Origin: Gilvimarinus gilvus
GTDB lineage: Bacteria; Pseudomonadota; Gammaproteobacteria; Pseudomonadales; Cellvibrionaceae
Assembly (NCBI RefSeq): GCF_030518155.1
Contig: NZ_JAULRU010000220.1
Coordinates: 1-64,000 of the forward strand
Direction of reading: 5' to 3'
DNA length: 64,000 nt
Part shown: in pieces, positions 1 to 64,000 of the stretch
Position numbering within the stretch: the first letter of the stretch is position 1
How the letters are laid out: each line of letters starts with the position of its first letter
Notes under the pieces: generated by a model
The model's database searches: none
What the model was told of the DNA's origin: nothing
Seen by the model: only the letters and a program-made list of their open reading frames with translations
Position numbers and translations under genes: made by a program

Positions 1-64
1 GCTCTTCGAAATTAATCACAACCATGGCGTCTTGGTTATAGTTATACTTTTTGAAGTTTGGCAT
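1..64 (-). CDS. Transposase N-terminus, probable IS1182-like (partial, runs off window)
   Basis: Only the first 21 codons lie in the window. They begin at an ATG read leftward from position 64, and the peptide starts MPNFKKYNYNQDAMVVINF. An AAGGGA Shine-Dalgarno sequence sits about 9 nt upstream. The pattern of a short basic start, an aromatic/Asn stretch and then a hydrophobic 'MVVINFEE' segment is what I recall from the N-terminus of IS1182-family DDE transposases. This is recognition from a short peptide, not a domain match. The gene would read out of the left edge. The next 66 bases (65-130) would be the end of the element and include GAAAAACTCC when read on the minus strand. It could instead be the N-terminus of an unrelated cassette gene. 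Confidence 0.45.
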   Translation of the reverse strand, partial: MPNFKKYNYNQDAMVVINFEE

Positions 65-130
65 GGCACCGGTCCCTTATTCGATGGCCAATTTTAGCAA
101 AAAACACCTATTTTTTGGAGTTTTTCTACA
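1..130 (-). mobile_element. Putative IS end abutting an attC site
   Basis: Positions 65-130 hold no gene. On the minus strand the stretch starts TGTAGAAAAACTCC immediately after the attC end (position 131), then leads into the presumed transposase start at 64. AT-rich DNA with a GAAAAACYCC motif resembles the ends of IS1182-like elements, and the inverted repeats of the MITE at 46771-47039 carry a similar TTGAAAAACC. The far end of the element is outside the window, so its length and target duplication cannot be checked. The IS family is inference. Confidence 0.35.
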
Positions 131-251
131 GTCTCAACGCCCAGCGCAGGCGCAGCCAGTGCGGAGCACCTTTTGTGTCATTGTTTGAGCGCCAGCGAGT
201 AACACAAAAGGTGCGTAGCGTTGGCTGTCACTCTGCCGCTGATTGTTAGGC
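131..251 (-). repeat. attC recombination site
   Basis: About 121 bp. On the minus strand it begins GCCTAAC (fits RYYYAAC) and ends GTTGAGA (nearly GTTRRRY; the last base deviates). Between them lies a strong inverted repeat: ACACAAAAGGTGC at 192-204 pairs with GCACCTTTTGTGT at 166-178, flanked by weaker arms sharing CAGCG and CAGCCA blocks. This is the single-strand hairpin architecture of attC sites of the long, VCR-like class. The deviating terminal base coincides with the junction to the putative IS end. Confidence 0.75.
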
Positions 252-662
252 ATTTTTTGAACACCTTGCGTAGATTAGTGAGGAAACAAGAAAAAAAGGC
301 ATGCCTACTAATAAAACACTCAACACTGAGGAAAAGTATTGTGGAAGGTTTACTTCGCTCTGAAGCAAATAACATACAAAGAATGCCGCGACTGCCATCG
401 GCAGAATGCTAGATAGTAAACCCGAAATTAATACATTCAAATAGTGATTAAGCTCAGAGAAAAACTTTGTAGAAGCTTTGAATATTGGAAATCCAATTAA
501 GCAAACACCAACCGCGGTAGGGAGTGCGAACAGTAGAATAACCATTGCTACAACATGAAAGTCTGGCACAAAAATCATACCAAGTATGAAAATTACCAAC
601 CAAGTTGCCATCGTCCCTACGATTGCAGATGCGACGTACAGAATAATTCGGTGCTCGATCAT
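246..662 (-). CDS. Cassette-encoded small integral membrane protein, unknown function
   Basis: The protein has 138 aa with about four predicted membrane segments: roughly residues 7-30, 36-58, 76-98 and 112-132, all rich in Ile, Leu, Val and Phe. There is no signal peptide beyond the first membrane span. I do not recognise a family. The start is supported by AGGA placed 1 nt before ATG within ATCAGGAATG, itself directly after the GTTAGGC core site. The stop TAA falls inside the attC GCCTAAC, so gene and recombination site are tightly packed, as in mobile integron cassettes. Expression would need a promoter within or upstream of the cassette; none is obvious. The AT-rich composition differs from the neighbouring housekeeping genes, which fits horizontal acquisition. 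Confidence 0.7.
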   Translation of the reverse strand: MIEHRIILYVASAIVGTMATWLVIFILGMIFVPDFHVVAMVILLFALPTAVGVCLIGFPIFKASTKFFSELNHYLNVLISGLLSSILPMAVAAFFVCYLLQSEVNLPQYFSSVLSVLLVGMPFFLVSSLIYARCSKNA

Positions 663-682
663 TCCTGATGCCTAACAGTTTA

Positions 683-1020
683 ATAGGTGCCTGGCGCCAA
701 ATCTCAGGTCATGATACCTATCCAGAATTAGTAGAAACACGACACTATCCCACAACCCGCGCGTGATCAAGGCTTTGAACATTTAGGCCGATAAATCATC
801 CTGGGATAGGTGTCTTGGCGTGACGTCTATCCCGGCTATAACAGTCACCTCTAAGTACTTGAAAACAAGCTGTGATTCTCAATTTTCTAGATAGCTCCCA
901 AGGATAGGTGTCGTGGCGACTATTTTGACTACCTTAATAGACCGTACTGACCGAAAACCGCGTGTATAAGGCTATAGCGACAAATATCATGAGGCGTTTT
1001 TCAGCGGGGGATAGGCGAGT
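683..1020. repeat. Cluster of degenerate GATAGGTGTC repeats in a gene-free stretch
   Basis: The gap 677-1067 holds no plausible gene. It contains related short units: ATAGGTGCCTGGCGC at 683-697, GATAGGTGTCTTGGCG at 805-820, GATAGGTGTCGTGGCG at 903-918 and a partial GGGGGATAGG near 1003-1012. Inverted versions include GATACCTATCC near 710-720 and CGACACTATCCC near 740-752. A second block, AACCCGCGCGTGATCAAGGC (around 753-772), recurs degenerately near 956-973. Repeats in both orientations suggest REP/BIME-like elements or eroded remnants of a mobile element. Which of these applies cannot be decided here. Confidence 0.5.
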
Positions 1021-1067
1021 ATTGCCCGCCTGAAGGCAAGGTTAATATCCCTCGCCCGAGAACAACA

Positions 1068-2000
1068 CTATCTATTTTTGCGGCTGCGCTTTTTCCGCTC
1101 TGCTTTTACCTGGGCTTTGCGTTCGGCCTTTTGCTCGGCCAACACTTTCGCCTCGGCCACTTCTTGCTCTACCACTTCGGGTGTTTCCAGGCTGATACAC
1201 CCCAAGGCACCGGAGCGAAAGTCATTGACGAATATCTGCGATACTTTATTAAGGTCCGCGCGGCCGCCGGCCCCTAAACAACCGCGGCGGGCGGCGATAA
1301 GCTCTAGCACCTCCAGATTCGATTCAGGTAGTTCAGCCAACTGATAGCGTTCTTGCAACCTGCCTGGGTAATACGCCAGTAGGTATTCGGCGCCGAAAAA
1401 AGCAACGTCAACGTAATCCAGTGCGGTATCTTTTATCGCACCGGTGAAGGCCAAACGGTAACTGCAGTTTTTTACCTCCTGCTTAGGCCATAGAATGCCG
1501 GGAGTGTCGAGCAGAACAAAGTCGTCTTCAATGTGGATGGTTTGCTGGCGCTTGGTTACTGCCGGCTCGTTGCCGGTTTTTGCAACGGCTTTGCCAGCAA
1601 GCGTATTGATTAGCGTCGACTTACCCACGTTGGGAATACCAACAATCATCGCCTTGAGCTTTTTAAGGCCGCGGGTTTTCTCTGGGGTAAGCTTGCGACA
1701 TAGATCAGGCAGAGTGTGAATTCTGGCGGGTTCCTGCGTGCTGACCGCCAGGGTCTTGGTTTGGCGCTGAGCATCGAGATACTCTTGCCAAAAGGCGATA
1801 TTGTCAGGATCGGCCAAGTCTGACTTAGTCAGCACTTTTACCACAGGCTTATCACCGCGAATACTGGCAATGAGCGGATTCTCGCTGCTAAAAGGTATGC
1901 GGGCGTCGAGTACTTCAATCACTAAATCGACCTTGGGCAAAACTTCGCGCATTTCTTTTTGCGCTTTGTGCATGTGCCCGGGGTACCACTGCAAGGTCAT
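1068..2000 (-). CDS. YlqF/RbgA-type circularly permuted ribosome-assembly GTPase
   Basis: 310 aa. The G motifs occur in permuted order, diagnostic of the YlqF/YawG family: DARIP at 32-36, the G4 motif TKSD at 58-61, then the G1 P-loop GIPNVGKST at 121-129 and G3 DTPG at 165-168. The basic, Lys/Arg-rich C-terminus (about residues 280-310) fits RNA binding. Bacillus RbgA acts late in 50S subunit assembly; proteobacterial members are presumed to have a similar role. The start MTLQWYPGHMHKA is typical of the family. It is the last gene of a tightly packed minus-strand operon, 3 nt downstream of the S4-domain gene, so two RNA/ribosome-related genes close the operon. Confidence 0.9.
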   Translation of the reverse strand: MTLQWYPGHMHKAQKEMREVLPKVDLVIEVLDARIPFSSENPLIASIRGDKPVVKVLTKSDLADPDNIAFWQEYLDAQRQTKTLAVSTQEPARIHTLPDLCRKLTPEKTRGLKKLKAMIVGIPNVGKSTLINTLAGKAVAKTGNEPAVTKRQQTIHIEDDFVLLDTPGILWPKQEVKNCSYRLAFTGAIKDTALDYVDVAFFGAEYLLAYYPGRLQERYQLAELPESNLEVLELIAARRGCLGAGGRADLNKVSQIFVNDFRSGALGCISLETPEVVEQEVAEAKVLAEQKAERKAQVKAERKKRSRKNR

Positions 2001-2003
2001 GAC

Positions 2004-2219
2004 TTACTCCACAATAACAATGGTATTATCATTAAATGAGACTTCGCGCCCCACCGTCAGCTTGCAGCGCTTTCGTGTTTCAATAACACCATCGACACTG
2101 ACCATACCTTCATCAATCACCTGCTTGGCCACCGCTCCGCTTTCTACCCAACCTTCCACTTTAAGCAAGTTGTTGAGGGTAATGTATTCACTGCCCTCTA
2201 AATGAAATTTTTCTGTCAT
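2004..2219 (-). CDS. YbcJ-like S4-domain RNA-binding protein
   Basis: 71 aa, essentially one S4 RNA-binding domain. The segments ITLNNLLKVEGWVESGAVAK, then a VSVDG turn followed by ETRKRCKL and a C-terminal beta strand, match the compact YbcJ-like S4 family. E. coli YbcJ has the same length and fold; its precise target is unknown, with a ribosome or structured RNA presumed. The gene overlaps the upstream hydrolase by 4 nt (ATGA) and is followed after 3 nt by the ribosome-assembly GTPase, which supports an RNA-related job and translational coupling. Confidence 0.85.
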   Translation of the reverse strand: MTEKFHLEGSEYITLNNLLKVEGWVESGAVAKQVIDEGMVSVDGVIETRKRCKLTVGREVSFNDNTIVIVE

Positions 2220-3016
2220 AGTGATTCGTCTTCCTGCGATTGAAAGTAATCGCGTTTAAATTGTGCCAACAGTTGCGGCCATAAGGCACGCCAGGAATTC
2301 CAATTATGGCCACCCTCGGTGACAAATATGTGGTCCTTCGGCAACTGTTGGGCAAAGGTTTGATTGCCTTGATAAAAAGCATCTTGCTCAGCGATACCAA
2401 TGTACCAATGCTGGCTTTGGGCCCGGCTTAGCTGGTCCAGCCACGGCCAAATATTCTTCTCTTCCATTACAAGCCTGGGGGGCTGCTCAAGGTTTACCCG
2501 ATGAGCATAGTATTCCGGCTCCCCGACGTATGGGGTTAACAAGAGTGCGCTGGCTATCGGCAAGCCCGGGGTCGGATTATCAAGGTTGTGGCGCCAGTAT
2601 AACAGACTGCCAAACCCACCCAGAGATACCCCAGCCAAATGCACCCGCTGGTAGCCCGCCTGTGCCGCGCGCTGCAGTACATCCTGTTGCAGACGCTGTA
2701 AAAACGAACGAGACCGGTAATAGGCAAAATGCGCATTGACCACGACCGCATCCACCGGAATGTCCGCGCTGGCCAACTGATCAATTAACCCTTCCTTTGC
2801 AAAGCGATCGATTCGGTCGCCCATACCGGGCAGCATAATGATCAGGTCACGTTGGTGCTTTGCTGGCGGCTGATCATCACCTTGGTAACCGTTAGATTTG
2901 GCGTAATAACGAGCCGGCATAGGTACATCGGGCGCTTGCAAGTAATAGCAACTCGATACCAGTAACAACAGCAGTGCCGACGCGGCCCCTAGCCGCAAGT
3001 AGCGAACCTTAGCCAT
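2216..3016 (-). CDS. Alpha/beta-hydrolase lipoprotein (esterase-like)
   Basis: 266 aa. The N-terminus carries a hydrophobic stretch ending in a lipobox (LLVSSC), so a lipid-anchored envelope protein is likely. The nucleophile elbow GVSLGG lies near residue 130, preceded by LIIMLPGMGDR, which fits the oxyanion strand. The segment IGIAEQDAF would supply the acidic residue and EGGHNWNSW the catalytic histidine. The fold is clear but the substrate is not; esterase or thioesterase are possible. It overlaps the ABC permease gene by 8 nt and the S4-domain gene by 4 nt, so it is translationally coupled in the exporter operon. Confidence 0.75.
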   Translation of the reverse strand: MAKVRYLRLGAASALLLLLVSSCYYLQAPDVPMPARYYAKSNGYQGDDQPPAKHQRDLIIMLPGMGDRIDRFAKEGLIDQLASADIPVDAVVVNAHFAYYRSRSFLQRLQQDVLQRAAQAGYQRVHLAGVSLGGFGSLLYWRHNLDNPTPGLPIASALLLTPYVGEPEYYAHRVNLEQPPRLVMEEKNIWPWLDQLSRAQSQHWYIGIAEQDAFYQGNQTFAQQLPKDHIFVTEGGHNWNSWRALWPQLLAQFKRDYFQSQEDESL

Positions 3017-4172
3017 AGATAATTTTCGCCCGGCGAACCTGTTTAGCCGCCAGCCACAATGCGATTAAAACAACCGGTATTGCGCTAACAGTGAATGCTA
3101 TAAATGCCATAAATTCGGCTCCTTCGCCCAACAGCAAATTGCGCAGCACGGTTTGATGCCCCAGCATGGGTACCCACAAATGCCATGTCTCATAAATACC
3201 CGGGTTTGTTACCACCACAAAAAAGGGCACCATGGGCAATACGATTAAGAAACTCATATAGGTTTGCGCGTCCTTAAACGAGCGCGACAATATACCGAGC
3301 ACCAACTGCAATGCTGCAGCAATGGCAGCTATGGGCATTAATGAAAGAAATACTCCCAGCATAGCGCCGGCACTGACCGATACGCGCAGGCCGATTTTAT
3401 CGAACGGCAAAAAGTAGAGCGCGATACTCATCAATAGAATACACACCAAAACTACCGCCAAGGTAAGAGCGACAGCGGCTAACCATTTACCCAGAATAAG
3501 TGTCATGGATGGCACGGGGTTGATCAGCAAGGGCTCAAGCGAATGGCGCTCGCGCTCACCGGCGGTCATGTCCACCGCGAAACCGACACTGCCCATCATC
3601 GCGCACATCAATAACAATAACGGCACACCGCCTAAAATTAGCCCACCCATTTGCTGATCGCTCGCCACATTGGCTTCGCGTACGCTGACAGGGTTTATAA
3701 GCTTAGGGCTTAAGCCACGCGCGAGAATATTAATGCCGGCCTCCATACTGTTGTACTGGTACAACAAGCGCCGCACTTCACCGACAGAGCCATGCACACT
3801 TTGATTGGAGGCGTTGTACACCATTGTGGCAGAACGTGGCTCCTTGCTGCCAGCGGCAACGGGCTCGGTGTTAAGTACCAACACAAACTCCACCTCACCG
3901 CTTTCGACCGCACCGTACGGGTCTTCCGGGGCTGGGTTAAGCGTAATACTGTTCTCAGTTAGCCAGGCCTCCAGAGGGGCATCTTGCCCGGCAAGATGAA
4001 TCTCAATATCGCGCTCTTCATTGTTTTGCAAATGAATAGCAAAACCGATCCCCACGGCGAAAAACAACACCATATAGACGGGAGGTAAAAAGGCAATTTT
4101 CATAGCGCGCTTATCACGCACGGCATCGCCCAACTCTTTGTTCCAAACGGCTCGTAACTGCTTAAACCACAT
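3009..4172 (-). CDS. ABC transporter permease, NatB-like (ABC-2 type)
   Basis: 387 aa. There is one membrane segment near residues 25-45, a large extracytoplasmic domain (about 46-175), then five or six membrane segments from about residue 176 to the end, the ABC-2/NatB layout. NatAB of Bacillus exports sodium; homologues export diverse substrates. It overlaps its ATPase gene by 11 nt, giving a matched ATPase/permease pair in which the permease likely dimerises. The motif MTAGERERHSLEPLL, typical of NatB-type permeases, lies near residues 203-217. The substrate is unknown. Control by the upstream GntR/YtrA-type protein is likely because all genes are contiguous. Confidence 0.85.
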   Translation of the reverse strand: MWFKQLRAVWNKELGDAVRDKRAMKIAFLPPVYMVLFFAVGIGFAIHLQNNEERDIEIHLAGQDAPLEAWLTENSITLNPAPEDPYGAVESGEVEFVLVLNTEPVAAGSKEPRSATMVYNASNQSVHGSVGEVRRLLYQYNSMEAGINILARGLSPKLINPVSVREANVASDQQMGGLILGGVPLLLLMCAMMGSVGFAVDMTAGERERHSLEPLLINPVPSMTLILGKWLAAVALTLAVVLVCILLMSIALYFLPFDKIGLRVSVSAGAMLGVFLSLMPIAAIAAALQLVLGILSRSFKDAQTYMSFLIVLPMVPFFVVVTNPGIYETWHLWVPMLGHQTVLRNLLLGEGAEFMAFIAFTVSAIPVVLIALWLAAKQVRRAKIIYG

Positions 4173-4896
4173 GGCTTACCTCCGCCTGCGACAGAGCCAC
4201 AAAAGCTTCTTCCAGGCTGTTACAGCCCGCCGAATGCAGTACATCCTCTACCCGGCCGCCCGCCACCAGCTGACCACCCGAGATAATTAACACTCGGTCG
4301 CAGAGGTTTTCTACTTCGTACATTAAATGACTGGAAAACAATACCGAACGACCTTCGCTTTTGAGTTGACGCAACAGCGCGCGAACCGCCCGAGTCGTGA
4401 TCACATCAAGGCCATTGGTAGGCTCATCCAGCAAAACGTGCTGCGGTTTGTGCACAATAGCGCGCGCTAAGGCCGTTTTCATACGCTCACCCAAGGAGAA
4501 GCCGTCGCTATAGCGCTCGGCAATATTGTCCATTCGCAAAATATCAATCAACTGGTCGGTAGAGTCCGTAATAGCCGCCTCATTCATTCCCTGCAAGCGC
4601 GCGAAATAGGCAATATTTTCCCGCGCTGTCAGGCGCTTATACAAACCTGCGCCGTCGGGTAGCACACCCAGTTGCAACCGTGCCTGTTCGGCTTGAGTGG
4701 CCACATTGAGACCATCCACCTTAACGGTTCCGACGGTCGGGGCCAGTAGCCCGTAGATAATGCGCATTAATGTTGTCTTACCGGCACCGTTTAGCCCGAG
4801 TAACCCAACGATTTCTCCGTTACCAATGGTCATACTGACATTGTTCAACGCTTGTACCTTGCCGAAACTTTTACTGATTTGTTCTATCTCGATCAC
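4162..4896 (-). CDS. ABC transporter ATP-binding protein, NatA-like
   Basis: 244 aa, a single nucleotide-binding domain. Walker A is GLNGAGKTT (34-42), the signature region reads FSLGERMK rather than the usual LSGGQ, and Walker B is HVLLDEPTNGLD with a downstream H-loop SSHLMYE. The SLGER signature variant is common in NatA-like exporters. It would power the NatB-like permease encoded immediately downstream (11-nt overlap) and overlaps the S33 peptidase gene upstream by 4 nt. Cytoplasmic, membrane-associated. Confidence 0.9.
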   Translation of the reverse strand: MIEIEQISKSFGKVQALNNVSMTIGNGEIVGLLGLNGAGKTTLMRIIYGLLAPTVGTVKVDGLNVATQAEQARLQLGVLPDGAGLYKRLTARENIAYFARLQGMNEAAITDSTDQLIDILRMDNIAERYSDGFSLGERMKTALARAIVHKPQHVLLDEPTNGLDVITTRAVRALLRQLKSEGRSVLFSSHLMYEVENLCDRVLIISGGQLVAGGRVEDVLHSAGCNSLEEAFVALSQAEVSHVV

Positions 4897-6395
4897 GGCA
4901 AAGCCTCCTCATCCTGAGCAATTTGAGCTTTTAAATAAGGCGCCAAAGGCTGAATATCATTGACACACGCCAATTTTTCTTCGGTTAATAGCAAATCGCG
5001 AATAAATTGAGTCACCAGCGCGCTGCCACAACCTTGCACCGTAACACCGTGGTGGGCACCGGGCGCCACCAGCACAATAGCATTGCTTAAGTGCTCGGCG
5101 ACTTTCTCCGCCCAAACCGGCGGTGTCACCGGATCCCGCTCGCCCGATAACAATAGCGTAGGCACCTCGGACCGAACTGGCTGATAGTAATCCTCCGGCA
5201 ATTGTCCCTTGTGCCAAAAATTGCAGGCCTCCAGCATTAAATCCGATAAATCTACGGTTAAAAAAGTCTCAGGGCTTGGCGCATTGGCAATACGCGCGTC
5301 TTCACTACACACCACACTAAAGTGCATGCCCATCGCCAATTGCGCAAATATATTTGAGCTCATTAGCTGGCTAACCGTTTCACCCAGCAAAGCAAAATCC
5401 CCTTCGGCCGCACTTGCCAATAAATGCGGTAGCACCTTGCTTGCCAACCGGTCGTACATCAGCATTCGAATCAACGAGGAAAATTTTTCGACATCCAGTA
5501 CTACCGTTTGCGGCTGTGCGGTTAACGGGTTAGCAATATCCAAAGTCACTGGCTGCTGACTCAATTGCGCGGCAACGCGCTGCGCATTGCGCTCGGGGTC
5601 ACCGTAGCGCTCACTACACTCACTGCTCTGGCGACACTGCTGGGATATTTTCTGCAGGGCCCGGTTGGCGCTTGCCGCCATGGTAAATGGCAACGCCAGC
5701 TCAACCGGCGCCAGACCATCGACAACGGCCGAGCGCACTACAGTTGGATGACGCCTAACATACTCCAATACCACACGGGTACCATAGGAGGCGCCCCATA
5801 AATTTACGTGTTGATAACCCAGCGCCTGACGCACCCGCTCCAAATCGGCAATTGCATAGGGCGTAGTGACGAAGGGCGCTAGATTGCGGTGTTCGTCGGC
5901 GCACTGGCGCAGCAAGTTAAGTGTTTCCTCGCGGGTGTCTTTGTGCAAAACGGCCAGAGTATCCTCTTCGCCACCGTCGCAGTGCATAGGCGAACTGTCG
6001 CCGGTGCCGCGCTGGTCAACAAAAACAATATCGCGCTTTTTACGCAAATTGAAAAACGCTTGGGATAAGCTATCGGAAACTTGCGTTGCCGATTGCCCCG
6101 GCCCACCGGCAATAACAAACACAGGATCGGGTTCAGAAATAGCACTGATAGAAGGCCAGCGTTTTACAAAGACGTCAATAGTGCCCTGCTCGGGCCTTGC
6201 TTCGTCAATCGGAACGGAAATAACGCCGCACTGGGCGCCGTTAACCGCCGGCGGAGGATCATCCATGCTGCGCTCACATGAAGTCAACACAGCATTCGAG
6301 CCTAGCTCTTCTGGCTTATTTTCAAAACACGCGGCACATGTACCCGCCATAAGGACCGCGCCCAGTAAGCGCAAGGTTCTCAGTCCATTTCCCAC
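4893..6395 (-). CDS. Alpha/beta-hydrolase lipoprotein, S33 tripeptidyl-aminopeptidase-like
   Basis: 500 aa. The signal ends in a lipobox (TCAAC) at about residue 22. HG-type oxyanion motif VIAGGPGQSA, DQRGTG motif, nucleophile elbow WGASYGTR, and C-terminal GERDPVTPP plus PGAHHG (catalytic Asp and His) follow the proline-iminopeptidase/tripeptidyl aminopeptidase (S33) order. It probably cleaves peptides or esters in the periplasm. The start is GTG at 6395, directly after the GntR stop codon, with AGGAG 6 nt upstream. Sitting between a regulator and an ABC exporter, it may process or detoxify the same compound the pump handles; that link is inference. Confidence 0.8.
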   Translation of the reverse strand: MGNGLRTLRLLGAVLMAGTCAACFENKPEELGSNAVLTSCERSMDDPPPAVNGAQCGVISVPIDEARPEQGTIDVFVKRWPSISAISEPDPVFVIAGGPGQSATQVSDSLSQAFFNLRKKRDIVFVDQRGTGDSSPMHCDGGEEDTLAVLHKDTREETLNLLRQCADEHRNLAPFVTTPYAIADLERVRQALGYQHVNLWGASYGTRVVLEYVRRHPTVVRSAVVDGLAPVELALPFTMAASANRALQKISQQCRQSSECSERYGDPERNAQRVAAQLSQQPVTLDIANPLTAQPQTVVLDVEKFSSLIRMLMYDRLASKVLPHLLASAAEGDFALLGETVSQLMSSNIFAQLAMGMHFSVVCSEDARIANAPSPETFLTVDLSDLMLEACNFWHKGQLPEDYYQPVRSEVPTLLLSGERDPVTPPVWAEKVAEHLSNAIVLVAPGAHHGVTVQGCGSALVTQFIRDLLLTEEKLACVNDIQPLAPYLKAQIAQDEEALP

Positions 6396-6764
6396 TTATT
6401 TCTCCTTATCGAGATACTCTCGCATCAGGTCAGGCAATTCATCTTTGTTAAGGCCCAGTTGTTCGGCCGATTGCACCACGGACGCCAAATAGGGCTCAAG
6501 CATAACACGGGGCGTTTCCGCCTCTGTAACTTGATTGGCAACCTGCATAGGTTTACCCCTACGGCGCACCAATACCCCTTCTGCCTCTAGCTGATTATAG
6601 GCTTTGGATACGGTCATGGGGTTGACTGCATGGGTGCCGGCAAGTTCGCGAACCGATGGCAAATTATCGCCCGGTGCCAGCTGACCGCCGGCGACCATTC
6701 GTTTAACCTGATCGACAAGCTGGCGGTATATGGGCACTCCAGAGCCGGAATTTAGAATAAACAC
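6396..6764 (-). CDS. GntR-family regulator, YtrA subfamily
   Basis: 122 aa from the GTG at 6764. A longer reading from 6800 exists, but this GTG has a strong GGAGG 5 nt upstream and gives the usual family start (ILNSGSGVPIYRQL). The N-terminal winged helix covers about residues 10-75 (DNLPSVRELAGTHAVNPMTV is the helix-turn-helix). The short C-terminal helical region (about 45 residues) is the YtrA type, lacking a large ligand domain. YtrA proteins usually repress an adjacent ABC transporter operon, here genes 4893 to 1068. The stop codon abuts the next start (TAAGTG). Confidence 0.9.
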   Translation of the reverse strand: MFILNSGSGVPIYRQLVDQVKRMVAGGQLAPGDNLPSVRELAGTHAVNPMTVSKAYNQLEAEGVLVRRRGKPMQVANQVTEAETPRVMLEPYLASVVQSAEQLGLNKDELPDLMREYLDKEK

Positions 6765-6794
6765 GGCGCCCTCCGATCGAACACACAGTGCTTG

Positions 6795-6807
6795 TAGCAC
6801 AGTACTA
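6795..6807. promoter_or_regulatory. Candidate operator of the GntR/YtrA-type regulator
   Basis: TAGCACAGTACTA is a 13-bp near-palindrome (TAGYAC-N-GTRCTA) about 31 bp upstream of the GTG start of the regulator. The spacing and TAC/GTA half-sites fit GntR-family operators overlapping a promoter. Only one copy was seen, so autoregulation is inference. Confidence 0.35.
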
Positions 6808-6895
6808 AATGGGCCCGTTGCACGAATGGCGCCATCTTCCCCCTCTTAAAACAAATAAGTAAACAATTTTTTTGGGGTGTCATTTCAACGGCTCC

Positions 6896-8251
6896 TCAAA
6901 ACAGCCGAGCCGTTAGCAGTTGGGTATAGTCAATTCTCTCCCAGCGGGCATAGAGTTTTATGCGGATGATTAAAACCAAACCCACAATTACCGCAGCCAA
7001 CAGGTACATCCACAACCAACTTCCAGTATGAGCACCGGCAATACCACCGACGATCCCTATAAGGGCAGGAGCAGCCAATAAGTTAACAATGCCAATCCAA
7101 CTTTCGTCACGACCATAAATAAACATGATCCAATAAAACAGCAATATCGAGAATGCTGTGGCGCCCGTTATTAGCGCCGCTGTTTTATCGACCGGCACCA
7201 GCCCCCATGCACCGGCCAACAGCGCTAGCAGCACCAACGGCGTAAAAGCCGAGGCCAGAAAAACTCCAAAAGCGCGCTCGACATATTTCATCTGCCGCTT
7301 TCGATCACCAGGAAGAATCAGCCACAGAGTGCGCGTCTTGCGCAAAATCGACTGACCAACTGTCAACGCCATAGCGGCAGGAATAAATAAAAAGCCCAAA
7401 TAAAACATGCCCGACTCATTATCAAATTCAAGCCAGAAAAGAAACTCGCCCCCCCTTAACCAACTAAGCATGCTACCGCCGATCACCCACATCACGCACG
7501 CCAACCCACTGCCCACGACAAAAGTCAGCACGGGCCTACCAGAATTCTGTACGACCTTGAGGAAGTTATCAAAGTCACTGCCACTCAAGCGCACATTGGC
7601 AAACCAGGTAAAAAACGGTCCGTGGCTGGACTTCACTTCCAGTGATAATTCCGAGGGAGCAAGCGGATGATTCTGAACATACCGGTGCAGAGACGCCCAG
7701 CAAGCCAATGCCAGCAGCAAACCAATCACGCAGCCCAACCACAACTCAAACGACTGCGCTAAGGGTGCCAGCGAGACACTTGCCGGGAGCAGTGAGGGCA
7801 AAAACATAAGCAGCGAAAAAGCTAACAGGAAAGCCGCTGGCACTACCGTGGCGCCTGCGATCAGTAAGCTGCCAGTGCCCCAAAACACCAGTATTACCGC
7901 AACTATACTGAGCCCCTCAACAGAGTAAACAGCAATCGCCACGCACAGCGCCCACAGCAAACAAATGAACGCCCCGCTGGCGATAAGCACCCTAGGGCCA
8001 ACAGAGGAAAGAACAAATGCTCGAGACATAAGAAGTTGCCGCATACGGAAAGGCAAAACGAATAAACCGACAGAAAAGCAAGCCGTTAAGAAAAACCAAC
8101 CGGCCTGTAGCGCCCGCTCCGCCCCACGTAAATACAGGTATATCGACACAGCGGTTGTTGCCAACACCAGGCCGAGAATGAATATGCTATAGGCCCGATT
8201 CGGTACAACCAAATAGGCCAGACAGGTGCGATACTGGCTGACGCTACTCAT
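6896..8251 (-). CDS. Multi-span membrane protein, probable permease partner of an ABC ATPase
   Basis: 451 aa from the ATG at 8251, which overlaps the ATPase gene end (ATGAGTAG). A reading from 8299 is less likely because it lies inside the ATPase coding sequence. About ten to twelve hydrophobic segments span nearly the whole length, with a longer soluble loop around residues 185-225. No motif was recognised. Position directly after an ABC ATPase with coupled translation makes it the likely membrane subunit of an ABC-2-like exporter. A DNA gap of 130 bp separates it from the next operon. The substrate is unknown. Confidence 0.65.
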   Translation of the reverse strand: MSSVSQYRTCLAYLVVPNRAYSIFILGLVLATTAVSIYLYLRGAERALQAGWFFLTACFSVGLFVLPFRMRQLLMSRAFVLSSVGPRVLIASGAFICLLWALCVAIAVYSVEGLSIVAVILVFWGTGSLLIAGATVVPAAFLLAFSLLMFLPSLLPASVSLAPLAQSFELWLGCVIGLLLALACWASLHRYVQNHPLAPSELSLEVKSSHGPFFTWFANVRLSGSDFDNFLKVVQNSGRPVLTFVVGSGLACVMWVIGGSMLSWLRGGEFLFWLEFDNESGMFYLGFLFIPAAMALTVGQSILRKTRTLWLILPGDRKRQMKYVERAFGVFLASAFTPLVLLALLAGAWGLVPVDKTAALITGATAFSILLFYWIMFIYGRDESWIGIVNLLAAPALIGIVGGIAGAHTGSWLWMYLLAAVIVGLVLIIRIKLYARWERIDYTQLLTARLF

Positions 8252-9134
8252 GTTTGGCTCCGTGCAAATATAGAAATATTTCTTCCAGTGATAAGCCACT
8301 TACGGTGATATTCTCAAGCCCACAATTTTGCAGTGCGATTAATCGACCCTGCGACCAGTTATTCAGAATAAGCTGCCCGCCAACGCGATCTTCTTCGCTG
8401 TGCAATAGTCCCTCAATTGCCACCTTTTGAGCTTGAGCTAGCTCACCTTTGTAACTGACCCGAACTACAGATTCATAAAGATCATCCAGCGTGCGATCAC
8501 AACTTAATTGTCCACCCTGCAAACACCAAATGCGATTTACGATGCGCTCCATGTCGGAGACAATATGCGATGAAAAAATAATCGCTCTATTATCGCTACA
8601 GGCATAGTCCATTAATTGTTGAAAGAACTGTCGACGCGCTATAGGGTCCAGCGATGCCACCGGCTCATCCAACACCAACAACTCCGGCTGATGCGCCAGC
8701 GCCAACACAATGGCTAACTTCTGTTTTTGCCCTTCCGACATACGGCGAATACGCTTTGTCTCAGAGAGCTCCCATGCTGGCATCAAACGCTCCACCATGT
8801 CACCGTCCCAACGCGGGCGCAGCTGTCGGTACAAATGAAATAACTGCTTTGCCGTCATCTCGCCGGGCAGCTCATCGCGCTGTGGCACATAACCGATACG
8901 CTGCTTGCAGTCGCTGGACATTTTAGTCGACTCTTCCCCCCAAACTGAACAGTTGCCAAATGAGGCAAAGCCAAAGCCAAGCAAAGTTTCCAACAAAGTG
9001 GTTTTACCCGAGCCATTTTTTCCAAGTAAGCCCACAACATCACCCGGCGCAACCGTTAGCGAAATATCTTGTAAAATGGTTTGCCCCGATAGCATTCTTT
9101 GCAGCTGGCTCGCTTGTAATGTTGTGCCGGTCAT
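8244..9134 (-). CDS. ABC transporter ATP-binding protein
   Basis: 296 aa from the ATG at 9134, which has AGGAG 6 nt upstream. The alternative ATG at 9158 has a Shine-Dalgarno only 2 nt away, and the long upstream reading overlaps the protease gene. Walker A GKNGSGKTT lies near residues 40-48, the Q-loop at YVPQRDEL, the signature at RMSEGQKQK and Walker B at LLVLDEPVASLD, with an H-loop SSHIVSD. The C-terminal 80 residues form an accessory domain typical of drug, lantibiotic or ABC-2 exporter ATPases. It is translationally coupled to the membrane protein downstream. Confidence 0.9.
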   Translation of the reverse strand: MTGTTLQASQLQRMLSGQTILQDISLTVAPGDVVGLLGKNGSGKTTLLETLLGFGFASFGNCSVWGEESTKMSSDCKQRIGYVPQRDELPGEMTAKQLFHLYRQLRPRWDGDMVERLMPAWELSETKRIRRMSEGQKQKLAIVLALAHQPELLVLDEPVASLDPIARRQFFQQLMDYACSDNRAIIFSSHIVSDMERIVNRIWCLQGGQLSCDRTLDDLYESVVRVSYKGELAQAQKVAIEGLLHSEEDRVGGQLILNNWSQGRLIALQNCGLENITVSGLSLEEIFLYLHGAKHE

Positions 9135-9154
9135 ACTTTTCTCCTGATCAGCAC

Positions 9155-9955
9155 TCATAGCTCCACTCCAATATAGGTAATCATAAGGCTGGCAAAAAGA
9201 TTGTTGGCTAAATGTAAAACCCAGGGTGTCACCAACGAGCCGGTCTTTTCCCGAGCCAAACCGAGGATAATGGCGAACACAAACAATTGCGTTAGTAATA
9301 TCCAACCATACTGACCAAGATGTAAAGAGACAAACAAGGCACTGGTGACAAATAGTGTTCCGGTCAATCCGATAGCACTGTGACGCCACGCCTTAAACAA
9401 ATAACCGCGAAAGATAATTTCTTCGAGAATCGGCGCCAACAAAACGACCACAGCCGTAATTAGCAGGCTACCCGAGCCGCTCATTTGCTGCAGAAATGCC
9501 CCCCGATCCACGTCAACAAAATAGTGCAAAGTGATCGCAACCGCTTGATAGCTGCCCCATATGCCCAACCAAAACAATAGCTGTTTAGGCATCACGGAGT
9601 GCAGCGCGAGAGTCTGACGCCAACCTTGACTCTTAAACCGACTCGCTAACAACACCATCGGCACCAGACAGACAAATTGCACAATGTACATACCCGACAG
9701 CCCCTGCAGACTTTCCGCGTGGCTGGTCACAAAGGTTTGAATTTGCGCGGGCGATAACTCAGGCTGAGATGCAGCGGCATAAAAGCCCACGCCAAAGAAA
9801 TACATTACGGCAGAAATTAGGTACACCAATGCAAACAATGTAAACCAGGCCACACCTTTACCCGGCGTCGGCAGGCGCGGCTCGGACTCCGGTTCGGATT
9901 TGACAGAATCGGCCGGGGAAATCATCCCAGCCGTCATATTTGATTCAGTTTCCAT
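9155..9955 (-). CDS. CPBP-family intramembrane metalloprotease
   Basis: 266 aa from the ATG at 9955 (a longer reading from 10000 has no better support). Several membrane segments flank the CPBP/Abi motifs: EEIIFRG (EExxxR) near residue 168, FVSLHLGQ in the next segment, and HLANN (HxxxN) close to the C-terminus. These residues build the intramembrane zinc-type glutamic protease site of the Rce1/Abi family. In bacteria such proteins are often linked to bacteriocin maturation or self-immunity. Here the gene heads an operon with an ABC ATPase and its membrane partner, so peptide processing or export is a reasonable guess, not shown. Confidence 0.88.
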   Translation of the reverse strand: METESNMTAGMISPADSVKSEPESEPRLPTPGKGVAWFTLFALVYLISAVMYFFGVGFYAAASQPELSPAQIQTFVTSHAESLQGLSGMYIVQFVCLVPMVLLASRFKSQGWRQTLALHSVMPKQLLFWLGIWGSYQAVAITLHYFVDVDRGAFLQQMSGSGSLLITAVVVLLAPILEEIIFRGYLFKAWRHSAIGLTGTLFVTSALFVSLHLGQYGWILLTQLFVFAIILGLAREKTGSLVTPWVLHLANNLFASLMITYIGVEL

Positions 9956-10000
9956 GTTTATTTCACTCTTGTAAGTTCCAAATCTATAACTCAACAACAC

Positions 10001-10036
10001 AATACACTTGCATGTGTATTAATACACTAATACACA
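10001..10036. promoter_or_regulatory. Cluster of TACAC/GTGTA palindromes upstream of the CPBP-ABC operon
   Basis: AATACAC-N6-GTGTATT (10001-10020) overlaps a perfect 14-bp palindrome GTGTATTAATACAC (10014-10027), followed by another AATACACA (10029-10036). Overlapping dyads just upstream of the operon start (9955) look like a multi-copy operator. GntR-type proteins often bind such TA-centred dyads, so the nearby YtrA-type regulator is one candidate. Confidence 0.5.
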
Positions 10037-10335
10037 AATTGCAGCGGTGCAACATTTTCATATGAAAATACTTTTTACCTACAGTTAAAGTTGGCGCTAT
10101 TTCCGAACAAGTTATGCCCACCTATCTTTAAAATCCGTAAAGCTCTGAAATTATCCTTGATATTTCGCCTTTCATTCGCTATTTTCCCATGTAACCGATT
10201 TCACGGAAATCAAACCCCATTGATTTCGGCAAAGCGTTTAAAAAAAAAGTCAGCCTATAGCGGCCTAATAGCAACATATCGCGACTTAAGGCCGATTTTT
10301 AAACCTAGCCTCGCTGGGTTTTTATATGCCCGAAG

Positions 10336-10349
10336 TGTAACCGGTTACA
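10336..10349. promoter_or_regulatory. LacI-family operator upstream of the TonB receptor
   Basis: TGTAACCGGTTACA is a perfect 14-bp palindrome with the central CG of LacI-family operators, 87 bp before the receptor start codon. The same TAACCGGTTA core occurs at 62755-62764. No LacI-type gene is in the window, so the regulator must lie elsewhere. The rest of the gap 10037-10435 shows no convincing gene. Confidence 0.65.
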
Positions 10350-10435
10350 TATTATTTGTATAAAAAGACGAACTGGCACCTGTACTCCCAGCCCATACAC
10401 GCAGGTGTCTTCTATAATGATAAGGAGACCATACG

Positions 10436-13400
10436 ATGAAAAATACAGCTTTCAATAAGCGACTACTGGCGCGCACTATCGCCTCTATAGCGCTGGCAGG
10501 CGGTAGCACAGGCGTGCTTGCTCAAGGCACAGAAAGTGGCATGCTGGAAGAAGTTGTCGTTACCGGCGTGCGCGCCGCCCAAGAATCAGCGGTTAACATC
10601 AAGCGTGATGCCGACTCGGTCGTGGATGCGATTGCCGCTGAAGACATTGGTAAATTACCCGACATTACCATTACCGACTCGCTCCAGCGCATCAGCGGCA
10701 TACAAATTCGCCGCTCCGCGGGTGAAGGCACATCACTGAATGTTCGCGGCATGCCACAGGTACTGACCACCCTCAATGGTGAATCTTACCTGGGTGCCAA
10801 TTCACTGACGACAGTACAGCCCAACTACAGTGATATCCCTTCTCAGTTGTTCTCCGGCGCCGAAGTCGCCAAGGCGCAAACCGCCGACATGAACGCCGGC
10901 GGTATCACCGGTATTGTTAACCTAAAGACCTACCGCCCATTTGATTTTGACGACGGCTTTACCATCTCTGGTGCCGCAACCCTCGCCCAGGGCGTCGATA
11001 CTCAAGAGTCTGACCCATCAGCCAACTTGGTGGTCAACTGGAAGTCTGATCGAGTTGGCGTAATGGCTTCGATCAGCCAGCAGCAATCTACCCTCGCGAA
11101 CTACTACGCTGGTATGGCTGGCGATGGTGGTTGGAGTGGGTTTGCCAGTGAGCATTGGGCTTACAGCTGGGCTGCCAACGGCAACCCGACCTTTAACGAC
11201 CGCGTTGTGGACGGCAACGTCGATATTAATGGCGACGGCCAGCTGGATGATACCTATTGGTCTTATCAAGGACACACCGCCTACAACCGAATCACAGAAC
11301 GCGACCGCACCGGTGCTAATCTTGCGATTCAGGTAGATTTAGGTAGCGGTTTCGAATTAATTGCCGAAGCATTAATGACCGACCAGGAAGACAACGATTT
11401 ACAGATGGGCTTGTCGCACTCCGACAAATGGCAAAATTGGGGTTGGTTTGACCCAACTCTTTACACCGAAAAAGACGCCATTGCCGATGGCAACACATTG
11501 CACACAGTGCAGGAGTACACGGGCCTGGGGCGCCGCGTAAAGTCCTATTCAGCCGTGCAAGCGCAAACCGCAGAGTCACAAAATTATAACGTCGAGCTTA
11601 ATTACGATAATGGCGATGCCTTTACCGGCAGCTTGCTATTGGTGCACGGGGAAGCCGAGCAAGAGCGCTTAAACAGTTATATGGATATTGACCTTGCCAA
11701 AGGTAATCAGTGGGGTGTTGAGTGTCAGTACTACCCCGCGGGCACCCGTGGCGAACAAGGCGACTGCGCCGACGGCCAATTGCAAACCAACCCTGGCGGT
11801 TACCTGGGCATCCCTCAGATGACTGTGAATTACACAGGCGACAACCCGAGCTGGAGTGGCTTTGACAACAATGCCAACATTGGCCCCAATGGTGAGGTCA
11901 TGGGTAACGCGCGCTCCATAGGCGACTACCTTTCTGACGTTAATAGCTACGCATTGGGCGCCCTAACCTCTGAGAACAACTTCACCCGTGATGGCGAGCT
12001 TGATGTTGCCCGCTTCGATGGCGAATGGCGTTTTGATGATTTATTTATCACCTCTATTGAGTTTGGTGTTCGCGCCAGCGATCGCGAAGTGGACAACTAC
12101 GAATTCGACCTGCTGTCTCCTATCGGCGAGGCGCAGTGCGCCGTTAAGTGGAAAGCAACTGACGTTACCTTGAACGGCGGCGGTATTGAAGATGCCTGTA
12201 CTCAGGGTGACGGTGAGAACTTTTACACGGCCGGTATACCGACCCCAATCGCTGAGCTCGACGCGATTCAGGTTTCCGACTTCGGTGGCGTATCAGGTAT
12301 TCCGGCAGTCTGGACCGTTAACCCAGCGAGCATGGAAAACGTTGAGGCCTATCACAGTGACTTGTACCCAGGCACCTTCCGCTCCATTAACCCAGGTCGC
12401 TCTTTCAACGTACAATTGGAAGAAATCAGCTATTACGCAAAAGCGAATTTCGCAACTGGGATTATGAGTGGTAACTTTGGTTTAAAAGCCATCGATGCTG
12501 ACCTGACCGTACGACAGAACCAAGTGGGCGCAGCTCAGCCTTACGGCGCAGCGTCACTGGATGCCGGTGACGTTACCACTGAGCGTTCGTTGGACTTCTT
12601 ACTGCCTTCCCTCAACTTGCGCTTCGACTTAACCGATAACCTTGTGCTACGCAGCTCTTACAACCGCACCATGGCGCCGCTTGATTTGGCACAGTGGGGC
12701 GCAGGCCTTGCCCCCAATTACACCATCGACTCGGACCCAGACAGCGAGACTTACAACAAGTTTATCGTGATTGGCGGCAACGCCGATGGCAACCCAGCAC
12801 TCGACCCATGGCAAGCCACTAACTACGACTTGTCTTTGGAGTATTACCTGGGAGGTGCAAGCGCCCTGTCCGTTGGCTGGTTTTACGTGGACGTCGAAAG
12901 CTTTATCGAAAGCGGTAGCGTCGATATGGCACTGCCCGACCAGGACGGTGTCGTACGCCGTACCGTGCCGGTTTCAACCAGTGTGCAAGGTGATGGAGGC
13001 GTTCTCAAAGGTGTTGAACTAGCCGCTAAGCTAGCCTTTGCCGACGTTACCGACATTGACCTGCTCAGTGGTTTTGGTATTGATGCCAACTACACCTATT
13101 CGCCTAGCTCTTCGGGCAATATCGGCTTAAACGGTGACGACCTGCCTTTCCAGGACAACTCGGAAGATGTCTTCAACTTAGTAGGTTGGTACGAAGCCGG
13201 CCCATTTCAGGCGCGCTTGGCTTACAACTTCCGCAGTGAGCGCGTGGTTGGTTTCAACCAAACCTGGGGCTCAGGCACCTTGTGGCAAGAGTCAACAAGC
13301 TACATTGATGCGTCTGCGAGCTATGACATAAATGACAACATCAGCGTCTTTATGAATGCCTCAAACATTACCGGAGAAAAAGAAACTTACTATCTGGAAT

Positions 13401-13471
13401 GGAAAGACCAGTTTGCGTGGCAAAATGAATACGAAGCTCGTTATTCCGTCGGTGTACGAGCGACATTCTAA
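10436..13471 (+). CDS. TonB-dependent outer-membrane receptor
   Basis: 1011 aa. A Sec signal peptide (about residues 1-29, ending VLAQ) is followed by the TonB box-like EEVVVTG (39-45), a plug domain to about residue 175 (NVRGMPQVLTTLNG, NAGGITGIVNLKTYRPF) and a long 22-strand barrel ending in an aromatic residue (VGVRATF). The size and plug features fit the large TonB receptors that marine gammaproteobacteria use for oligosaccharides rather than small siderophore receptors. AAGGAGA lies 8 nt before ATG. A LacI-type operator upstream and a sulfatase gene downstream suggest import of a (sulfated) glycan; the substrate is inference. Confidence 0.93.
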   Translation: MKNTAFNKRLLARTIASIALAGGSTGVLAQGTESGMLEEVVVTGVRAAQESAVNIKRDADSVVDAIAAEDIGKLPDITITDSLQRISGIQIRRSAGEGTSLNVRGMPQVLTTLNGESYLGANSLTTVQPNYSDIPSQLFSGAEVAKAQTADMNAGGITGIVNLKTYRPFDFDDGFTISGAATLAQGVDTQESDPSANLVVNWKSDRVGVMASISQQQSTLANYYAGMAGDGGWSGFASEHWAYSWAANGNPTFNDRVVDGNVDINGDGQLDDTYWSYQGHTAYNRITERDRTGANLAIQVDLGSGFELIAEALMTDQEDNDLQMGLSHSDKWQNWGWFDPTLYTEKDAIADGNTLHTVQEYTGLGRRVKSYSAVQAQTAESQNYNVELNYDNGDAFTGSLLLVHGEAEQERLNSYMDIDLAKGNQWGVECQYYPAGTRGEQGDCADGQLQTNPGGYLGIPQMTVNYTGDNPSWSGFDNNANIGPNGEVMGNARSIGDYLSDVNSYALGALTSENNFTRDGELDVARFDGEWRFDDLFITSIEFGVRASDREVDNYEFDLLSPIGEAQCAVKWKATDVTLNGGGIEDACTQGDGENFYTAGIPTPIAELDAIQVSDFGGVSGIPAVWTVNPASMENVEAYHSDLYPGTFRSINPGRSFNVQLEEISYYAKANFATGIMSGNFGLKAIDADLTVRQNQVGAAQPYGAASLDAGDVTTERSLDFLLPSLNLRFDLTDNLVLRSSYNRTMAPLDLAQWGAGLAPNYTIDSDPDSETYNKFIVIGGNADGNPALDPWQATNYDLSLEYYLGGASALSVGWFYVDVESFIESGSVDMALPDQDGVVRRTVPVSTSVQGDGGVLKGVELAAKLAFADVTDIDLLSGFGIDANYTYSPSSSGNIGLNGDDLPFQDNSEDVFNLVGWYEAGPFQARLAYNFRSERVVGFNQTWGSGTLWQESTSYIDASASYDINDNISVFMNASNITGEKETYYLEWKDQFAWQNEYEARYSVGVRATF

Positions 13472-13545
13472 ACGCGCGTGCTGCGGGCTAGATGCTTAGC
13501 CCGCAAATTTTATTTATTGTATGTATGAGCTTACGCTCTCCATTT

Positions 13546-13579
13546 GGCGTGTTAACCTAGGCTAACACGCCCTTTTTTT
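13546..13579 (+). terminator. Rho-independent terminator after the TonB receptor gene
   Basis: Perfect 9-bp stem GGCGTGTTA / TAACACGCC (13546-13554 and 13563-13571) with an 8-nt loop, followed by CTTTTTTT. It separates the receptor transcript from the sulfatase gene. Confidence 0.9.
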
Positions 13580-13606
13580 AATTAAATAACCAAGAGTGAA
13601 AGCCTG

Positions 13607-15403
13607 ATGAGACTGCCTTTATTATCTGGCCTAGTAACGCTGATTGTGCTGTGCGGCTGCCAAACGCAACCCGATATCGACGCCATATCTCGGCCTAATG
13701 TCCTGCTCGTACTAACAGATGATATGGGCTGGGGCGACGTTGCCGCTAACGGCAATCCAAACATCCAAACGCCCACCATTGATCACCTAATGAACAACGG
13801 CGTTACCTTTGATCGCTTTTATGTAAGTCCTGTGTGTTCGCCCACCCGTGCCAGCCTATTAACGGGCCGCCATTCCCTGGCAACCGGGGTGTACAGCGTG
13901 ACCCGCGGCGGTGAGAAAATGTTTCCCAGCGAAGTCACCATCGCGGAAATATTTAAAGGCGCCGGATATCGTACCGGCCTCTTCGGCAAATGGCACAACG
14001 GCCTGCAATATCCCTATGACCCTAACGGCCAGGGCTTTGAAGAGTTTTACGGCTTTGCCGACGGCCACATCACAGACTATTTCGATGGCGAAGTTCAACA
14101 CAACCAATCTACAGAAAACTTTACAGGCTATCTGCCTGACCGACTAACGGATAAAACCCTAGAATTCATACAAGAAAGTGACTCACCCTTTTTTGCCATG
14201 TTGAGCTTCAATACACCCCACAGCCCTTTCGAATTGCCGCAGGCTCTGTTTGACCAATACAAATTGATTGGTCTCGATAACGTAGATGCCAGCGTATTTG
14301 GCATGGTTGAAAATATTGACACCAATTTGCAGCGTCTACTCAATCAACTGGATCGTCGGGGGGCGCTCGACAACACTCTCGTCGTTTTCTTATCCGACAA
14401 TGGGCCCGCGTTTCCCGGCGGTAACAGCCGTTATAACGGTGACATGAAAGGATCGAAAGGAAAAGTCGATGAGGGAGGTGTCCGAGTTCCGTTCGCTATT
14501 TACTGGCAGGGCCATTTGCGCTCAGGCTACCGAGTGACAACGCCGGGCCAGCACATCGACTTACTACCGACCTTGCTTACTCTGACCGGGCTGAAGTCAA
14601 CACAACCGAACAACATCCACGGCGTGGACTTGTCACCCGCCATAAAAGGGGAAAATGTAGCGGCACTCAATAAGCGTCCACTGTTTACCCACCATTTCCG
14701 CAATACCCGACGCCCCGAACAACAGGCGGTTCAGGCCTCTCCGGGAGCCATTAGACAAGAAGGCTGGCTGGCGACAACCGACCACCAGCAACGCTGGCAA
14801 CTATACAATTTAGCCACAGACCCCCAGCAAAAAGTGAACTTGGCCGAAAAAAACCCTGAGAAGTTAAATGACCTAAAGAATCAATATTTACAGTGGTACC
14901 AAGATACACGTTTAAACGAGTATCGAGCACTGCCCATTCCTGTCGGACACGCAGGTATACCGTACACAATGTTCCCAGCGCACGAAGCCGAAATAACCCG
15001 CGAAGGAGTCGAATATCATTTTCAAGATGGATGGGCGCACGACTGGGTAGAGTCAGTATCCCAGCAGCCGGGGCAAATACGCTGGCCTTTGGAAGTCGTT
15101 AAAGCGGGCCGGTATACACTCACGCTTGGCTATGATACACCGCAAAAAAAATATAGCGGCGAGGTTACGCTAAGTATAGGTAAACAAAAAATTGTGTTGC
15201 GAGACTTCGCACCGTTTAAAAGTAAGGAGCGAATGGGTAAAAGGTTGGCACACACCTCGGAGGCACCAACCAAAAGCTGGGGCAAACATGCAAAGACACT
15301 GCATTTGGCTAAGGGTCGCTACGATTTGACGCTCGATTTTGCCAGCGACCCGCAAAACCGCAGTCTTGCCATCAAATACATTGAAATTGGCACTCAACAA
15401 TAG
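13607..15403 (+). CDS. Sulfatase, lipoprotein (type I, formylglycine-dependent)
   Basis: 598 aa. Lipobox VLCGC with Cys18, so probably lipid-anchored in the periplasm or outer membrane. The metal-binding DD at 38-39 precedes the sulfatase signature C77-S-P-T-R81, where Cys77 would be converted to formylglycine by a sulfatase-modifying enzyme encoded elsewhere. A second conserved stretch, KGSKGKVDEGGVRVPF, lies near residue 285, and a downstream HIDLLPT is typical. The last ~130 residues (from about 465) form an extra beta-rich domain beyond the usual sulfatase length. It would remove sulfate esters from polysaccharide fragments and fits the TonB receptor upstream, though a terminator separates the two genes. 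Confidence 0.93.
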   Translation: MRLPLLSGLVTLIVLCGCQTQPDIDAISRPNVLLVLTDDMGWGDVAANGNPNIQTPTIDHLMNNGVTFDRFYVSPVCSPTRASLLTGRHSLATGVYSVTRGGEKMFPSEVTIAEIFKGAGYRTGLFGKWHNGLQYPYDPNGQGFEEFYGFADGHITDYFDGEVQHNQSTENFTGYLPDRLTDKTLEFIQESDSPFFAMLSFNTPHSPFELPQALFDQYKLIGLDNVDASVFGMVENIDTNLQRLLNQLDRRGALDNTLVVFLSDNGPAFPGGNSRYNGDMKGSKGKVDEGGVRVPFAIYWQGHLRSGYRVTTPGQHIDLLPTLLTLTGLKSTQPNNIHGVDLSPAIKGENVAALNKRPLFTHHFRNTRRPEQQAVQASPGAIRQEGWLATTDHQQRWQLYNLATDPQQKVNLAEKNPEKLNDLKNQYLQWYQDTRLNEYRALPIPVGHAGIPYTMFPAHEAEITREGVEYHFQDGWAHDWVESVSQQPGQIRWPLEVVKAGRYTLTLGYDTPQKKYSGEVTLSIGKQKIVLRDFAPFKSKERMGKRLAHTSEAPTKSWGKHAKTLHLAKGRYDLTLDFASDPQNRSLAIKYIEIGTQQ

Positions 15404-15451
15404 CGATAATTTAAACTGTATTAATCACAACGTCTAAAAGTCGCTAGGCCA

Positions 15452-15499
15452 CCATCCATAATCAGGTGCAATAAGTGCGTCAAACCTGATTATGGATGG
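15452..15499. terminator. Perfect 15-bp inverted repeat between convergent genes
   Basis: CCATCCATAATCAGG (15452-15466) and CCTGATTATGGATGG (15485-15499) are perfect complements around an 18-nt loop. It lies between the sulfatase stop and the oppositely oriented HTH gene. There is no T-run on either side, so it is only a possible bidirectional terminator or mRNA-end stabiliser. Confidence 0.4.
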
Positions 15500-15518
15500 C
15501 TCGGACTCGGCAAGTCTT

Positions 15519-15827
15519 TCAGTCAATGACCATTAGAGTGCCCATAATCCCTATCCCTACCCCCGCCGCCAGCGCGACAAAAATTGAGAGTAACAGCAAA
15601 TACTGTTTATAGGCACTGGGTTCCAACCGTCGCTGTGGTTCCATCAACTTAGTGCGCTGTAGCTCCAATACCGCGCACAATGATGAGACCGTTTCATTCG
15701 ATCCCATATTTTGATTTTCTACCCGCTGCACCGTGCGCAAGCTCAATGTGGCCACCTCGGCTAACTGCTGCTGTGTCCAGCCGCGGGCTTGACGTGATTC
15801 GCGAATCAGCTGACCATCGATATTCAT
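15519..15827 (-). CDS. XRE-type HTH protein with C-terminal membrane segment
   Basis: 102 aa from the ATG at 15827 (GGAG 7 nt upstream; a longer reading overlaps the neighbouring gene). Residues about 5-60 form an XRE/Cro helix-turn-helix (IRESRQARGWTQQQLAEVA, then SLRTVQRVE). A single hydrophobic segment follows near residues 76-99 (LLLLSIFVALAAGVGIGIMG). It would therefore be a DNA-binding protein tethered to the membrane by its C-terminus. The start overlaps the stop of the preceding gene (ATGA), so the two are translationally coupled and may form a sensor/anchor pair. Target genes are unknown. Confidence 0.75.
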   Translation of the reverse strand: MNIDGQLIRESRQARGWTQQQLAEVATLSLRTVQRVENQNMGSNETVSSLCAVLELQRTKLMEPQRRLEPSAYKQYLLLLSIFVALAAGVGIGIMGTLMVID

Positions 15828-16270
15828 TGCGCCGCTCCAGCAGCGATCAGGGCACTGACTAATCCCACAACAAAACCCGTAGCAAACAAGCCGATAAAGA
15901 AGCCAACCACACCTTTCCAGCCCCATCGCCAAATGAAATTGGTGGCCGGATACGCCCCTTCATCCGAGTCAATGAGAGTGTTACCGCAGAATAAAGAAAC
16001 GCTATAACAGCCTCGCAAAATAGACTTGGTTTCTAACACGACCTGATAGGTTTTGCCATCGAGAGGGAACGACATTTCACTTTTGAGCCCTGTCAGATTT
16101 CGGGTGGATACGACGATTTGGTCGTCAACTTTAACCTGTTCACGCCCACTCCAGGCCGAGGCCCAAACGGAAATGGTGTGCTCGCCAATGTCAAAGTAGC
16201 TCTGAATACCTTCTGACAAAGAGACGGATACGCCGCTTTTGGTGGCGTTTGCATTATCGGCAGTGGTCAT
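15824..16270 (-). CDS. Small protein with C-terminal membrane anchor, unknown function
   Basis: 148 aa from the ATG at 16270 (AGGAA about 8 nt upstream; the reading from 16357 is not supported by a site). The N-terminal ~110 residues look beta-rich (SYFDIGEHTISVWAS, then repeated valine-rich strands), with two cysteines near 94 and 101. The C-terminus is one hydrophobic, glycine-rich segment (about 120-145). No family was recognised. It is coupled by ATGA overlap to the HTH gene with a similar membrane tail, suggesting the two proteins meet in the membrane. Confidence 0.6.
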   Translation of the reverse strand: MTTADNANATKSGVSVSLSEGIQSYFDIGEHTISVWASAWSGREQVKVDDQIVVSTRNLTGLKSEMSFPLDGKTYQVVLETKSILRGCYSVSLFCGNTLIDSDEGAYPATNFIWRWGWKGVVGFFIGLFATGFVVGLVSALIAAGAAQ

Positions 16271-16407
16271 AGTTAGGTTCCTGCATGTCTTTGGGTGAGA
16301 CACCAGTAAAACGGGATACGAGCTTGAAATCTGCGTCAGAGATGTGCCTGACGCCAAGCTGACGTACGACAGCCTTGCGTCAAACGCTCAAAAATCACTC
16401 AAAACAT

Positions 16408-17025
16408 CTATATGGCGCCCGATTCGCGCAATAATTGCGCTATTGTCTCCGCGATTATTTTATACCCAGCCGCGTTGGGATGAATTTGATCGGAGCGAAG
16501 CGCACGCTCGCCCAGTACATCGGCGACGACATTTGGGGCAAATACAAGCTGATTTTGCCTGGCTAAATCCTGATAACGCGTCTCCGCGCGCAGCAACAGC
16601 GACCGTTGCGGTACGGCGATCAATACCACGGGTATACCCCGCTCGTAGGCCATATCGATCATTGACTGCAGGTTGGATTGCATGGCGCTTTTATCGAGGT
16701 TACGCAGGATGTCGTTGCCACCGTGACACAGCAATAATAAATCCGGTTGCACTCGATCGAGAACACTCGCTAACCGCGCTGCCCCTTGTTTTGAGAGCTC
16801 ACCGGGAACTCCTTCGTTAACGACCGACAAGCCCGTCAAGCGCGCCAGCTGCGCAGGGTAGCTGTGCTCAGAGCTGGCTCCGGTGCCCCGCGTTAAGCTA
16901 TCGCCGAACGCCAGTACGGTGGCATTGCTGGGTAGGGGCGCCAACTTTGGCGCATCGCTGCAAGCCGTCACAAGCAAAACGGAAACCACAACCAACCACT
17001 GCATTATCCGAACATTAATCATCAT
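16408..17025 (-). CDS. SGNH-family lysophospholipase/arylesterase, TesA-like lipoprotein
   Basis: 205 aa from the ATG at 17025, which overlaps the upstream ATPase stop (ATGA). The signal carries a lipobox (VTAC). SGNH blocks are present: block I GDSLTRGTG with the nucleophile Ser, block II Gly in NEGVPGE, block III HGGND, and block V DQIHPNAAGY with catalytic Asp and His. TesA-like enzymes hydrolyse thioesters, lysophospholipids or aryl esters in the periplasm. Note that TesA is usually secreted and soluble rather than lipidated. It is coupled to the AAA ATPase gene, an association I cannot explain functionally. Confidence 0.88.
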   Translation of the reverse strand: MMINVRIMQWLVVVSVLLVTACSDAPKLAPLPSNATVLAFGDSLTRGTGASSEHSYPAQLARLTGLSVVNEGVPGELSKQGAARLASVLDRVQPDLLLLCHGGNDILRNLDKSAMQSNLQSMIDMAYERGIPVVLIAVPQRSLLLRAETRYQDLARQNQLVFAPNVVADVLGERALRSDQIHPNAAGYKIIAETIAQLLRESGAI

Positions 17026-18506
17026 GCGGGCACCGTCCGATCCTGCGCCCAGTGGCGCAAACTGGCCATTTGCTCTGCCATGACGACTGACAAAGGACTG
17101 GTAAAAGAGCACTGTGACAATATTAACTGAGTGTTCATCGTCTGGCTCTCGGTTTGCGCCTGATACAAGGCCCCAACCACGGCCTGCTCAATCTCAGCGC
17201 CATTAAAACCAGCACTGGCTTCGCTAAGTGCCGCCAAATCAAATTGGGCGGGGTCCATGTCGCGCTTTTTCAAATGGATATCGAAAATCTCCTGGCGTAT
17301 GTCGGCATCGGGCAGATCGACAAAAAAGATTTCATCCAACCGCCCCTTGCGAATCAGCTCCGGCGGCAACTGGCTGATATCGTTACTGGTGGCGACAATA
17401 AACACCCGGCTTGGGCGCTCGGCCATCCAGGTCAATAGAGTGCCCAATAAACGCTGCGACGTGCCACTATCGGAACCGCCGCCCTGCCCCATCGCCTTTT
17501 CAATTTCGTCCATCCACAACACGCACGGCGACATCGCATCGGCCAGTTGCAGTGCCTCGCGCAAATTGCGCTCCGTCTCCCCAATATACTTGTTATAGAG
17601 AGCTCCCATATCGAGCCTAAGTAATGACAACCCCCACATACCGGCGACCGACTTTGCGGCCAAAGATTTACCGCCCCCTTGCACGCCGAGCAATAGAATC
17701 CCTTTAGGTCGGTCCAGTGTACTGTTTTGCTCGACAAAGGCGTCACGGCGCTGCGTTAGCCAGCGCTTCATATTATGCAGGCCACCCACGTTGGCAAAAT
17801 CATCTACCTCGGTCTCAAAACTGACAATGCCTTCAAGGTCCATTAGCTGAAACTTACTGCGGTTAATTCGCGGCAGGTCGTCTGCGGAAATAGCGCCGTC
17901 ATCCCAAATGGCCGAACGCACCAAACGACGGACGTCACTACTGGAAAGCCCCTGCAAGGTAGCGACCATTTTCTTCAAGGTAACATTGTCGGTTTTAATG
18001 CGCGCATCGCCATGCTTTTGTGACCAGGCACGGGCCTCTTCTCGAATCAAATCCAAAATTCGATCATCAGTAGGTAGGGGCATCGAAAAGCCCGTCGCGT
18101 AACGAGTAAGCTCTTTAGGTAGCCGCAAGCGATGGCTGAGAAATATCAGTGTATTGGGGACACTCAAGTGATTCAGTGCAATATCTTTGATCAGACGTAC
18201 GATTTCCGGCTGCTCCTCCAGATAGGGGTGAAAATCGCATAACAGATAAATACTCGGCTCGTTGGTCGCTTTAATATGCCGCAGAAGCTCAACCGGCTCA
18301 TTAAACTTAGTTTCCTTGGCGACAATTTGCGGCCCATAGGTTAACGTCGCTAATCCGTCGGTAATGCTCCAGCGCGCCAATTTGGCGAAACGCTGGCGAG
18401 CGATGCCCAACAACATGTCTTCAGCTTTCTTTTCCTCAAAGGTTTCCATGACCACGAGGGGGATGCTCGCATCCATGATTTGATTGATATTATTGGTTTC
18501 CTGCAC
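17022..18506 (-). CDS. AAA+ ATPase, Ycf46-like
   Basis: 494 aa from the GTG at 18506, which has GGAG 6 nt upstream; readings from a TTG at 18566 or an ATG at 18476 are weaker. The N-terminal ~220 residues resemble the Ycf46 non-catalytic domain (VVMETFEEKKAEDML at its start). The AAA module has Walker A GVQGGGKSLAAK, Walker B CVLWMDEIEKA, sensor-1 VATSND and an arginine-containing RKGRLDEIFF, an FtsH/Cdc48-type arrangement without a protease domain. Ycf46-like proteins occur in cyanobacteria, plastids and some proteobacteria; their role is poorly defined (remodelling of protein complexes is presumed). It heads an operon with the SGNH hydrolase. Confidence 0.85.
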   Translation of the reverse strand: MQETNNINQIMDASIPLVVMETFEEKKAEDMLLGIARQRFAKLARWSITDGLATLTYGPQIVAKETKFNEPVELLRHIKATNEPSIYLLCDFHPYLEEQPEIVRLIKDIALNHLSVPNTLIFLSHRLRLPKELTRYATGFSMPLPTDDRILDLIREEARAWSQKHGDARIKTDNVTLKKMVATLQGLSSSDVRRLVRSAIWDDGAISADDLPRINRSKFQLMDLEGIVSFETEVDDFANVGGLHNMKRWLTQRRDAFVEQNSTLDRPKGILLLGVQGGGKSLAAKSVAGMWGLSLLRLDMGALYNKYIGETERNLREALQLADAMSPCVLWMDEIEKAMGQGGGSDSGTSQRLLGTLLTWMAERPSRVFIVATSNDISQLPPELIRKGRLDEIFFVDLPDADIRQEIFDIHLKKRDMDPAQFDLAALSEASAGFNGAEIEQAVVGALYQAQTESQTMNTQLILSQCSFTSPLSVVMAEQMASLRHWAQDRTVPA

Positions 18507-18625
18507 GACTAGCTCCGCTCTGGGTATCGCCACAATCCTGCCAGTGTTGCAGGCTGACCGCAACAATTGTTGCTATCCTTAGCAGGGCCGATACAATATA
18601 GCCAAATGACACTGCAAGGAACGTT

Positions 18626-19363
18626 GTGAAATTGAAATGGTATACCCTGCTACTGATTGCCTTAATGGCGACACCGGTCTTGGCTCACGAAGATGAAGCC
18701 AAAACAATTCGCTTTACCTGCTCAGTACCCAGTGCAATGCCACAGGCGCAAGTACTAGAGCAGTACTACCACGACGCTTTTGCTGAGATGGGCTATCACT
18801 TTAGTATGGATTATCGCCCGGACCGCCGCTCATTAGCAGAGGCCGTCTCCGGTGCCAGCCATGGCGATTGCGCCCGTATTCCCGAGGCCCTTACCGATAA
18901 AGAGCTTGCGCATGTTGTCCCCGTTGATGTTGTTATCGGACAAACTTTTATGAGCATCTGGGGCGCTGACGCCGGGAAGCAGGAACTGGATCACATTATT
19001 CAACCCGAGAATACAATTTGCTATGTAGACGGCAACTACTCGGCTCGCTTTTGGGTTAACAAGCTTAAGCAACGCTATAGCGAGCGTGCGCCTAAATTCT
19101 TTAAAGTGCCCGACTTTCAGTCTGCAATACGGATGCTGACTTTAGAGCGTGCCACCCATTGCCTTGGGGTAGAGGTCATTTTCAGGAATGTGGTGCAACA
19201 GGTAAACGCGCAAGACTCAATACATGAAAATCTAAGACTCGGACAAATTGAGGCCAGCCCCCTTATTCACAAACACCACGCCCACCTCATTGAGCCCTTT
19301 ACTGTCGCATTGCGCAAAATTATAGACGAGAGGGGCATTATTGGTGCCAATGCAAAGCAGTAG
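18626..19363 (+). CDS. Periplasmic solute-binding-protein-like protein
   Basis: 245 aa with a Sec signal peptide (about 1-20, ending VLAHE). The mature part follows a short type-3 solute-binding fold: strand IRFTCSV, then a lobe with YYHDAFAEMGYHFSMDYRP, a hinge region and a second lobe. Size and layout fit the ABC amino-acid-type binding-protein family used by many orphan periplasmic sensors. No transporter genes are adjacent, so the ligand and partner are unknown. The start is GTG with AAGGA 5 nt upstream. It is transcribed divergently from the AAA ATPase operon. Confidence 0.65.
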   Translation: MKLKWYTLLLIALMATPVLAHEDEAKTIRFTCSVPSAMPQAQVLEQYYHDAFAEMGYHFSMDYRPDRRSLAEAVSGASHGDCARIPEALTDKELAHVVPVDVVIGQTFMSIWGADAGKQELDHIIQPENTICYVDGNYSARFWVNKLKQRYSERAPKFFKVPDFQSAIRMLTLERATHCLGVEVIFRNVVQQVNAQDSIHENLRLGQIEASPLIHKHHAHLIEPFTVALRKIIDERGIIGANAKQ

Positions 19364-19420
19364 CTGCTGTCGGAAAACTTCAAGCTCGTAGTATACTGGC
19401 GATAGATTGACGGAGGGCTT

Positions 19421-20065
19421 ATGCATTCACCAGAGTTTTCAGTGCTAGACCGGTTTATTATCAAAGCCGACCAAACCCTACAAAATATGGCAGGTGGGCG
19501 AGCAGAGCACACACGCCCATCCCCGGCGGACAATATTACCGAGCCCGAGCTGACCCCGCAGCAAAAACGCCGCAGTGCCGGCTTGATGCGGGTCAACCAC
19601 GCCGGCGAGGTCTGCGCACAGGGGCTGTACGAAGGTCAGGCACTAACGGCTAAATTGCCCAAAGTACGCGAGCAAATGCGCGAGGCCGCCAGTGAGGAAG
19701 AAGATCATCTGCATTGGTGCCAGCAGCGGCTCGACGATCTGAACAGTCACACCAGCTACCTTAATCCGCTCTGGTATTCTGCTTCATTTGCGATTGGCGC
19801 TACAGCCGGGCTGATCAGCGACCGTGTCAGTCTGGGATTTGTAGCCGCTACCGAAGATCAGGTTTGCAAGCATCTCGAATCGCACCTCAAAGACTTGCCG
19901 GAACAAGATGGAAAGTCGAGGATTGTCGTCGAACAAATGCTGGAAGATGAGGCGCGTCACGCCCGCACCGCCCTAGAAGCCGGCGGTATGCGCTTTCCAA
20001 CGCCGGTCAAGGCCGCCATGACCCTGACGTCAAAAGCCATGACAGTGGCAAGTTATTATATTTAA
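19421..20065 (+). CDS. coq7: Coq7-type demethoxyubiquinone hydroxylase (ubiquinone biosynthesis)
   Basis: 214 aa. The di-iron carboxylate ligands appear in repeated helices: [12 protein letters not shown], the EEEDHLHWC motif, [13 protein letters not shown] and EDEARHAR near residue 180. It hydroxylates the quinone ring at C6 before the final O-methylation, replacing UbiF in many gammaproteobacteria. The first ~55 residues are a variable, probably disordered arm. GGAGGG precedes ATG. In Pseudomonas-like genomes coq7, an OsmC gene and crp/vfr lie close together, as they do here, which supports chromosomal rather than acquired origin. Confidence 0.95.
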
Positions 20066-20077
20066 TAGAATAGGTCT

Positions 20078-20146
20078 AACGCTTAAGGTCGGATGTCTGA
20101 CGCGGGCGCATTGGCATCTGACATCCGACGTCGGACATCAAGCGTT
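20078..20146. repeat. Palindromic heptad repeat (GTCGGATGTC family), locus 1
   Basis: Between the convergent coq7 and OsmC genes. Outer arms AACGCTT/AAGCGTT (20078-20084, 20140-20146) enclose GTCGGATGTC (20088-20097) and its complement GACATCCGAC (20120-20129). The units repeat roughly every 7 bases. The right arm includes the last codons of the OsmC gene. It may serve as a bidirectional terminator. Confidence 0.65.
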
Positions 20147-20560
20147 CTCTACAATCTCAAAATCGTGACTAATCTCTACCCCAGCGCCTTCCAGCATGAT
20201 GGAGGCAGAGCAGTATTTAGTGGCAGACAATTCAACAGCGCGAGCCACTTGCTTTTCTTTCAAATCTTGGCCGCTCACCACAAAATGCAAGTGGATTTTG
20301 GTAAACACGGCAGGTACCGCGTCGGCGCGTTCCGCGCTAATTTCTACCCGACAATCAGACACATTCTGGCGTGTTTTCTTCAAGATACTAATAACGTCGA
20401 AGTTAGAGCAACCGCCAAGGCCCAGCAAAAACATCTCCATTGGGCGGACACCGGTATTGCGACCGCCGTGATCTTCAGGGCCATCCATCACGACACTGTG
20501 ACCACTGCCAGACTCACCCAAAAATTGTGCACCATCTACCCATTTGACTGTCGCTTGCAT
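20138..20560 (-). CDS. OsmC-family protein, YhfA-like
   Basis: 140 aa from the ATG at 20560 (GAGG 8 nt upstream); the reading from 20665 is not supported. The OsmC fold is shown by an N-terminal strand (ATVKWVDGAQF), the central helix with GLGGCSNFDVISIL carrying one catalytic-type cysteine, and a later KYCSASIML with the second. OsmC proteins reduce organic hydroperoxides through these two cysteines. E. coli YhfA sits beside crp; this gene likewise lies beside crp, divergently oriented. Either peroxide defence or a regulatory role is possible; the conserved neighbourhood favours the YhfA group. Confidence 0.88.
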   Translation of the reverse strand: MQATVKWVDGAQFLGESGSGHSVVMDGPEDHGGRNTGVRPMEMFLLGLGGCSNFDVISILKKTRQNVSDCRVEISAERADAVPAVFTKIHLHFVVSGQDLKEKQVARAVELSATKYCSASIMLEGAGVEISHDFEIVENA

Positions 20561-20819
20561 TTGTTTGCCTCTGTAAATTTCTACCATGCGGCCCAACGGC
20601 CTAAATCGGGGCGCCAAGCCTACCACAAACGGCGTCAGGGAAGAACTTGTCGTGTATTTCGACACTTGGCAACTCGCTATTCACCCCTTAAAGGTTATAC
20701 TGATATAACTGGGTCACAATCCTAGCCAAGCTTTTATGCAGTAATTTGGCACTAGCGGTATTTCGCGGCATAATGAGCCAAATTTTAATTCATGTTACAA
20801 ATCCTGCAGGAGCTGCACT

Positions 20820-21455
20820 TTGGTCGCTGTCTCGCTTACGCCACATATTAAAAATGTTGATGACTTTTTAAACAATTGTCATCGACGTCGCTACCCCGCC
20901 AAAAGCACTATTATCTACGCTGGAGATAAAAGTGATTCGCTCTATTACATTGTTAAAGGGTCCGTTACCGTATTAATCGAAGACGATGAAGGTCGCGAAA
21001 TGATCGTCGCTTACCTTAACGATGGTGACTTTTTTGGTGAAATGGGACTGTTTGACACGCAAGATTCTCGCAGCGCTTGGGTACGCGCTAAATCCGAATG
21101 CGAAGTAGCCGAAATCAGCTACAGTAAATTTCAGGAAATTTCCGAAGACCACCCCGAGTTTCTATTTGCGTTAAGCTCACAAATGGCTCGTCGCCTGCGT
21201 AAAACCACGCGCAAAGTTGGTGATCTCGCCTTTTTGGATGTCACCGGTCGCGTTGCACGCACGTTGCTGGATTTGTGTAAAGAACCTGATGCCATGACTC
21301 ACCCAGACGGTATGCAAATTAAAATCACCCGTCAGGAGATTGGCCGTATAGTAGGCTGTTCCCGTGAAATGGTGGGCCGCGTTCTCAAAACTCTGGAAGA
21401 ACAAGGTTTAGTAGACGTCAAAGGCAAAACCATGGTGGTTTACGGGACTCGATAG
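20820..21455 (+). CDS. crp: cAMP receptor protein (CRP/Vfr)
   Basis: 211 aa. The sequence closely follows E. coli CRP along its whole length: cyclic-nucleotide domain with [18 protein letters not shown] and RSAWVRAK (cAMP contacts), then the C-terminal helix-turn-helix [19 protein letters not shown] and the end VVYGTR. It is a global activator responding to cAMP. The start is TTG (AGGAG 7 nt upstream), unusual for a key regulator and possibly limiting its synthesis. Divergent from the OsmC gene across 259 bp, where no gene is seen. A terminator follows. Confidence 0.96.
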
Positions 21456-21465
21456 AGTAAAAGAA

Positions 21466-21503
21466 CGTCTGATGTCTGACGTCGGAGGTCTGATGTCAGA
21501 TGC
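21466..21503. repeat. Heptad repeat (GTCTGAT family), locus 2
   Basis: Starting near 21467 the sequence reads as successive 7-mers GTCTGAT, GTCTGAC, GTCGGAG, GTCTGAT, GTCAGAT just after the crp stop codon. It is strongly period-7 and contains palindromic segments such as CTGACGTCGGAG. Confidence 0.6.
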
Positions 21504-21507
21504 AAAC

Positions 21508-21541
21508 AAAAAGCCCTGCTTTTTTAAGTGGGGCTTTTTTT
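21508..21541 (+). terminator. Terminator after crp
   Basis: Stem AAAAAGCCC / GGGCTTTTT (21508-21516 and 21531-21539) with a T-run reaching 21541. It is a clear Rho-independent terminator just behind the heptad repeat. Confidence 0.85.
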
Positions 21542-21551
21542 GGGGAGAACC

Positions 21552-21571
21552 GTGAACTGTGAACTGTGAAC
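21552..21571. repeat. Tandem heptamer GTGAACT
   Basis: Two full GTGAACT units and a partial third (GTGAAC) in direct order between crp and the convergent MFS operon. Together with neighbouring repeats it makes this 280-bp gap unusually repeat-rich. Confidence 0.6.
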
Positions 21572-21638
21572 GGAAAAGTCGCGGCTTTATTTGAAGCACC
21601 GTCACGTCAATGTGCAGTATTCCAAGTACGGCCTACAC

Positions 21639-21674
21639 AAAAAAGGGGCGAACCGGTTGGCTCCCCCCCTTTTT
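21639..21674 (-). terminator. Terminator of the MFS/sugar operon
   Basis: AAAAAAGGGG (21639-21648) and a C-run followed by TTTTT (21663-21674) form a hairpin. Read on the minus strand it ends in T6, placed after the MFS gene (21737), and it could work in both directions. Confidence 0.65.
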
Positions 21675-21697
21675 ACGTTCTGCGATCCGCAGTACCC

Positions 21698-21711
21698 GTC
21701 TGACGTCAGAC
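21698..21711. repeat. Palindrome GTCTGACGTCAGAC, locus 3
   Basis: Perfect 14-bp palindrome of the GTCTGA family, preceded by a smaller dyad CTGCG-ATC-CGCAG (21680-21692). It lies 26 bp beyond the 3' end of the MFS gene. Confidence 0.6.
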
Positions 21712-21736
21712 CTTCGGCGTCAGTCTTTCTCTTCCA

Positions 21737-22969
21737 TTAATCCGCTAGAGGTTCGGCGTTAATTTCACCGCGCACCAACTTTTTGCGAATAATGAACAAG
21801 AAGGTAAAGGCGACGATCAAAGCGGCAGGGAACAGCGCCATGCTCTCCAGCGTTGCCAAGCCAGCAGCTAATTCAGCCTCTGGACCAACAAGACCTGCGC
21901 CAATGGCGTCTTCTTTGGCAGAATCCAACCAGCCGCCAATAACGGGGTTCCACATGCTCACAGAGAACATACCGGCGCCCCCCATCAAGGACATACCTAA
22001 CGCCCCGGTTTTTGGTAGGTATTCACTGACAAAACCAATCATGGTCGGCCAGAAATACATGACGCCTAAGGCAAACAAAATAGCGGCCACGTAGATCATT
22101 GCACCGGAAGCAAAGCTCATGGTGTAAACACCAATAGTCGCGACAACCGCCGAGGCCAAAAGTACACCTGCAGGGTTCAACGCCTCGACCACAGGCCCGG
22201 CAAAGTATCGACCAACGGCCATCAAGCCAGTTACCATAGCCAGAATCACCATGGGATGAACACCTGAACTGCCGAGGGTTTTCTCAATCCACTGCTGCGG
22301 ACCAAACTCAGAGATTGCGGTTACCGTCATACAAAACATCATGAAGATAAACAGAGGAGACAGGAGCGCTTTCACATTATTAAGCGTAGAGGTTTCGGTA
22401 TGATCCAGCGCAGGGAAAGCTTCTACAAATACCAAGTAGCCATAAATTGCGGTTGGTATCAGCATAATACCGATCTGCCATTGCCAGCCAAGTCCCATCA
22501 CATCGCCCATAAGCAGTGACGTCAACGAACCGATCACAATACCACCTGGGAACCATACGTGAAATTTGTTGAGCATAATGGTTTTTTTATCGTGATAAAG
22601 CTCGGCAATTAGCGGGTTACACGCCGCTTCCACTGAGCCGTTGGCAAAACCGATAAAGAAACTGGACAGAATCAATGTCCAAAAGCCGGTGGCGGTCATG
22701 GTCATCACCAAACCAATGGCGTGACACAAAAAAGCTATTGCCAATAGCTTTTTCGGACCAACGTGATTATAAATAAGGCCACCAAACATCATGGCGAATG
22801 GAAAACCCAAAAAAGCCATGCCGTTAATCCAGCCTAGCTCGGTATTGTTGAGTGCGAAGTCTTCACCAAGCTGGGACAAAATACCCGCTCGAATGGCGAA
22901 GGTCATAGCAGTTACAATTAGCGCCACGCAGCTGGCGGTAAAAATTCTAGAACGATGGACTTCAGTCAT
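21737..22969 (-). CDS. MFS transporter, sugar-type
   Basis: 410 aa with about twelve membrane segments in two halves, separated by a loop around residue 200. It starts with a short cytoplasmic tail, then SRIFTASCVALIVTAMTFAI; the conserved Gly-rich turn after the second segment reads YNHVGPKK. The protein probably imports a monosaccharide or sugar derivative by proton symport. It is the third gene of the operon after an isomerase-like gene and an oxidoreductase, a combination typical of inositol/unusual-sugar catabolism. The substrate is inference from context. AGGG lies 8 nt before ATG. Confidence 0.85.
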   Translation of the reverse strand: MTEVHRSRIFTASCVALIVTAMTFAIRAGILSQLGEDFALNNTELGWINGMAFLGFPFAMMFGGLIYNHVGPKKLLAIAFLCHAIGLVMTMTATGFWTLILSSFFIGFANGSVEAACNPLIAELYHDKKTIMLNKFHVWFPGGIVIGSLTSLLMGDVMGLGWQWQIGIMLIPTAIYGYLVFVEAFPALDHTETSTLNNVKALLSPLFIFMMFCMTVTAISEFGPQQWIEKTLGSSGVHPMVILAMVTGLMAVGRYFAGPVVEALNPAGVLLASAVVATIGVYTMSFASGAMIYVAAILFALGVMYFWPTMIGFVSEYLPKTGALGMSLMGGAGMFSVSMWNPVIGGWLDSAKEDAIGAGLVGPEAELAAGLATLESMALFPAALIVAFTFLFIIRKKLVRGEINAEPLAD

Positions 22970-23000
22970 AGTTTTAACCCTATGCTTATTGTTATGGTTG

Positions 23001-23018
23001 CCGGGCTCTAGAGCCCGG
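23001..23018. repeat. Perfect 18-bp palindrome within the sugar operon
   Basis: CCGGGCTCTAGAGCCCGG, no mismatches, in the 62-bp gap between the oxidoreductase and MFS genes. In RNA it would form a 7-bp stem with a 4-nt loop. It could attenuate or protect mRNA between the two genes, or be a protein site. Confidence 0.55.
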
Positions 23019-23031
23019 TGCGAGTATCATC

Positions 23032-24177
23032 TTACAGGTCAGTCCAGCGACTGTCAGCCTCAGAAGAAGCCAATACCGCTGTGATGAATTTTAAACCTTC
23101 TACCCCGGTTTCAATACCGGGAATCCAGCTTTCAATATCAACGGTTTTGCCATCGCGTTTGGCTTGCAGAACGTCAGCAATGTCGTTGTAGATGGTGCCA
23201 AACGCCTCCAGATAACCTTCAGGGTGGCCAAAAGGTATGCGAATACCGCGCACTGCATATTCGCTGTCCCAGTAGTCATCGCGGCGAGTGATCCGTTGAG
23301 CAGGAGCGGCCAGCGGGGTAAACCACATTTCATTGGGGTTTTCCTGTGACCAGCTCAAACCGGCTTTATCGCCAAAGAGGCGAATACGCAAACCGTTTTC
23401 GCAACCAGGAGCTACCTGACTGGACCAGAGCATGCCCTTAGCACCGCCCTCAAAGCGCATCATCACATGTACATTGTCATCGACCGGACGACCGGGTACA
23501 AACGCCGTTAAATCTGCACAGACAGAGGTAACCTTCTGGCCGCTGATAAAACGAGCCAACTGAAAGGCGTGGGTACCAATATCGCCCAAACATCCCGCGG
23601 CCCCCGAGCGGGCCGGGTCGGTGCGCCAGGATGCCTGCTTGTTATCTGAGTCCTGCTGCTCGGTTAACCACTCTTGAGGGTATTCCACCTGCACGATACG
23701 GATGTTACCAATATCGCCACGCTCAACCATTTCGCGCGCGTAGCGCACCAATGGGTAACCGCTGTAGTTGTGGGTCAAGGCAAAAAAGCTGTCGGAATTT
23801 TGCACCAGCTTTTCGAGCTCCAGCGCTTCTTCCAATGTGCGGGTTACCGGCTTGTCGCAAATAACGTTAATGCCCGCTTCCAGGGCCGCTTTGGCGACTG
23901 GGAAGTGCATATGGTTTGGCGTCACGATAGACACGGCCTCAATACCATCTTCGCGCGCCGCTTCGGCTTTAAACATTTCTTGGTAAGACGCGTACGAACG
24001 GTCGGGGGCGATAAGCAGGTCTTCGCCTGACAGCTTGGCGTTTTCCGGATTAGAGGAAAGCGCGCCGGCCACCAGCTCGTATTTGTCGTCAATGCGCGAA
24101 GCAATGCGGTGAACAGCGCCAATAAAGGCACCGCGGCCACCACCGACCATGCCTAAACGAATTCTTGCTGCGGCCAT
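23032..24177 (-). CDS. Gfo/Idh/MocA-family oxidoreductase
   Basis: 381 aa. The N-terminal Rossmann fold has the dinucleotide loop GMVGGGRGAFIG (residues 9-20), then VTPNHMHFP and the catalytic-lysine motif CDKPVTR near residue 112. The C-terminal half contains GDIGTHAFQLARF, the histidine-bearing helix of the family. These enzymes oxidise a sugar or inositol hydroxyl with NAD(P). It shares one base with the isomerase-like gene (TAATG), so it is translationally coupled to it. Together they suggest oxidation/epimerisation of a keto-sugar before entry into central metabolism. Confidence 0.9.
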   Translation of the reverse strand: MAAARIRLGMVGGGRGAFIGAVHRIASRIDDKYELVAGALSSNPENAKLSGEDLLIAPDRSYASYQEMFKAEAAREDGIEAVSIVTPNHMHFPVAKAALEAGINVICDKPVTRTLEEALELEKLVQNSDSFFALTHNYSGYPLVRYAREMVERGDIGNIRIVQVEYPQEWLTEQQDSDNKQASWRTDPARSGAAGCLGDIGTHAFQLARFISGQKVTSVCADLTAFVPGRPVDDNVHVMMRFEGGAKGMLWSSQVAPGCENGLRIRLFGDKAGLSWSQENPNEMWFTPLAAPAQRITRRDDYWDSEYAVRGIRIPFGHPEGYLEAFGTIYNDIADVLQAKRDGKTVDIESWIPGIETGVEGLKFITAVLASSEADSRWTDL

Positions 24178-25238
24178 TATTTGCCCCCCAAGCCGAGGAT
24201 TCGGCGATTGCTGGCTTCGTCGGCTTCGCCACCGGCAAAGTCATCAAACGCTTTGTCGGTAATGCGGATTATATGCTCAGCGACAAAGCGCGAACCTTCT
24301 TCCGCACCCGCTTCTGGGTGCTTCATGCAGCACTCCCACTCAATAACCGCCCAGCCGTCGTAGTTGTGCTGAGTAAGCTTGGAGAAAATACCTTTAAAGT
24401 CCACCTGGCCATCGCCGAGTGAACGGAAACGACCGGCGCGCTCAACCCAGCCCTCGTAACCACCGTACACACCCTGCTGAGCGGTTGGGTTAAATTCTGC
24501 GTCTTTTACATGGAACATTTTAATGCGATCGTGATAGCGATCGATAAACGCCAAATAGTCCAACTGCTGCAAAATAAAGTGGCTGGGATCGTACAGGATG
24601 TTGGCACGCGGGTGGTTATCCACTTCCTTCAGGAAGCGCTCAAAGGTGACACCGTCGTGCAAATCTTCACCGGGATGCAGCTCGTAGCAAACATCCACGC
24701 CGGCCTCGTCAAAGGCGTCAAGAATGGGCCTCCAACGCTTGGCTAGCTCGGCAAAGCCGGTTTCCACCAAACCTTGTGGTCGCTGGGGCCAAGGATAAAC
24801 AAAGGGCCACAGCAAAGCACCAGAGAAGGTAGCGTGTGCGGTTAGGCCGAAATTTTTACTGGCCTTTGCCGCCAGGTACATTTGCTCTACGGCCCATTTC
24901 TGGCGCTCATCGGGCTTACCGTGCAATTCTTCGGGAGCAAAAATATCAAACATTTCGTCGTAGACGGGGTGAACAGCCACTAGCTGACCCTGCAAATGAG
25001 TAGACAGCTCAGTCAGCACAAGGCCATGTTTGCCCAGGGTATCTGTTACGTATTTACAGTAATCTAAATCGTCCGCGGCTCGCTCCAGATCGAACAGGCG
25101 CTTATCCCACGAGGGCATTTGAATGCCTTTGAAGCCGAGACTTCCGGCCCATTCAGCGATGTTTTCTAAGGTGTTAAAAGGCGCTTCATCACCGGCGAAC
25201 TGAGCCAGAAATAGCGCGGGGCCTTTGATCATCTTCAT
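24177..25238 (-). CDS. Sugar phosphate isomerase/epimerase-like TIM-barrel protein
   Basis: 353 aa, xylose-isomerase-like TIM barrel. Metal-ligand motifs are visible: ELHPGED (Glu/His) near residue 190, NILYDPSHF near 224, FHVKDAE near 250 and VIEWEC near 305. No signal peptide, so cytoplasmic. Adjacent Gfo/Idh/MocA and MFS genes are the usual partners of this family in inositol or rare-sugar pathways. GGAG lies 7 nt before ATG. First gene of the operon; the 361-bp region upstream holds a heptad repeat and a terminator for the chaperone operon but no other gene. Confidence 0.9.
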   Translation of the reverse strand: MKMIKGPALFLAQFAGDEAPFNTLENIAEWAGSLGFKGIQMPSWDKRLFDLERAADDLDYCKYVTDTLGKHGLVLTELSTHLQGQLVAVHPVYDEMFDIFAPEELHGKPDERQKWAVEQMYLAAKASKNFGLTAHATFSGALLWPFVYPWPQRPQGLVETGFAELAKRWRPILDAFDEAGVDVCYELHPGEDLHDGVTFERFLKEVDNHPRANILYDPSHFILQQLDYLAFIDRYHDRIKMFHVKDAEFNPTAQQGVYGGYEGWVERAGRFRSLGDGQVDFKGIFSKLTQHNYDGWAVIEWECCMKHPEAGAEEGSRFVAEHIIRITDKAFDDFAGGEADEASNRRILGLGGK

Positions 25239-25461
25239 TGTGGTTCTCCATAGGGTCTAGCCACACCCAGGAGGATGCCATAGGGATGTGGCGGTCTCTA
25301 CATTGATTTTATATGTAATTAGCTTTTTATATTCAATTACTGTAACGCGTTTAGCGGGCATTGCCAAGCGTTGACCGAGTATACCAATGTAGCTGAAAAA
25401 CCCCATCTTTTTAACTTTTTCTGGGGTAGAAGTTGGCACTTCTTTACATACATTGCAAAAC

Positions 25462-25516
25462 ACGTCGGATGTCTGATGTCCGAGGTCTGAAGCTGCCCTC
25501 GTCAGACATCGGACGT
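25462..25516. repeat. Palindromic heptad repeat, locus 4
   Basis: ACGTCGGATGTCTGATG (25462-25478) and its near-complement CGTCAGACATCGGACGT (25500-25516) match at 15 of 17 positions. The left arm reads as consecutive GTCGGAT, GTCTGAT, GTCCGAG 7-mers. It lies between the dnaJ terminator and the sugar operon. Confidence 0.65.
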
Positions 25517-25530
25517 CAAACGTCTAGCTC

Positions 25531-25570
25531 ATAAAAACAAAGCCCCGATACCTGTCATAGGTACCGGGGC
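25531..25570 (-). terminator. Terminator of the grpE-dnaK-dnaJ operon
   Basis: GCCCCGATACC (25542-25552) pairs with GGTACCGGGGC (25560-25570). On the minus strand the hairpin is followed by TTTGTTTTT, directly after dnaJ. Confidence 0.85.
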
Positions 25571-25599
25571 CCGTTAATACAGCGCTTTATTCTGACAAT

Positions 25600-26733
25600 C
25601 TAAATCTTCATATCCCCAAAGAAATTTTTCATACCATCGAACCAGCTTTTTTGGCGCGGGGAGTTTTTCCCTTCTTTCATGGTATCGGCGAATTGCTGCA
25701 ACAATTCTTTTTGCTTAGAGGTGAGATTAACCGGCGTTTCGATCACAACGCGGCACATCAGGTCTCCAGCAGCGCCGCCTCGCACAGGGCTTACTCCCTT
25801 GCCGCGCAAACGAAACAGTTTGCCGGTTTGAGTTTCCGCCGGAACTTTGAGCTTAACCCGGCCGTCGAGTGTTGGCACTTCAATTTCACCGCCCAGTGAA
25901 GCATGCACAAAATCAATCGGCACTTCACAATACAGGTCGCGTCCATCGCGGGTAAAAATTTCATGCTCTTTAACGTTAATTTGAACATACAAATCGCCGG
26001 CGGGACCACCTTCCAAACCCGCTTCGCCTTCGCCAGAAAGACGTATGCGATCACCGGTATCCACGCCCGGTGGCACCTTGACCGATAAGGTCTTGGTTTC
26101 CTCTACCCTACCCTGGCCATGACAGCTGCCACAGGGGTCGGAAATGGTGGTGCCGCGGCCGTGACAGGTCGGGCAGGTTTGCTGCACCGAGAAAAAACCC
26201 TGCTGCATGCGCACCTGACCCACGCCACCGCAGGTGGCACAGCTAACCGGAGAGCTGCCGGGCTTAGCGCCAGAGCCTTCGCACGTGTCGCAGTGCGCTA
26301 ATCGCGGCACCTTAATTTGCACCTGAGAACCACGCACAGCGTCTTCCAGTGCTAAATCCAGGGTGTAGCGTAAATCGGATCCACGTGACGGACCACCGCG
26401 ACGACCACGGCCACCGCCTGCCCCGCCAAAAATATCGCCGAACACATCGCCAAATATATCGCTGAAGTTACCGAACCCACCGGCGCCGGCGCCCATGCCC
26501 GATTGACCATCAACTCCGGCATGGCCGAATTGATCGTAAGCGGCACGTTTTTGTTCGTCGGAAAGAACTTCATAAGCCTCGCTGGCCTCTTTGAATTTCT
26601 CTTCCGACTCGGCGTCGCCTGGGTTGCGATCCGGGTGGTGTTTCATTGCCACTCGTCGGTAAGCCTTTTTTAGCTCCTGCGCCGACGTGTCTTTAGACAC
26701 CCCAAGAACATCGTAATAGTCGCGTTTTGCCAT
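25600..26733 (-). CDS. dnaJ: Chaperone DnaJ
   Basis: 377 aa, full-length type I DnaJ. J domain with HPD at 33-35, a Gly/Phe-rich linker (about 75-115), four CxxCxGxG zinc motifs ([32 protein letters not shown]) and a C-terminal substrate-binding region. It delivers unfolded proteins to DnaK and stimulates its ATPase. Third gene of the minus-strand grpE-dnaK-dnaJ cluster, 153 bp after dnaK. An inverted repeat in that gap may set the dnaK/dnaJ ratio. Confidence 0.98.
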
Positions 26734-26803
26734 GTATTCGAGTTTCCAGCTTGATTGCTCGTAACTTCCCGCATATCCGGGAAAGCCACTGTCTTGTTAC
26801 ACA

Positions 26804-26840
26804 ACAAATGCGGGCGAAGGAATCTCCGGCCCGCATTTGT
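26804..26840 (-). promoter_or_regulatory. Intercistronic hairpin between dnaK and dnaJ
   Basis: Perfect 12-bp arms ACAAATGCGGGC (26804-26815) and GCCCGCATTTGT (26829-26840), 13-nt loop. On the minus strand it is followed by TTGTGT rather than a T-run. It could be a partial attenuator or a 3'-end stabiliser of dnaK mRNA. Confidence 0.6.
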
Positions 26841-26886
26841 AGTTTGAGCAGTGCGATCGACGACCGCACCCGGATCAGGACTTAAC

Positions 26887-28818
26887 TTACTTGTTGTCTT
26901 CGTCCTTCACTTCTTCAAACTCAGCGTCTACCACGCCGTCGTCGGCCTCTGCACCCGCTTCGGCGCCACCGGCCTGCTCAGCACCGGCGCCTTGCGCCTG
27001 TTGCTCAGCGTACATTTTTTGCGCCAATGAGCCAGAAGCTTCGGTAAGTTTCGTTGTCGCCGCTTCGATAGCCTCAACATCGTCACCTTTAACCGCTTCC
27101 TGAGCTTCAGTGATCGCCGCTTCAATCGCCGCTTTCTCTTCGTCAGTTGCCTTGTCGCCGGCTTCCTTCAGCGTTTTTTCAGTGGCGTGGATCAGGCCTT
27201 CGAGCGTGTTGCGTGAAGTCACCAACTGCTCGAACTTCTTGTCCGCTTCGGCATTGGCTTCGGCGTCTTGTACCATCTTATCGATTTCGTCGTCCGACAG
27301 ACCGGAAGACGCTTTAATCACGATGGATTGCTCTTTACCGGTGGCCTTGTCTTTAGCGCCAACATTCAAAATACCGTTAGCATCAATATCAAAGGTCACT
27401 TCGATTTGTGGCATACCGCGCGCCGCTGGCGGAATATCGGCCAGATCAAAACGACCCAGTGATTTATTCTGCGTCGCTTGCTTGCGCTCGCCCTGCACCA
27501 CGTGAATGGTCACAGCGGTTTGGTTATCTTCAGCGGTTGAGAACACCTGCGACTTTTTCGTCGGGATGGTAGTGTTTTTCTCAATCAGTGGCGTGGCAAC
27601 ACCGCCCATGGTTTCAATACCCAAAGTCAGCGGAGTCACATCCAGCAACAACACGTCTTTCACGTCACCGGCCAGTACCGCACCTTGAATAGCCGCGCCC
27701 ATGGCGACAGCTTCATCGGGGTTGACGTCTTTACGTGGATCTTTGCCAAAAAACTCTGATACGGCCTTTTGCACCATAGGCATGCGGGTTTGGCCACCCA
27801 CCAAAATAACATCGCTGATGTCGCTTACCGACACACCGGCGTCTTTAATCGCCATTTTCACAGGTTCCAACGAGCGAGTGACCAGCTCTTCAACCAGAGA
27901 CTCAAGCTTGGCGCGTGTCATCTTCACCACCAAGTGCTTAGGACCTGTGTTGTCTGCAGTGATGTAAGGCAAATTCACTTCTGTCTGCTGACTTGACGAC
28001 AGTTCAATTTTCGCTTTTTCCGCGGCTTCTTTCAGACGTTGCAGGGCCAGAGGATCGCTGTGCAGGTCAATGCCTTGCTCTTTCTTGAACTCTTCAGCCA
28101 AGTATTCGATCAGGCGCATATCGAAGTCTTCACCACCCAGGAAGGTGTCACCGTTGGTAGACAGCACTTCAAACTGGTGTTCGCCATCGACATCGGCGAT
28201 TTCGATAATGGAAATATCGAAGGTACCACCACCGAGGTCATAGACCGCGATCGTACGGTCGCCTTTTTTCTGGTCCATACCATAGGCCAGAGCAGCAGCG
28301 GTTGGCTCGTTAATAATACGCTTAACGTCCAGACCGGCAATTTTACCGGCATCCTTGGTCGCCTGACGCTGGGAGTCGTTGAAGTAAGCCGGAACGGTGA
28401 TCACCGCTTCGGTAACCGCTTCGCCTAAGTAGTCTTCAGCGGTTTTCTTCATTTTCTTGAGTACTTCGGCAGAAATTTGTGGTGGCGCTTTTTTGTCACC
28501 TTTAACTTCAACCCAAGCATCGCCGTTGTCAGCCTCGACAATTTTGTAAGGCACCATTTTGATGTCTTTCTGTACAACATCGTCTTTAAACTTGCGGCCG
28601 ATCAATCGCTTAACCGCATACATGGTGTTGTCGGGGTTAGTAACCGCCTGACGCTTAGCACTCTGGCCAACCAGAATTTCATCGTCGTTGGTAAACGCCA
28701 CAATAGATGGCGTGGTGCGATCGCCTTCCGAGTTCTCAATAACTTTGGCTTTTTCGCCTTCGAGCACCGCAACACACGAGTTGGTGGTACCCAGGTCAAT
28801 GCCGATAATTTTACCCAT
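26887..28818 (-). CDS. dnaK: Chaperone DnaK (Hsp70)
   Basis: 643 aa, full length. The start [18 protein letters not shown] carries the phosphate-1 loop; DLGGGTFD and the VGGQTRMP adenosine motif follow. The substrate-binding domain begins near residue 390 after the linker VLLLDVTPL, and the C-terminal lid ends in the acidic [11 protein letters not shown] tail. It binds exposed hydrophobic segments in an ATP-dependent cycle with DnaJ and GrpE. The 193-bp gap to grpE holds no recognisable element. Confidence 0.98.
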
Positions 28819-29011
28819 AATTCAGTCTCCTGAAGTTGCTCAGTTCGTTGGTCACGCATCGCTCGGTAAGAGCAACGACTTGGTCGTCGACCAGACGCTT
28901 TGTTTCAGTTGGTTGCCGCAACGCGGCGAATTCAGTCGTTAATGCCTATATGGGCGCGCATCAGCGCATTTCAAGACCCAGCAGGCAAAAATCCATACAT
29001 TTTGTGGTGTT

Positions 29012-29575
29012 TTAGCCCTTTGACACCACGACCATGGCTGGTCGTACCAATCGGCCGTGTAACGTGTAGCCTTTTTGGAATACATCGAGCACCGTATTGG
29101 GCTCAGAGTCAGGGCTCTCAATCATTGACATTGCCTGGTGTAGTTGCGGGTCAAATGGCTCCCCCACCGGATTCACCGGTTCGACCTGGTGTTTGGTTAA
29201 GGTGTCGGTAAAAGACTTAAGCGTTAGCTCAATACCCTCGACCACAGCCTTGAAGCTTTCATCTTCCACATCAATGCTGGCCAATGCGCGCTCCAGATTA
29301 TCCACGACCGGCAAGAGATCAGCGACAAGCTTCTCTTGGCCGAACTTATGGGCCTTCTCGACATCAGCCTCGGCGCGGCGCCGGGCATTTTGCGTTTCCG
29401 CATGGGCCCGAAGGGTTTGCTCTTTGGCGTTGGCCAGGGCTGCGGTAAGATCCTGCAGTTGCGACTGTAAACTAGAGATATCAACCTCTACCGCCTCTTC
29501 AGGCTGTTCAGTCTCGGCCTGTTCGGCTTCTACTGCTTCTTGATCGACCTGATCTTTGTGCTCTTGATCTGTCAC
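29012..29575 (-). CDS. grpE: Nucleotide exchange factor GrpE
   Basis: 187 aa from the GTG at 29575 (GAGG 9 nt upstream). An ATG at 29590 would add five residues but has no ribosome site. An acidic, Glu-rich arm (residues 1-35) is followed by a long coiled coil ([18 protein letters not shown]) and the beta-wing domain with the conserved NPVGEPFDP and [15 protein letters not shown] end. It releases ADP from DnaK. First gene of the operon and directly behind a sigma-32-type promoter. Confidence 0.96.
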
Positions 29576-29613
29576 CTTGTTGTGCCTCATTCAGGTTTAT
29601 TCAATTAAGCGGA

Positions 29614-29644
29614 ATGTGGGGCCCTATTAACCATTTTCAAGGGG
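29614..29644 (-). promoter_or_regulatory. Sigma-32 (heat-shock) promoter of the grpE operon
   Basis: On the minus strand: -35 CCCCTTGAAA (29644-29635), 13-bp spacer, -10 CCCCACAT (29621-29614). This matches the RpoH consensus CTTGAAA / CCCCATNT in order and spacing. Transcription would start near 29607, 32 bases before the chosen grpE start. Confidence 0.85.
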
Positions 29645-29678
29645 TGTATTGCATTTCGTCGCAGAATCGCCAAGAATA

Positions 29679-29694
29679 CTGTATATATAAACAG
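29679..29694 (+). promoter_or_regulatory. LexA (SOS) box upstream of recN
   Basis: CTGTATATATAAACAG fits CTGT-N8-ACAG and, with the preceding TA, almost reproduces the E. coli consensus. It lies 27 bases before the recN start, so recN is expected to be DNA-damage induced. Confidence 0.92.
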
Positions 29695-29720
29695 ATATAA
29701 GCCCGAAATGGAGCGCATTT

Positions 29721-31394
29721 ATGCTGACCCACTTAAGCGTGCAGAATTTTACGTTGGTTGAGAGTCTCGATCTCGACTTTAAAGCGGGTATGACGGTTAT
29801 TACCGGTGAAACCGGCGCTGGCAAGTCCGTATTGCTGGAGGCACTGGGGCAAGCACTGGGCGACCGGGCTGACGCCACCCGGGTGCGTCGCGGCACCCGC
29901 AAAGCCGATATCAGCGCCACTTTCGATTTGACACGCATCGAACGAGCCCGCCACTGGCTGGTGGAGCAAGACCTGGAGCAAGTTGAGTTGCCCAGCGAAT
30001 GTCTGTTGCGCCGCACCGTTACCGCCGAGGGGCGCTCCAAAGCATACATCAACGGCCATCCCGCCACACTGACCCAATTGAAAACCTTGGGCAACATGCT
30101 TATGGACATTCACAGCCAGCACGAACACCAGTCTTTGCTGGTAAAAGACAATCACCGCCGCCTGATCGACGAATACGCCGGCCACCTGCCTTTGGCTGAC
30201 GCGGTGAAACAAGCCTTTAAACACTGGCAAGCGCAAGCCCGACACCTGGAGTCGCTGCGGGTTAATACCGAGGAACTCAGTGCCCGCCACCAATTGATTG
30301 CCTACCAGGTCGAAGAGCTCGATCAGCTCGATTTAAAAGACGGCGAGCTACAGGAGCTCGAAACCGAACGACACATGCTTGCCAATGCAGAAAATTTGCT
30401 GCAAACAGCGGGTCAGCTCAGCGACTGTCTGGGCAACGATGAAATGGGGATTCAAGTCGGCCTGGGCCGTGCCTTGCAATTGTTGACCATGCTGAAAGAG
30501 AAACCCGATACTCTGCAAGAGGTCGAGCAAATGCTGCAAGAAGCGCAAATTCAGGTCAGTGAGGCGCTCAATAGCGTTGAACTGTTTTCCGATGACTTTG
30601 CCATGGACCCGGCGCGCATCGCCGCAATTGATGACCGACTGACCACAATTTACGATATAGCCCGCAAACACCGTGTGCAGCCCGAGGCGCTGCGGGAGTT
30701 ACACGCCAACCTCAGCACAGAGGTCGACCAATTAGACGTGAGCGATGAGAAGCTGCGAGCTCTGGAAGCCGATGTCCGCAAGCTCGAAGACGATTACCGT
30801 AAACTCGCCGCAAAGTTAACCAGCTCTCGCCGCAAAGCGGGCAAACGCCTGGGTGAACAAGTCAATCAGCACCTCAAGCAGTTGGCAATGGAACATGCAA
30901 AGCTAACAATTGACTTCTTTGATCGCAGCGATAAGCCCGGACCACACGGCACCGAAGACGTTGAGTTGTTAATCAGTACCAACCCTGGCCAACCTGCTGG
31001 CAGCTTAGCCAAAGTAGCCTCTGGCGGTGAACTGTCACGTATTAGTCTCGCGATTCAGGTGGTGGCGGCGGAAAACAGCACCCTGGCCAGCTTGGTGTTC
31101 GATGAAGTAGACGTTGGCATAGGTGGCGCTACCGCCGATACCGTAGGTCAACTGCTGCGCGCGCTAGCCGAGCGCGGCCAAATCTTTTGTGTGACTCACT
31201 TAGCTCAGGTTGCGAGTAAAGGGCACCACCACCTGCAGGTGACGAAAATCAGTTCAGCCAAATCAGCCGCCACAACGTTAGTGGAACTGGCAGGCGATGA
31301 AAAAGTTGACGAGTTGGCCCGCATGCTTGGCGGCGCAAGGCTTACAGACGCCTCGCGTGCTCACGCCGAACAAATGTTAACGGGTTCGGAGTAA
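29721..31394 (+). CDS. recN: DNA repair protein RecN
   Basis: 557 aa, SMC-like. N-terminal Walker A GETGAGKSV (about residues 29-37), long coiled-coil arms in the middle (many Glu/Leu/Gln heptads, roughly 155-360), then the signature VASGGELSRISLA and Walker B LVFDEVDVGIGG, followed by FCVTHLAQVA. RecN holds broken DNA ends together during recombinational repair. GGAG lies 7 nt before ATG. Divergent from the grpE operon, with a LexA box in its promoter. Confidence 0.97.
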   Translation: MLTHLSVQNFTLVESLDLDFKAGMTVITGETGAGKSVLLEALGQALGDRADATRVRRGTRKADISATFDLTRIERARHWLVEQDLEQVELPSECLLRRTVTAEGRSKAYINGHPATLTQLKTLGNMLMDIHSQHEHQSLLVKDNHRRLIDEYAGHLPLADAVKQAFKHWQAQARHLESLRVNTEELSARHQLIAYQVEELDQLDLKDGELQELETERHMLANAENLLQTAGQLSDCLGNDEMGIQVGLGRALQLLTMLKEKPDTLQEVEQMLQEAQIQVSEALNSVELFSDDFAMDPARIAAIDDRLTTIYDIARKHRVQPEALRELHANLSTEVDQLDVSDEKLRALEADVRKLEDDYRKLAAKLTSSRRKAGKRLGEQVNQHLKQLAMEHAKLTIDFFDRSDKPGPHGTEDVELLISTNPGQPAGSLAKVASGGELSRISLAIQVVAAENSTLASLVFDEVDVGIGGATADTVGQLLRALAERGQIFCVTHLAQVASKGHHHLQVTKISSAKSAATTLVELAGDEKVDELARMLGGARLTDASRAHAEQMLTGSE

Positions 31395-31453
31395 GCTGCA
31401 GGCAAGGAGTAGACGGAGCTTGAGGTGGCCCCGGAGGCTAGTAAGCCCCTGAA

Positions 31454-31864
31454 TTAGGCCTTTTTCGGCTTAACATAAAGCACCAGAGAATGGTCCTCTA
31501 GCTCAAAGCCATGATCTTCGGCGATTTTTTGCTGAAGTTTTTCAATTTCCTCGTTGTGGAACTCGATCACGCGCCCCGTGTCCAAGCAAACCATGTGATC
31601 GTGATGTTCACCACTAGAGATTTCGAACACTGAGTGGCCACCATCAAAATTATGGCGAATCACCAACCCTGCGCTCTCAAACTGTGTCAGTACCCGGTAA
31701 ACCGTTGCCAAACCGACATCGTCACCGGCCTCCATCAGTGCTTTGTAGACGTCTTCAGCACTCATGTGATGCTCATCGGAAGATTCCAGCATCTGCAGAA
31801 TCTTTACCCGAGGCAAGGTTACCTTCAGGCCCGCTTTACGTAGTTCTTGGTTTTCGTCGGCCAT
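31454..31864 (-). CDS. fur: Ferric uptake regulator Fur
   Basis: 136 aa from the ATG at 31864 (a TTG reading from 31894 would add ten residues). N-terminal winged helix begins ELRKAGLKVTLPRVKIL; the metal-binding region includes EHHDHMVC with the HHDH ligands. Unlike E. coli Fur there is only a single cysteine in that area, as in Pseudomonas Fur. It represses iron-uptake genes when loaded with Fe(II). Divergent from bamE across 79 bp, a conserved gammaproteobacterial arrangement. Confidence 0.96.
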   Translation of the reverse strand: MADENQELRKAGLKVTLPRVKILQMLESSDEHHMSAEDVYKALMEAGDDVGLATVYRVLTQFESAGLVIRHNFDGGHSVFEISSGEHHDHMVCLDTGRVIEFHNEEIEKLQQKIAEDHGFELEDHSLVLYVKPKKA

Positions 31865-31943
31865 TTTTTTGTCCAAACCCTTCTCAGTGTTCAAGTTGTT
31901 CAGGTATTATCGCCCATTCATTTTATCAAGTGGAACCCCTGTA

Positions 31944-32336
31944 ATGAAAATAGTCAAATTGCCCCTCGTCATTCTATGTAGCCTGTTTCTGCTTGCGGGG
32001 TGTCAATATTTTCAATTCCCTGGTGTCCACAAAATTAATATCCAGCAGGGACACATCATCACAACCGAGATGATCGAACAGCTGGAGCCTGGCATGAACA
32101 AGCGCCAGGTGCGCTTTATACTGGGCACGCCCCTGATTTCCGATGTTTTCAGCGATGACCGCTGGGACTACTACTATAGCCTAAAAATGGGTAATGGACG
32201 CTTCTACAAGCGCACGCTGACCATTTACTTTGACGGTGATACTTTTACCCATTTCGACGGCGAAAACCTTCCGGAAAAAGCAACTGAAGAAGGCGAAGGC
32301 GACGAGCCCGATACGCCAGTGCCATCCAACGATTAG
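31944..32336 (+). CDS. bamE: Outer-membrane assembly lipoprotein BamE (SmpA/OmlA)
   Basis: 130 aa from the ATG at 31944. Lipobox LLAGC, then the SmpA/OmlA fold: INIQQGHIITTEMIEQLEPG, MNKRQVRFILGTPL (the conserved GTPL helix end) and DRWDYYYSL. The C-terminus is an acidic, probably disordered tail (about residues 110-130). BamE is the small lipoprotein of the BAM complex that inserts outer-membrane barrels. Divergent from fur. Confidence 0.95.
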   Translation: MKIVKLPLVILCSLFLLAGCQYFQFPGVHKINIQQGHIITTEMIEQLEPGMNKRQVRFILGTPLISDVFSDDRWDYYYSLKMGNGRFYKRTLTIYFDGDTFTHFDGENLPEKATEEGEGDEPDTPVPSND

Positions 32337-32404
32337 GCAAACGGGTAAAAAACTCCTTATGTCATCAGGCTTGCTCGCTGAATCGCAATCTATACGCTGT
32401 TGTA

Positions 32405-32492
32405 AAGGTGTCTACCCACCGAAAAGCGGCAGTGACGAACTTGGGCCAGCCCTAAAGTCCCGCAGGACGAGGCTTGTAGCGTACATCTGCTA
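32405..32492. repeat. Degenerate relative of the MITE core
   Basis: In the gap between bamE and the GGDEF gene. GTGTCTACCCACCGAAAAGC and the following ~70 bases align to 46846-46932 inside the MITE at about 70% identity by eye (shared GGGCCAGCC, GAGGCTTG/GTGGCCTG, and ACATCTGCT at the end). Terminal inverted repeats are missing here, so it may be an eroded copy or an independent sequence family. Confidence 0.5.
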
Positions 32493-32502
32493 ACCTCTCT
32501 GG

Positions 32503-34134
32503 CTATTTTCCCGCGGCCACACGGTTGCGGCCGCTGCTTTTCGCTTGATACAGGGCTTTGTCAGCGGCCTCAAGTACATCTCCACTTTGACTTATGGCCG
32601 TTGCGATACCTGCGCTTAACGTCACATTAAAGCTCTTGTTGTCGACACTGAAGCCCAGCGCCGCAAAACTTTCTCTTATACCCTCAAGTAAGGTCACGGC
32701 CGAATCCTGATCACACTCGGGCAATACCGCGACAAACTCTTCCCCGCCATACCGACCGATACTGTCTGTTTTACGCAACCGTTGGCGCAACAACTGCGAC
32801 AATGCGCGAATCACCTTGTCGCCTACCGGATGGCCATAAGTGTCGTTAACCTTTTTAAAATGATCCAGGTCTATCATAGCGACGCTCACTGGCTTGTTTT
32901 GTCTTGCCGCGCGCTGCAACTCAATATTGACCTGTTCCTTGATGCGACTGTGTTTTAGCAGGCCGGTGAGACTATCCCGATCAATGGCATCGCTGAGCTG
33001 CCGGGCACGTGCAGCTCGCACACTTACTGCGCTTACTAAGCGCAAATCAGAAATCGGCTTAGTAAGAAAGTCTTCGCCGCCATGGCGTATTGCGAACGCC
33101 TGCGCCTGTTCGTCTTGCTCTGAAGACAAATACGCGATGGCAACTCGCAGCCATGCAGGGTTAAGACGGATGAGCTGCGCCAGTTCGTATCCACGACAGG
33201 TGGGTAAATTCAAGTCGAGCAGCACCACCTCAGGATGAAAGCTGTCCATTGCCGTCAGCACCTGACGCGGATCGTTCACCACCTCAACCATCATACCGGC
33301 GGCTTCTAACACCAACTTATAATGGCGCGCCAATAACTCATCATCATCCACAATTAACACACGATAAGAAGCCGATTGCGACAAGTTTAGGTGTGATTCC
33401 AGACAATCGATCACTTCGGCAATATCTAAAGGCTTAACAAAATAACCGATAGCGCCGGCTCTGACCGCCGACAAGTAAGTTTCGAAGTCATCGTGGCTGG
33501 AAATAAAAATAACCGACAAAGGGTCGTCGACAGCACCCTGCAAGCGCGCAATACTCTGCGGCCCCAACTCTTGCTCTCCCTCAAAAACGACGTCAACGAT
33601 TAAAAAATCCGGCCGTCGGGATAAGATGGCACTCTCTGCATCTTTGAGCTGGTCGAAATGGTGAACGTCATAGCCAAAACTGATCAAGGCCGCTTCAACT
33701 TCTCGCGCCAGATGGTGATCATCTTCTACCACATACACGGTGTTGCGACGTTTATCTGGCCCATGGGCCGAATGGCCTTCAGGGCGACCGTGGGTATCTG
33801 TTGGCTCAGCAATTCCGGATTCTAAATTGGCAAGATTACTGATAATTTGTGATCGGGTTATGGCATCAGGAGCACCCACGTTAAGCCACTCCTGAATCGC
33901 CAACTCGAGTTCGCGGGCACGTTGGCTCAAATTCGGGAATCCAAAGCTGCCGGCAGAGCCTGCCAATTTGTGTAAGCGGCGATGCAACTCCTGCAACAGC
34001 TTGGCGTCGTCGATTTCAGATAGCTTCGACGCGTCGCCCGCTATTTTGGCTAATTCTACCGGCAGGTGAGCGCCATACTCCGCTCGAAGTTTCGCCAGCT
34101 TCTCCAAAACACTTTTTTTACTGTCTCGACTCAC
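32503..34134 (-). CDS. Hpt-REC-REC-GGDEF response regulator (diguanylate cyclase)
   Basis: 543 aa from the GTG at 34134 (AGGGG just upstream; a reading from 34179 overlaps the previous gene). Order: an Hpt-like helical domain with LHKLAGSAGSFGF (His near residue 53), a first receiver (about 130-245), a second receiver with LLDLNLP (Asp near 308) and a GGDEF domain. The active motif is GGEEF (near 463), and RKTD five residues before it is a canonical inhibitory I-site, so c-di-GMP synthesis with feedback control is expected. It follows a receiver gene by 14 bp and a hybrid kinase, forming one phosphorelay. Confidence 0.92.
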   Translation of the reverse strand: MSRDSKKSVLEKLAKLRAEYGAHLPVELAKIAGDASKLSEIDDAKLLQELHRRLHKLAGSAGSFGFPNLSQRARELELAIQEWLNVGAPDAITRSQIISNLANLESGIAEPTDTHGRPEGHSAHGPDKRRNTVYVVEDDHHLAREVEAALISFGYDVHHFDQLKDAESAILSRRPDFLIVDVVFEGEQELGPQSIARLQGAVDDPLSVIFISSHDDFETYLSAVRAGAIGYFVKPLDIAEVIDCLESHLNLSQSASYRVLIVDDDELLARHYKLVLEAAGMMVEVVNDPRQVLTAMDSFHPEVVLLDLNLPTCRGYELAQLIRLNPAWLRVAIAYLSSEQDEQAQAFAIRHGGEDFLTKPISDLRLVSAVSVRAARARQLSDAIDRDSLTGLLKHSRIKEQVNIELQRAARQNKPVSVAMIDLDHFKKVNDTYGHPVGDKVIRALSQLLRQRLRKTDSIGRYGGEEFVAVLPECDQDSAVTLLEGIRESFAALGFSVDNKSFNVTLSAGIATAISQSGDVLEAADKALYQAKSSGRNRVAAGK

Positions 34135-34148
34135 CCGACCCCTCGAAT

Positions 34149-34544
34149 TTAAATTGTATTGGGTTTGGCACTTAGCCAAATTTTGTTGATCTGCTCGGCC
34201 AGCGTAAGCGGGTCAAACGGTTTGGCAATGACATCTACCGCGCCTAAAGCCAAGTATTCGGCTACCTCTGAAGGCTGTACCTTCGCTGTCATAAAAACAG
34301 CGGGTACGCCAGCCATAGATTTTAATTCTCGCAATTGGCGCAGAGTTTCCGGTCCGTCCATTTCCGGCATCATCACATCCAGCAAAATCAGGTCTGGCAC
34401 CTCACTCTTGGCAGCCGCCAGAGCCTCACGACCCGACGAGCAACTCACTAAAGTATAACCACCTACGGTTTCCAGGGCGAGCTCGGCAATAGCGCGGATA
34501 TCCGGCTCATCTTCGACGTACAAAATCGTTTGCAACTGTGCCAT
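34149..34544 (-). CDS. Single-domain response regulator (CheY-like)
   Basis: 131 aa, one receiver domain. Acidic pocket EDE (11-13), phosphoacceptor Asp in LILLDVMMPEMDG (near residue 56), Thr in VFMTAKV and Lys in AKPFDP. No output domain, so it likely shuttles phosphate in the relay between the hybrid kinase upstream (26-bp gap) and the GGDEF protein downstream. Confidence 0.92.
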   Translation of the reverse strand: MAQLQTILYVEDEPDIRAIAELALETVGGYTLVSCSSGREALAAAKSEVPDLILLDVMMPEMDGPETLRQLRELKSMAGVPAVFMTAKVQPSEVAEYLALGAVDVIAKPFDPLTLAEQINKIWLSAKPNTI

Positions 34545-34570
34545 GTTTTCTTACCTGTCCATTTCATACT

Positions 34571-37500
34571 TTATCGTTCATTGTACCGATCCAACCACTC
34601 ATCCAATAGTTCGACAAGCGAATCGGCCATCTGGTCCGCCTTCTCAATCACAGCTTTATATGTACGGGACTGCTGGGTAGATAGCGGAACCTGCGACAAA
34701 ACCACAATATCTGCGCCTCGCGAAGAAGTGTCCGCTATCTTGGAGGACAAGTCCAGACCACTACCGTCGGGCAGCATGACATCTAAAATAATTAAGTCAT
34801 AGTGCTCGCTTTCTAGCAGTGTTTGTGCGTCCGCGACGGTTGCAACGCCGGTCAAGTCGAAACAGCCCTGCATCAAAATCGCTACGATTTCACGGATATC
34901 CGGGTCGTCCTCTACCTGCAAGACCCTCGGTAAAACCCGCGGTGGACGAGCAGCAAATCGCGACCCCAGACAGGCTGGCAACGTGAAATAGAACCGCGTT
35001 CCTTTGCCCACGTGCGTGTCGTAGCCAATATGTCCATCCATACGCTGCACTAGCTCTTTGGTGATCGCCAAGCCGAGGCCTGTCCCTCCCTTACTGCGGG
35101 TACTGGAGCTGTCCACTTGCGAAAACTTTTGAAATATCTGGTCACGAAACTCTTCCGGTATACCTTTGCCCTGATCAATAATACTTACGCGCACTAACTT
35201 CGGTTCCCACTCTAACCGAACGGTGACCTTGGCGCCTTCTGGTGAAAACTTTGCTGCGTTGGACAATAGATTAGCCATAACCTGCTTCAGGCGATTCTCG
35301 TCAACACTTACAATCACAGGGCGATCACTGACCCGACTCGTTAACTTTTCATCACTTAATTCGAAGGTGACATTGTGCTCGGCCGCATAACTTGCATTCT
35401 CTTCAATAGCTGAGCAAATAAGCGGGGCTAACAACCGCGGACGCATGGTAAATTCCATTCTTCCAGCCACCAGCTTTTCCATATCGAGCAAGTCATTAAC
35501 CAAGTGTATTAAGCGCGAACTATTGGTATAGGCAATGTGCACCAAACGACCGACCTGCGCTGGCAAAGCACCCATAGCACCGCCATCTAATAGGCGTAAT
35601 GAGCCGCTGATAGCCGTTAGAGGTGTTCGCAGTTCATGACTGACCGTAGCGATGAATTCACTTTTCATTTGATCGATACGTTTGCGCTCCGTGATATCAC
35701 GCACTATAGCGATATACAAAGGCTCACCTTCTTGCATAATTTCGGAAAGCGCCAGCTCAAGCGGGAACTGCTCTCCTTCTCGTCGAACACCAACAAGGTC
35801 ACGAGTGGCGCCCACTGCGCGCTCCTTTTGACCAGCCTTAAAAAGCTCGAGAAAACTGCTCTGACTGGTCGTCTCATTCGCCGCCAGAAGAATATCCACG
35901 GACCGACCAACAACATCTTCCGCACGCCAACTGAACAGTCTCTCAGCCGATTGATTAAAAGTGTCGATGGTGCCATCACTGCGAATTGCTATAATTCCAT
36001 CGGCCGCATTGTTTAATATAGTTTGGGTACGCTCTGCAAACACCCGCAATTGCTCACGTTGAGACTCAACCTCGCTAATGTCACGGCCGACCCCGAGATA
36101 GCCATCGACGTTACCTTCTTCATCGTATACGGCGGTCGCCGTCAAGATAACAGGAAATCGCGAGCCGTCTTTTCTTATATACGTCCACTTGCGCTCATCT
36201 GTGCCACCACGTTTAATTTTCTCAACAAAGACATCAAACCCCGGCTGCACCACATACCCCAATTCTTGAGACAGAGTTTCAGCGCGCTTCACAACCTCTT
36301 CTTGAACGTGTATAAAACCTTGATCACGTTTACCTTCGACCTCAGAGGCGTTGTAGCCCAGCATTTTTTCGGCACCACTATTGAAGGTACGAATAATTCC
36401 ATCGCGATCTGTGGCAATAAAGGATACATTAGCAGCGTCCAGAATTGCCTGACGCCAGCGATTGGAGTATTTAAGGCGTTCTTGTGCCAGCATTTCTTCC
36501 GTAACGTCCCAAAGGAAACCGTGCCACATGACACTGCCATCATCGAGCTTTTCTGGGCTGGTTTGACCTCGCACCCAAACTATTCCTTTATCGGGGTGAT
36601 GATAACGATACACGGCGGCCCACATCGTCATAGTTTCCGCAGAAGACATAATCGATTGACCGACGCGTTCGACATCTTCTTCATGTATCCGCTCGATAAC
36701 TGAAGCAGCCGATTCTGCTATCTGTTCGGGCGTAACCCCATAGACATCCAGAATACCGCGGCTCGCGTAGGGGAAAAACATAACGCCGTCACGGTTCATT
36801 TGAAACTGGCACAAGCACCCAGGTAAACTGTCGGAAAGCTTGGTAAAAGTCTCGCTTAGCCTGGAGCTTTCCGCCTCCCTAAACCAACGCTCTAGAACGC
36901 CGCCAACCCACCGCGCCATCAGCCGCACAAAATCGAGCTCGGTTTCACTGAAGGGCTCTGGCCTCGCCACCGGCGCAGAAAAATTTAACGTGCCGTAAAT
37001 TTCGCCCGCCACCCATATAGGGACGCCAATATAGCTTTCCAACTGTGTGTTTATGTAGCACGGATGAGTGGCGAAACCTGTCTCTTTCACGTGGTGCATG
37101 GACAGGACATCACCTAGTCGCAAGGTGTCATGGCAATAGCAATCGGGCAATGAAAATACCTGCCCGTCGTGCAGCGCATCTGGCGGCGAATGTTGCACCT
37201 TGATAGTATAGTCGTCTCCTCGAATATGACTGATTATACCGATTGGTAAGCCGAGATATTGTGCGCCTAAGCTGAGCGATTTACGCAACTGTTCTTGCGG
37301 TTGCGACTCAGCGAGTGTGGCGATTTCATTCAGCTGCTGCAACGCTTTTTGCTGTTTAGACACCATTATGTCTACTTGTTTGCGCTCATTGATTCGGGTG
37401 TATACGCCTATCATGTATTGAGCACGACCTTGTCCATCACGCTCAGAAACTTTACCCCGGGTCAGAAACCAAATGTAGCGCCCGTCGCGATCGAGCACAC

Positions 37501-38638
37501 GCTGTTCGTGCTCGAACATATCTGTTTGACTTTTAAGGTGTGCCACCAGCAGCGCGTAGCTTTGTTCGCGGTCTTCAGGGTGAATTCGCCGCAGCCACTC
37601 ATCAACGCCTGTTTTAACCCAATCCCCTTTTGTCAGCCCAAGCATTTTTTTCCAGTGATCAGAAAACTCTACCTTATTGGTCTGAATATCCCACTCCCAA
37701 TACCCGCTTTGACTACTTTCCAAAGCAAGATCCAACCGATTGGCGCCCATCGCTCGGCGGGGTGCATTTAACCTAAACCGGTTGAAAATAACCCAAAATA
37801 AAATGGCTATGCCAATCAAACCAACGGCTAACCACAAATAGTGTAGCCAACTGCTGCGATGCAATAGGACGTCAAAAGTCGGGTCAATGGGCTGACTGAT
37901 CGTAAGTGTTAGCGCTTGTCGATCCTCGCCCCCAAGTAACTTAAACCCCATGAGTAAATAGGGAGAGCCGTTGCTTGCGTGTATTTCAATCGCTCGATTT
38001 GGTTGTGCCAGCATGCTTTCATGATTTTGCAAGGCGACGAGTACAGCCGCACCGCCACTCGAAAGCATCGCGCCATCGGGCGTGGTCAATAACCACCCCA
38101 GATCTGTCGTTTCTGCGAATTGTGATTCGAGAAAACTAACCAGTGGCAATAAATACACCCAGCACTGCGCCGGGGAAGGCTGCGCGGTAAACGGCAAGAC
38201 TAGATAGACCTCTTGTCGCGTAACCAACCAATCTGAATCATGTATGTCACTACAAGCAAGGTCTGCAGAAAGGCCTGAGCGAAGAGATTTAGAGGCCTCT
38301 GGGGGAATTGCCTGCCATGATCCGTCCGGTTTAATGTCCAGAGTCACGGCGCCAGGCCATAAACTTTGGATCAGCGCGTGCTGCGACGTTGCCAAATCCT
38401 GACGCTCAGCTTGCGCCTGTGCAAACTCGCTCAGCCAACGCCAGCGTTCAATGGCTGTATTCTCCAAATGTGTGAGCTTGTTAGACCACAGGCTATGTTC
38501 GGCGTCCAAACGCAGCTGTCCTACCTGCCCATTTACCGCGCGATATTGATACCAGAGAAAACCAACGATCAGCGAGAACATCGCCAGTAACAGCAAAGGG
38601 TACAACCATTCAAACCGGCGCAATCGCACTAGGCCCAT
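34571..38638 (-). CDS. Hybrid sensor histidine kinase with PAS/GAF array and receiver
   Basis: 1355 aa from the ATG at 38638 (a TTG two codons earlier is possible). Two membrane segments (about 12-32 and 265-290) bracket a periplasmic sensor domain without recognised motif. Then: PAS near 300-420, a GAF near 450-590, three more PAS-like segments (about 600, 723, 876), HisKA with ATVSHELRTPL (His near 1000), an ATPase domain with NLLSNAAKF and GTGLGLAITKELV, and a C-terminal receiver with LIILDVMLPDG (Asp near 1281). It should autophosphorylate and pass phosphate through its receiver to the downstream relay. The signal is unknown. Confidence 0.92.
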   Translation of the reverse strand: MGLVRLRRFEWLYPLLLLAMFSLIVGFLWYQYRAVNGQVGQLRLDAEHSLWSNKLTHLENTAIERWRWLSEFAQAQAERQDLATSQHALIQSLWPGAVTLDIKPDGSWQAIPPEASKSLRSGLSADLACSDIHDSDWLVTRQEVYLVLPFTAQPSPAQCWVYLLPLVSFLESQFAETTDLGWLLTTPDGAMLSSGGAAVLVALQNHESMLAQPNRAIEIHASNGSPYLLMGFKLLGGEDRQALTLTISQPIDPTFDVLLHRSSWLHYLWLAVGLIGIAILFWVIFNRFRLNAPRRAMGANRLDLALESSQSGYWEWDIQTNKVEFSDHWKKMLGLTKGDWVKTGVDEWLRRIHPEDREQSYALLVAHLKSQTDMFEHEQRVLDRDGRYIWFLTRGKVSERDGQGRAQYMIGVYTRINERKQVDIMVSKQQKALQQLNEIATLAESQPQEQLRKSLSLGAQYLGLPIGIISHIRGDDYTIKVQHSPPDALHDGQVFSLPDCYCHDTLRLGDVLSMHHVKETGFATHPCYINTQLESYIGVPIWVAGEIYGTLNFSAPVARPEPFSETELDFVRLMARWVGGVLERWFREAESSRLSETFTKLSDSLPGCLCQFQMNRDGVMFFPYASRGILDVYGVTPEQIAESAASVIERIHEEDVERVGQSIMSSAETMTMWAAVYRYHHPDKGIVWVRGQTSPEKLDDGSVMWHGFLWDVTEEMLAQERLKYSNRWRQAILDAANVSFIATDRDGIIRTFNSGAEKMLGYNASEVEGKRDQGFIHVQEEVVKRAETLSQELGYVVQPGFDVFVEKIKRGGTDERKWTYIRKDGSRFPVILTATAVYDEEGNVDGYLGVGRDISEVESQREQLRVFAERTQTILNNAADGIIAIRSDGTIDTFNQSAERLFSWRAEDVVGRSVDILLAANETTSQSSFLELFKAGQKERAVGATRDLVGVRREGEQFPLELALSEIMQEGEPLYIAIVRDITERKRIDQMKSEFIATVSHELRTPLTAISGSLRLLDGGAMGALPAQVGRLVHIAYTNSSRLIHLVNDLLDMEKLVAGRMEFTMRPRLLAPLICSAIEENASYAAEHNVTFELSDEKLTSRVSDRPVIVSVDENRLKQVMANLLSNAAKFSPEGAKVTVRLEWEPKLVRVSIIDQGKGIPEEFRDQIFQKFSQVDSSSTRSKGGTGLGLAITKELVQRMDGHIGYDTHVGKGTRFYFTLPACLGSRFAARPPRVLPRVLQVEDDPDIREIVAILMQGCFDLTGVATVADAQTLLESEHYDLIILDVMLPDGSGLDLSSKIADTSSRGADIVVLSQVPLSTQQSRTYKAVIEKADQMADSLVELLDEWLDRYNER

Positions 38639-38731
38639 AATCAATTCAGTCCAGACATGTTGAATTCAAGGCTTCCCAATGGGTGAAATTGATTACATTT
38701 TTAAAGTTCTCCACCCCTATACCACTATAGT

Positions 38732-39064
38732 CTATTTAGCCGTTTTCTCTTGTGCCTTGGCTTTTTCTGCCCGGCGTCGGCGCACCTCTTTAGGGTCAGC
38801 GGTCAAAGGCCGATAGATTTCGACACGGTCGCCACTGTGGAGCACATGTTCGCGCGGTGGTTTAAGCCCTTTCACCCCGAGTGCCTGGCCAAAAATACCC
38901 ATTTTGGCGGTTTCTAAGTCGATTTCAGGGAACTCTCGAACAATGCCAGATCGCTCGGCTGCCTGAAAAGCAGTCGTTCCGGGCTCAACCAGTAACTCAA
39001 TTATTTTTTGTTTTTGGGGTAGCGCATAAGCCACCTCAACGGTAATTAAATCCAAGTCCGCCAT
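38732..39064 (-). CDS. rnfH: RnfH-family protein
   Basis: 110 aa, ubiquitin-like (beta-grasp) fold. ITVEVAYALPQKQ at the start, MGIFGQ in the middle, and HVLHSGDRVEIYRPL, the family's most conserved segment. The Lys/Arg-rich tail (about 88-110) is extended. The cellular role of RnfH is not settled. It typically sits beside ratA, as here; E. coli ratA/rnfH (yfjG/yfjF) also lie next to smpB, and smpB is about 2 kb away on the other strand. Confidence 0.92.
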   Translation of the reverse strand: MADLDLITVEVAYALPQKQKIIELLVEPGTTAFQAAERSGIVREFPEIDLETAKMGIFGQALGVKGLKPPREHVLHSGDRVEIYRPLTADPKEVRRRRAEKAKAQEKTAK

Positions 39065-39118
39065 TTTGCTTCTCTCACCATTGTATTCAATCCAACCCCA
39101 GGAACTGTGGAATCCACT

Positions 39119-39553
39119 TTAATTCGCATATATTTGACTGGCACGATGGCACAGAGCCTTAACCTGCGACTCGGCTATTTGCTCAAACATGCGATTGGCC
39201 GCAAAGGCAAGCAAGGGGTTTTTCATGCTAAAAACCAACTCGAGTGTTACTTTGCACTGGTCACCCTCATTGGCAAATCGCCACTCACCTTTAAACTCGC
39301 GAAAGGGGCCATCCAATAAATCTAACGTCATACTGTGCGGCGGGTGCAGAGTATTGCGTGTCACAAAGCTCTGTGAAATACCACCCATCCCCAAAGACAG
39401 TCGCGCCTCTAACCAACCTTCACCCGAATTGAGTATTTCGGCCTTTTGACAGCCTTCCATGTACTCCGGATACGCCTCAATATCATTCACCAGCTCAAAC
39501 ATCTGCTGACATGAAAAATGGATGCTCTCTGAGCGTTCAATTCGATGCCCCAC
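39119..39553 (-). CDS. ratA: RatA/Coq10-like START-domain protein
   Basis: 144 aa, one START/Coq10-type lipid-binding fold: SESIHFSCQQMFELVNDIEAYPEYM at the start and a C-terminal helix. In E. coli RatA was described as a 50S-binding toxin; the eukaryotic Coq10 relatives bind ubiquinone. The start is GTG at 39553 with GGGG 5 nt upstream, two bases after the stop codon of the NSS transporter gene. Followed by rnfH in the same direction. Confidence 0.92.
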   Translation of the reverse strand: MGHRIERSESIHFSCQQMFELVNDIEAYPEYMEGCQKAEILNSGEGWLEARLSLGMGGISQSFVTRNTLHPPHSMTLDLLDGPFREFKGEWRFANEGDQCKVTLELVFSMKNPLLAFAANRMFEQIAESQVKALCHRASQIYAN

Positions 39554-39555
39554 AC

Positions 39556-40926
39556 TTACCCCACAAATTTATCAAAAATACCTAATACAAACACCACCGC
39601 AATTAACACCGGCGACACATACTTGAGTACGAGTAACCAGCGCACAAACCAGCGCGACGAGTCCAAAGCCAGCTCGCGGCGCAGTGGCCGCTTGTTCATA
39701 AACCATCCGACATAAATAGCCGTAGCCAAGGCCCCCAGCGGTAGCATCACTTGCTCGGTAACAAACAAGCTCAAGTCGAATGGGGTCATTCCCGCAACTG
39801 GCTTGAAATCTTGCCAGCGATTGAGAGAAAACACCGTGGTGAGGCCCAACAGCCAGGCACAAAATACGATCAGCAAATTGGCCGCAACGCGGTGGAATCG
39901 AAATCGCTCGGTAAGGTAAGCCACCGCGGGCTCCAGTAGCGAGATGGTCGAGCTCCAGGCCGCTATCGTGACCAGTAGGAAAAACACCGTGCCGAAGACC
40001 TCGCCCAAAGGCATGGCACCGAATACTATCGGCAAACTGACAAACATCAAGCCAGGGCCGGCGCTGGGCTCTACACCGGGGTTGGCAAATACGATAGGGA
40101 AAATCACCAAGCCCGCCAAAAGTGCGACTGAGGTGTCCAGAATACCCACTGTCACCGCTGTTTTTAGAATGGATTGTTTGTGCGGCATGTAAGAGCCATA
40201 GGCCATAATTGCACCCATACTTAGGCTCAGGGTAAAAAACGCATGCCCCAATGCGAGCGAAAGCCCCTCCATTGAAAGCTCACTGGCCCGAAAACTGAAC
40301 AAGAAATTAAAGCCCGCCGCAAAATCACCAATGTAGGCCGCATACGCCAGTAACAGCAGCAGCAGGCAGAACAGCAATGGCATCAAGATGCGCACCGCGG
40401 TTTCCAGACCGCGGGTAACACCAAACATGATGATCAAGGCTGTCATACACAAAAAGGCCGTTTGCCACTGCACGAGCGTGCTGGTATCAGCCTGTAAAGC
40501 GCTGAACGCAGCACTGGCCGTGGTGCCATCAAAGCCTTCAAATCCACCGCGCGCCGCGGCCGTGACATATTCCAGGGTCCAACCGGCAATAACGCTGTAA
40601 TAGGACAGTATTAAAAACCCTGCCAGCACGCCGCTCCAGCCGATTAACGACCAACTCCGGCTATTGCGCGACTCATGCGCAACCTTCTGCATTGCCATAA
40701 TGGGGCTGGCACGTCCGCGCCGCCCGAGCATAACCTCGGCGGCCATCACGGGCAGGCCAATCAAGCAAATGCACAGCAAATACATCAGTACAAAAGCACC
40801 ACCGCCGTTTTCCCCGGCAATGTAAGGGAATTTCCAAATATTCCCCAGACCAACGGCCGAACCCGTTGCCGCCAAGATAAAAGTGCCCCTGCGCCCCCAA
40901 ATGGCGTGTTGTTGTGCTCTTTTCAC
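39556..40926 (-). CDS. Sodium-dependent NSS-family symporter, copy 1
   Basis: 456 aa. The NSS/SNF (LeuT-like) fold is shown by the first membrane segment with GSAVGLGNIWKFPY, which carries the unwound region binding sodium and substrate, then GENGGGAFV. About eleven or twelve membrane segments. It probably imports an amino acid or related solute with Na+. Start is GTG at 40926 with GGAG 6 nt upstream. It may be co-transcribed with ratA and rnfH. A second NSS gene at 43422 is a paralogue. Confidence 0.92.
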   Translation of the reverse strand: MKRAQQHAIWGRRGTFILAATGSAVGLGNIWKFPYIAGENGGGAFVLMYLLCICLIGLPVMAAEVMLGRRGRASPIMAMQKVAHESRNSRSWSLIGWSGVLAGFLILSYYSVIAGWTLEYVTAAARGGFEGFDGTTASAAFSALQADTSTLVQWQTAFLCMTALIIMFGVTRGLETAVRILMPLLFCLLLLLLAYAAYIGDFAAGFNFLFSFRASELSMEGLSLALGHAFFTLSLSMGAIMAYGSYMPHKQSILKTAVTVGILDTSVALLAGLVIFPIVFANPGVEPSAGPGLMFVSLPIVFGAMPLGEVFGTVFFLLVTIAAWSSTISLLEPAVAYLTERFRFHRVAANLLIVFCAWLLGLTTVFSLNRWQDFKPVAGMTPFDLSLFVTEQVMLPLGALATAIYVGWFMNKRPLRRELALDSSRWFVRWLLVLKYVSPVLIAVVFVLGIFDKFVG

Positions 40927-41042
40927 GCTCCGCTCCGGTTATTGAACTAAGATCACAGTCGCTGATTGTACGCTGATAGCATGGTGTTGGTGAAATCGCT
41001 ATAATGCCTGCCGCTCACTCATCGACCAGAAATTGTATTTTC

Positions 41043-41525
41043 ATGGCCAAAAAGCAGAAAAGTAATACCGGTAGCAACACAATTGCGCTGAACAAAAAAT
41101 CCCGCCACGACTATGTGCTGCAAGACAAGCTTGAAGCAGGTATTGCATTGCTTGGCTGGGAGGTTAAAAGTGCCCGGGCCGGCAAGGTACAGCTAACCGA
41201 CACCTACGTGATTTTTCAAAACGGTGAAGCCTGGCTGGTTGGGGCGCAATTTACGCCGTTAAAAACGGTATCTACCCACTTTGTGCCGGAAAACAACCGC
41301 TCCCGTAAACTCCTGATGCACGACCGCGAACTGGAAAAGTACCAGCGTGCCACCGAGCAAAAGGGCTACACCGTGGTTGCCACGGCCATGTACTGGAAGC
41401 AGCACCTAATCAAGGTGGAGGTCGCACTGGGTAAGGGTAAACAGCTGCACGATAAACGCGAAACTGAAAAAGAGCGCGACTGGAGCCGGGAAAAGCAGCG
41501 CCTATTCCAGCACACGCAGCGCTAG
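41043..41525 (+). CDS. smpB: SsrA-binding protein SmpB
   Basis: 160 aa from the ATG at 41043. Conserved segments: [39 protein letters not shown], and the C-terminal tail [16 protein letters not shown] that reaches the decoding centre. It binds tmRNA and enables rescue of stalled ribosomes. The tmRNA gene itself was not found nearby. Confidence 0.97.
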
Positions 41526-41561
41526 ATAAAGACTGGGCCTGTCTCACCTCGACCCGTCGCG

Positions 41562-43349
41562 TTATTGAGCAATCTGTTCCGCCAAGCTCAACAAGTGGCC
41601 GGCAAACGCATCCCTGGCTTTGTCGGCCGCGTTCAAATTGGTGTAACTGACCTGCTCACTCCAGCGCCCCAGTGAACGGGTTTGGGTTAAGTCATAAAGC
41701 ACGACGTCGATTTGTGCCGAATAAAGGGTGTCGTATTGGCCGTAAAACTCGATGGCCTCGGCATCCAGCGCGGTTGCGGTGAGCAGTATCAAATAACGCC
41801 CGCCAGCCCCGATTAAATGATCCTTCAAATAACTTAAGTCAGGTTGCTGCGCCTGCAAAGCCTGCTGCGCGCCCGGTACAAAAGCCGGGTCAAGCACTTC
41901 CACCGCATCACTGCGCAAGGCCTCATCCAGCTGTGTGGCGAGTGGCCCCACTATGGACGGATCGCCGCGAGATGCGATTACCGCAGCCTTAGGCGCAGGC
42001 AAAGCGGCGGACTTAACCGCAGCGGTACCAGGCGCACGGTGTATTTCACTCGCCCTTTTTGTCGGTTGCGCGTCGTGCATTATGCTGGCCTGCGCAAGCT
42101 GGGGGGCTGTACCCTCACTGACCGCGTCGGCTGCGCTTGCATCGGCGCCAGCTAAATCGGTTTTGTTCGAGACGTCATTATCGATGTCGGGATTATTACT
42201 GGTTAATCTTGCATGATTTTCACGGGTAGCAATGTCGGGGGAGCTCACCATGTCTTCGGCCACTAACTCGTCGGCCGCCGGCGAGCTGCTCGCCATTTCA
42301 AGATCGGGCTCTTGCGCGGAATCGGTGCCTGACACTAATTCTGATAACGGCACTCTAAAAGAATAAGCCGCAGCCCCCAATCCGAGACAGACCAGCAACA
42401 ACACGGGCAAGACACGGCGGGATTGGCGGGCGGGCCGAGCCTGAGCAGAGGCTAATGGCTCGCCCATTAGAGGTTCATTCGCCAGATAGTGAGACAAATC
42501 TTCGACCAAATCTTGGCAAGTTTGGTAGCGATTGTCCGGGTCTTTCTCAATCATGCGCTTGAGTATGGACTGCAGGCGCGCGTCGACGTCTGGGTTGAGC
42601 GTTTGAATATCCGGCGCAGGCTTCTCCACAACCTGCAGCATAAGCCCCATCGGGCTTTCATCGTCAAAGGGTTTTACACCGGCCAGCATTTCAAACAGTA
42701 CCACTCCCAAACTGAAGATATCGGAGCGAGAGTCTACAGCCCGCCCCTGAAAGACTTCGGGGCTTACATAACCTGTTGTGCCAACAAACTGGCCGGTGGT
42801 TGTGAGCTTGTCGCCTATGTCCCGCGCCAACGCAATGCCAAAGTCGGTGATTTTTACGGTACCGGAGGGTTCGATCATTAAATTGGAAGGTTTTACATCG
42901 CGGTGAATAATGCCGCGATCGTGAGCACAGGCGAGCCCCTTGGCCGCCTGCATAAGAATACCGGCCGCCTCTTTCGAACCCAGCGTGCCCTTTTCGCGCA
43001 CCCTGTCAGCGAGGGTCTCCCCCTCGATACACTCCATGACAAAATAGGGTAAATTATCTTGCTCGCCGGTAAAGTAGATATGTACAACGTTTGGGTGATT
43101 GAGCGCGGCCACACTTTTGGCTTCACGCGAGAAACGCCCAACCAAAGACTCATCATCCGCTAAATGCGGCGCCAATACTTTAATGGCGACATAGCGGTTT
43201 AGCGAGCTTTCGTAACCACGATACACCGTGCCCATACCGCCACGGCCCAGCTCAGCCACTACCTCGTAGTGACCAATTTTTTGCGTCGCCGGAGCCTTGT
43301 CTTTGTCCTGCGACTCACTGATTACTGTCTTGTCTTGATCGCGATCCAC
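41562..43349 (-). CDS. Membrane-anchored Ser/Thr protein kinase (Hanks type)
   Basis: 595 aa from the GTG at 43349 (AGGGA 7 nt upstream; TTG two codons earlier has poor spacing). Kinase domain about residues 28-290: P-loop GRGGMGTVYRG, VAIK lysine (near 57), HRDVKPSN catalytic loop and DFG. A single membrane segment near 315 (VLPVLLLVCLGLGAAAYSF) is followed by an acidic, low-complexity linker (about 335-430) and a C-terminal ~130-residue domain without PASTA repeats. Targets are unknown. It lies convergent with smpB and divergent from an NSS symporter gene. Confidence 0.92.
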   Translation of the reverse strand: MDRDQDKTVISESQDKDKAPATQKIGHYEVVAELGRGGMGTVYRGYESSLNRYVAIKVLAPHLADDESLVGRFSREAKSVAALNHPNVVHIYFTGEQDNLPYFVMECIEGETLADRVREKGTLGSKEAAGILMQAAKGLACAHDRGIIHRDVKPSNLMIEPSGTVKITDFGIALARDIGDKLTTTGQFVGTTGYVSPEVFQGRAVDSRSDIFSLGVVLFEMLAGVKPFDDESPMGLMLQVVEKPAPDIQTLNPDVDARLQSILKRMIEKDPDNRYQTCQDLVEDLSHYLANEPLMGEPLASAQARPARQSRRVLPVLLLVCLGLGAAAYSFRVPLSELVSGTDSAQEPDLEMASSSPAADELVAEDMVSSPDIATRENHARLTSNNPDIDNDVSNKTDLAGADASAADAVSEGTAPQLAQASIMHDAQPTKRASEIHRAPGTAAVKSAALPAPKAAVIASRGDPSIVGPLATQLDEALRSDAVEVLDPAFVPGAQQALQAQQPDLSYLKDHLIGAGGRYLILLTATALDAEAIEFYGQYDTLYSAQIDVVLYDLTQTRSLGRWSEQVSYTNLNAADKARDAFAGHLLSLAEQIAQ

Positions 43350-43421
43350 GGGCAATTCCCTGTTAATGCCTATGTGTTGGCCTTTATACTAGCACCAAAA
43401 ATCACTCCAATCAGGCAATAA

Positions 43422-44780
43422 GTGACGACTATGGCGCATCCGCGGGGACAATTTTCCAGCAAAATCGGTTTTCTATTGGCAGCCGCGGGCTCCGCGGTTG
43501 GTCTGGGCAATATTTGGGGATTTCCGACGCAGGCGGCCAGCAATGGCGGCGCCGCCTTCCTACTGGTCTACCTGATTCTGGCCTTTGTACTGGCCTACCC
43601 AGCGTTAATGGCAGAGCTCACCATCGGCCGTTACAGTCGCTCGAATGTGTTCACAGCCTTGAGCAACATGAGTCCTACCCCTTGGGTTCGCACATTTGGC
43701 GCAGCAATAGGCACCGTGGCCGTTTGCACCGCGGTTATCATTTTGGGCTTTTACGCTATTGTGGCCGGCTGGATGCTGGCCGAATTTCTGGCACCGGTGG
43801 CAAGCCTTGGGGGGAGCGAGACGGGTCACCTTTGGCTTAAGAAAAATAGCTTTGGACGCGATACATTCATGTGCGGCGTAATGGCCGGGCTAACCATACT
43901 GATCGTGGCTCGTGGCGTTGAAAAAGGCATAGAGACCTGGTCCACACGCTTAATGCCTCTACTGTTTTTGATTCTGACCAGCCTGATTGTCTTCGTTTTG
44001 ATGCAGCCCAGTGCCGGCGAAGGCCTGAAGGCTTATTTGATACCCAATCTTAGTCATCTGCGAGAGCCATCTTTATATTTAAGTGCCATGGGGCAGGCAT
44101 TCTTCTCGCTGTCGCTCGGTGTCGGCACCATGCTGATTTACGGTTCCTATTTACGCGATACCGACAACCTGCCTCGACTGGGAGCTTCTGTCACCCTGCT
44201 CGATACCGGTTTCGCCTTTACCGCAGGGCTGTTGATCATACCGGCCATTTACGTCGCTCAAACGCAAGGCGTAAGCATCTACTCGGAATCCGGCGACTTG
44301 ATCGCCGGGCCCGGCCTGATTTTTCAATTATTGCCTGCGCTGTTCTCTAGCATGGGCAGCGCCGGCACCTTTCTGGCCTTCGCCTTTTTTGCCTTGATGA
44401 CCATTGCCGCCCTAACCTCAACCATATCCATGCTCGAAGTCCCCGTATCTGTGTGCGTGGAACGCTGGGGCTTACCCCGGGCAAAAGCCGCGTGGGCCTG
44501 TGGCTCGGTCATTTTTGGCCTGAGCGTTATTATCATCTGGCAATTCGATACGCTTTTCTCTTTGGCCATCACGGTAAGTACCGAATACGCAGAGCCCCTT
44601 ATTGGAGTAGCCCTGTGTCTGTTTGCAGGCTGGGTCCTATCGCGCAAAAAGTTATTGGAAGAGCTAACTAAAGGCCACCCGGAGATTGAGTCCACTTTGT
44701 TTTGGAAAGTGTGGCCTTTTTATGTCCGGTTTATTTGCCCGGCGTTAATCTTGATAACCTTTGTGCAGAGTTTGCGGTAA
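43422..44780 (+). CDS. Sodium-dependent NSS-family symporter, copy 2
   Basis: 452 aa. LeuT-like motif AAAGSAVGLGNIWGFPTQA in the first membrane segment, about twelve membrane segments overall. Compared with copy 1 at 39556 the motif reads GNIWGFPT instead of GNIWKFPY, so the substrate may differ. Start GTG at 43422 or ATG at 43431. Divergent from the Ser/Thr kinase across 72 bp, hinting at shared control. Confidence 0.92.
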   Translation: MTTMAHPRGQFSSKIGFLLAAAGSAVGLGNIWGFPTQAASNGGAAFLLVYLILAFVLAYPALMAELTIGRYSRSNVFTALSNMSPTPWVRTFGAAIGTVAVCTAVIILGFYAIVAGWMLAEFLAPVASLGGSETGHLWLKKNSFGRDTFMCGVMAGLTILIVARGVEKGIETWSTRLMPLLFLILTSLIVFVLMQPSAGEGLKAYLIPNLSHLREPSLYLSAMGQAFFSLSLGVGTMLIYGSYLRDTDNLPRLGASVTLLDTGFAFTAGLLIIPAIYVAQTQGVSIYSESGDLIAGPGLIFQLLPALFSSMGSAGTFLAFAFFALMTIAALTSTISMLEVPVSVCVERWGLPRAKAAWACGSVIFGLSVIIIWQFDTLFSLAITVSTEYAEPLIGVALCLFAGWVLSRKKLLEELTKGHPEIESTLFWKVWPFYVRFICPALILITFVQSLR

Positions 44781-44853
44781 GAACTGTACGAGTAGGTGGT
44801 TGCAATTCAATGTAAAAAATCACGTAAGCAATGCCCTATTATTGATACATCCG

Positions 44854-47179
44854 TTAGAATTGATATAGGTAAAAGCGATAGCTGCTTTCAGCAACCAGCT
44901 CGTCGTCCGAGCCACCCACCATGAACAGAGCATCGTCATTGTTAAACTGCACGCCTTCATACATATATTGGTATTCGATAAAATTGTCAGGCACAGACAT
45001 AGCGTTCCAAACTCCGCCCCCCCCATCTAAGATACTTGGGGCCACCATCCCAATAAAACAATCTATTTCCACTGGCCGACATTCTCATTAGGCTTGCACT
45101 CTCAGCCAAGTAATAGTCTTCTTCCCTCACCCACTCTCCAGCCTGCATATTGTACGTAATGAAAAAATTCGCTCTCCTGCTAAACATAATAAACCGCGTT
45201 GCGTCCGCATTAACTTCCATGCCGAAATGGGCACCGTCTAATGCATCCATTTTGTCAATGACTTTTGCATCAAGCGCGGCCGACAGCTCCCACTGTTCGA
45301 GCTTTTCATAAACGTATACAGCACCAAAACACGGGGGAAACTCGCAGGTTTTAGGCGGAATATTATGTGCAACCATGCCAACCTTGGCCAGGTCTAGAGA
45401 GTCAGCCTCACTGTCATTTAAGTTTATTGCAGAAGCCAACAGTAGTTTTTCCCCATCTCTCGAAAAAGATATCGCATCATCTGTATTGTAGCCATCGATC
45501 AAATGCAACTTTTCTGCCGGCAACCAGCCATTATCTTTCCATTCAAAGGTAAACATCCAGTTAGCATAGACGAGCGCCACCTGTTTTCCATCGAACGAAA
45601 AGGCTGATCCGTGCACAGAATGCCAGTAGATGAGTCCCTCCATGGATTTCGCTAGTATTGAACTTTTTTCAGTTTTTTCCGACACATCAAAGTATCGAAC
45701 AATTACAGTTTCATCAGTGAATTCATGCGGGTTAGGATTATCGCCACAGCCTGCATAGGGCCCTTGTACTAAAGCCAACTTTTCACCATTGCCACTAAAA
45801 TTGGCCTCAATGATGAAATCGTAGCCCGTCACTTCAATAGTAAAGTAGTCTATCCACTCATCATTCTCTTCCCTCAGTATAATCACGGACCGGTCACACC
45901 GGTCTTCCTCCCCCACAGCATACAAAGCGACATATTCACCACTCTCAGAAAAAGCTAGTATTTCATAGTTACCCACATTAGCCTCAATTTTAGTACGGCC
46001 AATAGCATGACGAAAATTGCCCGGCAGCCCTTGCATACTTCCTTCCACACAACCCGTTATATTGCACGCCTCGACAACATAGGTATTGTTTACTGCATCG
46101 AGTAAGAAAACTGATACATTTTGCTTGTGACTGCCATCCTCAAACTCACCAACAATAGATCTTTCCCCAAACACATCAACTTCTATTACATTAAGAGCGT
46201 CTGCATGGTTCGGTAACGTCGCCTGGAATTCGAGTCGATTCTGATTAATGTAACGATACGTGTAATCAAAAGCATCGGGTAATGGTGGAAGTACCGCAAA
46301 CTCAACCGCAACGGTGCACGACTCTCGCAAAAATTCAATTGTGAAGGTATTGTCGATCAACTGCCCGTCACAGCCTGTCGCGGATTCCAGGTAGAAACCC
46401 TCTTCAGGTATAAGCTCAATCGCAGTGTTTTCACCATATAGCAACGCCGTCGGTAATCCTTGATAGCTACCATGCTCATTGACGTCTACCGTCACACTGA
46501 CAGGAACCGGGGCAAACTCGGCACTAACTTCGCAAGACTCAACAACCTCATCAATCTCAAAAGAAAGACCAATTAATGCACCGCCGCAGCCCGTTGCACT
46601 GATCAGCTGCTGGCCTTCGTTGGGAGTAAAATCAATGCTCAAAGACTCCCCTTGGCTCACCGTGGTCAGTGCCGGGGTTGCCATGCCATTGCCCGCTATA
46701 TTGACGACCACATCATAGTCAACGGCTGCTGAACTTAACGAATCCGAACTGTGGGAACTGAAAGATGAACTAGCAGGCTATTGAAAAACCCCAAGCGTAC
46801 TCAGGCTTTCAGGCTGGCTCGTAATCTAGGCGGCCTTTTGATGGTGTGTGTCCACCCATCGAAAAAGGGTAACGACGAGTACGGGCCAGCCTGAAAGCCC
46901 CGGAGGGCGTGGCCTGAAGCGCACATCTGCTGCGCCTTGCCTCTAGCAAAGGGAACCACCCTGTCCGTCGAGACAAGACACAACATCTGCACGCTTCAGA
47001 CTACGCTGAGCATGCATGAGGTTTTTCAACAGCCTGCTACACGAGGCCTGCCCGGATGAGCTTGATACCACACTAGCGCCAGCTCCGGAATTACCCGAGC
47101 CACCGCAAGCGGTTAAAAACAATATGACAATCAGCAGCAAGTACGCACTGACAGGCCGCGTTAGAAATTCGAGCATCAC
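44854..47179 (-). pseudogene. Beta-propeller-like lipoprotein gene, broken by a MITE and a frameshift
   Basis: The 5' part (47179-47039) encodes a signal with lipobox LTAC (Cys25) and the start of a Ser-rich linker. A 267-bp MITE (46771-47037) follows and introduces stop codons. After it the frame resumes at 46768 with more Ser-rich linker (SSFSSHSSDSLSSAA), two tandem ~80-residue repeats each with a TGC(G/D)G motif, then a ~400-residue region of beta-propeller-like strands (SESGEYVALYAVG, SGNGEKLALV, SRDGEKLLLA). A G8 run (C8 on plus, 45017-45024) shifts the frame; with one base fewer the reading continues to 44854. Restored length would be about 685 aa. Function unknown; probably a surface lipoprotein. 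A downstream fragment from 46711 could still be translated only if it has its own start. Confidence 0.8.
46771..47039. mobile_element. MITE (267 bp) with terminal inverted repeats
   Basis: Ends GCAGGCTATTGAAAAACC (left, from 46773) and its complement GGTTTTTCAACAGCCTGC (right, to 47037) differ at one position. The dinucleotide TA flanks both sides (46771-46772, 47038-47039) and looks like the target duplication. No transposase is encoded. It sits inside the Ser-rich linker of the lipoprotein gene; deleting it with one TA restores the reading frame. The TTGAAAAACC ends resemble those at the left window edge and at 61651. Confidence 0.85.
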
Positions 47180-47301
47180 TGTTCACTCCCCTCATCCATG
47201 CAATCGTTATTGGCGATGAGCAACTTATCTAGAATTGCTTGACGCAGAGGGTATCGGAATAAATGTTAAAAAACTGTAACGGGTACAATTGTTAACAAAT
47301 T

Positions 47302-47370
<69 letters not shown>

Positions 47371-47383
47371 TTTTATTTATATT

Positions 47384-48478
47384 TTAAAATGCGTAAGAAA
47401 GGCTAATATTAACGCCATCATCCAAACCTAGCTGATAGCCGTTATAATCCTCTTCAATACGGGTAATCCACTCAGCGCCTAAACGCAGTCCTGCAAAATT
47501 ACCGCCGGTTATCACAGTATTAATACCGATGCCCGCATCCAAAAATTCGCCACCATAATTGGCCTGTAAATCGCTTGGGCTACTGTGACCATGTGGACCG
47601 TTGTAGTGTCCGCTAATGGAGTCTTGCTCAGACCATTCAAGCCGCGCCGACACACTCATCCAGTCGAGTACACGAATGGCACTCCACACCGTAGCGCCAT
47701 ACTTGTCGCCAAAAGCAAAACCCGAATCGTTTTCGTTTTCGAGTCGAATTTCAGCGTTAGCCTGAGCGCCCCAACTCACTATGCCACTAAACCCTGTATA
47801 AGTAATCGAAGGTAGCGCGTCAAACGTACCACTGCCGAGCTGCATACCGTAATGAACAAAGCTGCCGTCGGCGTTCTTTTCATCAACACTACCGGTAGGA
47901 AGGCTCACCCCAAAGGTTGTTATCAGTTGGTGAGAAGAACTTGGGGTCCAGTTATAGAGGGCGCTGACCACGGTATCGCCCCAGCCCGAGGTGCCATGGC
48001 TATGGTGGTGATGCATATTCATCATATCGGCCATTCCGTCCATACCCGACATATCGTTCATATTGGGCATTTCACCCATATCTGACATCTCGGCGTGACC
48101 ATGTCCGGCCATACCGGTGGAAGCCATATCCATATCCATGCTCATGTACATAGGCATCAGCATCAACGTGAGGTTGTCGTTGGGAGCGTACATGATATCC
48201 AGCATGATCATATCCATGGTCATGCCCGTTGGCATCATCGAGAAACCGGCCATGGCCAGATCGTGTGCACTGGCCTCATCACTACCGTGAAACATACCGC
48301 TATAGCTGGAACGCAGATACCGGTAACCGGTCATAACCTCACCCTTTTTGTGGGTATGGTCAGCCATAACCCCTGCTGGCGCATGAGACTCGGGAACCGG
48401 GCCACCTTCGTGTGCCATAGAGGTGTTCGAGGCGGCGAGTGCAACAGCCAGAGCCAATCCGGTCAATTTTTGTTCCAT
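47384..48478 (-). CDS. Outer-membrane barrel-like protein with Met/His-rich insert
   Basis: 364 aa with a Sec signal peptide (ending MAHE near 23). Residues about 75-165 are extraordinarily rich in Met, Asp, Gly and His (MYMSMDMDMASTG, then DMSGMDGMADMMNMHHHHSH). The C-terminal 200 residues alternate hydrophobic and polar strands and end in Phe (ISLSYAF), as in small outer-membrane barrels. The Met/His content suggests Cu(I)/Ag(I) or other soft-metal binding; that is inference. Similar 'transporter' barrels occur near copper-resistance genes. A 19-bp palindrome lies upstream of it. Confidence 0.7.
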   Translation of the reverse strand: MEQKLTGLALAVALAASNTSMAHEGGPVPESHAPAGVMADHTHKKGEVMTGYRYLRSSYSGMFHGSDEASAHDLAMAGFSMMPTGMTMDMIMLDIMYAPNDNLTLMLMPMYMSMDMDMASTGMAGHGHAEMSDMGEMPNMNDMSGMDGMADMMNMHHHHSHGTSGWGDTVVSALYNWTPSSSHQLITTFGVSLPTGSVDEKNADGSFVHYGMQLGSGTFDALPSITYTGFSGIVSWGAQANAEIRLENENDSGFAFGDKYGATVWSAIRVLDWMSVSARLEWSEQDSISGHYNGPHGHSSPSDLQANYGGEFLDAGIGINTVITGGNFAGLRLGAEWITRIEEDYNGYQLGLDDGVNISLSYAF

Positions 48479-48545
48479 TATCTACTCCTAAAGATGTGCC
48501 TTGTACATATGAGGTTGTATTCTACCCACATCCGCCCGACATATA

Positions 48546-48564
48546 GTGCGACAGATTGTCGCAC
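48546..48564. promoter_or_regulatory. 19-bp palindromic operator candidate
   Basis: GTGCGACA-GAT-TGTCGCAC, perfect arms of 8 bp. It lies in the divergent gap between the Met-rich barrel gene (start 48478) and the DUF4136 lipoprotein gene (start 48671), so it could control either. The cognate regulator is unknown. Confidence 0.6.
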
Positions 48565-48670
48565 AATCAATGTAATTTGTGCCTCAACACGCAGCGGCAT
48601 CGCATTTATTCGCTCTCAAATAACGTTATACTAGGGCAAGCGTCAAACTTCACTAACAGGATGTAATGCT

Positions 48671-49273
48671 ATGAAAGCCACAGGTTTTTTGTACACATTT
48701 CGAACAGTCATCACGGGTGCCCTTTTATCCGCGCTGGTTTTGGCCACAGGCTGTGCTACTGGTCCCGATATTCGCAGTGACTTCGATAAAAACGCCGACT
48801 TCCGAAGCTATAAAACGTTTGGTTTCGTTGACCCGCTGGGCACGGATAAGCACGGCTACTCTTCACTGGTAACATCGCACTTTAAGTCCGCCGCGCGCAA
48901 CGAAATGGAAGCGCTGGGATATACCTACAACGAAAACGATCCAGAGCTTCTGGTGAATTTCTTCATGAACACAGAAAATCGAACTGAAATTCGCTCGTCT
49001 CCCAGAATGACGGCATCTTATGGCTACTACGGATACCGCTCAGGGCTGTACATGGGCTTTCCTGTCTATGAGTCAGACACAGAAACCAGACACTATAAAA
49101 TGGGCACACTTAACATTGACGTTGTTGATGCTAGCGAGGAGCGTTTAATTTGGGAAGGGATTGCCGAAGGCAAGCTCAGCAAAGAAGCTTTGGATAACCC
49201 GCGCCCTGCCATTCATAGCGCAGTAAAGCAGATTTTCCAGCAATACCCCACGGCACCTAAAGCGGCCGAGTAA
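48671..49273 (+). CDS. DUF4136 lipoprotein, copy 1
   Basis: 200 aa. Lipobox ATGC near residue 28, then the DUF4136 features: DIRSDFDKNADFRSYKTFGF (start of domain) and LNIDVVDASEERLIWEGIAEG toward the end. Such small envelope lipoproteins are common in Gammaproteobacteria and have no assigned function. A paralogue follows after 41 bp. Confidence 0.88.
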   Translation: MKATGFLYTFRTVITGALLSALVLATGCATGPDIRSDFDKNADFRSYKTFGFVDPLGTDKHGYSSLVTSHFKSAARNEMEALGYTYNENDPELLVNFFMNTENRTEIRSSPRMTASYGYYGYRSGLYMGFPVYESDTETRHYKMGTLNIDVVDASEERLIWEGIAEGKLSKEALDNPRPAIHSAVKQIFQQYPTAPKAAE

Positions 49274-49314
49274 CATTACGGCGCGGCACTCGCCGCGCCC
49301 TCTTACATTTGTGA

Positions 49315-49920
49315 ATGCGACCCTACCTTATGATTTTTAAATCCAGAGCCGTTTTATTTGTAACTGTGACTCTCGCCATTGCAGTGCTGGCGGCATGTCA
49401 GAGCGCCCCCAAACCTAAAATTGAGTCGATATACAATAAGGCGGCGGATTTTTCAGTTTATCGGACATTTTCTCTGACCCGTGAACCAGAAATGCTGCTT
49501 TATGACGACGCTAAGCCCTATATAGCGGTTTTCAATACCGCCATCATTAGCGCCATGGAAGATAAAGGTTACCGCCACATCGAAGAAGGTGGAGACTTGT
49601 TTGTCAACTATCGGGCGGAAGTGGATAACCAGCTGGAGTCATTCAATAACGCCATTCCCATAACCCCAAATCGTATGGGTTATTACAGCTCCTGGGCCTC
49701 TCTCTATGGCCCACTGCCGCAAGAGCGCGAAGGTGGCAGCACTCGTATTACCTATACCGGGGCGCTGAATATCGATGTTGTCGATGCCAAACACAAGCAG
49801 GCAATTTGGCAGGGTGTTTACCAACAAAAAATCACCAGCGACAGGCGTGATGACCGGGAAGCTCTGATCAAAAAAGCGGCTGAAGATGTTTTAGCCACGT
49901 TACCTCACGCAAATAAATAA
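49315..49920 (+). CDS. DUF4136 lipoprotein, copy 2
   Basis: 201 aa from the ATG at 49315 (an ATG at 49330 is also possible). Lipobox LAAC near residue 28. Shares with copy 1 YNKAADFSVYRTFSL and LNIDVVDAKHKQAIWQG, but is otherwise quite diverged, so the duplication is old. Tandem arrangement suggests the two act together in the envelope. Function unknown. Confidence 0.88.
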   Translation: MRPYLMIFKSRAVLFVTVTLAIAVLAACQSAPKPKIESIYNKAADFSVYRTFSLTREPEMLLYDDAKPYIAVFNTAIISAMEDKGYRHIEEGGDLFVNYRAEVDNQLESFNNAIPITPNRMGYYSSWASLYGPLPQEREGGSTRITYTGALNIDVVDAKHKQAIWQGVYQQKITSDRRDDREALIKKAAEDVLATLPHANK

Positions 49921-49935
49921 ACCAGAACCCCGCCC

Positions 49936-49959
49936 CCGAGAGGCCTCACGGTCTCTCGG
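49936..49959. terminator. Bidirectional hairpin between convergent genes
   Basis: CCGAGAG (49936-49942) pairs with CTCTCGG (49953-49959) between the DUF4136 and MFS stop codons. There is no clear T-run, so a terminator role is only likely from position. Confidence 0.4.
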
Positions 49960-51150
49960 TTATACCAATCGTTGGCGATTCAACAAAGCCCACACTGAAA
50001 TCAACAACAGCAACACCACGGGCACTAGCGTCGCCAGCACTTGCACCTGCCAGCCAAAGCTCACCAACACCCAACCGGCACAAAGCGATGCCGCAGCCTG
50101 CAGTGAAAATACACTGAAATCATTAACCGCCTGCGCCTTAAAGCGCTCGGCGCCACTGTAAGCTTTGGGCAGTAAGGTGGTACCGGCAAGAAAAAGAAAA
50201 TTCCAACCAACCCCCAGCAACACCAAAGCCCACCAATAGTGCATAACAGCGTGTCCACTCAATGCGATAATCAACACGGCAAAATACAGGACACAGCCGC
50301 TCAACATTAGCGTGATAACGCCCAGGCGCTGCAATAAAAACCCCGCAAACAACGAGGGGAGAAACATTGCCATTAGGTGACTTTGGATAACCCATTTTGC
50401 CTCATGCAAACTATGGCCATAGTGACTGTGCATGCTGATGGGTGTGGACGTCATTAGGAAGCTCATAACGGCATAGCCGATGGCAGCCGAGGCCAATGCA
50501 ATTAAAAACACAGGCTGGCGCACAATCTCTGAAAGAGGCCGACCGGTGCCTTTGTCCTGAGTTTGCAGCTGCTCAGGGTTGCGAAAACCCATAAACACGA
50601 TGGCCGCCAAGACGATAGCCAACAGCAAAATCAAGAAAGAACCACTGTACTGTGCCAGCCCCGACCAGTGCCGGCCCCAGGCCCCAAACTCTGGCCCCAC
50701 AATGGCGGAGACGATACCGCTTAACATAATCATGGATACAGCGGGACCTGCATCGGCCGGATCGCTTAAGCTCTCTATGGCGGCAAAGCGGAATTGCTGA
50801 AAAAAAGCCATGGCCGCGCCCATAAAAGCGGCTCCTGACAGCAGACTGATAAAGCTGGAAAATTCGGTTGCAGCCAATCCGAGCAATGCGCCGATCGCCG
50901 AGCAAGCGATACCCGTGAAACCTGCAAAACGTCGACCTCGGCGACGAACCAACGAAGCCGCCGGCAAGGTCGTTAACGCGGTGCCGACAATAGTACAGGC
51001 CAATGGTAACGTGGCCAATGCGGGGTTAGCCGCGAGCTTTGCCCCCAACAGCCCACTAATGAGAACCATCAATGGGATCGAGGTCATGACCAAAGATAAG
51101 GTTCCCGCTAACACCCAGACGTTGCGAGGGAAACGCAGCCAATGCTTCAT
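49960..51150 (-). CDS. MFS transporter (unknown substrate)
   Basis: 396 aa, about twelve membrane segments. After the second segment a basic turn reads VRRRGRRFAG, the MFS loop 2-3 signature position. The central loop (about residues 190-210) is polar. Similar single-gene MFS exporters handle drugs or metabolites; nothing nearby identifies the cargo. Divergent from the urea/allophanate block. Confidence 0.85.
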   Translation of the reverse strand: MKHWLRFPRNVWVLAGTLSLVMTSIPLMVLISGLLGAKLAANPALATLPLACTIVGTALTTLPAASLVRRRGRRFAGFTGIACSAIGALLGLAATEFSSFISLLSGAAFMGAAMAFFQQFRFAAIESLSDPADAGPAVSMIMLSGIVSAIVGPEFGAWGRHWSGLAQYSGSFLILLLAIVLAAIVFMGFRNPEQLQTQDKGTGRPLSEIVRQPVFLIALASAAIGYAVMSFLMTSTPISMHSHYGHSLHEAKWVIQSHLMAMFLPSLFAGFLLQRLGVITLMLSGCVLYFAVLIIALSGHAVMHYWWALVLLGVGWNFLFLAGTTLLPKAYSGAERFKAQAVNDFSVFSLQAAASLCAGWVLVSFGWQVQVLATLVPVVLLLLISVWALLNRQRLV

Positions 51151-51448
51151 AATTCTTACTTTCCTTAGTTGCAGTACACCCGTGCTGCTCGCATTAGGTG
51201 CGTCAATAAGCCAGATAACAGAGGGCGCTCTGGCGCATTTTTAGTCCACGAAAGCCTTTTCCAAACAGCCACCGAATTACCGCACCATTTTAACGCAATT
51301 GAGTGCACGTATCGTTAATTTGGTGCGCACCATTAGTGCAAAGAATACCTGTTGAAGCAAACCCGATTTCTGAGAGGTGATCAGTTTCTTTCGCCAAGCC
51401 CCATAAAATCGGCCTTTCCCGCACACAGCATACCTCTCATTTTTTGTT
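51151..51448. other. Gene-free upstream region of the urea block
   Basis: Together with the promoter below this makes about 354 bp without a supported gene. It holds the perfect palindrome TGGTGCGCACCA (around 51319-51330) followed by TTAGTGCA. GCAC/GTGC half-sites recall NtrC enhancers, but their spacing is 5 rather than the usual 7, so the assignment is uncertain. Confidence 0.35.
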
Positions 51449-51465
51449 TGGCACGCTTCATGCTC
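51449..51465 (+). promoter_or_regulatory. Sigma-54 promoter before the allophanate hydrolase gene
   Basis: TGGCACGCTTCATGCTC matches TGGCAC-N5-TTGC well: GG (51450-51451) and GC (51462-51463) are exactly 10 bases apart, as RpoN requires. It lies 42 bases before the ATG at 51505. Nitrogen control through NtrC is the usual logic for urea genes. Confidence 0.7.
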
Positions 51466-51504
51466 AAGCAGAGTTTGCCATAATAGACAGGACATCAATA
51501 AACA

Positions 51505-53304
51505 ATGCTGACCACAGGTTGGACAATACCGGACTGGCAAGAAGCCTATGCCAGCGGTAAACACACACCCGACACCCTACTGCAGGATCTGCTGAGTAGC
51601 CTTACTGAGTGCGCCCCCACCTGGACTCACATTGTTAGCGAGTTATACCTACAGCAAGCACTGAGCGATTTAAGCAACAAGAGACCGCAAGAGTGTCCAT
51701 TGTACGGCATCCCCTTTGCCGTAAAAGACAATATAGACGTGGCCGGCCTGCCCACATCAGCTGCCTGTCCCGACTATGCCTATGAAGCTCGCCACGATGC
51801 CGCCACCGTTGCCAAACTGCGAGACGCCGGCGCGATTGTAATAGGCAAAACCAACCTCGATCAATTTGCCACAGGCTTGGTAGGTACACGCTCCCCGTAC
51901 GGAGCAGTGCCTAATAGTTTCAACAAAGACTATATTTCCGGTGGCTCAAGCTCCGGCTCCGCGGTTGCCGTCGCCAATGGTCTGGTGCCTTTCAGTCTTG
52001 GCACTGACACAGCTGGGTCTGGCCGTGTGCCGGCCAGCTTCAACAACATTGTCGGACTAAAACCCACCAAGGGGCGTTTCAGTACCGCAGGCGTTGTACC
52101 GGCGTGTCGCAGTATTGATTGTGTTTCCGTTTTCGCGCTCTCAGTCGCCGATGCTCACTGCATTGCAGAGATTATGCAAGGTGAAGATGTAGGCGATGGC
52201 TATTCGCGCGAACCGAACACACTTGCGCAAGCTAAACGTATTGGCAACTCCCCAACCTTTGCTGTTCCTGCCAGCATTGACTGGTTTGGAGACACAGCTC
52301 AACAAGCCGCATGGCAGCAAAGCTTGATAAAACTCAAAGAGATGGGCACAACCATTGTCGAAATGGACTTTACGCCTATGCTTGAACTTGCCCAGCTTCT
52401 GTATGGAGGTGCATGGGTGGCTGAGCGCGGCGCCGCTGTGGGTGATTTTATCGAACAAAAACCCGGCAGCGTTAATGAAGTCGTCGGAAAAATTATTCGC
52501 AATAGCTCAAATTTTTCTGCCATTGATGCCTTTAACGCCGAATACAATCGCGCTGCTCTCGCCAAAACCATTCAAGAGAAAATGAAGGCCGTTGATGCCT
52601 TGCTGGTACCAACCACTCCTCGCTTCCCTACGCAACAGCAAGTGGCTGATGAACCTATTCTAGTCAATAGCCAATTGGGTACTTTTACAAATTTCGTCAA
52701 CCTGGCCGATTGTTCTGCACTATCGCTACCGGCAGGAATTCGCAGCGACGGGCTGCCGTTCGGCATCACCTTGATAGCCCCAGCCTGGAACGATTTGGCT
52801 CTGGCCGAGTTTGGTCACCGCTGGCAACAGTTTTGCCCGTGGCAACGCGGCGCCCTGGCAGGAACATTACCGGCAGACGGTCAACTCACGTTTACCCACC
52901 GCGAAAACTGTATGCGCATAGCCGTTGTTGGCGCCCACCTAACCGGCATGCCGCTCAATTATCAGCTTACCGAGCTCGGCGCCCAATTTGTGGAAGAAAC
53001 CACAACCTCCAACAATTATCGTTTATACGCCTTGGCCGATACCACACCGGCCAAACCCGCACTGGTTCGCGCAGAGAGCGGCCAGGCAATTAGCCTAGAG
53101 ATTTGGCAGCTGCCGATGAGCAACCTGGGGGCTTTTTTCTCACAAATTCCAGCACCTTTGGGCCTAGGCAGTATCACTTTGCACACCGGAGAATCCGTAA
53201 AAGGATTTATCTGCGAAGCGGCCGGTATTGCCAACGCAAGTGACGTTACCGAATTCGGCGGCTGGAAAAATTATATTGCGAGCATTAAGCGAAAAGTTTC
53301 GTAA
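51505..53304 (+). CDS. atzF: Allophanate hydrolase (AtzF-type)
   Basis: 599 aa. The amidase-signature domain (residues 1-440) has catalytic Lys74 (AVKDN), cis-Ser148 (GGSSSGSA) and nucleophile Ser172 (DTAGSGR); the spacings 74 and 24 equal those of AtzF (Lys91/Ser165/Ser189). The ~145-residue C-terminal domain (from about 455; IAVVGAHLTGMPLN, LGSITLHTGE, EFGGWKNY) is the AtzF extension that aids decarboxylation. It converts allophanate to ammonia and CO2. The usual partner, urea carboxylase, is not adjacent; instead the urea ABC transporter follows after 212 bp. Sigma-54-type promoter upstream. Confidence 0.93.
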   Translation: MLTTGWTIPDWQEAYASGKHTPDTLLQDLLSSLTECAPTWTHIVSELYLQQALSDLSNKRPQECPLYGIPFAVKDNIDVAGLPTSAACPDYAYEARHDAATVAKLRDAGAIVIGKTNLDQFATGLVGTRSPYGAVPNSFNKDYISGGSSSGSAVAVANGLVPFSLGTDTAGSGRVPASFNNIVGLKPTKGRFSTAGVVPACRSIDCVSVFALSVADAHCIAEIMQGEDVGDGYSREPNTLAQAKRIGNSPTFAVPASIDWFGDTAQQAAWQQSLIKLKEMGTTIVEMDFTPMLELAQLLYGGAWVAERGAAVGDFIEQKPGSVNEVVGKIIRNSSNFSAIDAFNAEYNRAALAKTIQEKMKAVDALLVPTTPRFPTQQQVADEPILVNSQLGTFTNFVNLADCSALSLPAGIRSDGLPFGITLIAPAWNDLALAEFGHRWQQFCPWQRGALAGTLPADGQLTFTHRENCMRIAVVGAHLTGMPLNYQLTELGAQFVEETTTSNNYRLYALADTTPAKPALVRAESGQAISLEIWQLPMSNLGAFFSQIPAPLGLGSITLHTGESVKGFICEAAGIANASDVTEFGGWKNYIASIKRKVS

Positions 53305-53312
53305 TAAAAAAT

Positions 53313-53458
53313 ATTTGCGAGTAACTACAAGCGGTGAAGTAAACACTGCGGCAGTTGTCAGACTGCGGTGCAATCCGACGCTCGCAAATTTGGAGCCTTT
53401 ACCGGCTGCAATAGGGGGAAGACAGTCCCCAAAAAGAAAGACGCCTGAAAAACAGGCG
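53313..53458 (+). ncRNA. Structured leader RNA upstream of urtA (candidate riboswitch or regulatory RNA)
   Basis: In the 212-bp gap. A 9-bp closing stem ATTTGCGAG/CTCGCAAAT (53313-53321, 53381-53389) encloses two hairpins: GCGGTG/CACTGC (53331-53336, 53344-53349) and GCAGTT/GACTGC (53351-53356, 53361-53366), giving a three-way junction with an unpaired GGTGCAATCCGACG. Downstream are GGGGA/TCCCC (53415-53419, 53426-53430) and CGCCTG/CAGGCG around 53442-53458, the latter a possible terminator-like or ribosome-site-hiding hairpin. This layout is typical of a cis-regulatory RNA. It fits no class I recognise. Confidence 0.5.
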
Positions 53459-53516
53459 CCTTCGCTAAGCACTTGGAGTTCAACCAAATCGTTTTCTACA
53501 CAAATGGAGAAAAACC

Positions 53517-54815
53517 ATGATTCTCAAGCAATTGGCAAAAACCGTTGGGGCATTGGGTATTGCCTGTGGTATGGCGTTGTCCGCAACCACGAGCTACGCC
53601 GAAGATGAAACTATCAAGGTCGGTGTATTGCACTCACTTTCTGGCACCATGGCTATTTCAGAAACTACGTTGAAAGACACCATGCTGATGCTGATCGAAG
53701 AGCAGAACAAAAAAGGTGGCCTGCTGGGTAAAAAACTGGAGCCGGTAGTCGTGGACCCTGCGTCTAACTGGCCACTGTTTGCTGAAAAAACTCGCGAGCT
53801 ACTCTCGCAGGAAGAAGTCGATGCAATTTTTGGTTGCTGGACCTCGGTATCACGTAAATCAGTATTACCCGTGGTTGAAGAGCTGAACGGATTGCTGTTC
53901 TATCCTGTTCAGTACGAAGGTGAAGAATCTTCGCGCAATGTGTTCTACACCGGTGCGGCGCCTAATCAGCAAGCCATACCAGCTGTCGATTATCTGATGA
54001 ATGACATGGAAGTGAAACGCTGGGTATTGGCCGGTACGGATTACGTTTACCCACGTACGACCAACAAAATTTTGGAAGCCTACCTGAAGTCCAAGGGCGT
54101 AGCCGAATCAGACATTATGATTAACTACACCCCGTTTGGCCACTCTGACTGGCAGAACATTGTCGCAGACATCAAACGCTTCGGCAGCCAGGGTAAGAAA
54201 ACCGCTGTAGTTTCGACCATTAATGGCGATGCCAACGTACCTTTCTACCGCGAACTGGGCAACCAAGGTATTTCTGCTGAAGATATCCCAGTGGTTGCAT
54301 TCTCTGTAGGTGAGGAAGAGCTGTCTGGTATCGACACTAAGCCTCTGGTTGGTCATATGGCGGCGTGGAACTACTTCATGAGCGTTGAAACCGACGTGAA
54401 CGACACCTTCATTGATCAGTGGCTGAAGTTCATTGGTGATGACAAACGCGTTACCAACGACCCAATGGAAGCTCATTACATCGGTTTCAATATGTGGGTG
54501 AAAGCGGTTGAGAAAGCGGGTACTACTGATGTTGACGCTGTAATCGATGCAATCGTCGGCGTTGAAGTACCGAACCTAACCGGTGGCAGCAGCAAAATGC
54601 TGCCTAACCACCACATCACCAAACCTGTTCTTATCGGCGAAATCCAGGAAGACGGCCAGTTCCTGACCGTATGGGAAACCGAAGACCTGGTAGCGGGTGA
54701 TGCATGGTCTGACTACCTTGAAGGCTCTAAAGACCTGAAGTCTGATTGGCCTAGCATGAACTGTGGTAACTACAACACAGCAACCAAAAAGTGTGTAGGC
54801 GCTACTGCCGAGTAA
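53517..54815 (+). CDS. urtA: Urea ABC transporter, substrate-binding protein UrtA
   Basis: 432 aa with a Sec signal peptide (ending SYAED near 28). The type-1 periplasmic binding fold shows the UrtA-typical start IKVGVLHSLSGTMAISET, FGCWTSVSRKSVLPVVE and NGLLFYPVQYEGEE. It captures urea in the periplasm for the UrtBC/DE transporter. GGAG precedes the ATG. A strong hairpin with T-rich tail follows, which would leave urtA more abundant than the downstream genes, as is usual for binding proteins. Confidence 0.96.
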   Translation: MILKQLAKTVGALGIACGMALSATTSYAEDETIKVGVLHSLSGTMAISETTLKDTMLMLIEEQNKKGGLLGKKLEPVVVDPASNWPLFAEKTRELLSQEEVDAIFGCWTSVSRKSVLPVVEELNGLLFYPVQYEGEESSRNVFYTGAAPNQQAIPAVDYLMNDMEVKRWVLAGTDYVYPRTTNKILEAYLKSKGVAESDIMINYTPFGHSDWQNIVADIKRFGSQGKKTAVVSTINGDANVPFYRELGNQGISAEDIPVVAFSVGEEELSGIDTKPLVGHMAAWNYFMSVETDVNDTFIDQWLKFIGDDKRVTNDPMEAHYIGFNMWVKAVEKAGTTDVDAVIDAIVGVEVPNLTGGSSKMLPNHHITKPVLIGEIQEDGQFLTVWETEDLVAGDAWSDYLEGSKDLKSDWPSMNCGNYNTATKKCVGATAE

Positions 54816-54843
54816 GACCTCTCGTATTTTCGATATGAGTATA

Positions 54844-54870
54844 GGGGCGGCGACTGCCGCCCCTTGTTTT
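54844..54870 (+). terminator. Strong hairpin after urtA (partial terminator)
   Basis: GGGGCGGC-GACT-GCCGCCCC (54844-54863), perfect 8-bp stem, then TTGTTTT. Between urtA and urtB in an operon it probably acts as a leaky terminator or 3'-end protector. Confidence 0.8.
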
Positions 54871-54893
54871 CCTCCGGGAAAGAACGCTAAACC

Positions 54894-56558
54894 ATGACAG
54901 TGATGACAACCATGGAAAGATTTAAAAAAGTGGGCCCGACTATGGTGTACCGCGAATGTCTAAAAGTGTTGCTGGTCCTTCTGGCAACGTTATTGCCCTT
55001 AGCAAGTCACGCGCAAGCTAGCGAGACCGACACCGAATTTTATGCGCTAGTCGATCAGGTGGCCTCCGGCAGCCTTAGCAAACGCATTAAAACTGTTGAT
55101 GCGATTGCCGAACTCAATCACACCCGCAGTGCAGCCATTCTGGAAGCCTTACAAGAAGGTGCACTAAAGAATGCGCGTGGTAAAGAAGGCTTGGTAGTGA
55201 TTGAAATCGCCAACGACCAATACGTCGACGCAAAAACCGGCGAGCCTATAATCGATAAAGACTTAGGGCGCCTAAAGCGCGTACCTATTCACAACAAATT
55301 ACGCGGCCAAATTCGCACGCTGCTAGCACAGATTAATTTATCCAGCGCAGACGAAGAAATTCGCTTAAGCGCTGTTACTCGCTTGATTACCGACGGTGGC
55401 GACGCCGACACCGCAGAGCTTTTGCAATCTCTCAAAGCGAATGAAACTAGCGCTGCGGTCGTTGAGGCCATGAACACGGCCATCGCCCTCTACAGAATCG
55501 AAAGTGACGATGCTACCGTTAGATTGTACGCAGTCAAACAACTGCGCGGCTCTTTAATCCCTGAGGTACGCGGCCCGCTTAAAGCTCTGGTCACTAACGA
55601 TCCTGACAAAGCGGTACGCATTGAGGCGGAGCGCGCCATTGACTCCATTGAAGGCAAACTGAAGATGTTTCGTTTCGGCGAAAATGTCTTTTTTGGTTTG
55701 AGCTTAGGTTCTGTATTTTTGCTGTCGGCCATTGGACTTGCCATTACCTTTGGCGTGATGGGCGTAATCAACATGGCTCATGGTGAGCTCATGATGATCG
55801 GCGCTTACACCACATGGGTGATTCAACAAGCCTTTCCCAACCAAATTGAATACAGTTTGTTTATGGCCATTCCTGCGGCTTTTGTCGTGGCGGGGTTAGT
55901 AGGCATTGCCATTGAACGCGGCGTCATCCAGTTTTTATATGGCCGCCCGCTGGAAACCTTGCTGGCCACCTTCGGTATCAGCTTGATATTACAACAGGCC
56001 GCTCGCAGTATTTTCTCACCATTAAACCGGGCCGTTAGCCTGCCCGAGTGGATGAGTGGATCCCTGCAAATAAACCCCGCCCTGTCGATCACGTTTAACC
56101 GGCTGTATATATTACTTTTTGGCCTGATGGTGTTCTTCGCGCTAATGGCCATTCTTAAGAAAACCTCGCTGGGCCTCAAAGTACGCGCGGTCTCGCAAAA
56201 CCGCCCCATGGCTCGTGCCGTAGGTGTACGCGCCAGCTGGGTAGACGCCCTTACCTTCGGCCTCGGCTCTGGTATTGCAGGAATTGCCGGCGTGGCCCTT
56301 TCGCAACTAACCAACGTTGGCCCGAACTTAGGCCAGGCCTACATTATCGATTCATTTATGGTCGTCGTGTTTGGCGGCGTCGGCAATCTGTGGGGTACCT
56401 TAGTCGGCGCCATGGGACTTGGTATTGTCAATAAGTTCCTGGAGCCCTACGCCGGTGCCGTGCTGGCCAAAGTGCTGATTCTGGTGATGCTGATTTTATT
56501 CATTCAGAAAAAACCCAAAGGGCTATTCCCGCAAAAAGGCCGGGCTGCGGCTGACTAG
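54894..56558 (+). CDS. urtB: Urea ABC transporter, permease UrtB
   Basis: 554 aa. Signal-like segment (about 22-42), then a ~200-residue soluble N-terminal domain of helical repeats (about 45-255) with EIRLSAVTRLITDGGD and VRLYAVKQLRGSL, typical of long UrtB proteins. The membrane part (about 265-545) is a branched-chain-amino-acid-type permease: SAIGLAITFGVMGVINMAHGE and GLGSGIAGIAGVALSQL. Forms the channel with UrtC. Several in-frame ATGs near the start leave the exact N-terminus uncertain. Confidence 0.95.
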   Translation: MTVMTTMERFKKVGPTMVYRECLKVLLVLLATLLPLASHAQASETDTEFYALVDQVASGSLSKRIKTVDAIAELNHTRSAAILEALQEGALKNARGKEGLVVIEIANDQYVDAKTGEPIIDKDLGRLKRVPIHNKLRGQIRTLLAQINLSSADEEIRLSAVTRLITDGGDADTAELLQSLKANETSAAVVEAMNTAIALYRIESDDATVRLYAVKQLRGSLIPEVRGPLKALVTNDPDKAVRIEAERAIDSIEGKLKMFRFGENVFFGLSLGSVFLLSAIGLAITFGVMGVINMAHGELMMIGAYTTWVIQQAFPNQIEYSLFMAIPAAFVVAGLVGIAIERGVIQFLYGRPLETLLATFGISLILQQAARSIFSPLNRAVSLPEWMSGSLQINPALSITFNRLYILLFGLMVFFALMAILKKTSLGLKVRAVSQNRPMARAVGVRASWVDALTFGLGSGIAGIAGVALSQLTNVGPNLGQAYIIDSFMVVVFGGVGNLWGTLVGAMGLGIVNKFLEPYAGAVLAKVLILVMLILFIQKKPKGLFPQKGRAAAD

Positions 56559-56738
56559 TACCCAGGAAAGCCAGTATGTTGCTTATAAACCATTGGCTTA
56601 TCGCCCTATTGAGGCAAACAAAGCTTTTCCAAGCTTCTTGTTGCAATCGGGCTTGCGCTGGCCTTCGGGCAACGGCAGTACAAATATTTGCCGCCACTAA
56701 CGAAGCACCCAGTGATATTGATAGGACGTGAAAATACT

Positions 56739-57884
56739 ATGCTCACTCAACGATTATTAACCAGTGATAAAGGCGGAATGATAGTGTTGGCGATTCTTGC
56801 GCTAACCTGCATTCTGGTGCCAATACTAAATCTGGCGGTACCGGAAAGCTCGCCTTTTCATGTATCCACTTTTACCGTTACCTTACTGGGCAAATTTCTC
56901 TGCTATGCCCTTCTCGCCTTGGCGCTCGATTTAATTTGGGGCTACGCCGGCATTCTGTCGTTGGGACACGGCGCCTTTTTTGCTCTGGGCGGCTACGCCA
57001 TGGGCATGTACCTCATGCGTCAAATTGGCGACCGAGGCAAGTACGGTGATCCGCTCCTGCCCGACTTTATGGTATTTCTTAACTGGAAAGATTTACCCTG
57101 GTACTGGCAGGGCTTCGATATGTTTTGGTTTACCGCCATTATGATTGTTCTCATTCCCGGCATACTGGCCTGGGTATTCGGCTGGCTTGCCTTCCGCTCA
57201 CGCGTAACCGGTGTCTATTTTGCGATTATTACCCAGGCGCTTACCTACGCCTTAATGCTTGCTTTCTTCCGCAACGAAATGGGTTTTGGCGGTAACAATG
57301 GCTTAACCGACTTCAAAGACATACTCGGATTTTCAATTACCGCCGACTCTACCCGAATTGGATTGTTTTTGGCTTCCGGCATTGCACTCATGTTAGCGTA
57401 CCTCGCCTGTCGTTACATTGTTACCTCGCGCGCAGGCAGAGTCATTGTGTCCATTCGCGATGCCGAAACCCGCACCCGTTTCTCCGGTTATAAAGTGGAG
57501 TCTTACAAACTTTGGTTGTTTGTATTCTCCGCCGTATTGGCCGGTATTGCCGGTGCACTGTACGTACCGCAGGTAGGCATTATTAACCCCGGCGAGTTTT
57601 CGCCACTGAACTCAATTGAGCTTGTGGTGTGGGTGGCTACCGGTGGTCGGGGAACTTTGTATGGCGCCATTGTCGGGGCTTTCAGCGTGAATTACGGTAA
57701 GACAGTGTTCACCTCTTTCTACCCCGAGGCCTGGCTGTTTCCGCTTGGTTTGCTGTTTGTCCTGGTAACCCTAGTACTACCGCAAGGTTTAGTAGGACTT
57801 CTGGGTAAAATTAAGAAGAACAGAGCTGGCGACAATTCCGATAAGCAAACAACCGATAAGGCCGACACAAAGGAGGGCGCGTAA
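56739..57884 (+). CDS. urtC: Urea ABC transporter, permease UrtC
   Basis: 381 aa from the ATG at 56739 (a reading from 56688 would add seventeen residues and lacks support). About ten membrane segments; typical motifs are LDLIWGYAGILSLGHGAFFALGG with the extended loop containing GKYGDPLLPDFM, and FFRNEMGFGGNNGLTDF. It pairs with UrtB. The stop shares a base with the urtD start (TAATG). A 180-bp gap to urtB holds no gene. Confidence 0.95.
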   Translation: MLTQRLLTSDKGGMIVLAILALTCILVPILNLAVPESSPFHVSTFTVTLLGKFLCYALLALALDLIWGYAGILSLGHGAFFALGGYAMGMYLMRQIGDRGKYGDPLLPDFMVFLNWKDLPWYWQGFDMFWFTAIMIVLIPGILAWVFGWLAFRSRVTGVYFAIITQALTYALMLAFFRNEMGFGGNNGLTDFKDILGFSITADSTRIGLFLASGIALMLAYLACRYIVTSRAGRVIVSIRDAETRTRFSGYKVESYKLWLFVFSAVLAGIAGALYVPQVGIINPGEFSPLNSIELVVWVATGGRGTLYGAIVGAFSVNYGKTVFTSFYPEAWLFPLGLLFVLVTLVLPQGLVGLLGKIKKNRAGDNSDKQTTDKADTKEGA

Positions 57885-58708
57885 TGAATCCAATTAAACA
57901 CGCCCGCAACTGGGGCTCCAGGGCACTCCCCAAAAAAGACCCTAACTTCGGCCACCCGCTGGATACCAGTCACGGCCCTATCTTGTACGTAGAAGATGTC
58001 AGTGTAAGCTTCGATGGATTTAAGGCGCTGAACAACCTCAACCTGTACATTGATGAGGGTGAACTGCGCTGCATTATCGGCCCCAACGGCGCCGGTAAAA
58101 CCACCATGATGGATGTGATTACCGGCAAAACCAAACCCGATGCGGGTAGCGTTTACTTCGGCCAACAAATCAATTTGCTGGAGTTGTCCGAGCACCAGAT
58201 TGCTCGCGGTGGTATAGGCCGAAAATTCCAGAAGCCTACGGTATACGAAGCACTGTCAGTTTACGAAAATTTGGAGTTGGCCACCGCAGGCGACAAACGA
58301 TTTTGGTCAACGTTAACGCGCGGTCTTAACGGCGAACAGAAGGACCGTATCAGTGAAGTTATGGAAACCATTGGCCTCACCGACTCAGTTAGGAACGATG
58401 CCGGTAATCTGTCCCACGGCCAGAAACAATGGCTGGAAATTGGCATGCTACTGATGCAAAGCCCTCGCGTACTGCTGGTGGACGAGCCTGTTGCCGGCAT
58501 GACCGGAGAGGAAACCGAACGCACCGCTGAACTTCTGACATCTCTGGCTGGTAAACACTCGGTGATTGTGGTCGAGCACGATATGGCATTTGTGCGCTCG
58601 ATTGCCCGTGAAGTCACGGTACTGCATCAGGGTTCTGTACTTGCCGAGGGAACTATGGACAAGGTGCAGAATGATCCGAAGGTGATTGAGGTGTATTTGG
58701 GGGAGTAA
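57884..58708 (+). CDS. urtD: Urea ABC transporter, ATPase UrtD
   Basis: 274 aa. About 35 N-terminal residues precede the nucleotide-binding domain, as usual for UrtD. Walker A GPNGAGKTT, Q-loop FQKPTVYE, signature LSHGQKQWLEI and Walker B VLLVDEPVAGMT. LivG-type. Coupled to urtC by a 1-nt overlap; separated from urtE by a palindromic repeat. Confidence 0.95.
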   Translation: MNPIKHARNWGSRALPKKDPNFGHPLDTSHGPILYVEDVSVSFDGFKALNNLNLYIDEGELRCIIGPNGAGKTTMMDVITGKTKPDAGSVYFGQQINLLELSEHQIARGGIGRKFQKPTVYEALSVYENLELATAGDKRFWSTLTRGLNGEQKDRISEVMETIGLTDSVRNDAGNLSHGQKQWLEIGMLLMQSPRVLLVDEPVAGMTGEETERTAELLTSLAGKHSVIVVEHDMAFVRSIAREVTVLHQGSVLAEGTMDKVQNDPKVIEVYLGE

Positions 58709-58709
58709 C

Positions 58710-58786
58710 GGTTGAGGGTACACGGAGTACGGGAAACGAAGCTGAGGCTTTCTTTCCCGTTCCCCGTTGGCCGTGTACCGTCAACC
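58710..58786. repeat. Long palindromic repeat between urtD and urtE
   Basis: GGTTGAGGGTACACGG (58710-58725) and CCGTGTACCGTCAACC (58771-58786) are complementary at 15 of 16 positions, with further pairing inside (CGGGAAACG with CGTTCCCCG). It lies within an operon and may have been inserted there; no terminator T-run follows. Confidence 0.75.
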
Positions 58787-58807
58787 GCAACAATTTGGAG
58801 CTAAAAC

Positions 58808-59503
58808 GTGCTAAACATACAAACCATAAACCAGTTTTACGGCCAGAGCCACATACTCTGGGACCTAGATTTAAGCTTGCCCGAAGGCAGTTGCGGCTGT
58901 TTGATTGGCCGCAACGGTGTCGGTAAAACCACACTGCTAAAATGCGTAACCGGCCTACTACCCATTAAAGACGGCACAATCGAATTCAATGGCAAGGAAG
59001 TCAGCAAGGCCAGTACCGAAGCCCGCGCGCGTGCAGGCATTGGCTATGTGCCTCAGGGCCGCGAGATTTTTCCGCTACTCACCGTCGAGGAAAATCTAAA
59101 AATATCTCTTGGCGCCCGCAGTGATGGCAAAAGTCAGATACCGGATTTGATTTACGAACTATTCCCGGTACTAAAAGAAATGAAGCACCGCCGTGGTGGT
59201 GACCTTTCCGGCGGACAACAACAGCAACTTGCCATTGGTCGCGCGCTTGTGCTCGACCCCAAGCTGCTCATACTGGACGAGCCTACCGAAGGCATTCAGC
59301 CCAACGTCGTGCGCGACATCGGCAATGTGATCCGACGCCTTAACGAAGAGTTTGGCTTGACGGTGCTATTGGTCGAGCAAAAGTTGCCCTTCGCCCGTAA
59401 AGTGGCGGATCATTTCTACATTATGGAACGAGGTAAAGTAGAGGCCACCGGTGCGATGGAAGAACTCAACGACGAGCTGGTACAAAAGTATTTGAGTGTT
59501 TAA
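58808..59503 (+). CDS. urtE: Urea ABC transporter, ATPase UrtE
   Basis: 231 aa from a GTG start (GGAG 7 nt upstream). LivF-type: Walker A GRNGVGKTT, Q-loop VPQGREIFP, signature LSGGQQQQLAIGRAL, Walker B LLILDEPTEGIQP. Forms the second ATPase of the urea importer with UrtD. Last gene of the operon; a near-perfect 17-bp hairpin follows directly. Confidence 0.95.
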   Translation: MLNIQTINQFYGQSHILWDLDLSLPEGSCGCLIGRNGVGKTTLLKCVTGLLPIKDGTIEFNGKEVSKASTEARARAGIGYVPQGREIFPLLTVEENLKISLGARSDGKSQIPDLIYELFPVLKEMKHRRGGDLSGGQQQQLAIGRALVLDPKLLILDEPTEGIQPNVVRDIGNVIRRLNEEFGLTVLLVEQKLPFARKVADHFYIMERGKVEATGAMEELNDELVQKYLSV

Positions 59504-59506
59504 ACT

Positions 59507-59544
59507 GGTACGTCAGATGTCTGCGATCAGACGTCTGACGTACC
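59507..59544. repeat. Palindromic GTCTGA-family hairpin after urtE
   Basis: GGTACGTCAGATGTCTG and CAGACGTCTGACGTACC (59507-59523, 59528-59544) pair over 17 bp with one wobble around the 4-nt loop CGAT. The most perfect member of the heptad family; it likely ends or stabilises the urt transcript although no T-run follows. Confidence 0.8.
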
Positions 59545-59583
59545 CCCTAAAGAAGATAAGTTTTTGTTTAGATTACAGGTGTT

Positions 59584-60048
59584 CTACCAATACTCTTGCA
59601 CCCGCGATATTTTTCCATTCTCAATAGTAAACAGGGCCATTAGATCTTGATCCCCGTCAGGCTGCCAATCGCCATGTTCATCTACACGTCCATAGCTATA
59701 AGCAACTGCAATATGGGAATCTCCCTGAATAGCATTACTCACCTGAATCATTAACTCCGAATCATTTTGGTAAGCGTCATTTTCTTGATTGCGAACAAAT
59801 GCGTCCTGCCAATCATCTCGACTAAAAGCCGCTCCGTAGCGTATATGCTCATATCTAACCGATGGGTGCAGCTCGGCAAAGAGAGCTTCAATATCAGCAG
59901 GGGTAGACCCCAATCGATAAACAACCGTTAACTTGTCAAAATACGACTCAACCAGACTCATCTGACAGCTGTGATCACAGCGATCTGCCTGTGCATAATT
60001 AGCTAAGACTAAAATGACCAAGAACAGTACACACGTTATTTTTCGCAT
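59584..60048 (-). CDS. Secreted NTF2-like (SnoaL-type) protein
   Basis: 154 aa with a signal peptide (about 1-21, ending QAD). The remainder follows the NTF2-like cone fold: helix SLVESYFDKLTVVYR, strands VRYEHIRYGAAFSRDDW and IAVAYSYGRVDEHG, and the last strand LMALFTIENGKISRVQEYW. Such proteins may be enzymes or binding proteins; no catalytic residues are recognised. AAGGA lies 7 nt before ATG. Possibly co-transcribed with the esterase gene upstream on the same strand. Confidence 0.8.
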   Translation of the reverse strand: MRKITCVLFLVILVLANYAQADRCDHSCQMSLVESYFDKLTVVYRLGSTPADIEALFAELHPSVRYEHIRYGAAFSRDDWQDAFVRNQENDAYQNDSELMIQVSNAIQGDSHIAVAYSYGRVDEHGDWQPDGDQDLMALFTIENGKISRVQEYW

Positions 60049-60084
60049 TTTGTTTTCCTTATGTTCGTCAGACAGTACCGAAAA

Positions 60085-60927
60085 TTAGTTGGTACGCGCC
60101 AACCCTCGATCTAACAACCAGTCTTTCAATCGCCCACTCCAGTTGGCGATGCTTCTGTCAGTAGCACGCTGTCCCATATTAAAACCATGACCACCCGAAC
60201 TGTAGAAGTGTGCTTCGGCGTCGGCTTTCGCCTCCAGGTAGCGCATATACAACACGGGTCCGGTTGCCCTGCAGCATGTGTCATCACCCGCAGATATTGT
60301 AAACAAAGGCGGTGCATCCTGGCTTACTTTATCCGGCAAACCGCCAAAGCCTGGGTACACCAACACCTGAAAATCGGGCTTTGCGCTTAATCGCTCTATT
60401 GGATCATTTGCGCTGGAATCGCTCCCGGTTTCTCCGAAGGAAATAAACATGGCAACCTCGCCACCAGCAGAAAACCCCATCATCCCCAGTTGGTCGGGAT
60501 TGATGTTCCATTGTTTAGCGTTGTGACGTATCACCCGCATCGCGCGAGCCGCATCTTGCGTACTATGCTCCGGGTAAGAGTAAGGGGATTCAGATTCGTT
60601 GGCTAAACGATACTTTAGTACGAAAGCGGCTATACCGAGGTCTTGATAAAACTTCGCAGCATCGACGCCCTCTGCCTCGAATACCAGTTCGCGATGCCCC
60701 CCACCAGGGGCAATCAACACAGCGCCACCCGTCGCAATGTTAGGATCTGGGAAAAAAGCCGTTATGCTGGGGTTATGAATGTTTTTAACCCACCAGTCTT
60801 GCGCCAACTCGGGCTCGTCTTTTAAATGCTCAAAGCCGGGGGCACCGTCTTCCCATAAAGGAATGACTTCTTGAGCATAAAGCGAACTGGCGAAAAGCAA
60901 GGCACATAAAGAAATGATATAGCGCAT
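60085..60927 (-). CDS. Secreted alpha/beta hydrolase, xylan-esterase-like
   Basis: 280 aa from the ATG at 60927 (GGAG 9 nt upstream; the reading from 60957 is not supported). Signal peptide about 1-19. The oxyanion motif APGGGHRELV, nucleophile GFSAGGEVA, Asp in TISAGDDTC and a C-terminal SSGGHGFNMG with His give the full catalytic set. The family (BD-FAE/acetylxylan-esterase-like) removes acyl groups from plant polysaccharides in the periplasm or outside. This fits the GH5 gene and sugar genes nearby. Confidence 0.88.
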   Translation of the reverse strand: MRYIISLCALLFASSLYAQEVIPLWEDGAPGFEHLKDEPELAQDWWVKNIHNPSITAFFPDPNIATGGAVLIAPGGGHRELVFEAEGVDAAKFYQDLGIAAFVLKYRLANESESPYSYPEHSTQDAARAMRVIRHNAKQWNINPDQLGMMGFSAGGEVAMFISFGETGSDSSANDPIERLSAKPDFQVLVYPGFGGLPDKVSQDAPPLFTISAGDDTCCRATGPVLYMRYLEAKADAEAHFYSSGGHGFNMGQRATDRSIANWSGRLKDWLLDRGLARTN

Positions 60928-60966
60928 ATTTGACTCTCCATGTAGCTGTTCTTCCAACCCAGTGAA

Positions 60967-61566
60967 CTATAACAACCCGAGCGATGCAAGCACTTGCCGT
61001 ACTTCCCCGACACCACTTACCTGAAACGCGTTGATTTGGAATGCCTGGGCTGATTCAACATTCCGCCAGCTGTCGTCGAAATACACTATATTCTCGGGTG
61101 TCGTATTCAGTGCTTGCACAACGTGCGTAAATGTTACAGGATCAGGCTTAACCCTACCCATTAAGTGAGAAATAAACTGCATCGGAAAAAAACGATCTGC
61201 TTGTATGGTTTTTCTTACCACGGGCCACTGTACTTCATTGGTATTACACAAACATGCCAGGCGGTAACGAGGTTGGAGCTCTTGCAGCAAATCAATAGCG
61301 CCGTCAAAGGCCACACTTACCCAGCTTGCAAAAGCCTCTCTCAGCGCGTCTTGCGTGATTTCAATGTTCCACTCGTCGACGAATGCTGTGTGAAATTCAC
61401 TGAAACCAATACGTCCAGATTCCAAAGCCCGCGCTGATTCACAAACGAGCCAACTATCGCCCACCTGTTTCTCCGACATGCCTGACCAACGTACAAACTC
61501 TGGCATTCCACCCAGTTCGACTAATACCCCACTGATATCAAATAAAAGAACCGGCGCCTGCTGCAT
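60967..61566 (-). CDS. HAD-superfamily phosphatase, YihX-like
   Basis: 199 aa. Motif I is FDISGVLV: the nucleophile Asp is present but the second Asp of DxD is Ser, as in some YihX-like members. Motif II-like LCNTNE, motif III KPDP (Lys) and motif IV YFDDSWRNVESA with the metal Asp residues are present. Cap of C1 type (about residues 18-85). Sugar phosphates such as glucose-1-phosphate are the usual YihX substrates; the replaced Asp may lower activity. Confidence 0.85.
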   Translation of the reverse strand: MQQAPVLLFDISGVLVELGGMPEFVRWSGMSEKQVGDSWLVCESARALESGRIGFSEFHTAFVDEWNIEITQDALREAFASWVSVAFDGAIDLLQELQPRYRLACLCNTNEVQWPVVRKTIQADRFFPMQFISHLMGRVKPDPVTFTHVVQALNTTPENIVYFDDSWRNVESAQAFQINAFQVSGVGEVRQVLASLGLL

Positions 61567-61650
61567 AGGTGATTAAATCCTTTTCATACGTCACCTCACC
61601 AGAGGCGAATATGTAAAACACAGCTGTAGCAATTTTTTAACGCGATAACC

Positions 61651-61663
61651 TAGCAGGCTGTTG
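61651..61663. repeat. Solo MITE-end-like motif TAGCAGGCTGTTG
   Basis: Identical to the first 13 bases at the right end of the MITE (TA plus GCAGGCTGTTG), but the continuation GAAAAACC is absent. Either a remnant or chance. Confidence 0.35.
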
Positions 61664-61677
61664 CTAGATTGAACACA

Positions 61678-61716
61678 AGAAAAAAGCCCGTCTAACCATA
61701 AGGCCAGCGGGCTTTT
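61678..61716 (-). terminator. Terminator of the exported isomerase-like gene
   Basis: AAAAAAGCCCG (61680-61690) and CGGGCTTTT (61708-61716) form a hairpin; on the minus strand it ends in T6, just after the gene at 61749. Confidence 0.8.
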
Positions 61717-61748
61717 GCAAGGTCCGGTCATAACCGTCAACCGAAAGC

Positions 61749-62705
61749 TTAAAGCAACTTCTCCAAACCTTTCTTGGAAGCCTCTACCGCCTGCATAGGC
61801 GTCATACCCTCTGGGTAAACTTCTTGCTCCACTACCAACCACACGGGCTCAGGAGACTTAGCAAACTGCTCTACAACGGCCTGCCAGTCAACCAAATCCT
61901 GCCCCACAATGGAGGTAATACCATTGTCAGCGTGAGTCACCTTATTCAGCTCACCAAAGACAATACCCATTTTTTCACCCCAGTTACCGGGGGCCGCCTC
62001 TTTGATGACTGGCATTACCTTATCGTATTGCGTTACCTGAGCCTTCATATGCGCGGTGCGTATACGGTCACCGTAGCGGTTAATTAAATCTACCGGGTCT
62101 TTACCCGCGAAATAGGCCCAACTGATATCAAGCTGGATCACGACGTCGTCACTGGTATTCTCGATCATGTATTCCCAGTAGCTGCTATCCGCGTAATCGT
62201 TAAACTCGTCCTGGTGGTTGTGATAGCCGATTTTCATGCCGTGAGGCGCGAGTATTTTGGCGGTTTCATTCAGCTGTGCAACGATTTTCTCGATGCCTTC
62301 GTCGCTCCAGGCGCGACCATCAGCGGGGATGATTAACCACTCGACACCTAAGGTCTTATAAAAAGCGATGGTAGCGTCAATGTTCTCTTCGGTTAGTTTG
62401 TCAAAGCCAACATGCGCACCGCTAATCTCTAGGCCCAGCGAGTCGATATAGGCCTTAAATCCGGCCGCGTCATCACCAAATTCACCGAGATTGCCGGCCA
62501 GTTCAACGGCGTCAAAACCCATATCGGCCAGAGACTTCAGTGTGCCTTTAACATCTTCAGTAACATTGTCCTTTACGGACCAAAGCTGTACCGAAATACC
62601 GCGATAAGCGGAATCTCCGGCAAAGACCAGGGTGGACGCCATAATGGCGGTGACGGCTAACACACCTATAACGAGGCGTCTTGTCATGCGAGCTAAAGAA
62701 ATCAT
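61749..62705 (-). CDS. Exported TIM-barrel sugar isomerase/epimerase-like protein
   Basis: 318 aa. A signal peptide (about 1-30, basic MISLARMTRRL then a hydrophobic run ending VFAGD) precedes a xylose-isomerase-like TIM barrel: FDAVELAGNLG, then GYHNHQDEF with ligand His, VIQLDISWAYFAG, and the C-terminal VVEQEVYPEG with ligand Glu. An exported member is unusual since most are cytoplasmic, though periplasmic ones occur in Bacteroidetes-type and marine bacteria. GGAG lies 5 nt before ATG. A LacI-type operator core upstream suggests sugar control. Confidence 0.88.
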   Translation of the reverse strand: MISLARMTRRLVIGVLAVTAIMASTLVFAGDSAYRGISVQLWSVKDNVTEDVKGTLKSLADMGFDAVELAGNLGEFGDDAAGFKAYIDSLGLEISGAHVGFDKLTEENIDATIAFYKTLGVEWLIIPADGRAWSDEGIEKIVAQLNETAKILAPHGMKIGYHNHQDEFNDYADSSYWEYMIENTSDDVVIQLDISWAYFAGKDPVDLINRYGDRIRTAHMKAQVTQYDKVMPVIKEAAPGNWGEKMGIVFGELNKVTHADNGITSIVGQDLVDWQAVVEQFAKSPEPVWLVVEQEVYPEGMTPMQAVEASKKGLEKLL

Positions 62706-63246
62706 GGTATCTCCATGTTGGTTATTATAGGGATCAAACCCGAAGCATAGACGCTAACCGGTTACACTGACAATTCAATTTTTGAAAACGTTACTTTACA
62801 AACCTGCACACTCAAGGGGCCACTCACAACTCTGTACCCTCTCTATACTCCCTGATTCCCGGTGGGTAAGTTTGCTACATAGCGCAAGCTTTCACCTGGC
62901 CCGCCTCTTAAAAGCGGTTGTTAAACACCACGTTACTGTTAAAATACCGCCGCCTAAAACTACCCGCAACAACGTTGTTCTGATCGCTGTGGTACCGCGC
63001 CATTGACGAGATTGTCAGAATTCAACAGTGGCATTCTACTCAGGGGCAAATGGTACAGATCCAATCTCTAAGCCTTGCCTTTCGCAATCCTTTTTTTGAT
63101 CTGATATCACTCATAGATTGGTCCCATGTTAGTGCCTTGAACAAATTGAGACGCTTATCCACTGGCGAGTCGTCACAATGGCGCGCGAATTAAGGAAGCA
63201 AAAAACTATGACCGATAGGTCAGATAATAAAAAGAGGATATTCACC
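62706..63246. other. Gene-free region with regulatory site
   Basis: 541 bp divergent gap between the isomerase-like gene and the GH5 gene. The only element I can support is the LacI-type operator at 62755. The small readings in it have no ribosome site or plausible composition. Confidence 0.5.
62755..62764. promoter_or_regulatory. LacI-type operator core upstream of the exported isomerase gene
   Basis: TAACCGGTTA, the perfect core of the site found at 10336-10349; with the following CAC the right half is longer. It is 50 bases upstream of the gene at 62705 and about 480 bases before the GH5 gene. Confidence 0.55.
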
Positions 63247-64000
63247 ATGCGCCACCACACCAGGACTTTCACTTGGCTTGCGGCCGCCCTACTCAGCGCC
63301 CTATTGCTCAATGGCTGCGGATCATCCAGCAGCTCGCCGGGCACCAACAGCTCCTCCCATCAATCCAGCGAGAGCTCAAGTTCTTCTAGTTCTAGTTCTA
63401 GTTCTAGTTCTAGCTCTAGCTCTAGCTCTAGCTCTAGCTCATCCAGTATGGATGCGACCGCAATGCTCGGTACCGATGGTACGCAATGGGTCGACGCCAA
63501 TAACAATCCTGTACTACTAAAAGGCACCAACCTAGGTAACTGGTTACTGCAAGAGTTTTGGATGATGGGACAAAGTACCCAAGCCGTGAACGACCAGTGC
63601 ACACTGGAGTCGGTACTTGATGAGCGATTCGGCAACGCCGAGCGCAAACGTTTGATGACCCTGTTTCGTGATAATTGGATTACCGAACGCGACTGGAATC
63701 ACATGGCTGATTTTGGCCTTAACGTTATTAGGCTGCCGTTTATATGGAACCTGATTGAGGATGAAAACAACCCCTACACGCTGCGCGACGATGCCTGGAA
63801 ATATCTGGACCTCGCCATAGCCGAGGCGGCCGAACGAGATATGTATATTATTCTCGATTTACACGGCGCCGTCGGGAGTCAGGGCTGGGAACATCACTCC
63901 GGCTGCGCTGGACGCAATTGGTACTGGGACGGCGGCAACGGTCAAGAGGCCTCCTATTACCAAGACCGCACCATATGGCTGTGGGAGCAAATCGCTGAGC
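63247..64000 (+). CDS. GH5-family glycosidase, lipoprotein with poly-serine linker (partial)
   Basis: 251 codons before the window ends. The signal ([20 protein letters not shown]) ends in lipobox LNGC (Cys24). A linker with 25 consecutive serines follows (63373-63447), then a TIM barrel start: [43 protein letters not shown]. These match GH5 (BglC-like, possibly exo-beta-1,3-glucanase type); the catalytic glutamates lie beyond the edge. GAGG precedes the ATG by 9 nt; an in-frame ATG at 63208 would spoil the signal peptide. Poly-serine linkers are a hallmark of Saccharophagus/Cellvibrio enzymes. Confidence 0.9.
63385..63438 (+). repeat. Hexamer repeat TCTAGY coding for serine
   Basis: Nine TCTAGT/TCTAGC units in frame within the linker. 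Copy-number change would alter linker length by two serines without shifting the frame. Confidence 0.9.

Follow-up and report, generated by a model that had tools for sequence, protein, structure and literature searches.

A putative IS5-family MITE in a lipoprotein gene of Gilvimarinus gilvus, and relatives with a similar body under different ends

MITEs are usually taken to be relics of a single insertion sequence (IS), tied to the transposase of that IS. According to the sections of a review available to us, they are mostly IS derived, are moved in trans and typically form stable folds (PMC10969869). Within the portions of the literature at hand, the nearest described element to the one reported here is MITEPsy1 of Pseudomonas syringae pv. 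phaseolicola, which was attributed to ISPsy2 (IS5 family) and for which transposition was shown (PMC3189936). The extracts of its description that we used record a non-coding element with IS5-type ends that disrupts genes and duplicates 4 nt at CTAG or YTAA, as does the family studied here, and its right end (GTATCCTCTGAAAAAGCC) is close to the second of the two end types treated below (PMC3189936). Compared by that description, MITEPsy1 has 100 nt and 18-nt terminal repeats, whereas our element has 263 bp and 31-nt repeats, and a MITEPsy1 insertion adds 104 nt and shifts the reading frame, whereas the element here adds 267 (PMC3189936). For the Chunjie MITE of Geobacter uraniireducens, the excerpted text allows comparison of size and copy number, and in these it is similar, with 235 bp and about 38 copies, of which one disrupts a gene (PMC10969869). 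REP elements of the GTAG/CGTC families, in the part of their description available, are likewise small palindromic repeats, and the core here has a GNAG beside a hairpin, but our element differs from them in having terminal inverted repeats that are long and target duplications of 4 bp (PMC3733652). Given the available parts of the MITEPsy1 paper and of the MITE review, a folded IS5-family MITE inserted in a gene is of a type already known, and gene disruption is ordinary.

Insertion in the serine linker of a lipoprotein gene

The element lies in a 64,000-nucleotide stretch of the G. gilvus contig NZ_JAULRU010000220.1 (the window). Our explanation, which we hold as a whole with high confidence, is that a non-autonomous 263-bp IS5-family MITE would have transposed into a CTAG where a lipoprotein gene encodes its Ser linker, with a 4-bp duplication and with the product cut short at 78 residues, that it would have been moved in trans by an IS5-family transposase working on its ends, and that the helper was presumably lost from this genome and the gene inactivated. 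The element would at the same time be a member of a wider group of 260-300 bp elements from marine Gammaproteobacteria that have in common a body capable of forming a four-way junction and that bear different IS5-type ends. Since a matching transposase was not found in its own genome, the copy is now probably fixed and the gene a young pseudogene. The features of the insertion are as follows.

44987..46769, minus strand: 3' part of the split gene, with the remaining linker and ~590 aa without a Pfam match (frames, Pfam search)
46770..46773, no strand: left target copy, CTAG (sequence; 4-bp YTAR duplication across 98 elements)
46774..47036, plus strand (orientation by the central motif): putative MITE, 263 bp, with type A ends CAGGCTRTTGAAAAACC (inverted ends, genome copies, family flanks)
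47037..47040, no strand: right target copy, CTAC, its last base unlike the left copy (sequence; family duplication)
47041..47179, minus strand: 5' part of the split gene, with signal peptide, lipobox LTAC-G and the start of the Ser linker (frames; aligned with the G001 and G007 orthologues)

The element interrupts the minus-strand gene within Ser-linker codons, and the two gene parts flank it, as the first-pass annotation had described for a Ser-rich lipoprotein gene. When the flanks are joined, a frame of 641 codons plus a stop (642 with the stop) results whichever flanking 4-mer is retained, so the in-frame join that it proposed stands; the serine codons at this join hold with CTAG retained (Ser-Ser), while its own join, through CTAC, reads Ser-Cys. 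The insert including one target copy is 267 nt long, a multiple of 3, and as had been noted it carries stops: the unjoined upstream frame runs for 78 residues, of which 47 are gene derived, before it stops within the element. Searches of the 3' part against PDB, Pfam and NCBIfam gave no significant match. Neither of the two syntenic orthologues compared, in the same-genus genomes G001 and G007, carries the same 267 bp; both have uninterrupted Ser linkers without the insert, and blastn of the element against these two loci gave no match. Gene order is kept in both (a Met-rich membrane-protein gene and the lipoprotein gene, with a transporter gene also kept in G001), and overall identity of the split-gene product to the orthologues is low, at 37% (G001) and 30% (G007). 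The G001 orthologue has a frame break of its own after the first 207 codons (in L110, a stop at 1561 and the following frame starting at 1627), which is either real decay or an assembly error, and the gene may therefore be dispensable for other reasons. Between the split gene and the next gene lies a perfect heptamer array, GATGCGG in 4.7 copies (47303-47335), which may be a tract prone to slippage, located upstream of the lipoprotein gene.

The matching terminal repeats reported in the first-pass annotation were recovered as 34-nt inverted repeats (46771-46804 and 47006-47039) with 85% complementarity. The same annotation placed the insertion at a bare TA; TA does stand on both sides of the window copy, but the family target is a 4-bp, YTAR-like duplication. 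Among 103 elements drawn from many genomes, 98 could be anchored; their flanking 4-mers were identical in 42 and non-identical in 56, where shuffling gave 13.3 identical pairs on average, and the 42 comprise 24 CTAG, 6 TTAA and 12 non-palindromic pairs (e.g., TTAG/TTAG, CTTG/CTTG). We take a 4-bp duplication of YTAR type to be the target rule of the IS5 group. The element proper is therefore 46774-47036, although the imperfect duplication of the window copy (CTAG/CTAC) makes TA alone also compatible with this one copy. The flanking TA would suit a TA-targeting MITE of the IS630/Tc1-mariner kind as well, a reading to which we give hardly any credence given the 4-bp duplications of the family, the absence of a DDE_3 (PF13358) match from all 8 genomes searched, the own genome included, and the presence of identical ends on IS5-family elements.

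The own genome (G000), a 4.78-Mb draft assembly in 852 contigs, holds at least 57 BLAST matches to the element at E≤0.001, with at least 41 places (self included) matching at least ~130 bp and at least 28 matches covering at least ~240 of 269 positions, numbers obtained from the 40 candidates, out of 104, that were scored. The end motif GCAGGCTRTTGAAAAACC occurs there 106 times with up to 2 mismatches, against 0 in a reversed control. The element is a dispersed repeat, with chance excluded, in agreement with its earlier annotation as a MITE, and it also occurs elsewhere: a whole-element match at E≤0.001 was found in 11 of 58 relatives, own genome included. Compared with its nine nearest sub-family copies (identity >90%; the close copy L003, mutated in its centre, was left out), the window copy has 3 private differences over 263 aligned positions, where these nine have 2 to 14. 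With few private differences and both gene halves still open, the insertion looks young, as had been proposed before.

An open frame on both sides that is restored by joining, together with a young insertion, could also point to a reversible switch, as suggested in the first-pass annotation, in which precise excision and re-insertion of the MITE would turn the lipoprotein on and off. Four observations make this very improbable indeed. No matching IS5 transposase was found in the own genome; among the 31 type A copies examined there, only the window copy clearly splits a long frame (47 + at least 500 codons), the other 30 including weaker cases (125+133 and 324+43 codons); the flanking 4-mers CTAG and CTAC are unequal, so that precise loss is not favored; and the one assembly shows no excised allele.

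Other copies in the own genome vary in arrangement. Two MITE copies lie close together at C264:52858-53374, very short derivatives of ~80-90 bp at C464:163767-163853 and C332:67209-67286 retain both ends, and a second MITE family has ends CTAGGGAGCCTCTGATTAAGTCC and the same core (e.g., L103 and L101).

IS5-type ends and the helper transposase

Judged by its sequence, the element is a non-coding MITE of the IS5 family, because IS5-family insertion sequences carry the same ends and because of the 4-bp family duplication; the link to a helper is through ends, about 20-26 bp long, that it shares with elements of other genomes rather than of its own. A 34-nt end query matched 13 plasmid records. 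Six of these plasmid regions were opened, and four hold IS5-type elements of ~1.3 kb with such ends on both sides (two from Pandoraea, one each from Paraburkholderia and Thiolapillus); the Rhizobium and P. aeruginosa regions among the six showed no partner end. The Pandoraea and Paraburkholderia elements measure 1341 bp counted from TA and have CTAG on both sides, with agreement between their two ends at 24/26 and 21/26 positions, and the Thiolapillus element has a duplicated TTAG. Two of the plasmid-element transposases score 278 and 272 bits for transpos_IS5_4 (NCBIfam cut-off, 140). These elements thus resemble ours in the terminal motif TAGCAGGCTGTTGAAAWACC and in the CTAG or TTAG duplication, but they differ in being 1.3 kb long with a transposase and in the sequence inside the ends, where the MITE body was not seen just within the IS ends compared.

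The second end type found in the family (type B) is borne by another IS5-family element, in G029, with ends GGAACCTCTGAA and TAG/TAA-type flanks; G029 has five intact transposase copies, with a transpos_IS5_4 score of 341 bits. A 35-nt type B query had no match in plasmids and a 44-nt query none in phages, exact end patterns occurred 0 and 0 times in viral contigs, and the whole element gave no match to plasmids at E 0.1.

The first-pass annotation had called for a genome search for full copies and the helper; full-length-like copies were found, as given above, and the helper transposase was not. Both a search with a Pandoraea-type transposase (P0001) and a transpos_IS5_4 (NF033581) profile search gave 0 matches in the own genome, and the element of its single DUF772 protein has other ends (GAGACTGTAGAAA, about 1.8 kb). 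As the assembly is in 852 contigs, a collapsed or lost IS contig is possible. Candidate autonomous partners were sought as inward end pairs 0.5-4.5 kb apart in fetched loci. One, at C257:7740-8920 (1181 bp), was rejected given that its ORF list, inspected by eye, held no transposase-like frame; another, an inward end pair on C505, proved to be two neighboring MITE copies.

Among 15 genomes searched with IS5_4, 8 gave some match and 2 passed the cut-off (G029 and G022). G003, G037 and G039, with 27, 26 and 21 core motifs, gave 0, 0 and one sub-threshold match, respectively. Most of the element-rich genomes searched are without an IS5_4-type transposase above the cut-off.

The folded body and its distribution

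The body of the window copy may be divided into the following paired segments, all given on the plus strand.

46774..46804, plus strand: left arm of stem P1 (terminal inverted repeat), inner end CTCAG at 46800-46804 (inverted repeat, core pairs)
46805..46898, plus strand: hairpin P2 (inverted repeat 46804-46826/46877-46899, 91%; core pairs)
46899..46907, plus strand: mini-hairpin P3, CCC-GGA-GGG, the middle loop base being A, C, G or T among relatives (core alignment)
46908..47005, plus strand: hairpin P4 (inverted repeat 46907-46943/46970-47006, 73%; core pairs)
47006..47036, plus strand: right arm of stem P1, inner end CTGAG at 47006-47010 (inverted repeat, core pairs)

The central motif CCTGNAAGCCCCGNAGGGCGNGSCC, with 2 mismatches allowed, was found in 15 of 58 relatives (0 in controls), with 47 occurrences in the own genome. 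When 84,980 species genomes were scanned with this motif, at least 96 stretches were obtained, with Gilvimarinus, Alcanivorax, Alloalcanivorax, Porticoccus, Saccharophagus, Pseudomaricurvus, Microbulbifer and Marinobacterium, as well as a Pseudomonas and several MAGs, among the matches listed. A script assigned terminal repeats to 80 of these stretches, at least two of them plainly wrongly (L207 and L270), and none to 16, many of which are near contig ends. Two elements from the same-genus genomes G002 and G003 reappear, with their ends and flanking sequence retained, in contigs of G. agarilyticus JEA5 and G. xylanilyticus HB14. Altogether, at least 103 distinct elements of 240-300 bp were collected, falling into 27 clusters at 80% identity, and core segments are present in 96 of the 103 and in 24 of the 27 clusters.

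The fold of the window copy is stronger than that of 200/200 shuffles, with z-scores of -8.3 for the DNA plus strand, -13.9 for RNA of the minus strand and -9.0 for RNA of the plus strand. For 22 cores, a gap-free four-way junction pairs 92.3% of cells, compared to a shuffled mean of 86.9 that none of 500 shuffles raised to this level; 9 junction pairs changed on both sides, compared to 5.1 in shuffles (reached by 1/500). The covariation score of the junction was 0.183, compared to 0.096 for shuffles (reached by 0/500) and 0.014-0.059 for slid versions, a comparison with the slid versions that is biased in favor of the junction since the structure was derived from the same 22 sequences. P3 is invariant and therefore says nothing on pairing, and P4 is the weakest stem (84.5% paired, with pair 37-52 unpaired in 11/22 cores). 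By these measures the body is capable of forming a four-way junction, and its pairs show compensatory changes. In the G007 element L148, the central 9-mer is CCCTCCGGG; this is CCCGGAGGG inverted, as though the loop of the mini-hairpin had been flipped. Across the 27 clusters, wobble-type mismatches on the core strand number 42 G.T versus 14 A.C in P2, and 26 G.T versus 59 A.C in P4, with the opposite bias.

Such a fold might indicate that the element is kept as a structured RNA, either regulatory or enabling read-through of the split gene. In the window copy, RNA of the minus strand, which is the gene strand, has the more extreme of the two RNA z-scores, its central loop reads C(UNCG)G, and the minus strand is the more stable one in 70/103 elements, many of them related. 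The strand is inconsistent, however, with 33/103 elements showing the opposite, the wobble-type mismatches point to different strands in P2 and P4, L148 has its central loop flipped, and Rfam covariance models gave 0 matches in 46000-48000 at E≤1 and 0 for 7 loci at the gathering score; we consider an RNA role very unlikely. An intron-like or bypass reading of the split gene was likewise rejected, as the frames that span insertions elsewhere are found on either strand with respect to the core; frames of at least 200 codons on both sides occurred in 6/94 elements, a test that is only suggestive since the best of several offsets was chosen.

Similar bodies under two end types

Of 96 bodies, 29 are of type A by their ends, 61 of type B and 6 of neither. 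As the A and B labels are defined by the ends themselves, it is the high body identity that is informative. The body of the window copy (type A) is identical to that of the type B element L234 from Alcanivorax hongdengensis at 191/211 positions without a gap, with agreement at 13 of the outer 27 bp. Alcanivorax sp. DSM 26293 holds both end types within one genome, in L204 (A) and L241 (B), whose bodies are identical at 193/211 positions and whose outermost 10 positions agree at 3 and 4. At body identities of 0.90-0.95, the mean end identity is 0.58 for A-B pairs (4 equal-length pairs, three of which share L234) and 0.84 for A-A pairs (47 equal-length pairs).

We tentatively propose, at rather less than even confidence, that these are end-switching MITEs, in which a conserved body, folded into a gap-free four-way DNA junction with a d(C-GNA-G) mini-hairpin, persists and has had both terminal repeats replaced together. 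The replacement is inferred from the shared body under two end types, and because both ends would change together, an element could come under another IS5-family transposase. One end might be altered by recombination or template switching with the end of a resident IS, and palindrome-directed repair through the long stem might then copy the altered end to the opposite end. The arms could also stay paired, with no need for selection, through palindrome correction alone.

An alternative is that the ends diverged fast and independently on an old common element, as might be read from the same length and register of the two end types and from some shared positions. We regard this as less likely than not, given that A-A ends stay similar at the body identity at which A-B ends do not and that each end type matches the ends of a different IS5-family element. 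If end switching is correct and ends can be exchanged, a MITE family can persist after its helper is gone. That a nearly identical 211-bp body should occur with two different sets of ends, which match two different IS5-family elements, is in any case unusual in comparison with the single-IS-relic view. In the one literature collection searched, as represented by the excerpts it supplied, neither a description of this element nor a case of one body with exchanged ends was recognised; the type A end motif had no occurrence in the text of that collection, and the matches listed for other motifs of the element group look unrelated by title.

The genome of Alcanivorax sp. DSM 26293 also holds three fragments of IS5-type transposase genes at contig ends, which score below the family cut-off. 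Each lies near an end GGAACCTCTGAAAAACTCC, which agrees at 19/19 positions with L234 (left end) and L206 (both ends), elements of other Alcanivorax genomes, and at 15/19 with L241 from the same genome. The proximity of the fragments to such ends suggests that this strain harbors a helper approximately of the type B kind.
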